32,153 nt of DNA from Desulfobulbaceae bacterium (GTDB taxonomy: Bacteria > Desulfobacterota > Desulfobulbia > Desulfobulbales > Desulfobulbaceae), in assembly GCA_030613515.1 (NCBI GenBank), contig JAUWLT010000006.1:1-32153 (forward strand), written 5' to 3'. Shown here piece by piece: positions 1 to 32,153 of this stretch. The position numbers and the translations under genes were made by a program. The notes under the pieces are model-generated. The model made no database searches. It was not told the DNA's origin and worked only from the letters and a program-made list of their open reading frames with translations. Each line of letters starts with the position of its first letter. Within the stretch, counting starts at the first letter, position 1.

Positions 1-577
1 AAATGGGGGTAGGCGCCTACTCCTGAAACACAATGGGAAAACACCATCCCTCTACTAACCAGTTTACTGAAAGGGGTCACAAAATCGGTGATAACCGTTC
101 GCCAAACCGAATACAAACAACTATAGGTGGGTCCGTCCTAACCTACAAGATGGGTCAGTTTTTCGCCGGTGGTAACAGTCGATCAACAAAAGAGGCTCGC
201 ATCGCTTCATAACGTTTTTGCCAATCATGTTGTGGATGTGTAAAATAAGTTATATCTCGCATGAGATTGTTATCTCATGTGGCGCTATTAATGTCAATCG
301 CTAAAATCTAAAACGAATTTCAACTAACATGGCAACTCACCAGGTATCGTTTCCTGCAGCTTATAGTTGCTATTAATCAAGTGGTTACGCAGCTGGCAAG
401 GCTGTGCGTAGCAATTTTCTCAGATGATGGAGAAGTGTTTTAGTTTTTGTCTTATTTACACCTATACCGTCATTTAAAGTAACATTTTGTGCCTGTGGCA
501 CTGGTGGCAGGATAGGCAAAACTCAACTACCGTAATGCTTGGCGGTATTGACGAAATAATTCCAGCCAGGAATTATG

Positions 578-844
578 TTAACGCAAGGCGATACGCGAAA
601 ATCGGTGCTGAGCAGTGAACGCGCCGAAATGGGAGCATGTCATCCTGGTATAATTGACAATTTCGGAGACCTTGGCCTGGATTACTTCCGGCAGTAGTTG
701 GTCAAGTGAGAGCGCCGCCACCCCGGTCGCCACCCCTTTCAGGAATGTACGGCGGCGGAACCGAACCTACGGCAAACCGTTTTCTCCTTCTTTCAATGGT
801 TCTTCCGGATCTATTATACCCTTGGATTTGACTTCATCATTCAT
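578..844 (-). pseudogene. Decayed N-terminal fragment of a Tat-exported DMSO/TMAO-reductase-like molybdoenzyme
   Basis: Minus-strand reading after GGAGG SD: MNDEVKSKGIIDPEEPLKEGENGLP*VRFRRRTFLKGVATGVAALSLDQLLPEVIQAKVSEIVNYTRMTCSHFGAFTAQHRFSRIALR*. Contains a Tat motif (RRRTFLKG) and an SHFGAF motif typical of the DMSO/TMAO reductase N-terminus. In-frame TAG at 767-769, then early termination. Confidence 0.6.
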
Positions 845-1273
845 GATTACCTCCTTATCTGTTTTGCAGTTCTCTTTTGATAAACTGCTTCGTCCTCCAG
901 TTTTGGGATAAAAAGAAATCGCTTTATGGTGAGCGATTAAAAGAGAAAAAATGGGGGTTGGGTCTATAATTCCACCCGCAGCAAGTCATTAATATGTTAG
1001 GCACAAGGTGAACCTCCCGCTTTTGCTGATTTAACCGCCCTACGTGGATTCCTCACTCCAACCAAATATAATAACAACTATAAAATACTGTATGCCAAGT
1101 CAACCTTACCTTCTCTGTACATCTCTTAACAATCCGGTTGCCTATCGCCGGTTAACCTTACCTCATAACATCTCTACTCTTGAAAAATGATCTGATCTGC
1201 TACAGGGTGGCATCGAAAACGGTTAAGTTAAGTTAAAATCTTACGTGTACAGTAGAGCGATTTTTTAATTCTG

Positions 1274-1291
1274 AGCAGCGGACCCGCTGCT
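1274..1291. terminator. Stem-loop AGCAGCGG-AC-CCGCTGCT just after the hypothetical gene
   Basis: Perfect 8-bp inverted repeat; no U-tract on the minus-strand transcript, so terminator function is uncertain. Confidence 0.35.
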
Positions 1292-1302
1292 TAGAGTGGC
1301 TA

Positions 1303-1878
1303 TCAGAATTCTATGTAATCGTAGTCGACTACCTGATTATCGTTGTCTCCAATGGAGTTTTTTCGAAAATAGACCATCTTATCAAAAGTCGGCTTGTAGA
1401 TAAAAATGACAGAGTTTTCTTTTTTTACAAACCCTTCTGCCTGATATAGAGGGTAAGACCTGAAAAGAATCAGATTGTCTTTGTACTCCCAGATGATCAC
1501 ATTCGCAGTGCCTGCCAGGCTCTGCGTGGTTGTTTTCCGTTCTTCAATTTTTGGTCCCAGTCCAGTAACCATGTTGTTTACGAAATCATCATGTTGCAGT
1601 TGCTCAATCGGTCCATCATAATAATGAATCACTGCGATGAGCTGCTCCTCAAAGAGCTTAAACTCTATACGGTCAGATCCCTGTTTTGGATGATCCAAAC
1701 GAAATAGGGTCACATGAAAGGAATCCTCTTCAACAAAGTCGACCTCAGGGAAATGTTTCTCAATGACTGGAAATCGGCTGTTCCAGGGGATACCGTTGTA
1801 CCCAGCCACATCTTGGCCATATGCCGTACCTGCACAGGGAAAAAGAAAAAACAAAATATAGAAAAATTTTCGTTTCAT
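1303..1878 (-). CDS. Hypothetical exported protein with Sec signal peptide
   Basis: 191 aa ORF, hydrophobic N-terminal signal (MKRKFFYILFFLFPCAGTAYG), same strand as and 39 nt downstream of the torD-like gene. Confidence 0.7.
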   Translation of the reverse strand: MKRKFFYILFFLFPCAGTAYGQDVAGYNGIPWNSRFPVIEKHFPEVDFVEEDSFHVTLFRLDHPKQGSDRIEFKLFEEQLIAVIHYYDGPIEQLQHDDFVNNMVTGLGPKIEERKTTTQSLAGTANVIIWEYKDNLILFRSYPLYQAEGFVKKENSVIFIYKPTFDKMVYFRKNSIGDNDNQVVDYDYIEF

Positions 1879-1916
1879 TCCAACGAATCAAAATCTTCTG
1901 TTGAATAAAATAGTTC

Positions 1917-2522
1917 CTACTCACTGGCAATGAACTGTGAGGCAAGCATGGCCATCTCACGGTAAAAGGGTACATTCGCCTTTGCTGCAACTTTATCCAG
2001 AAAAGGTGGTGCCCAGGCAAGTAGATGCTCTGTCAGAAATCGTTGCTTAATCCGGCTCAGATTTTCAGCGAGTTACATATCATCATCGGCCTGAGCCTGC
2101 GCCAACCGTTCTTCAAGTTTCTGGACAAACTCAAGTTCAGCAGCAATATGATCCGGCATACCACCAAAAGACGATTGATAGCTCAGGCCGGTGGCCTCAA
2201 TAAACTTCTTGACTGCTACAGTATCCGCTCCCCATAGTTTCCCGTAATCCCCGTCCTCACGGACACGGTGAACCGATTCGTGGGGCGATATAAATGAACC
2301 CGGGCCAATGAAAAGACCGGTATATTCCACTGCCAGCTCTTCAAGCAGTTCGTTGGCCGGCCGACTATAAAAATCATCGCCCAGATCAACCCCCAACTCC
2401 TCAAGGACTCCCCTGAAACGGGGAGTCCTGAGATCTTCCAGAAAGTCAGAGGTGACTTCCCGGGCAAAAATTCGAGCCAGGAACCCGTATACGCTACCGA
2501 CCTGACTGTTCTTCTCTTCCAT
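1917..2522 (-). pseudogene. TorD/DmsD-family molybdoenzyme chaperone, interrupted by in-frame TAA
   Basis: ORF 2073-2522 matches a TorD-like pattern (PANELLEELAVEYTGLFIGPG...SPHESVHR). The same frame continues after TAA(2073-2075): LAENLSRIKQRFLTEHLLAWAPPFLDKVAAKANVPFYREMAMLASQFIASE*, a typical TorD C-terminus. Confidence 0.8.
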
Positions 2523-2552
2523 CTGTCACCTCATCTTCAGTTTTGTTTCTGC

Positions 2553-5084
2553 TTATGCTTTACTGATGGTTACTACTTCATCCATAAAGCGATGTTGACC
2601 GCTGATGGGATCAGGGGCATTAGCAATCAGCCAGTTGGGAAGAACGCCATAGGTGTCCCACCATTTCAGCTTCAGATCCGGGTCATTATCGCTTGCCATG
2701 ATGGATTTTTTACCGGACGCATAGCGGCCCGACTCTGTCCTGCCAAGATGAAAGGAGATGGCAATGGCGCCGGGAACTATCATTTCATTTACATATGCCT
2801 TAATGGACACCTCACCAATTTTTGAGGTGAGCTTTATCATCTCGCCATCTTTAATACCCAGCGAAGCGGCGGTTTTTGAGTTGATCCAGGCCGGATTGTC
2901 ATGGAACATCTCGGTGAGCCACTTGCAATGGGTGGAACGTGAATGTATCTGCACCGGTACTTTGTAGGTGGTCAGTATTAATTGATTCTTTGCCAGACCC
3001 TCATGTTCCGGGATTGGTTTCCAGCTTGGCAGCGGGGCAAACTCTTTGTCCTTTAACAGTGCTGAATAGAGTTCAAAATAACCGGTTTTGTTCACCTTGT
3101 CGGGTTTGAACCCCTTGTACACCTTATCGCCGATCTTCTGACCGACATAGCCTTTGTAGCTGTAGTGCATCTTATGGTAACCGTGCTTTTTGGCCTCTGC
3201 CTCGTCTTTGGCACCGGATTTTTTCCAGTTCCAATAGACACCGGTTGCCTCATCAAAGATAACACTCTCTTTCTGCAGATCGGCCGCTTTGATCTCTTTT
3301 TTATGACGGAAATAGGCAGGTTTTGCCTTGGGATCGTGATACACACCATGTTTTTTCATGTATTCGAAGGCGCCGCCGGGCAGGTCTTTGAGGGTTGGAG
3401 TCTTTTCGCAGGATTTCTGGACAAATTCTTCCATGGTATTAAAGCCAAGGGGCATGTCCATTCGATTGGCCAGGTCACAGAGTATGTCGCTGAAATTTCT
3501 ACACTCGCCAAGCGGTTCCACTGCCGGCTGTCGTAATTCGTATTCAGCAACCTGATTTGGTGAAACATTTCCATCCCAGTCCCAACGCTCAAGATAGGTC
3601 GTATCGGGCAGGATCAGGTCGGCCAGTCGACTGGATTCATCGTAGACAATATTTGAGGTAACCGTAAAGGGCATCAACTTCTCATCTGAGAGGACGTCGA
3701 TGTTCTCCTGGCATTCGCCGTTCACGTAGACCGGGTTGTAACAGTACCAGAAATAGATGTCGGGCCGACCATGTGAGCCGTCCTTGATCATCTTTAAAAC
3801 TGATTGGCACTCGCCATGGGTTGGGAGAGCAGAAATCGTACCATTGGTAATTTTAAGCTTCTTGGCTTTAGGTTTGACCTTGGGGCCTTTGGGATATTTC
3901 CATGACGGAGCAACTCCCGGACACCTGCCTCCTGGATTATCGATATTACCGGTGATCATGGCCAGCATCTGCGCTGCCCGTTCACCGTCGGTTCCATTGT
4001 AATGAGCAATCAGGCCACGATAGCTGATAACCACCGCTGCCTTGGCTTTGGCAAACTCCCTGGCGTATTTGGCAATATTTGTTGCAGCCACCCCACTGAT
4101 TTTCTCCGCCCATTCCGGAGTATACTGAGCCAGATGTTTTTTCAGGGCGGAAATTTTTTCATCCACCGGCACATTTACATTTTCAGTGGCTCTGATAAAG
4201 GTAAAAGCATCACGCTTGTAGAGATTTTCCTGCATGATCACATTACACATCGCCAGGATGACGGCCAAGTCGGTGCCGGGGCGTACCGGTTCCCATTTGG
4301 TTGATTTTGCGGCAGTATAGGACAATCTGACGTCAAAGGTGATCAGCGGAACATTGCGTGCTACCTTGGCCTTAATCAGTCGCTGTGAAGTTGGAATATG
4401 ATTGGTATGGGCCTCAAGTACACCGGAACCGAAGTTCAGCACATAGTCGGTGTTATCGAAATCCCAGTTGTCGTAATGTTTGCCCCAGGTTAGTTCCTGG
4501 GCTGTCCATTTCCCTCCCTCGCAGATGGAGGTATGGCCGGAGATGGTCTTGGAACCATAGGTCCCCATGAATACCGTTTTCGGCAGCTTGGAGGAACTGC
4601 CCTTGGCCCGACCATAGTGGTACATGAATTTTTCAGGATGGCCATCATCCCGCAGTTTTTTCATGCGGGCGGCGAGATCGGTCAGGGCCTCGTCCCAGGA
4701 GATACGTTTATATTTGCCATCTCCTCGTTTACCGACGCGTTTAAGAGGATAGAGAATCCTGTCCGGAAAGTAGACCTGGTTGACACCTGCCTGCCCTTTG
4801 GCACAGATCTTACCCAGACTGCGGATCGAGTTGGGCTGGCCTTCAATCTTGACTATCCGTCCATCTTCTACATAAGCGATTTTCGGATCTCTGGTCACAC
4901 AATTAAAACAAATAGTGGGAACGCCTTTTCTTTCCTTCCCTGTTACAGGAGAAAAATCGCGTCCTCCATCAGCAAGCTCAATGGAACCGGCGAGAACATT
5001 TGATGTTATACCCTTACCGGCTCCTATCAGTACACTGCTGGCCGCAGCCAGTTTCAACACACTACGGCGGCTGAGTTTTTTCAT
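2553..5084 (-). CDS. Tat-exported molybdopterin (bis-MGD) oxidoreductase catalytic subunit, PsrA/PhsA/TtrA-like
   Basis: 843 aa; Tat signal SRRSVLKLAAAS; Fe-S motif region TICFNCVTRDP...GKICAKGQAG; PDRILYPLKRVGKRG; candidate Mo-ligand Cys in GHTSICEGGK; molydop-binding C-terminal domain. Confidence 0.9.
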   Translation of the reverse strand: MKKLSRRSVLKLAAASSVLIGAGKGITSNVLAGSIELADGGRDFSPVTGKERKGVPTICFNCVTRDPKIAYVEDGRIVKIEGQPNSIRSLGKICAKGQAGVNQVYFPDRILYPLKRVGKRGDGKYKRISWDEALTDLAARMKKLRDDGHPEKFMYHYGRAKGSSSKLPKTVFMGTYGSKTISGHTSICEGGKWTAQELTWGKHYDNWDFDNTDYVLNFGSGVLEAHTNHIPTSQRLIKAKVARNVPLITFDVRLSYTAAKSTKWEPVRPGTDLAVILAMCNVIMQENLYKRDAFTFIRATENVNVPVDEKISALKKHLAQYTPEWAEKISGVAATNIAKYAREFAKAKAAVVISYRGLIAHYNGTDGERAAQMLAMITGNIDNPGGRCPGVAPSWKYPKGPKVKPKAKKLKITNGTISALPTHGECQSVLKMIKDGSHGRPDIYFWYCYNPVYVNGECQENIDVLSDEKLMPFTVTSNIVYDESSRLADLILPDTTYLERWDWDGNVSPNQVAEYELRQPAVEPLGECRNFSDILCDLANRMDMPLGFNTMEEFVQKSCEKTPTLKDLPGGAFEYMKKHGVYHDPKAKPAYFRHKKEIKAADLQKESVIFDEATGVYWNWKKSGAKDEAEAKKHGYHKMHYSYKGYVGQKIGDKVYKGFKPDKVNKTGYFELYSALLKDKEFAPLPSWKPIPEHEGLAKNQLILTTYKVPVQIHSRSTHCKWLTEMFHDNPAWINSKTAASLGIKDGEMIKLTSKIGEVSIKAYVNEMIVPGAIAISFHLGRTESGRYASGKKSIMASDNDPDLKLKWWDTYGVLPNWLIANAPDPISGQHRFMDEVVTISKA

Positions 5085-5150
5085 GGTTTTAATCCTCCTT
5101 ATATCTATAAAAAAACGATTATTTTCTACCAGCGTTATTTCAAGCTCGTC

Positions 5151-6017
5151 CTACTCAACTATATCGCGATACTCAGCCACTTTTTGTTCCTTGGGAAAGG
5201 AATAGTTTGCCAGTACCCCATCAGGGTCAATGTAAAAGATGTTGGGCATAGTTTTGGCCTGCGGCATCAAGGTGCTCTTGTCCCTGTTCTCTAAGAGTTT
5301 GAATTCTTTTGCAAGTTTGGCTACTTCACTGTTCGGATCATTGAGGTCACCAAAGATTCTGGCTCCGGGCGCGCAGGTATTGACACAGGCAGGGGTAATA
5401 CCTGCTGCAACCCGGTGTTCACAACCGGAACATTTAACAATGGAATGCTTTGTTTTGTCCTTGCCCGACATCCTGCGCATGTCATAGGTCCTGGCCCCAT
5501 AGGGACAGGCCTCAATACACTTGCCGCAACCGGTACAGGCATCATTATCAAAAAGAATCATACCGTCCGGTCTTCTATAGGTTGCCCCGCCCCTGTAGCG
5601 GATTTTTTTACCCTCAGGGGTTACAAAAACGCGACGATCTTTGGGATATTCAGGACACACCTTGACACAGGGAGGAACGGTCATATTGCCCACCTGTTCC
5701 GTGCCTTCGCAATGATTGCAGCGCCTGGGAATAAAGTCACGTTTTGTATCAGGGTAACTGCCGGATATTACCTGCTTAATCACTGTTCTAAAAGATCCTA
5801 AGGGTACGTCGTATTCAGACTTGCAGGCCACTGTGCAGGCCCGGCAACCGGTACAAAGCCGCAGATCCATAATCATGACCCAGTGGGGAGCCTTTGTTTC
5901 CGTTGCAGCCTCCACCGGTTTTGTTTTCAACATGGTAGCCGAAGCCAGCCCGGCTACCAGTGCAGCACCGGTAACTCCAAGCATCTCTCTCCGTCCGTTT
6001 TTTTCGCCTAACTCCAT
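5151..6017 (-). CDS. Tat-exported 4Fe-4S ferredoxin-type electron transfer subunit (PsrB/PhsB-like)
   Basis: Several CxxCxxCxxxC motifs (CTGCRACTVAC, CTGCGKCIEACPYGA), N-terminal GRREMLGVTGAAL. ATG at 6017 with GGAGG SD preferred over the 6170 start of the ORF track. Confidence 0.9.
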   Translation of the reverse strand: MELGEKNGRREMLGVTGAALVAGLASATMLKTKPVEAATETKAPHWVMIMDLRLCTGCRACTVACKSEYDVPLGSFRTVIKQVISGSYPDTKRDFIPRRCNHCEGTEQVGNMTVPPCVKVCPEYPKDRRVFVTPEGKKIRYRGGATYRRPDGMILFDNDACTGCGKCIEACPYGARTYDMRRMSGKDKTKHSIVKCSGCEHRVAAGITPACVNTCAPGARIFGDLNDPNSEVAKLAKEFKLLENRDKSTLMPQAKTMPNIFYIDPDGVLANYSFPKEQKVAEYRDIVE

Positions 6018-6096
6018 GACTTCCTCCCTGGTTAAGATTGATCCCTTTGTGGGATAGCTGCCCAGTTCCGGGACTGTAGACAGCCCGAAATATCTT

Positions 6097-7509
6097 CTAC
6101 TGTTCTGTTTCTGATTCAGCCGTCTCTGATTCAGCGACAAGGGGCTCCACCTCATCAAGCACGGTTTCAAAACTGGTCAGGGCATCATCAATAAGCATGA
6201 TGGAATATTTTTTGTTATGGATCCCGTTGCCGAATTCAACGATATCAAGACTCTTGCGTCCCTTCTCCATCAGAGCTTCAAACTCGCTGATCTGTTCGGC
6301 ACTCAACTGGTTTCTTGCTTTTTCCAGCAGATCTTTTACGCGCTGTTCTGTTTCCTTGCAAAAGGCAACTTCGCCCTGGACCTCTTTCTCCCAGTCGGCG
6401 AGCATCTTGTCATGATCCGGGCCATGGCAATCAACACATGTTTTGGCGGCACCTCGTACAACAGTCTCGCCACGCAGCTTTTTCTCCTCCTGGTGACAAC
6501 CCATGCAATTGGTTTTGGCTGCAAACATGAGACTCGGTGTAGCAGGCACATCACCACGCCGGGCTCCAACAAGCAATTGCTGCTGGTAACTATGATGATC
6601 CGGATGACAACTCCGGCAGGCAAGACGGGCCGGTTCCAGGAACTCGATTTCCTTATGTTGAATTTTCTGATGACAGTCAAAACAGGCGGCTTTCTGTTTG
6701 GCCACATGCTCGGCATGCATCAGCTTCATGTCGTCATCTTTTTTTAAGATTTCAGCATTGCTATGACAATTATCGCAACCACCAGGTATAAGAGAAGCAT
6801 CACCTATAATCAGCTGATAGTGACAGCTCTGGCAAGACACGCCGGCTTTCTCCAGGCTCTGGTGGGTGATAACCTTTTCATCGGGATTCAACGGCGCATC
6901 TTTTTTCTGCTGTTGCAACGGGGTGGTTGGAATGGCGTGGCAGAGGTTGCAGGCGGCCTTGCCCTTGTTGAATTCACTATGCTTGAAATGGCAAATATAA
7001 CACTGCTCAGCAGGTGCCTCAAAATGCTTGTCATCACTGGCTTTGACGTGACAGGTGGTGCAGTGCATCTCCTGGCCCGGAATTATTTTCTCATAATGGG
7101 CTTTATGGGTGAATGTGACTTTTTTTTCTTTACCGTAGTCCAGCTTTTTTTCCATGAATTGCTCTAACGGATGGCATTTGCTGGTAGTGCAGGAGATATC
7201 TGCAACATGGGTCGCCCGCCGCACCTCCTTGTCATCACTGGACAGATAGGTAAAGAGCTGGCCCAGCCCTTTAAATTTGGCATGCAGGGTCATCTTTTCG
7301 CCAGGCGCATAATGGCAATCCACACAGGCAACCTCTTCTTTGCCGGCCTTGCCATGCTTGGAGGTCTGCCAGGATGTGTAGGGCTTGTCCATGATGTGAC
7401 ACTTGGTGCCGCAGAAGGATGGTTGTGCGGTGTATGACTCAACCGAAAATACTCCGATAACAGCAATAAAAATGATCAAAACAATGATCAGTAAAATGCC
7501 ATTTTTCAT
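6097..7509 (-). CDS. Membrane-anchored multihaem c-type cytochrome (NapC/NirT-like N-terminus), 12 candidate haem motifs
   Basis: One N-terminal TM helix; ten CXXCH, one CX3CH (CGTKCH) and one CX4CH (CTTSKCH) counted in the translation. Confidence 0.92.
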   Translation of the reverse strand: MKNGILLIIVLIIFIAVIGVFSVESYTAQPSFCGTKCHIMDKPYTSWQTSKHGKAGKEEVACVDCHYAPGEKMTLHAKFKGLGQLFTYLSSDDKEVRRATHVADISCTTSKCHPLEQFMEKKLDYGKEKKVTFTHKAHYEKIIPGQEMHCTTCHVKASDDKHFEAPAEQCYICHFKHSEFNKGKAACNLCHAIPTTPLQQQKKDAPLNPDEKVITHQSLEKAGVSCQSCHYQLIIGDASLIPGGCDNCHSNAEILKKDDDMKLMHAEHVAKQKAACFDCHQKIQHKEIEFLEPARLACRSCHPDHHSYQQQLLVGARRGDVPATPSLMFAAKTNCMGCHQEEKKLRGETVVRGAAKTCVDCHGPDHDKMLADWEKEVQGEVAFCKETEQRVKDLLEKARNQLSAEQISEFEALMEKGRKSLDIVEFGNGIHNKKYSIMLIDDALTSFETVLDEVEPLVAESETAESETEQ

Positions 7510-7556
7510 CTAAACAGGCTCCTTTTTGTACAAAACACCCTCAATTATACATTTGT

Positions 7557-7572
7557 TGCACAAAGGATGCCA
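7557..7572 (-). promoter_or_regulatory. Sigma54 (-24/-12) promoter of the cytochrome/Fe-S/Mo operon
   Basis: Minus strand TGGCATCCTTTGTGCA versus consensus TGGCACN5TTGCW; GG-GC spacing exact, 2 mismatches; about 48 nt upstream of the cytochrome ATG. Confidence 0.75.
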
Positions 7573-7628
7573 AAGGAAAACTGCTGGAAATAAAAGGGGA
7601 AATTTATTTAATGCGGGGAGGGTTGTAT

Positions 7629-7658
7629 AAAAAATAGACACTCATCTGTCTATTTTTT
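7629..7658. terminator. Hairpin at the end of the response-regulator gene
   Basis: AAAAAATAGACA-ctcatc-TGTCTATTTTTT: 12-bp perfect stem with flanking A/T tracts on both strands. Confidence 0.65.
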
Positions 7659-9039
7659 AAGCAGAGGCGATTTTTTTCCTCAAGGTCATTCGATTAATGC
7701 CAAGCAGGTTGGCAGCCTGGACTTGGTTGCCGTTACAGAGATCAAGCGTTTTTTTGATTAAAATCTGCTCGACTTCGGATATCAGATGTCGGTAGGGACG
7801 TGATTCTCCTCCTTTGATAAGTTTGTCGATCTGTTGACCAACGATTTTTTCAAAATCACCTGCAGGTTCCTCCATTTTCTGAAGAATGCAGTCCTCAGCT
7901 GTAAGAATATTAGACTTGACCAGGACAATGGCCCGGCGAATGGTATTTTCCAGTTCCCGAATATTGCCCGGCCAGGAGTAATTGGAAAGTTTTTTCAGGG
8001 CTTCATCGCTGATACCTTCTACAGGCGGAGATACCTGGCGACCGTAACGGGAAAGAAAGTAGAGAATCAGATCCGGCAGGTCTGTTATTCGCTGTCTAAG
8101 TGGCGGAATTGCAATGGTCAGTACGTTAATCCTATGCAACAAGTCAGGTCGAAACCGGCCTTCAGCGGCCATTTGTTCAACATTTCTGTTGGTGGCGACA
8201 ATAAGCCGCACATCAGTTGTTAACTGCTTATTACTGCCCAGTCGCTCGAAGGTACCGTCCTGGAGGACACGTAGGACTTTAGCCTGGGCCGCAAGCGGCA
8301 GTTCACCGATCTCATCCAGAAACAGGGTTCCTTTATCACACTGCTCAAAGCGGCCGATTCGTTGCTTGGCAGCACCGGTAAAGGCCCCTGTTTCGTAACC
8401 AAACAGCTCACTTTCCACCAGTTCATAAGGCAGGGAAGCACAGTTCACCACCATGAACGGTGCCTCCTTACGCGCACTGTGCTGCCAGATGGCCCGGGCA
8501 GTCAGCTCTTTACCCACCCCGGTCTCACCGGTAACGAGAACCGGTAAATCAGATCCAGCCATCTGGCCGATCTTCTTGCACATGTTCAAGACTTCCGGGC
8601 TGGAACCGACAATACATTCCTGGTTTTCTGTTGCATCATTCCACTGTTTGCCGCAACCGCAATGCAGTTTTGCCTGCATCCTGCTGGAGCTAAGAGCCTT
8701 GTCGATTACCCGGCGCAGTTCATCATTGTCAAAGGGCTTGCTCACATAGTCAAAGGCCCCGTCTTTCATAGCCTGCATGGCGGAAGTGGAATCTGCAAAG
8801 GCGGTCATCATGATTATCGGTAGATGAGGATGACCTTCCTTTATGATCGCAAGTGCTTGCAATCCATCCATGCCCGGCATACGGATATCCATGAGCACAG
8901 CATTAGGTTCATCTCCGTCAACAGCCTGCACGGCCTCTTTGCCGTTTTTTGCGGTACGGATTGAGTATTCATCGCCAAAAGTCCGCTCAAAAGCATAACG
9001 GACCGCTTTTTCATCATCAACAATGAGCAGGGTTGTCAT
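7657..9039 (-). CDS. NtrC-type sigma54-dependent response regulator
   Basis: REC domain (MTTLLIVDDEKAVRYAF...VLMDIRMPGMDG), AAA+ motifs (GETGVGKE, ESELFGYETGAFTGA), C-terminal Fis-type HTH. ATG at 9039 overlaps the kinase by 23 nt. Confidence 0.92.
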   Translation of the reverse strand: MTTLLIVDDEKAVRYAFERTFGDEYSIRTAKNGKEAVQAVDGDEPNAVLMDIRMPGMDGLQALAIIKEGHPHLPIIMMTAFADSTSAMQAMKDGAFDYVSKPFDNDELRRVIDKALSSSRMQAKLHCGCGKQWNDATENQECIVGSSPEVLNMCKKIGQMAGSDLPVLVTGETGVGKELTARAIWQHSARKEAPFMVVNCASLPYELVESELFGYETGAFTGAAKQRIGRFEQCDKGTLFLDEIGELPLAAQAKVLRVLQDGTFERLGSNKQLTTDVRLIVATNRNVEQMAAEGRFRPDLLHRINVLTIAIPPLRQRITDLPDLILYFLSRYGRQVSPPVEGISDEALKKLSNYSWPGNIRELENTIRRAIVLVKSNILTAEDCILQKMEEPAGDFEKIVGQQIDKLIKGGESRPYRHLISEVEQILIKKTLDLCNGNQVQAANLLGINRMTLRKKIASA

Positions 9040-10456
9040 AAGGCAAGACCAAGATAAATGTAGTTCCTGTGTTTTGACTTGAGACGATATCAAGCCGGCC
9101 GCCATGCTGTTGTGCAACATTCCAGGCCACAGCCAGGCCCATGCCGGTGCCGTCTTCTTTCGTGGTAAAAAAAGGATCAAAAATATGTTTTAAATGTTCA
9201 TCGCTGATGCCGCAGCCGGTATCGGCTATTGTACAGCGGAGTTCTTTGCCGTCAACACCGGTTGTAATGGTCAGTTGCCCACCGCCTTCCATAGCCTGCA
9301 GAGCATTCAATATACCGTTCATCAGGATCTGCCTGATTCCCGATGCGTCAACCAGCACCGGGATAATATCCTGTTTCAGCTCCTTGGTAATGATGACCCC
9401 TGATTTTTCAATTTTCGGCCGAGTAATGGCCAAAACATCTTCAACAAGGCTGTTTATATCCGTATGGGTGACCGCAATATCCGATTGTCGGGCCGACCGG
9501 AGAAACCTTGTGACGGTGTGATCAATGCGGTCAAGTTCAGCACGAATCACCTCCAGGTCTTCACCCTCCAGGGCTTCCTCCTGCTCTCCGGCCCGTTGAA
9601 TCAGCATCTTGATCGAAGTCAGTGGATTTTTGATCTCATGGGCCAGGCCGGTAGAAAATTCACCAAGGGCGTAGAGCTTTTCCGTACGAACCAAGTTTTC
9701 CTGGGCTGCCGTGATTTCATCCACCAACTCCTTAAGCCGGCGGGACATAGTATTAAAGGTGACACTCAATTCACGGATTTCCCCCACACCGGACTCACGG
9801 ATTTCCATACCAAGATTGCCCTCGCCAACCTTATGGGCCGCCTGGTTGAGCAGCAGCACCGGATAGAGCAGGGCTCGAGCCATCCACAGACCGGCCAGTG
9901 AACCGATAACGGCTATAACGGCGGTCACCGCCCATACCTTACGCTTCGAGGAGGAGATTGTTCTGATCAGAGGCTCTACTGAAACACCAAGACGAAGATA
10001 GCCGACAACGCCTATCTTATTGGAAGAAATCGGGACAACCAGATCCATGGGCGCGAGACTACTGCTTTGTTCAACATCCCGCAAAAATCTCGGCTGTTCA
10101 CCTGCATATTCGACTAAATCAACAGGTTTTCGCTGCATAGGTATTTTTTCTCTGGCCAGTATTTTTTTACCCTGTTCATTGTACAACTCACCGTAGACCA
10201 GAAAGACATCCCTTGCCGCCAGATAGGACGTGATAAGTGCATGGAGCGTATAATCCTCTTCATAGAGCAGGGGTTCAAGCACCTGGCGGGACATGATTTC
10301 ACCAAGTTGCAGGGCTCGCACACGCAGGTCCTGTTGGAGAATACGTTCTTCATCACGCAAGACAAGGGTCGCCACGGTAACAGCCGTGACTAGGACGATA
10401 ATAACGATGGCCAGCGACAGCCGTATGGCTATCCGTTCATGAAATTTGACTGCCAT
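9017..10456 (-). CDS. Membrane sensor histidine kinase (periplasmic sensor, HAMP, HisKA, HATPase)
   Basis: GLAHEIKNPLTSIKML H-box, DTGCGIS and FFTTKEDGTGMGL boxes. Confidence 0.92.
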   Translation of the reverse strand: MAVKFHERIAIRLSLAIVIIVLVTAVTVATLVLRDEERILQQDLRVRALQLGEIMSRQVLEPLLYEEDYTLHALITSYLAARDVFLVYGELYNEQGKKILAREKIPMQRKPVDLVEYAGEQPRFLRDVEQSSSLAPMDLVVPISSNKIGVVGYLRLGVSVEPLIRTISSSKRKVWAVTAVIAVIGSLAGLWMARALLYPVLLLNQAAHKVGEGNLGMEIRESGVGEIRELSVTFNTMSRRLKELVDEITAAQENLVRTEKLYALGEFSTGLAHEIKNPLTSIKMLIQRAGEQEEALEGEDLEVIRAELDRIDHTVTRFLRSARQSDIAVTHTDINSLVEDVLAITRPKIEKSGVIITKELKQDIIPVLVDASGIRQILMNGILNALQAMEGGGQLTITTGVDGKELRCTIADTGCGISDEHLKHIFDPFFTTKEDGTGMGLAVAWNVAQQHGGRLDIVSSQNTGTTFILVLPYDNPAHC

Positions 10457-10484
10457 GGGCTATCTCGGGCTCAGGCTAAAAAAA

Positions 10485-11354
10485 TTACTCATGGATCTGC
10501 TTACGTAATAAAATGGCAGAACGGTACAGTTCCGGTTCAGGCAGAACAAAACCATCCATACCAAGGCTGTGCAGAACCTTCAAGCCTTCGGGATCATCGT
10601 CCATGGACAGTAACACCTTGAGCAATTTCCTTTTGAGTTTAACTGATAAGCCGGAAGGGACAACCACCGGCGGCATGCCGAATTCTTCTGAAATCTCGAT
10701 AATTTTCAGGCGGTCGGTAAAAGAATTCGTTTGTTTGCGCAGGGCATCAAATATAAGACTATCCACGGCCGCTCCTTCTGCGAGCCCGGTGGCCACGGCT
10801 TCAATGGATTTATCATGGCTTTCCGTATAAAAAATTTTCTGAAAAAAATCCGTGGTCACCAAACCCATCTGATTAATTCTGGCTGTCGGATAGATATACC
10901 CGGTCAGGGAAAGGGGATCGGTAAAGGCAAAAACCGAGTCCTTCAAATCTGCCAGTGAACGGGCCGGATTCTCCTGTCGGGCGATAATATAAGAACGATA
11001 GCTCGTCTTACCATTCATGACAGGTACAGCCAGAAGTTCAAGGCCAAACGCCTTTCTTCCCGAGAGATACCCTCCGGTGCAGGTAAAGGCCATCTGTACC
11101 TTTTCCCTGGCCAGCAAATCGTTGATTTCTTCATAGGTACGACGCTGTTTAAGCGAGACGGATGTTCTCAGTTTCCCTGACAGGTAATTTTGGAATTCGG
11201 TAAAATGGACCAAGGTCGGGGCCGGAGAGGCCATTGCCGAGACGGCAAAGTAAAAGGTTGCCTTACTATTGCCGGACTGGGCCGAAGAGATTCCGGGCAG
11301 CGCGGATACTATAAATATTGTAACGCAAAAGTGCAAAAACGATCTGATTCTCAT
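10485..11354 (-). CDS. PhnD-like periplasmic substrate-binding protein, likely sensor partner of the kinase
   Basis: Signal peptide; YLSGKLRTSVSLKQRRTYEEINDLLAREKVQMAFTCTGGYL...DLKDSVFAFTDPLSLTGYIYPTARI pattern of the PhnD family; precedes the HK/RR pair on the same strand. Confidence 0.85.
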   Translation of the reverse strand: MRIRSFLHFCVTIFIVSALPGISSAQSGNSKATFYFAVSAMASPAPTLVHFTEFQNYLSGKLRTSVSLKQRRTYEEINDLLAREKVQMAFTCTGGYLSGRKAFGLELLAVPVMNGKTSYRSYIIARQENPARSLADLKDSVFAFTDPLSLTGYIYPTARINQMGLVTTDFFQKIFYTESHDKSIEAVATGLAEGAAVDSLIFDALRKQTNSFTDRLKIIEISEEFGMPPVVVPSGLSVKLKRKLLKVLLSMDDDPEGLKVLHSLGMDGFVLPEPELYRSAILLRKQIHE

Positions 11355-11430
11355 ACACCCTCCTATATGATTCAGGGTACGTTCCCATCATTAAATTGTA
11401 TATCAGAATATGAAGAATACCAAAAAACAA

Positions 11431-11458
11431 TTGACAAATGCAATGGCAGCCTTATTCT
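11431..11458 (+). promoter_or_regulatory. Sigma70-type promoter for arsR-like gene
   Basis: TTGACA-16 bp-TATTCT upstream of the arsR start. Confidence 0.45.
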
Positions 11459-11475
11459 ATCGTTAGTTGGCGATA
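11458..11475. promoter_or_regulatory. Candidate ArsR operator
   Basis: Inverted repeat TATCG-N8-CGATA immediately after the putative -10 element. Confidence 0.35.
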
Positions 11476-11500
11476 TGTGAATATAGCGAGGATCTATCCG

Positions 11501-11905
11501 GTGAAAACATTTATTCGTGTAATGAAAGCTCTTTCCGATCCCAACAGGGTACGGGTACTCAAGCTTCTTCAGGCCGGCGAGCTCTGTGTCTGTGAAATTC
11601 AAAATGTTCTGGAACTTGCACAGTCCACTGTGTCCAAGCATATGAAGATTCTGGAGGATGCCGGGCTGGTGGACAGAAAACGGCAGGGAACCTGGATGAT
11701 TTACTCTCTGGCGGATGGCAGTGAGTCGGTGTACGCAAAAATCATGCTTGCTGAACTGGGACATTGGCTGGATGACGATAAAGAGCTGGATGCGATGCGC
11801 AAGGCCTTACCTGAGGCGGTTGTTCAGCGCAATTGTACGGTAAAAAAACTAGAGGAAAAAAATGGAACCGATTCAACCAATCGTTTGCGACTGTCAAAAA
11901 AATGA
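11501..11905 (+). CDS. ArsR-family metalloregulator
   Basis: wHTH with MKALSDPNRVRVLKLLQAGELCVCEIQNVLELAQSTVSKHMKIL; ELCVC metal-site motif. GTG start at 11501 with SD preferred over the 11438 ORF start. Confidence 0.9.
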   Translation: MKTFIRVMKALSDPNRVRVLKLLQAGELCVCEIQNVLELAQSTVSKHMKILEDAGLVDRKRQGTWMIYSLADGSESVYAKIMLAELGHWLDDDKELDAMRKALPEAVVQRNCTVKKLEEKNGTDSTNRLRLSKK

Positions 11906-12953
11906 ATCCGGCCAAACGAGTGAAATAAAAAAAGTGAATATGGGCAAGGCCGCAATTATCGGTCTGCTTGGCCTTGGACTCTGGTATGTGATTTACAAAC
12001 AACTGGAGCCTTTTTCTTACTTTTTTGCCTATTCCCTGCTTGGCCTTGAAAAGGGGAGTCATTTCGGTGATGCGGTCCAGTTTTTTGTCTATGACACGCC
12101 CAAGGTCATGATGCTGCTGACGCTCATTGTTTTTGTAATCGGCATGATCCGTTCCTTTTTCACCCAGGAACGTACTCGCAAGTATCTTGCCGGAAAACGG
12201 GAGTCCGCAGGCAACGTAATTGCATCCTTGCTGGGCATTGTCACCCCGTTTTGTTCCTGTTCGGCAGTACCGCTTTTTCTTGGTTTTGTTCAGGCGGGGA
12301 TACCGCTTGGTGTGACCTTTTCTTTTCTTATTGCTGCTCCAATGGTCAATGAAGTTGCCCTGATTCTGCTCTATGGTTTGCTTGGCTGGAAGGTGGCTGC
12401 CATGTACCTGGGATCGGGTCTGCTGATTGCTATAACAGCCGGCTGGATTATTGGTCGTTTTAAGCTGGAACACTGGATTGAAGACTGGGTACAGGAACTG
12501 CGGGCCGGAGAGGCCTTGGTGATAGAAAAAAAGCTTACCTTGGCTGACCGGATAGAACATGGACGCGAGGCTGTGCGTGACATAGTCGGCAAGGTCTGGA
12601 TCTACGTGGTTGCCGGTATTGGTGTGGGTGCCCTCATTCATGGCTATGTACCGGAGGATTTCATGACCTCGATTATGGGCAAGGATGCCTGGTGGTCGGT
12701 TCCGGCTGCAGTTGTGGTCGGCATTCCCATGTATTCCGGAGCAGCCGGAATGATCCCCATTGTCGAGGCACTGTTGGGCAAGGGTGCGGCCCTGGGGACC
12801 GTACTGGCTTTTATGATGAGTGTTATTGCCCTGTCCCTGCCTGAGATGGTTATTTTGCGCAAGGTATTGAAGCCGGGTCTGATTGCTGTCTTTATTGCTG
12901 TTGTGGGCACGGGTATTCTTTTTACCGGTTACCTGTTTAACCTGGTTATCTGA
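11862..12953 (+). CDS. DUF318/ArsP-type permease
   Basis: Multi-TM; TPFCSCSAVPLFLGFVQAGIPLGVTFSFLIAAPMVNEVA motif; overlaps the arsR 3' end by 44 nt. Confidence 0.85.
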   Translation: MEPIQPIVCDCQKNESGQTSEIKKVNMGKAAIIGLLGLGLWYVIYKQLEPFSYFFAYSLLGLEKGSHFGDAVQFFVYDTPKVMMLLTLIVFVIGMIRSFFTQERTRKYLAGKRESAGNVIASLLGIVTPFCSCSAVPLFLGFVQAGIPLGVTFSFLIAAPMVNEVALILLYGLLGWKVAAMYLGSGLLIAITAGWIIGRFKLEHWIEDWVQELRAGEALVIEKKLTLADRIEHGREAVRDIVGKVWIYVVAGIGVGALIHGYVPEDFMTSIMGKDAWWSVPAAVVVGIPMYSGAAGMIPIVEALLGKGAALGTVLAFMMSVIALSLPEMVILRKVLKPGLIAVFIAVVGTGILFTGYLFNLVI

Positions 12954-13031
12954 TTGATTTTTCGTGGCATTACCTTTGCCGGGGAAAAACAGAGTTGCAT
13001 CTTCCAGTCCGAGATATAATCCTTCCTCAGA

Positions 13032-13069
13032 TTCGACAATTCCCGATAAGGTTCGACAATCTTGTCGAA
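13032..13069. promoter_or_regulatory. Candidate enhancer-binding-protein site (UAS)
   Basis: TTCGACAA at 13032-13039 plus perfect inverted repeat TTCGACAA-TC-TTGTCGAA at 13052-13069, about 85 bp upstream of the sigma54 promoter. Confidence 0.55.
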
Positions 13070-13153
13070 TATTTCATTGGCAGAGAGGACTTCGCTCTCT
13101 CGGTAATCATATAACATACTGAAACTATATATTTAAATTTTATTTCTCATGGT

Positions 13154-13169
13154 TGGCATGTGTGTTGCT
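13154..13169 (+). promoter_or_regulatory. Sigma54 promoter of EF-hand/ZraP-like gene
   Basis: TGGCATGTGTGTTGCT: one mismatch to TGGCACN5TTGCW. Confidence 0.85.
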
Positions 13170-13235
13170 TTAAAGAGAATAAAGCAATAACAAAACGTCA
13201 TAACGACAACCAATTAACTCTTTGGAGGTATAACC

Positions 13236-13940
13236 ATGAAGATGAAAAAAACACTGACCGCAGCTTTGATTTTTGGAGCATTCAGCCTGACCACCGGCCT
13301 GGTAATCGCAGATGATCAGCCTACGCGGGGACCGGTTCCCTTTGCCGCCTGGGATACAGACGGCAGTGGAGCCATTGATGAGCAGGAGTTTAACACTCTG
13401 CGTGAGCAGCGTCAGGCAGCTGTCAAGGCAAGTGGCCGCCAGGGAAAAAATATGGCCAATGCACCGACCTTTGCTCAGATAGACAGTAACGGTAACGGTC
13501 AAATTACAGCCGAGGAACTGTCGGTCATGCAACAGGGTATGGGCAAAGGACGTAATGGTTCGGGAAAGGCTATACAGCAGGGCCAGGGCAACAAACAATT
13601 CAAGGGCAAAGGCCATTATGGTTCAAGACAGGCCATGAAGGGAAAGATGGGACCACGCTACCAGGCAATGGATGCAGAGACCAGGCAAAAATACGATGCA
13701 TTTTTTGCATCAACCACTGAACTGCGCAAAGAAATGGCTGCCAAGCGGGCAGAAAAACAGGCCGTCATGCGCTCTGCCGATCCTGATCCTGATCAGGCTG
13801 CACAGTTGACCCGGGAGCTGCTTGCACTGCGCAGCGAGATGAAGGCTCAGGCACAAGAGGCCGGCATTGAGATGGCTCCTGGTTACGGCCGTGGAAAAGG
13901 CTATGGTGGTAAAGGGCAAGGATGTAGAGCACGTGGGTAG
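13236..13940 (+). CDS. Exported EF-hand protein with C-terminal ZraP/Spy/CpxP-like helical region
   Basis: Signal peptide; EF-hand loops DTDGSGAIDEQE and DSNGNGQITAEE; C-terminal TRQKYDAFFASTTELRKEMAAKRAEKQAVMRS...LTRELLALRSEMKAQAQEAGI resembles ZraP-like periplasmic chaperones. Confidence 0.8.
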   Translation: MKMKKTLTAALIFGAFSLTTGLVIADDQPTRGPVPFAAWDTDGSGAIDEQEFNTLREQRQAAVKASGRQGKNMANAPTFAQIDSNGNGQITAEELSVMQQGMGKGRNGSGKAIQQGQGNKQFKGKGHYGSRQAMKGKMGPRYQAMDAETRQKYDAFFASTTELRKEMAAKRAEKQAVMRSADPDPDQAAQLTRELLALRSEMKAQAQEAGIEMAPGYGRGKGYGGKGQGCRARG

Positions 13941-13966
13941 ATTCTGAAGATATCATATCCACCTTA

Positions 13967-13993
13967 TCCCGGACAGTATAGAATTGTCCGGGA
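13967..13993 (+). terminator. Stem-loop after EF-hand/ZraP-like gene
   Basis: TCCCGGACA-gtatagaat-TGTCCGGGA, 9-bp perfect stem. Confidence 0.5.
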
Positions 13994-14095
13994 TTGTCAT
14001 TGCAGCTTGGATCCATCTATGGGTCAAGTCAGCAGAATAACCAAATTAGTTGTCCCCCCCCAGCTAATTTATGATATTAACAGGAGGAATTTATT

Positions 14096-14488
14096 ATGAA
14101 AAAAATGTTTTTTATAAGCCTTGCAATCTTATTTCTTTGTCCGGTTATGGTCAATGCCGGCGAGCTGGAAAATATAAGGATTGCTGTTGCGGCCAATGGT
14201 AAATCTGCACAAGCATCTGTAAGCAATATGGCTGCTAAATGTCCTCATTATCTTATATTTAATAACAAAGGGAAATTGATAGAGGTTGTTGACAACCCTT
14301 ACAGTGATGCAAGTAGAGGTGCCGGGCCGTTAGCGGCAAATTTTCTTGCCCGGAGAGGTATTTCCATTGTAATTGCCGAAAATTTTGGTACGAAAATGGG
14401 TAATACACTGGAAAACAAAAGTATGACTCATTTTGAGTTTAAAGGGGTCGCTGATAATGCTGTAAAAAAAGTTTTAAAATTAAATTGA
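14096..14488 (+). CDS. Exported NifX/NafY-like (dinitrogenase FeMo-co biosynthesis domain) protein
   Basis: Signal peptide MKKMFFISLAILFLCPVMVNA followed by IRIAVAANGK...HYLIFNNKGKLIEVVDNPY...ARRGISIVIAENFGTKMGNTLENKSM, the PF02579-like pattern. Confidence 0.75.
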   Translation: MKKMFFISLAILFLCPVMVNAGELENIRIAVAANGKSAQASVSNMAAKCPHYLIFNNKGKLIEVVDNPYSDASRGAGPLAANFLARRGISIVIAENFGTKMGNTLENKSMTHFEFKGVADNAVKKVLKLN

Positions 14489-14557
14489 GGGTTTCTTTTT
14501 TGATTATTACGAGACCATTCATATTAGTTCAAGCTGCTTTAAAAAAAGGGGAAAATT

Positions 14558-15229
14558 ATGGCTTTGGTTCAGATTGATAATGTTTCAAGAATTTACCAGA
14601 CAGGTGAGGTGCAGGTAAAAGCCCTGCAGGATGTAACCCTTTCCATTGATGAAGCATCCTTTGTTTCTTTTGTAGGACCTTCAGGAAGCGGAAAAACAAC
14701 CATGTTGAACCTTATCGGTTGTCTCGATAAGCCGACACAAGGGAAGATAGTTGTGGACGGTGCTGAGGTGGATGGTTTTGATAGAAGACAGAGCGCAGCA
14801 TTCAGAGGGGATACCCTTGGATTTATCTTTCAGGCATTTAACCTCTTTCCTGTGCTTACTGCCTATGAAAACGTCGAATATCCGCTTGTGATGATAAAAA
14901 ATGAATCGGTATCAAAACGAAAGGAAAAAGTGCTGAACGTTCTTGAATCAGTAGGGATGCTTGATCAGAAAGACAAATTTCCAGACCAGCTTTCAGGAGG
15001 GCAGAAGCAGCGGGTCGCAGTTGCGCGGGCTCTTGTGACACAGCCAAAACTTGTTCTTGCAGATGAGCCTACTGCAAACCTGGATAAAAAATCCGCTGTG
15101 AATGTCATTCGTCTAATGCGCAACATGCGGGATGAATTCAATACTACATTCATCTTTTCCACACATGATCCCGGAGTCATGAAAGAAGCAGAGGTTATTT
15201 ATACATTAGAAGACGGAAGACTTGTGTAA
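14558..15229 (+). CDS. ABC transporter ATPase, LolD/MacB type
   Basis: Walker [10 protein letters not shown], signature [15 protein letters not shown], Walker [13 protein letters not shown]. Confidence 0.93.
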
Positions 15230-15259
15230 CCAAAGAAAAAATAATGAAGGAGAAATTTA

Positions 15260-16513
15260 ATGATTCGAATTTTTAAAATAGCTCTGCGGAACTTGATGCG
15301 ATATAAGCGAAGAACTTTGCTGACCGCCATGCTGATTACACTCGGCGTGTTGATGGTTATCCTTTTTTCAGGACTTGCGGGCTCATTCAAGGCAATGATG
15401 ATCGGCCAGATTACTGATTCCAATATTGCCCAGATGCAAATTCACAAAAAGGGTTATGTCTCTTCTATTGATACCAGTCCGCTACACCTGACTATTAACC
15501 AAAAAGGCTACAAAAAGGTCGAAAAAATACTCAAAGAGAATCCTGATGTTGAGGCTTTTGCACCAAGAATAAAGCTAAGCGCTATGTTAAGCAATTATAA
15601 AGAAACAACCAACATCCGCTTAAATGCAATTGATCCGAAAAAAGAAAACAAAGTTTGCCCCAATGTCAGTGAACGTATGAAATTCAGTGGCAGCGAAGTG
15701 CCGGATATTTTGCTCAAACCTGGAGAAATCATTATTCCTACAAAACTGGCCAAAGGACTGAAGATTAAAATTGGAGACGCTGTTGTGCTCGTAGCCAACA
15801 ACAAGGATGGCTCTGTAAACGGCCTGAATTTTACTGTAGCAGGAATTATTGATACCCTGATGGGTCCGCAGGGCAAAGAGGGATATATGCATATAAAGGA
15901 TGCTCAATCCCTGCTTCGTATGGAAAAACCTGAAATCATAGAGATTGCCGTGCGGATAAAAAATTTCGACAAGCTTGATAATGTGTATTCAGACCTGAAG
16001 TCAACTCTGGGGGAAGTTAAAAATAAAAAAGGAAAACCTGCTTTTGAAATACATACATGGGAAAAACTTTCTCCCTTTTCCAATATAGCAAAAATGATCG
16101 ATTTGATGACTATAAGCATGAAATCTACCATGATCGCTATTGTACTTATAAGTATTTTAAACGTTATGATGATGTCTGTTTACGAAAGAGTCAGAGAAAT
16201 CGGAACCATGGCCGCCATTGGAACCTCGCCAGGCAAGATAATGGGACTGTTTTTGGCGGAAGGATTATCCCTTGGGGTTATCAGTGTCCTGGCCGGCAAT
16301 ATTATCGGGATTTTCGGAATCTATATTTTAAACATTTACAAGATCAGGTTTGCTTTTGGCAGGATGGATAATATTTTATTGTCTCCGACAATCAGTTTTT
16401 CAGAGCTTGCCTGGGTGTCGGTAATAGTTATATTGGTTTCGGTCTTTGCCAGTCTGCAGCCTGCATACAAGGCCTCCAGGATGGAACCGGTTGATGCTCT
16501 GGGGCATGTATAG
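15260..16513 (+). CDS. ABC transporter permease, FtsX/LolE/MacB type
   Basis: N-terminal FKIALRNLMRYKRRTLLTAMLI, large periplasmic domain, C-terminal three-TM FtsX region ending EPVDALGHV. Confidence 0.92.
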   Translation: MIRIFKIALRNLMRYKRRTLLTAMLITLGVLMVILFSGLAGSFKAMMIGQITDSNIAQMQIHKKGYVSSIDTSPLHLTINQKGYKKVEKILKENPDVEAFAPRIKLSAMLSNYKETTNIRLNAIDPKKENKVCPNVSERMKFSGSEVPDILLKPGEIIIPTKLAKGLKIKIGDAVVLVANNKDGSVNGLNFTVAGIIDTLMGPQGKEGYMHIKDAQSLLRMEKPEIIEIAVRIKNFDKLDNVYSDLKSTLGEVKNKKGKPAFEIHTWEKLSPFSNIAKMIDLMTISMKSTMIAIVLISILNVMMMSVYERVREIGTMAAIGTSPGKIMGLFLAEGLSLGVISVLAGNIIGIFGIYILNIYKIRFAFGRMDNILLSPTISFSELAWVSVIVILVSVFASLQPAYKASRMEPVDALGHV

Positions 16514-16577
16514 GAAGGGAATTCCGAAACATTAAAATAAAGGCCACCCTAAGGTTAATTGATTTAAGAGGTGAATT

Positions 16578-17309
16578 ATGAAGAAAATATTACTGGCAGT
16601 GTTTATGTCGCTGTGCATAGCTGCACCGGTGTTTGCTCTTGATGGCAATGAAATGCTCAAAAAAGTTGACCGTAACCTTAACCCGGATAGTTATGAACTG
16701 TATAGGAAGCTGATAAATATTGAACCGGACGGCTCAAAAAAAGAGTTTGTCATGTACGCTGTCAAAAAGGGCAAGGAAAAGATGGCATCTGTCTTTTTGT
16801 CTCCAGCCAGTGAAAAAGATAGAAGTACCTTGCGGATCGGGGAAAACATGTGGCTTTACATCCCTAATGTCGGTAAACCGATACGCATAACCAGTCTGCA
16901 GTCCGTGACAGGAGGGGTGTTCAACAATGCGGATATCATGCGCCTTGATTACAGTGCGGAATACGACTGTGAAAAGGTTGAAGAGACAGACAAAGGATAT
17001 ATCCTTCATCTTAAAGCAAAGACAAATGCCGTTGCCTATGACAGAGTAAAAATGTGGGTTCATAGTGAAAGTCTTCTTCCGGACAAAACAGAATGCTTCG
17101 CTTCATCGGGAATGCTTATTAAAACTCTATATTTTAAAAAGGTCCAGGATTTTGGCGGCGGTATTGTTCGCCCTGCCGTAATCGAGACAGACAGCCCTCT
17201 TCATCAAGGGTATAAATCGGTAATGATTTTTGCAAAGATGAAAGCAAAAGATCTGTCTGACGAAGTTTTTACCCTTAATTACTTGTCCAAAATCAATGAA
17301 CTCAGGTAG
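16578..17309 (+). CDS. Outer-membrane lipoprotein-sorting (LolA-like) protein
   Basis: Signal peptide; ENMWLYIPNVGKPIRITSLQ and LDYSAEYDCEKVEETDKGYILHLKAK patterns. Confidence 0.8.
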   Translation: MKKILLAVFMSLCIAAPVFALDGNEMLKKVDRNLNPDSYELYRKLINIEPDGSKKEFVMYAVKKGKEKMASVFLSPASEKDRSTLRIGENMWLYIPNVGKPIRITSLQSVTGGVFNNADIMRLDYSAEYDCEKVEETDKGYILHLKAKTNAVAYDRVKMWVHSESLLPDKTECFASSGMLIKTLYFKKVQDFGGGIVRPAVIETDSPLHQGYKSVMIFAKMKAKDLSDEVFTLNYLSKINELR

Positions 17310-18612
17310 TTCTTTCTTTTTTCTGCTTGTTATCGGCCTGTTCTTACTTCTGTCCTGTAACCTGCAGGCAGCAGATGATGAATTCATCTTTGAGCTGGAT
17401 GAGATCGAAAAAAAACCGTTGGAATGGGGCGGTTATGCCGAACTGAAATTTGAGCACCTGGACATCAACCAGGGGGCAGCGCTTACAAGACTGAATTTTA
17501 CCGGTGAACCGCCGACCACCATTGATCGCTTCAGCCCCAGTCTGCAGATTGGCGGCTCTTATGTGACCGGTATAACCAGTTTTAACTGGCTACTCAAGGC
17601 GGCCGGGCAGCAGGACAACTTCGGCTGGATCGACTTTGCCGATATCTACGAGGCCTATGGACGGGTGAAACCAACGGATCAAGCCACCATAGACCTGGGA
17701 AAACAAGCATATAAATGGGGAAAAGGCTATGCCTGGAATCCGGTAGGTTTTATCAACCGGCCCAAGGATCCTAATGACCCCCAGGAAGCGCTTGAAGGTT
17801 ATATTACCGGAGAGCTGGACCTGATCAAGAGTTTTGCTAACCTTGGTTCCCTGCACAATATTGCCCTGACAACGGTTCTCCTGCCGGTGTATGATGGCAT
17901 CAACGATGATTTCGGCGCTGAGGACAATATCAACCTGGCAACAAAGCTTTATCTCCTGTACCTGGACACAGACATTGATTTCATCTTCTACACCGGAAAC
18001 AGCAGGTCCTCGCGATTCGGAGCTGATTTTTCAAGAAATATCACGACCAATTTTGAAATTCACGGAGAGGCAGCTTATCTCTCCTCTGAAAAAAAGCTGA
18101 CTCTTCTGCAAGATGGAGAAACCCGGCTGGAAGGAGATGAGGTGTTCAGGACTCTGCTCGGCCTTCGCTATCTGACGGATAACGACCTGACTGCCATTAT
18201 CGAGTACTATTATAACGGCAACGGGTATAGTGAAGATGAACGAGCCCGTTTTTATCGACGCGTTGCCGATGGTGCAATACAGCTGGACAATTTGGGCAAT
18301 GACTCCCTTTTGCATCAGGCCCGGGAGTTGAGCCTGCGTGGCTACGGCAAGCCCTTTGTGGGACGCAACTATCTCTACGCCAGATTCACCCTGAAAGAAC
18401 CCTTTAATATCCTCTACTTTACTCCCGGCCTGACAGCCATCGTTAACCTGGACGACCAGAGCGCGTCATTCACCCCGGAGCTCGCCTATACCGGCTTCAC
18501 CAATTGGGAAATGCGACTGCGTTTTTCCCTGCTCACCGGTGGTTCCTTCACTGAATATGGTGAAAAACAGACCAGCAATAAGGTAGAGCTCCGCCTCCGC
18601 TGGTTTTTCTAA
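17296..18612 (+). CDS. Outer-membrane beta-barrel protein
   Basis: Signal peptide, alternating amphipathic strands, terminal aromatic residues ...RLRWFF; overlaps the preceding gene by 14 nt. Confidence 0.8.
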   Translation: MNSGSSFFFLLVIGLFLLLSCNLQAADDEFIFELDEIEKKPLEWGGYAELKFEHLDINQGAALTRLNFTGEPPTTIDRFSPSLQIGGSYVTGITSFNWLLKAAGQQDNFGWIDFADIYEAYGRVKPTDQATIDLGKQAYKWGKGYAWNPVGFINRPKDPNDPQEALEGYITGELDLIKSFANLGSLHNIALTTVLLPVYDGINDDFGAEDNINLATKLYLLYLDTDIDFIFYTGNSRSSRFGADFSRNITTNFEIHGEAAYLSSEKKLTLLQDGETRLEGDEVFRTLLGLRYLTDNDLTAIIEYYYNGNGYSEDERARFYRRVADGAIQLDNLGNDSLLHQARELSLRGYGKPFVGRNYLYARFTLKEPFNILYFTPGLTAIVNLDDQSASFTPELAYTGFTNWEMRLRFSLLTGGSFTEYGEKQTSNKVELRLRWFF

Positions 18613-18662
18613 TTATTTTCTCCCTGCACTTTGCCTGAACAGTAAGGTGCGCATCAGATTTT

Positions 18663-18690
18663 TTCGACACTGTCTGCAAACCACGACAAT
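18663..18690. promoter_or_regulatory. Candidate UAS half-sites
   Basis: TTCGACAC and CACGACAAT, CGACA cores 19 bp apart, about 100 bp upstream of the sigma54 promoter at 18793; resembles the arrangement at 13032-13069. Confidence 0.35.
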
Positions 18691-18792
18691 ATTATAAAGT
18701 ATTTTTAATTGTTACCTGATTGATAGAATTTCTTGCTTGTTAACATAGCATAATATATTGTTTTTTCAGCATATTTTGTTTGGCATGCTTTC

Positions 18793-18808
18793 TGGCACAT
18801 CTGTTGCT
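18793..18808 (+). promoter_or_regulatory. Sigma54 promoter of second EF-hand gene
   Basis: TGGCACATCTGTTGCT: complete match to TGGCACN5TTGCW. Confidence 0.9.
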
Positions 18809-18876
18809 TCGTAGTAGGAAAAGAGCTAAAAAAAATAATGCTTCGAACGACAAAACAATACCTGATGAGGTACACA

Positions 18877-19227
18877 ATGAGAATGACAAAAGCTTTTTCC
18901 ACCGCAATGATTATTGTCGCTTTCAGCTTAAGCGCAGGCTTGGCTCATGCCAAAAAAGTTTCCACCAGAGGTCCGATTTCCTTTACAGCCTATGATGCCG
19001 ATGGCAATGGTACTATTTCCGAACAGGAATTTAACACTACCCGTGAGCAACGGCAGACAGCAGTCAAGGAGAGTGGCCGCATGGGACAGGGTATGGCCGG
19101 TGCTCCCTCCTTTGCTGATGTTGATACTGATAAGGATGAACAGATTTCTGCCCAGGAACTCCAAACCATGCAACAGCAACAGCAGGAGAATCGCGGTATG
19201 GGCCGTGGTCAGGCGAAAAGACAGTAA
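18877..19227 (+). CDS. Exported EF-hand protein, short paralogue of 13236-13940
   Basis: Signal peptide; EF loops DADGNGTISEQE and DTDKDEQISAQE; high similarity to the first paralogue across the EF-hand region. ATG 18877 follows TGAGGT SD. Confidence 0.82.
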   Translation: MRMTKAFSTAMIIVAFSLSAGLAHAKKVSTRGPISFTAYDADGNGTISEQEFNTTREQRQTAVKESGRMGQGMAGAPSFADVDTDKDEQISAQELQTMQQQQQENRGMGRGQAKRQ

Positions 19228-19257
19228 ATACAAAACATAACAGAAGAGGAAAAGATC

Positions 19258-20037
19258 ATGAAGAAAACATTAAGTGCAGTTGCTGTATTAGCTTTTGTTT
19301 TTACAGCAAACTACGGCTTTGCAGGCAGCGCGGCCATGAAAACCGACGGATGCCCGGACGACTGCCAGAGAGAAATAGACACGCTTCAATCAAGCCAGGC
19401 ACGCCAAGATGAACAGATCAAGGCACAGGATGGTCAGATTAACCAGCAGGCTGCTGAGATCGAAGCCTTGAAACAGGGTGAAGTCCACCCCTGGTACGTT
19501 AAAGGTGTTGCCAAACTGACCATGTTTGGCAACCTTGGTACTGATGCCATTGACAGGACGTATTCAATTGGCTTTGACACCGCCGACACAGGATACGGTT
19601 GGGGCTTCGCCCTGGGAAGGCAATTCGGCCAATTCCGTGTTGAAGGTCAGTTTGACAGCAACAAAACCGACCTTGACGACGTCAGGTTAAGCAATAGCGT
19701 TGTGGGCACCAATGTACCCATTGAGTCTGGAGACATTCGGGTAGAAACCGTAATGATCAACGGCTTCTATGACTTTCCTGTTGCTGATGCATTCTCTCTT
19801 TACGTTATGGCCGGCATGGGTTACGGCAATGTTGAGCTGAGTGTTTATAATGCAGACGACAATGAAACGACCTTTGCATACAAAGCCGGCGTGGGCGCTA
19901 CCTATGCATTTGCCGGGAACCAGGCCGTTGACCTCGGTTACGAATACCTGGCAACTGGTGATGTTGTCATAGGCGGGCTTGACGTGAATGATATCGAAAG
20001 CCACAATATTGTTCTTGGATACAGGTACAGCTTCTAA
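19258..20037 (+). CDS. Small outer-membrane beta-barrel protein with N-terminal coiled coil
   Basis: Signal peptide; heptad-like QSSQARQDEQIKAQDGQINQQAAEIEALKQ; OmpA/opacity-like strands; terminal ...HNIVLGYRYSF. Confidence 0.82.
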   Translation: MKKTLSAVAVLAFVFTANYGFAGSAAMKTDGCPDDCQREIDTLQSSQARQDEQIKAQDGQINQQAAEIEALKQGEVHPWYVKGVAKLTMFGNLGTDAIDRTYSIGFDTADTGYGWGFALGRQFGQFRVEGQFDSNKTDLDDVRLSNSVVGTNVPIESGDIRVETVMINGFYDFPVADAFSLYVMAGMGYGNVELSVYNADDNETTFAYKAGVGATYAFAGNQAVDLGYEYLATGDVVIGGLDVNDIESHNIVLGYRYSF

Positions 20038-20054
20038 GACACATTTTCGACATG

Positions 20055-20090
20055 ATCAGGTTTCCGGCCATATTAGGCTGGAAACCTGAT
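20055..20090 (+). terminator. Strong stem-loop after the small OMP gene
   Basis: ATCAGGTTTCCgGCC-atatta-GGCtGGAAACCTGAT. Confidence 0.55.
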
Positions 20091-20530
20091 GTAACTGAAA
20101 GCCTGCAACGGCTTTGGTGTTATACCTTTCCTGCGCCTTATAATTTCCATAAAAGCCTTCCAAAAGAACAGGTCTCCCGGGCTTTGACTTACGGTCGGCC
20201 TTGTCTCACCTTCAGAGATCCGGCAGTTCGCGTGTGCCTTTGTCTGCAAACTCAGACATACCGGAAAAATACTCCGGCTGATCAAGGTGATACCCCCCTG
20301 AATGTTAAGCTTGGTCCACTCAAATATGAAAAAGAAGAGAATAGGAGAAAAGTATTCCATTGCGTTTGCAATACCCTTTTTGTGACCAGTCTGAAAATAT
20401 CGTCCATAAATAAATCAACAACTCTTCTCATTTCTCCCAAAATTATATTGTCTTTTTCGCATCGACGAGGTGTTCTTTCTCTTAACATCCTCTTTTATCC
20501 GTTTTATGGGTGACACTTTGATGAGTGCTG

Positions 20531-20672
20531 TTTATCCCTGAAGTTATCTATACCGGCCTCATCAACTGGGTGATTGCGCTTTTCCCTGTTTGTTGGTGGA
20601 GATTTTACCGAGTATGGTGAAAAACAGAACAATAAAAAGTTGGAATTCCATCTGCGCAGGTTTTTTTGGTTT
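20531..20672 (+). pseudogene. Degraded duplicate of the 3' end of the 17296-18612 barrel gene
   Basis: Readable pieces FIPEVIYTGLINW and, after a frameshift (about 5 nt deleted relative to the intact gene), RFSLFVGGDFTEYGEKQNNKKLEFHLRRFFW versus FTPELAYTGFTNW and RFSLLTGGSFTEYGEKQTSNKVELRLRWFF. Confidence 0.8.
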
Positions 20673-20760
20673 TTCCTTCCAATGCGTTGTCTGAAAAGTA
20701 GACAGTGAAGGAATCAGACACGCTCCGGACCAAAAAATGATTTGCAAATTGCAGCTGTAC

Positions 20761-20784
20761 AGCCCTACAATTAATTGTAGGGCT
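20761..20784. repeat. Perfect 24-bp palindrome upstream of gnd
   Basis: AGCCCTACAATTAATTGTAGGGCT is its own reverse complement. Confidence 0.9.
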
Positions 20785-20820
20785 TGAAAATATTGTTTGT
20801 TGACCAAAGGAGAACACATC

Positions 20821-22269
20821 ATGGCTGAAGCGGATATCGGATTGATCGGTCTTGCAGTGATGGGGCAGAACCTTGTTTTGAATATCAATGACCACGGTTT
20901 CACTGCATCGGTTTTTAACCGAACGACCTCCAAAGTTGATGCTTTCCTGGCGGGAGCGGCCAGGGGAACGAATATCATCGGAACTCATTTGATTGAAGAG
21001 CTGGTCGCTACCCTGAAGCGACCGCGACGAGTGATGCTGATGGTCAAGGCCGGGACTGTGGTTGATGCATTCATTAAGCAGCTTGCTCCACTTCTTGATA
21101 AAGGCGATATTATCATTGATGGTGGTAATTCACTGTATACGGATACCGAGCGTCGCACCCGTGCCCTTGCAGAAAAAGGTATTCTCTTTATCGGCACCGG
21201 TATCTCCGGTGGTGAGGAAGGTGCACGCACAGGGCCTTCCATCATGCCGGGCGGCAATCCTGATGCCTGGCCCCATGTTAAGGAAATCTTTCAGGCAATT
21301 GCTGCCCGGGTCGACACCATCCCCTGTTGTGACTGGGTAGGCGAGGGCGGAGCAGGTCATTATGTGAAGATGGTCCATAATGGTATTGAATATGGTGATA
21401 TGCAGTTGATCTGTGAGGCCTATGATTTTATGCACCGGGTTTTGTGCCTGGACGCCGCTGCCATGCAGGCTGTATTCAGTCATTGGAACAAAGGGGTGCT
21501 GAATTCCTACCTGATAGAGATTACAGCTGATATCCTTGGCTTCAAAGATGAGGATGGCTCCCCGCTTATCGAAAAAATACTTGATACTGCCGGTCAGAAG
21601 GGGACTGGAAAGTGGACGGGAATCAGCGCTCTTGAACTGGGCGTTCCTCTGACGCTGATAGGGGAAGCTGTTTTTGCCCGTTTTCTGTCAGCGATGAAAG
21701 AAGAACGAACCAGGGCATCTGCTAAGTTTACTAGTTCAAAACTTCAACTTGATGGTGACATGGAGAGCACAGTTAATGATATACATCACGCTCTGTATGG
21801 TGCAAAAATTATTTCCTATGCTCAGGGCTACATGCTCATGCGGCAGGCTGCCCGTGAAAACAACTGGAACCTGAATTATGGGGGCATTGCACTCATGTGG
21901 CGGGGCGGTTGTATTATACGCAGTGGGTTTCTGGATAATATCAAACAGGCCTTTGACAATAATTCGGATTTGGAGAACCTGCTCCTTGATGAATTTTTCT
22001 GCAATGCAATCCAGGCGAGCCAGGACGGCTGGCGCAGGATAGTGGTCCTGGCTGCCCGACTTGGTGTACCAATGCCTGCAATCTCGTCCGGTTTGAGTTT
22101 TCTTGACGGCTATCGCAGCGAGCGGTTGCCCGCTAACCTGCTGCAGGCCCAGCGTGATTATTTTGGGGCTCATACCTATGAGCGCTTGGACAGACCACGG
22201 GGAGATTTTTTCCATACCGACTGGACCGGCAGCGGCGGAGATGTGGCTTCAACGACCTACACGGTGTGA
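20821..22269 (+). CDS. gnd: 6-phosphogluconate dehydrogenase (decarboxylating)
   Basis: IGLIGLAVMGQNLVLNINDHGF, GTGISGGEEGARTGPSIMPGG, KMVHNGIEYGDMQLICEAY, GQKGTGKWT motifs; ATG after AAAGGAG. Confidence 0.95.
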   Translation: MAEADIGLIGLAVMGQNLVLNINDHGFTASVFNRTTSKVDAFLAGAARGTNIIGTHLIEELVATLKRPRRVMLMVKAGTVVDAFIKQLAPLLDKGDIIIDGGNSLYTDTERRTRALAEKGILFIGTGISGGEEGARTGPSIMPGGNPDAWPHVKEIFQAIAARVDTIPCCDWVGEGGAGHYVKMVHNGIEYGDMQLICEAYDFMHRVLCLDAAAMQAVFSHWNKGVLNSYLIEITADILGFKDEDGSPLIEKILDTAGQKGTGKWTGISALELGVPLTLIGEAVFARFLSAMKEERTRASAKFTSSKLQLDGDMESTVNDIHHALYGAKIISYAQGYMLMRQAARENNWNLNYGGIALMWRGGCIIRSGFLDNIKQAFDNNSDLENLLLDEFFCNAIQASQDGWRRIVVLAARLGVPMPAISSGLSFLDGYRSERLPANLLQAQRDYFGAHTYERLDRPRGDFFHTDWTGSGGDVASTTYTV

Positions 22270-22357
22270 GTTATCTTTGTGCTATCCTTTTACCAATACT
22301 TGATAAGCATTTTTATTCCCTGAACTATTGTCATGAAAATCAACAGGAGGTGTTGTG

Positions 22358-24235
22358 ATGGGAGAAAAAAAGTTGAACATTGAAGAGTTATCAATCTGGG
22401 ACGATGCGAAACAGATGTTGCGCAAGGCGGAAAGAGACGGCATTGAAACTGCCTGGGACCGGTTGCAGCAACAGTCTCCTCACTGTAAATTTGGTGAAAG
22501 TGGTGTTTGTTGCCGGATATGCACCATGGGGCCATGCCGAATCAGCAAGAAGGCGCCAAGGGGAGTGTGCGGTGCAGATGCAGATGTTATCGTGGCCCGC
22601 AATTTTGGTCGTTTCGTTACCGGCGGTGCTGCCGGACATTCGGATCACGGCCGTGACTGTATCGAGGCTCTGCATGCGGTAGCCCATGGAGAAACCGAAG
22701 ATTATTCGATAAAGGATGAAGCAAAACTCCTTCGGATCGCAGAAGAGGTAGGTATCAGCACAAAAGGGCGTGAACCGCTAGACGTGGCAAAGGATCTGGC
22801 CGCTGAATTTTTTGAAAACTACGGCACAACCAAGAATGAACTTTCTTTTATTGGCCGGGTGCCGGAAAAAAGAAGGGAATTGTGGGCAAATCTTGGTATA
22901 ACTCCGCGCGGAATGGACCGTGAAATAGCCGAAATGATGCATCGTACCCACATGGGCTGCGACAATGATGCGGCCAATACCATGTTGCATGCCGCCCGGA
23001 CCTGTTTGGCTGATGGCTGGGCCGGTTCAATGATTGCCACGGAAGTTTCCGATATCCTGTTTGGTACCCCGAGCCCGAGAAAGGCCCAGGTCAATCTGGG
23101 TGTGCTCAAAGAAGACCAGGTGAATATTCTGGTCCATGGCCATAATCCCATAGTTTCCGAAAAAATTTTAGAGGCGGTCAATGAACCGGAGATGATTGCC
23201 CTGGCCAGGGAGAAAGGAGCTGCTGGAATCAACCTTGCCGGCCTCTGCTGTACCGGTAATGAGTTGATGATGCGTAATGGAATTCCCATGGCCGGCAATC
23301 ATCTGATGACGGAACTGGCCATTGTAACCGGCGCTGTTGAGCTCATTATCGTGGATTATCAGTGTATTATGCCGAGCCTGGTCCAGGTAGGGTCCTGCTA
23401 TCATACCAGGATGGTGACAACAGCTGATAAGGCCCGTTTCACAGGTGCCGAACATGTGAAATTCCAGATGGATAACGGCATGGAGCAGGCCAGAAAGGTT
23501 GTTCGTATGGCCATTGATCGATACGATCTTCGTGATCAAGCCCGCGTCGAAATTCCTCAGGGGCCGGTGGATATTGTAACCGGGTTTTCCAACGAAGCTA
23601 TCTTGCAGGCCCTGGGCGGTTCATTGACTCCGTTGATCGAAGCCATCAAGGCTGGAAAGGTTCGGGGTGTTGTCGGTATAGTGGGGTGCAATAACCCGAA
23701 ATACAAGCACGATTACTGCAATGTCAATCTGACCAGGGAGTTAATTAAGAAGGATATCCTTGTCATCGTAACCGGTTGCGTTACAACAGCGGCAGGCAAG
23801 GCGGGGTTGCTTGTTCCCGAGGCCATTGATCAAGCCGGACCCGGCCTGCAGGAAATTTGCGGTGCCCTGGGCATCCCGCCTGTTATTCATATGGGCAGTT
23901 GCGTGGATAATGCCCGTATACTCCAGCTCTGTGCCATGTTGGCTAATGAGTTGGGCGTAGATATTTCCGATTTGCCGGTGGCGGCCTCCTCGCCGGAATG
24001 GTATTCGGAAAAAGCAGCCGCCATCGGTACCTATGCCGTTGCCTCAGGTATTTATACGCATCTTGGACATCCACCCAACATTACAGGTTCCGAACTGGTG
24101 ACCAATTTGGTACTCTCCGGTCTTGACGATCTGATCGGAGCCTGTTTCGTTGTAGAGCAGGACCCCTTTAAGGCTGCAAATCTCATCGACGAAAGAATCA
24201 AAAGCAAGCGAACGGCACTGGGTTTAGCTGCATGA
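22358..24235 (+). CDS. cooS: Ni-Fe carbon monoxide dehydrogenase catalytic subunit
   Basis: CKFGESGVCCRICTMGPCRI cluster motif; C-cluster motifs VHGHNPI, LCCTGNE, DYQCIMP, VGCNNPK, VTGCVTT, GSCVDN all present. Confidence 0.96.
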   Translation: MGEKKLNIEELSIWDDAKQMLRKAERDGIETAWDRLQQQSPHCKFGESGVCCRICTMGPCRISKKAPRGVCGADADVIVARNFGRFVTGGAAGHSDHGRDCIEALHAVAHGETEDYSIKDEAKLLRIAEEVGISTKGREPLDVAKDLAAEFFENYGTTKNELSFIGRVPEKRRELWANLGITPRGMDREIAEMMHRTHMGCDNDAANTMLHAARTCLADGWAGSMIATEVSDILFGTPSPRKAQVNLGVLKEDQVNILVHGHNPIVSEKILEAVNEPEMIALAREKGAAGINLAGLCCTGNELMMRNGIPMAGNHLMTELAIVTGAVELIIVDYQCIMPSLVQVGSCYHTRMVTTADKARFTGAEHVKFQMDNGMEQARKVVRMAIDRYDLRDQARVEIPQGPVDIVTGFSNEAILQALGGSLTPLIEAIKAGKVRGVVGIVGCNNPKYKHDYCNVNLTRELIKKDILVIVTGCVTTAAGKAGLLVPEAIDQAGPGLQEICGALGIPPVIHMGSCVDNARILQLCAMLANELGVDISDLPVAASSPEWYSEKAAAIGTYAVASGIYTHLGHPPNITGSELVTNLVLSGLDDLIGACFVVEQDPFKAANLIDERIKSKRTALGLAA

Positions 24236-24250
24236 ACTACAGCAATCCAT

Positions 24251-24281
24251 AGAAGAGAGCGGCAACAGGCCCGTTCTCTTC
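24251..24281 (+). terminator. Stem-loop after cooS
   Basis: GAAGAGAGCGG...CGTTCTCTTC inverted repeat with one mismatch, no strong T-tract. Confidence 0.45.
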
Positions 24282-24489
24282 ATTCAATGGTACGCATTAA
24301 CAAATCTTGAGAAAAATCTCCTCTTTTTGTTCAGAGTATTTGAGGGGCAACACAAAATAAATCCAGGAGTGACAAAATGATGGCTTTGCCACGGGCAACG
24401 ACCATTGATCTTTCTGGTTTCGTAGTAAAAAACCACCTCCTGTGGGGATGGATTCTTTATAGATATTTATACAAATAGGCTTATCACTC

Positions 24490-25515
24490 TTGTACAGCTT
24501 GAAGACTAAAAAATTTAGACCGGCACAGAAGTGGACGCTGCTGGTTTTGCTTGTAGCAGGAATCACGTTTCTGCACTACAGCACTCATCAGAGCCAATAC
24601 TACTTTGATGTATTCTACGGGGAACTCTACTTTCTGCCAATTGCACTGGCAGCTTTCTGGTTTGGTCTGCGCGGGGCTCTGCTTGTCTCTGCCACGATTA
24701 CCGCATGCTACCTGCCCTTTATTTTCCAGCACTGGCAGAGCTTTTCCATGAATGATCTGGATAGAATTCTGTCCATTCTATTGTACAACGGTTTGGCTGT
24801 GCTCACCGGTATTCTGAAAGATCAGCACACGGCAGTCCAGAAGAAGCTGTTGCAAGCTGAAAGCCTGACACTTATGGGCAGATCCCTTGCCGCGGCTGCC
24901 CATGACATGAAAACACCCCTTATGCTTATCGGCGGATTTGCCAAGCGTATATTAAACAAAATGGGCAATAAAGATCCAGCTTATACGAAACTGGCGCTTA
25001 TCATAAAAGAAACAGAGAAAATGGAGAGTATGGTCGGAGATATGCTCGACTTCTCCAAACCTTTAACTCTGAATTTGATTCGAGGAAATTTTGACACAAT
25101 CGTGCAGGATTCCCTGACTAAAGTAAAAGAAACAACTCGGGAGCGCAATGTCGCTATTGAGTACAGGTCTAATTCTGACGTGGTGGACATCAGCTTTGAT
25201 CCTTTGCGGTTGGAACAGGTGCTTGTTAACTTGGTGCGCAATGCTATTGAGGCATCTGCTGAGCAGGGCACGGTGGCGGTAATTCTTTCCCGGTCGCCGG
25301 GAGGTATGGTTCTTGATGTGACGGACAATGGCTGCGGCATACCGTTTGCAGAGAGACAAAAGGTGTTTGATCCCTTCTTTACCACCAAAAAGGAAGGGAC
25401 TGGCCTTGGTCTGCCGATCGTGAAAAAAATTGTCGAGGCCCATGACTGGTCGTTGCAAATCCTGGATAATGACGGCAGGGGCACTATTTTCAGAATCAAC
25501 CTGATGGAGTCATAG
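24490..25515 (+). CDS. Membrane sensor histidine kinase
   Basis: N-terminal TM segments, AAAHDMKTPLMLIGGF H-box, DNGCGIPFAERQKVFDPFFTTKKEGTGLGLPIV. TTG start. Confidence 0.88.
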   Translation: MYSLKTKKFRPAQKWTLLVLLVAGITFLHYSTHQSQYYFDVFYGELYFLPIALAAFWFGLRGALLVSATITACYLPFIFQHWQSFSMNDLDRILSILLYNGLAVLTGILKDQHTAVQKKLLQAESLTLMGRSLAAAAHDMKTPLMLIGGFAKRILNKMGNKDPAYTKLALIIKETEKMESMVGDMLDFSKPLTLNLIRGNFDTIVQDSLTKVKETTRERNVAIEYRSNSDVVDISFDPLRLEQVLVNLVRNAIEASAEQGTVAVILSRSPGGMVLDVTDNGCGIPFAERQKVFDPFFTTKKEGTGLGLPIVKKIVEAHDWSLQILDNDGRGTIFRINLMES

Positions 25516-25650
25516 CGTTTACAGGGGATTGATTGCAAATCCGAGCACCTGAGGTTGATTTTTCCAGATAAAATGTTATTTTTAAACCATCAGGTATGTA
25601 GTTAATGACTTTTATGAACTTGTAAGACGTAAGGATAAAAGGAACAAGTG

Positions 25651-25944
25651 ATGCAAAAACCCCAAAATATGTTCTACGAAAAAGAGTGGTGGGTAATCTT
25701 TTTCATTCTTGGTTTTTTCCTAATAAATTATCCGATAATCCATATCTTCAACAAAGATTTCCTGATCTTGGGCTATCCGGTCTTTTTTCTTTATCTGATG
25801 ATCGGCTGGTTCTTTTCCATTGTGGTGATCTTCATTTACGCCTGGCTGTCCGACCGCCGCAAGTTAACAGTGGACAATGGTCAGCAAAAACAATCTCAAC
25901 TCGGCAAGCGCCTCTTAGACCCAACAACGAAAACCGGCAACTGA
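25651..25944 (+). CDS. Small two-TM protein, putative partner of the symporter-kinase
   Basis: About 97 aa with two hydrophobic segments, immediately upstream of the SSS-kinase; topology resembles small symporter-associated subunits. Confidence 0.6.
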   Translation: MQKPQNMFYEKEWWVIFFILGFFLINYPIIHIFNKDFLILGYPVFFLYLMIGWFFSIVVIFIYAWLSDRRKLTVDNGQQKQSQLGKRLLDPTTKTGN

Positions 25945-25960
25945 ACCAAAGGAGAAAAGG

Positions 25961-28900
25961 ACGATCGACTTCACGCCCCGTTTTCTACTGATCGCTTCTA
26001 TTGCCCTGGGCTATCTGCTCCTGCTTTTTGGAGTTGCCTATTATGCTGATCTGCGTAAGCTTAAAGGCAAAAGCATTGTCTCAAACCCTTATATTTATGC
26101 GCTGACCCTGGCCGTCTACTGCTCGTCCTGGACTTTTTACGGCAGCGTCGGTGAAGTCACCAACAGCGGCTTTAAATTTATCACGATCTATCTCGGCCCC
26201 ACCCTGACGGCTTTTTCCTGGGGTTTTATCCTGCGCAAGATGATCCGTATCTGCCAGGAGAACAACATTACCTCCATCGCCGATTTTATCAGTTCCCGTT
26301 ACGGCAAATGCTCTCATCTCGGCGCTCTGGTTACAGTTATCGCCATCATCGGCATCATGCCGTATATTGCCCTGCAACTTAAATCAATCTCCACGACTTT
26401 CGAGATTCTTGTTCATCCTGACCTGCGCCTCGACTTTCACGCTCTGACGAGTACCGCCCGCCATGAATACCCCTTCTACCTTGAAACGGCTTTCTATGTA
26501 TCTTTGGTGCTGGCTGTTTTCGGTGCTCTGTTCGGCGCCCGCTACCTTGACGCTTCGGAAAAACACGAAGGCATGGTTGCCGTCGTTGCTCTGGGATCGG
26601 TGGTTAAACTGGTCGCCTTCTTAAGCGTCGGACTTTTTGTCACCTACGGCATCTTCGATGGATTCAAGGATATTCTCCAACAGATCGCCGATGACGAAAC
26701 CTACCGAGAACTGCTGTTGATCAACACGTCACCGGCCAACAGCTACCAGTCATGGTTTACAATGATCATCCTTTCAATGGCGGCCATCCTCTGTCTGCCG
26801 CGCCAGTTTCATGTCTCTGTAATAGAAAACCAGCGCGAAGAGCATATCAAAAAGGCCATGTACCTCTTTCCTCTTTATCTTTTTCTCATCAACCTCTTTG
26901 TTATCCCGATATCCTTTGGCGGTCTGCTGATAATCGGCGGTCCCTCCTCGATTGCAGACACCTTTGTTCTAACCCTGCCCTTGTTGTATTCACAGGAAGC
27001 TCTCTCGGTTCTGGTTTTCATCGGCGGTCTCTCGGCGGCCATCGGCATGGTCGTTGTTTCTTCGGTAACCCTGAGCACTATGCTGCTCAATCACCTGGTT
27101 ATGCCGCTGCTGCTTTTTTTTAAAGTCAAAGCCGACCTCTCTTTCTGGCTGCTCCATATAAAACGGCTCGGCATTGTCTTGGTGATTTTCCTCGGCTACA
27201 TCTTCTTTCGCCTGATTGGCGATTCCTACATGCTCGTCAACATGGGACTGATCTCTTTTTCAGCGGCAATCCAGACAGCTCCGGCTCTAATCGGCGGCCT
27301 CTATTGGAAACAGGGTACCCGCCATGGTGCAATTGCCGGATTATTGCTGGGTTTTTTCTTTTGGTTCTATACCTTGATGATCCCCTCTTTCGTCTACTCC
27401 GGCTGGTTGCCCGACACTATTTTGTCACACGGCCCTGCAGGTATATGGTGGCTGAATCCGATTGAACTGTTCGGCCTCACCGATTTTGATTTCTACTCCC
27501 ACTCCCTTTTCTGGTCGCTGAGCAGTAATATCATGGCCTATCTGGTGATTTCGTTGACCTGCACACAGGATGAAATCGGCCGTCGCCAGGCGGAAAAATT
27601 CGTCGGTGTTTACAGACCCACGATCGACCGCTTCACACATGAGAAACGCTACGCCAATTTTCCGGCTCTTTCAGAACTCGAAAAAATGATGTCCCGCTTT
27701 ATCGGCAAGCAAAAGGCCCGACAAGTGTTGATTGATTTCTTTGCTACCGTAGATTTTTCCGACAAGCTTGCCGAAATGAGCGACCAGCAACGTATGCAGT
27801 TGGCGACAGAGGTTGAAAAAAATATCGCCGGCGCCGTCGGTTCTTCAGCTGGTCGGATTATCTGCGACACCTACATGAAGGCCCTAGGCTCGGAAATGGA
27901 AGATGTTTTCGATATCTTCGGCAAAATTTCCCTGTCACTGGAAGCCAGCCGGGAGGAGCTGCGGCAGCGGCTCAAAGAGTTATCAGTACTTTATGAAGCG
28001 AGCCGTATGGTCGCTTCTTCTTCCCTCAATCTGAAACAGGTCATGGACGACATACTAGACCTTCTCGTCAATAAATTCGACGTCGACAGCTGCTCGGTAC
28101 GCCTGCTTGGGTACGACGGCATGATGCGAATCAAAGCCCAACGGGGCTTAAAACCGGAATTTGTTCAGTCCGCCGAGCGCCAACCCAGTATGGAGTGTTA
28201 TTCAGGCGAATGTTTTTTGTCCGGCAGGGTCATTCATGTCCCTGATACCGACAAAGTCACCAAGCCTATCTCCACCAATCTGATAACCGAGCAGGGAATA
28301 AAGTCATTCGTCCTGGCGCCGATCCTTTCCGAAAAGGAAATTATCGGCGTCTTGAGTGCGTCGTCAATGAAAGAGAAGGGCTATTTTTCCGACAAATTCA
28401 TCGAGCTCTTCAAAACCCTGGCACAACAACTCGGAGTCGCCATCGGCACGGCCCGGCTCTACGACCAGCTGGCCCGCTTCAACAAACAGTTGGAAGCGAA
28501 AGTTGCCGAGCGCACAGTTGAACTGGAACAAAAATCAATCCAGTTGGCCGAGGCCAACCTGGAATTAAAAGAGCTCGATCGTCTCAAGTCGGAATTCCTC
28601 GCCAACATGTCCCATGAACTGCGCACCCCGATGAATTCCATCATCGGCTTTACTCAAATCCTGCTCGACGAAATTGATGGTGAGATTAATAAAGAGCAAA
28701 AAGCGAGCCTCGAAACCGTCGAGCGTAATGCCAACAACCTGCTCTCTTTAATCAATGATATTCTCGACCTTTCAAAAATCGAGGCCGGTAAGATGATCCT
28801 CACTTTGCAGCCGGTTTCACTTGACAATATCATTGACGACACCATGACCACCTTGAACCCGCTGATTGAAAGCAAAAAACAACTTTTTATCCTGGAAAAG

Positions 28901-29311
28901 GCGGAAAATTTGCCCAGGGTTATTGGCGATAGCGAAAAATTGCGTCAGATTCTGATCAACCTGCTAAATAATGCAATAAAATTCACTGACATTGAGGGTC
29001 GCATAGCTTTACAGGTCGAGCTTTGGACTAAAACCCCGCCAACCGGGCTCGATCCCCTCCAATCCTATATTCGAATCTCGGTTCGGGATAATGGTATCGG
29101 CATCAAGCCGGAAGACCAGGAACGATTATTTGGCGAATTTATCCAGCTTGACGCCTCCGCAAGCCGCAAGTACGGCGGAACCGGATTGGGTTTAAGCATT
29201 ACCAAGCGGTTGGTTGAAATGCATAAAGGCATAATTAAAGTGGAGAGCCGATATGGCGAGGGTTCCACCTTCTCATTCTTTATTCCCACGGAAGCTCAAC
29301 AGACAGTGTAA
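25961..29311 (+). CDS. SSS-family symporter / GAF / histidine kinase fusion (CbrA-like architecture)
   Basis: Frame open from ACG 25961: TIDFTPRFLLIASIALGYLLLLFGVAYYADLRKLKGKSIVSNPYIYALTLAVYCSSWTFYGSVGEVTNSGFKFITIYLGPTL...; multi-TM symporter domain, GAF region, NMSHELRTPMNSIIGF H-box, HATPase. Track start at 26240 is probably too short. Confidence 0.88.
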   Translation, partial: TIDFTPRFLLIASIALGYLLLLFGVAYYADLRKLKGKSIVSNPYIYALTLAVYCSSWTFYGSVGEVTNSGFKFITIYLGPTLTAFSWGFILRKMIRICQENNITSIADFISSRYGKCSHLGALVTVIAIIGIMPYIALQLKSISTTFEILVHPDLRLDFHALTSTARHEYPFYLETAFYVSLVLAVFGALFGARYLDASEKHEGMVAVVALGSVVKLVAFLSVGLFVTYGIFDGFKDILQQIADDETYRELLLINTSPANSYQSWFTMIILSMAAILCLPRQFHVSVIENQREEHIKKAMYLFPLYLFLINLFVIPISFGGLLIIGGPSSIADTFVLTLPLLYSQEALSVLVFIGGLSAAIGMVVVSSVTLSTMLLNHLVMPLLLFFKVKADLSFWLLHIKRLGIVLVIFLGYIFFRLIGDSYMLVNMGLISFSAAIQTAPALIGGLYWKQGTRHGAIAGLLLGFFFWFYTLMIPSFVYSGWLPDTILSHGPAGIWWLNPIELFGLTDFDFYSHSLFWSLSSNIMAYLVISLTCTQDEIGRRQAEKFVGVYRPTIDRFTHEKRYANFPALSELEKMMSRFIGKQKARQVLIDFFATVDFSDKLAEMSDQQRMQLATEVEKNIAGAVGSSAGRIICDTYMKALGSEMEDVFDIFGKISLSLEASREELRQRLKELSVLYEASRMVASSSLNLKQVMDDILDLLVNKFDVDSCSVRLLGYDGMMRIKAQRGLKPEFVQSAERQPSMECYSGECFLSGRVIHVPDTDKVTKPISTNLITEQGIKSFVLAPILSEKEIIGVLSASSMKEKGYFSDKFIELFKTLAQQLGVAIGTARLYDQLARFNKQLEAKVAERTVELEQKSIQLAEANLELKELDRLKSEFLANMSHELRTPMNSIIGFTQILLDEIDGEINKEQKASLETVERNANNLLSLINDILDLSKIEAGKMILTLQPVSLDNIIDDTMTTLNPLIESKKQLFILEKAENLPRVIGDSEKLRQILINLLNNAIKFTDIEGRIALQVELWTKTPPTGLDPLQSYIRISVRDNGIGIKPEDQERLFGEFIQLDASASRKYGGTGLGLSITKRLVEMHKGIIKVESRYGEGSTFSFFIPTEAQQTV

Positions 29312-29404
29312 ATTAATAGGCAATGATGGTATAATCCAGCTGCGCCTTAATCAAATCAGATGGGCGGATGAGCGGAAGATGTTAGCAAGAATCTCGAGGA
29401 AAGG

Positions 29405-29794
29405 ATGGATAAAGAGAATCAACCGGTGATTCTGGTAGTAGAGGAAAATGATGATAACCGTCAATTGGTACTCAAGATTCTCGGTTGCCGGGGCTATACG
29501 GTTGTCGGGGTAGTCGACGGTCAGGAAGCCCTGACCAAACTGACCAATGTCAATCCCGATCTGATTCTGATGGATATAAACCTGCCAGGCATGGACGGCT
29601 ATGAGGTAACCCGCCGGATACGCCAACAGGAAAAGTTCGCCAACCTGCCGATCGTTGCTCTGACTGCGCATGCCATGGTCGGCGATGAGGAAAAAAGCCT
29701 GGCCGCCGGTTGCAATGCCTATATTACCAAACCGATCAATGCCAGAACCTTTCCGGATTCCATCGCCGCAATCCTCAAGGAATATCAGCCATGA
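29405..29794 (+). CDS. Single-domain response regulator
   Basis: ILVVEENDDNRQLV...LILMDINLPGMDGYEVTRRIR...ALTAHAM...YITKPIN. Confidence 0.9.
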   Translation: MDKENQPVILVVEENDDNRQLVLKILGCRGYTVVGVVDGQEALTKLTNVNPDLILMDINLPGMDGYEVTRRIRQQEKFANLPIVALTAHAMVGDEEKSLAAGCNAYITKPINARTFPDSIAAILKEYQP

Positions 29795-30849
29795 CTGAAA
29801 CAATCCTGATTGTTGATGATAACCTCGATAACGTCACCCTGCTCGATAAAGTCTTGGGCGGAGCGGGCTACCGGACCTTAAAGGCTTACAACGGTGAAGA
29901 GGCGGTCAAGCTGACCCGCGAAAAATATCCGGACCTTATTCTTCTCGACATCATGATGCCGGTAATGGACGGCTTTACGGCCTGCGAAATAATCAAAAAA
30001 GATGACACTACCAAACATATACCGATCCTTATGCTGACCGCCAAACAGGAGATCATCGACAAAGTTAAAGGGTTGGAGGTCGGCGCCGACGATTACATTA
30101 CCAAACCATTTGATTTTCGGGAACTGCTTGCCCGCGTCAAATCACGGCTCAAACTGGCCCACGAACATCAACGTAATGTCAGCCAGGTGCGCCACAGGGC
30201 CTTAAGCCGGATGGTTGAAGGAATGGAACACGAAATTCGAAATCCTGTTGTCTCGATCGGCGGTTTTGCCCGCCGTATCCTCGATGCCTTTCCCGATGAT
30301 GACCGTAAGAAGGAGTACGCCAAAGTAATTCTCAAGGAAACCGAAAGGATCGAGCGCATGGTTAAACAGAGCGCCGCTCTCCATGGTCTCTCCAGCGGCC
30401 AAAAAATCGAAATCGACATTCACTCGTTAATAGATGAGGCTTTAGCCCAGACGGCTGATTTAAGCAAACAGCGCCGGGCCTTAATCGAGCGTCATTACAA
30501 TTATAATCTGCCGCCCGTTTTCCTCAACCATGAGAACATGCTCGTTGCCCTGGTCCAGCTTATCAGTAACGGTTTGGAGGCCATCGATGACGGGGGTAAA
30601 CTTGTAATCCGTACATCTTCTGACGATACCGGCCTGAAGATTGAGATAAGCGACAACGGCCACGGCATAAACCCGCAGGACCTCAAACGAATATTTGACC
30701 CCTTCTTTACCAGTAAGCGGTCAGGCGCCGGCATGGGCCTGCCTCTGACCCGTGAAATCATTGACTCTCACCAGGGAACAATCTCCATAGAAAACCGGCC
30801 CGACCGACAGGGAGTCCGGGTAACCGTTACCCTGCCGTCTACCAAATGA
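29791..30849 (+). CDS. Response regulator-histidine kinase hybrid (REC-HisKA-HATPase)
   Basis: MTETILIVDDNLDNVTLLDK...LLDIMMPVMDGF...YITKPFDFRELLARVK then MEHEIRNPVVSIGGF and FFTSKRSGAGMGLPLTREI. ATG 29791 overlaps the previous stop. Confidence 0.9.
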   Translation: MTETILIVDDNLDNVTLLDKVLGGAGYRTLKAYNGEEAVKLTREKYPDLILLDIMMPVMDGFTACEIIKKDDTTKHIPILMLTAKQEIIDKVKGLEVGADDYITKPFDFRELLARVKSRLKLAHEHQRNVSQVRHRALSRMVEGMEHEIRNPVVSIGGFARRILDAFPDDDRKKEYAKVILKETERIERMVKQSAALHGLSSGQKIEIDIHSLIDEALAQTADLSKQRRALIERHYNYNLPPVFLNHENMLVALVQLISNGLEAIDDGGKLVIRTSSDDTGLKIEISDNGHGINPQDLKRIFDPFFTSKRSGAGMGLPLTREIIDSHQGTISIENRPDRQGVRVTVTLPSTK

Positions 30850-30996
30850 GTTGATACTCCCTCTGATTTGTCCTTGTAGTTGCCTGCAGAAGATGCCGAT
30901 CCAGACATATACTGTCACCATAATCCTGCCTTCTTTGTCCTCCGCCAATGAAGCTGGTTGTCAATATTAAGGTGGCCTTAAAAAGGAGAGTTTCAA

Positions 30997-32153
30997 ATGT
31001 TACAATTGTCCAATGATGACCCTGAGTTGGCGCGGCTTGTCAGTAAAGAAGAAAAGCGGCTTGAAAATACCTTGAACCTCATTGCCGCTGAAAATCATTC
31101 TCCAGAGTCCATTCTGGAAGTCATGGGTTCCGTGTTCAATACAAAAACCATTGAAGGGTATCCGGGTAAACGGTTTCATGCCGGCTGCATCCATGTGGAT
31201 GAGGTTGAAACACTGGCGATTGAAAGGGGAAAAAAACTTTTTGAGGCCGAATATATCAATGTCCAACCCCACAGCGGTACATCAGCCAACCTGGCAGTCT
31301 ATTTCAGTGTGCTGGAGGTGGGGGACAGGATACTCTCCATGAGCCTGCCCCACGGTGGCCATCTTTCCCACGGACACCAGGCATCTATTACCAGTAAATG
31401 CTTTGATTTTTATCATTATAAGGTGAATTCTGAAACTGAACTGATTGACTATGAAAAGGTCCGGGAAATCGCCCATTGGGTAAAGCCCAGGATGATTGTT
31501 GCCGGTGCCAGCTCATATCCGAGGCTGATTGATTATGAAAAAATGTCCGGGATCGCCAAAGAGGTATCAGCCTATTTTCTTGCAGATATGGCCCATCTGG
31601 CAGGCCTTGTGGCGGCAAAGGTAATCCCGAGCCCGGTACCCCATTGCGATTTTGTCACCTTTACATGTTACAAGACTATGATGGGGGGCAGGGGCGGGGT
31701 GATCCTGTGCAAAGAAATATACGGTAGAAAAATAGACAAAGCCGTGTTCCCGGGTTGCCAGGGGACCACAGCGGTCAACCTTCTGGCGGCAAAAGCTTTG
31801 ATTTTCAAACTTGCCATGGAAGAGAAATTTATTTCCATCCAGAAAAAGACTATTGAAAACGCCGGAATCATGGCTCAAGCCTTTATGGAAAAAGGATATC
31901 GCATTATTTCCGGCGGGACCGACAATCACCAGGTGCTGATTGATTTGACTTCCAAGGGAATTTCTGGCAAAGCAGCGGAAAATTGTCTGGAGTCGGTGGG
32001 GATAGTCCTGAACCGAAATGTGGTACCAAAAGATGAGAAGAAACCTGGGAAAGTCAGCGGTATCAGGCTCGGAAGCGGTGCTGTTTCAGCCAGAGGAATG
32101 GCAGAAACCCAGATACGTCAGATTGTTGAACTCATTGATGTAACCATGATGAA
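30997..32153 (+). CDS. Serine hydroxymethyltransferase-like PLP enzyme (3' end outside window)
   Basis: ATG after AAAGGAG; IAAENHSPESILEVMGSVFNTKTIEGYPGKRFHAG, NVQPHSGTSANLAVY, LPHGGHLSHG, DMAHLAGLVAAK, TCYKTMMGGRGG. Missing from the ORF track because it runs off the edge. Confidence 0.9.
   Translation, partial: MLQLSNDDPELARLVSKEEKRLENTLNLIAAENHSPESILEVMGSVFNTKTIEGYPGKRFHAGCIHVDEVETLAIERGKKLFEAEYINVQPHSGTSANLAVYFSVLEVGDRILSMSLPHGGHLSHGHQASITSKCFDFYHYKVNSETELIDYEKVREIAHWVKPRMIVAGASSYPRLIDYEKMSGIAKEVSAYFLADMAHLAGLVAAKVIPSPVPHCDFVTFTCYKTMMGGRGGVILCKEIYGRKIDKAVFPGCQGTTAVNLLAAKALIFKLAMEEKFISIQKKTIENAGIMAQAFMEKGYRIISGGTDNHQVLIDLTSKGISGKAAENCLESVGIVLNRNVVPKDEKKPGKVSGIRLGSGAVSARGMAETQIRQIVELIDVTMM

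Follow-up and report, generated by a model that had tools for sequence, protein, structure and literature searches.

The two EF-hand genes of the window (the whole stretch of 32,153 nucleotides analysed here, from a Desulfobulbaceae bacterium) probably belong, judging from sequence comparison, to a small sigma54 regulon under a dedicated NtrC-type regulator that is encoded on another contig, C244, together with a sensor kinase and a DUF4405 protein.

Promoters and upstream sites of the EF-hand genes

The features of the window on which the analysis turns are:

13032..13039, + strand: upstream half-site TTCGACAA of the gene 1 array, kept in 5/6 orthologues
13052..13069, no strand assigned: perfect palindrome TTCGACAATCTTGTCGAA of gene 1, putative dimer site of an NtrC-type activator, kept in all orthologues
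13154..13169, + strand: sigma54 promoter TGGCATGTGTGTTGCT of EF-hand gene 1, GG-N10-GC, kept in orthologues
13236..13940, + strand: EF-hand gene 1 (234 aa), with signal peptide, two EF-hand loops and C-terminal ZraP/Metal_resist domain (PF13202, PF13801)
14096..18612, + strand: genes between the EF-hand genes, encoding NifX-like, ABC ATPase, FtsX/MacB permease, LolA-like and unassigned 438-aa proteins
18663..18670, + strand: half-site TTCGACAC upstream of EF-hand gene 2
18682..18698, + strand: decayed palindrome CACGACAATATTATAAA of gene 2, left arm kept and right arm lost; array match 14/18
18793..18808, + strand: sigma54 promoter TGGCACATCTGTTGCT of EF-hand gene 2, GG-N10-GC
18877..19227, + strand: EF-hand gene 2, a short form without the ZraP domain

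The first-pass annotation had placed a sigma54 promoter and CGACA-core repeats before each gene, with cores 19-20 bp apart and about 85-100 bp from the promoter. Its coordinates for both promoters and the repeats were right, and both promoters have the GG-N10-GC form. We measured a core spacing of 20 bp for gene 1 and 19 bp for gene 2, with 85 bp and about 104 bp, respectively, from the end of the site to the promoter. The second TTCGACAA copy before gene 1, at 13052, is the left arm of the palindrome TTCGACAATCTTGTCGAA, which is the sole occurrence of TTCGACAA-N0-6-TTGTCGAA in the 2.67 Mb assembly. Half-site and palindrome together scored 18/18, while the best of 3,000 Markov sequences scored 15.

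The claim that both genes carry similar upstream sites held, with gene 2 as the weaker of the two examples. At gene 2, CACGACAA at 18682-18689 is the remaining arm of the palindrome, and the array scored 14/18 (p about 0.0007 in Markov sequences of the same composition). About 1% of the segments of the window reach this score, and roughly one in three of these is gene 1's own site. The gene 2 site is best read as a degenerate, decayed copy of the array. Since the bare sigma54 consensus was not enriched in the window (at two mismatches, 10 sites seen and 10.9 expected), the promoter calls rest on position and conservation. ACGACAA is also present in the 5′ leaders of both genes (about 13203 and 18847), and the DNA directly upstream of gene 1 (11438-12953) carries an ArsR-like regulator, assigned by eye, followed by an ArsP/SaoE-like permease.

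The two genes are paralogues, as annotated (53% over 115 aa). Gene 2 corresponds to the EF-hand part alone; the ZraP-like Metal_resist domain is found at the C-terminus of the gene 1 product only. This domain passed the Pfam cut-off (33.1 against 29.2), and the protein scored 30.2/200 bits (E 5e-7) with the curated ZraP model, below the cut-off and outside the ZraP family as that model defines it. Three relatives have the long form (G002, G030 and G055) and three the short form (G009, G069 and G137).

Conservation of the sites in orthologues

Allowing a single mismatch, the palindrome TCGACA-N4-TGTCGA was present in 6/6 orthologues examined, including intact copies at the short-form genes of G009, G069 and G137. 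In all six, a sigma54 promoter lay 91-113 bp past the start of the palindrome. The half-site was found 20-21 bp upstream of the palindrome in G030, G055, G009, G069 and G137 and was absent in G002, giving the whole array, TCGACA-N13-15-TCGACA-N4-TGTCGA, in 5/6 orthologues. The remaining intergenic DNA is far less alike than the sites, which therefore look selected.

Distribution of the array and its promoters

We searched 258 genomes of the order for CGACA-N14-16-CGACA-N4-TGTCG, using the reversed pattern as a control; a class-level repeat of the search covered the same 258 genomes. The array occurred in 80 genomes and the control in 19, mostly with one to four array copies per genome. It recurred upstream of a gene for a DUF4405 protein, which is followed by genes for a small secreted protein, a kinase and an NtrC-type regulator. 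Genomes with this kinase had the array in 60/67 cases, against 20/191 of those without it (p = 4e-33), while the reversed pattern gave p = 0.59. Leaving out every site that shares a contig with the kinase or lies at most 20 kb from it gave 39/67 and 20/191 (p = 4e-14). These p values ignore kinship among the genomes and hence overstate their independence. In a second collection of named genomes, which partly overlaps the first, the palindrome lay at most 3.5 kb upstream of the kinase at 39/57 loci, among them loci from Desulfuromonadales and a Thiohalocapsa. The dedicated enhancer-binding protein and small regulon proposed by the first-pass annotation are thus supported by comparison: the sites are kept, and the array tracks one kinase/regulator pair.

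G009 has its EF-hand gene and kinase/regulator operon as tail-to-tail neighbours, with a separate array and promoter for each. In G022, G042 and G052, the array found past the regulator lies ahead of a protein with DxDGDG calcium loops (the protein itself was read in G022). The other targets adjoining arrays include EF-hand, ZraP, DUF4920 with PepSY_TM, DUF2202, TetR-MMPL and DUF1104-like genes, as well as an ABC/LolA operon homologous to window positions 14096-18612, whose homologues lie near the same array in three relatives (sites in L112, L117 and L119). Most of these products have periplasmic or membrane functions. Several distal sites fell within open reading frames or had no promoter; matches inside open reading frames of draft genomes were not counted as regulon members. 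G069 (99% complete) is an exception: its EF-hand gene has both the array and the promoter, and no orthologue of the kinase or regulator was found; G002 and G055 also lack both orthologues, and each of these assemblies is about 89% complete.

The motif was expected to be enriched near other sigma54 promoters, and this was borne out: sigma54-like promoters, scored with either TTGA or TTGC at -12, cluster 80-160 bp past the array (about 17/73 unique arrays), falling to 0-1 per 40-bp bin beyond 160 bp and to almost none elsewhere in the next kilobase. This matches the enhancer placement of about 80-200 bp upstream that is expected of an NtrC-type regulon. The GG-N10-GC promoter is present at both window genes and 6/6 orthologues, and is not found at every array. 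Four sites (L241, L244, L246 and L240) have TTGA in place of TTGC at the expected distance. With lone palindromes included, the offsets group around 91, 101, 107-113 and 124 bp, a spacing of roughly one turn of the helix (11-bp period, Rayleigh), although this period was chosen after the data had been seen and some of the sites are homologous.

Candidate regulator and kinase

The relevant features of contig C244, which lies outside the window, are:

L109:7381-8703: candidate NtrC-type regulator
L109:8889-10433: partner sensor kinase
L109:10932-11780: DUF4405 cytochrome-b-like membrane protein
L109:11834: palindrome at the kinase operon

The regulator has a receiver domain, an AAA+ domain with GAFTGA and a Fis-type HTH, as befits an NtrC-type activator. 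Its assignment draws on the recognition region WVQTRAAExLGISERVLRYKM, which is near-identical in six regulators; the closest match in this genome is the C244 regulator (78%) and the next activator reaches 50%. The kinase operon of this genome carries the palindrome, but we found no recognisable sigma54 promoter there. The other full array of the genome (L109:13141) points towards a TetR gene, whose promoter is sigma70-like.

The sensor domain of the kinase was modelled with a tandem-CACHE-like fold (mean pLDDT 86, pTM 0.74). A fold search with it returned tandem-CACHE domains at weak E values, and a sequence search of the PDB with this domain gave nothing meaningful. Two cysteines in the sensor are nearly invariant and are lost together in the kinases L296 and L303, a joint loss that suggests they form a disulfide. 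At least one of these two kinases is from a Desulfuromonadales genome. The signal may be the redox or metal state of the periplasm.

Alternative activators and origins of the sites

The window encodes an NtrC-type activator of its own:

7657..9180, − strand: local NtrC-type response regulator with a different recognition helix; not the proposed activator

Its presence in the window makes it a candidate for activating the EF-hand genes, as partner of the PhnD-like/kinase pair beside a molybdopterin oxidoreductase. The first-pass annotation had doubted this on finding no motif upstream of the cytochrome promoter, and we agree: there is no TTCGACAA near the promoter-like site of the cytochrome gene (7557-7573), the recognition helix NQVQAANLLGINRMTLRKKI is unlike that of the array-associated regulators, and across the order the array follows another kinase, which together make control by the local regulator very unlikely. 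The neighbourhood (1303-11354) sets the PhnD-like protein, kinase and regulator beside NapC/cytochrome, Fe-S, molybdopterin oxidoreductase and TorD-like genes, with the promoter-like TTGGCATCCTTTGTGCA at 7557-7573 (− strand) before the cytochrome gene; the best model match of the oxidoreductase is PhsA-like and below the cut-off. The PhnD-like protein, kinase and regulator (7657-11354) resemble AioXSR/ArxXSR/ArrXSR (PMC5908839), but this set is not the regulator of the EF-hand genes. We give similarly little credence to the palindrome being an operator of the neighbouring TetR repressor (L109:13343) at an incidental distance from sigma54 promoters. This genome, G131 and G141 do each have a full array ahead of a TetR gene; however, those TetR promoters have their own AAACAAACGTTTGATTT-like palindrome beside the start, most arrays adjoin no TetR gene, and the fixed, phased distances to sigma54 promoters fit an enhancer. 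That the conserved palindromes are REP-like or terminator hairpins is suggested by perfectly mirrored arms extending a further 5-15 bp in 13/124 cases (about 0.5 expected), yet most palindromes have no such extension, and the low copy number, the invariant core with its offset half-site and the position in front of sigma54 promoters leave this explanation hardly credible. The extended arms (L264:919, L123:9419, L257:4271 and others) copy the spacer towards the half-site; their symmetry recurs while their sequence does not.

A further alternative is that the C244 system is ZraSR, which responds to zinc and envelope stress, with an operator that has diverged. The two share several features: an NtrC-type regulator, a HisKA kinase, a ZraP-like target and a small autoregulated regulon, which in Escherichia coli comprises zraP, zraSR and mgtA (PMC7657598). 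The ZraP-like domain of the gene 1 product speaks for this identity, as do a ZraS kinase core, one of the closest solved structures to the kinase, and the plain ZraP genes with an array in one related family (G060, G073 and G250). Against it, the C244 regulator scored 367 bits where the ZraR cut-off is 760, the kinase scored 148 where the ZraS cut-off is 479, and the best matches of both are other NtrC families. The C244 system also differs in its kinase sensor, DUF4405 partner and EF-hand targets. Most canonical ZraP homologues, including the C194 copy of this genome, have no array, and many of them do have sigma54 promoters, which argues that the system is not ZraSR and implies another activator for those genes. 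Identity with ZraSR is therefore improbable, and in most lineages the EF-hand/ZraP and plain ZraP genes appear to be under different activators. At many of the canonical homologues in the order (L041-L064 and L189-L228), a sigma54 promoter stands about 160-250 bp before the matched stretch and there is no CGACA array.

Proposed regulon

Comparison shows the conservation of the sites, the placement of the promoters, the co-occurrence with the kinase and regulator, and the conserved recognition helix. We infer regulator binding, phosphorylation and activation, and a periplasmic redox or metal stress signal. In the proposed mechanism, the kinase would read a periplasmic signal through its dCache-like sensor domain with the paired cysteine and phosphorylate the C244 regulator. 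This would bind the palindrome TCGACA-N4-TGTCGA as a dimer, together with the accessory half-site about 20 bp away, and remodel sigma54 polymerase at GG-N10-GC promoters about 90-125 bp downstream. Both EF-hand genes would be switched on as part of a small regulon of mostly secreted or membrane proteins with its activator encoded elsewhere. Autoregulation of the kinase operon would follow in most relatives, where the same palindrome lies upstream of it. Envelope stress, as put forward in the first-pass annotation, or metal stress would be a plausible signal, one that fits the periplasmic and membrane proteins recurring beside arrays.

EfhP of Pseudomonas aeruginosa, an EF-hand protein of a Gram-negative bacterium, is reportedly linked to stress responses. 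Searching the literature for DUF4405 alongside a kinase, and for sigma54 two-component control of EF-hand proteins, turned up no description; within the literature searched, the kinase operon and the regulon appear to be undescribed. The sigma54 regulons of Desulfovibrio vulgaris, which belongs to a different order than the array-bearing genomes, have been mapped and include those of DVU1419 and DVU3381 for envelope stress (Kazakov 2015, PMC4641369). According to the text of that paper, they likewise have two-component sigma54 activators with mostly one to four target operons, and one tested site has three half-sites, like the array; the CGACA motif does not appear in that text, the motif logos being figures.

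A fuller reading, which we offer tentatively, is of an undescribed two-component sigma54 regulon that Desulfobulbales-type bacteria share with some Desulfuromonadales and purple sulfur bacteria. In it, the redox or metal state of the periplasm may be reported by the cytochrome-b-like DUF4405 protein and a dCache kinase with a disulfide, leading to induction of calcium-loop (EF-hand, DxDGDG) and ZraP-like proteins through a helically phased three-half-site enhancer. The sigma54 networks of this sulfur-cycling order are little mapped, and the proposed regulon turns an orphan motif into a testable system with a named candidate activator, kinase, operator and target list. The uncharacterised DUF4405, DUF4920, DUF2202, DUF1104-like and EF-hand/ZraP proteins would be brought under a single signal, and the operator pattern is specific enough for direct genome annotation.
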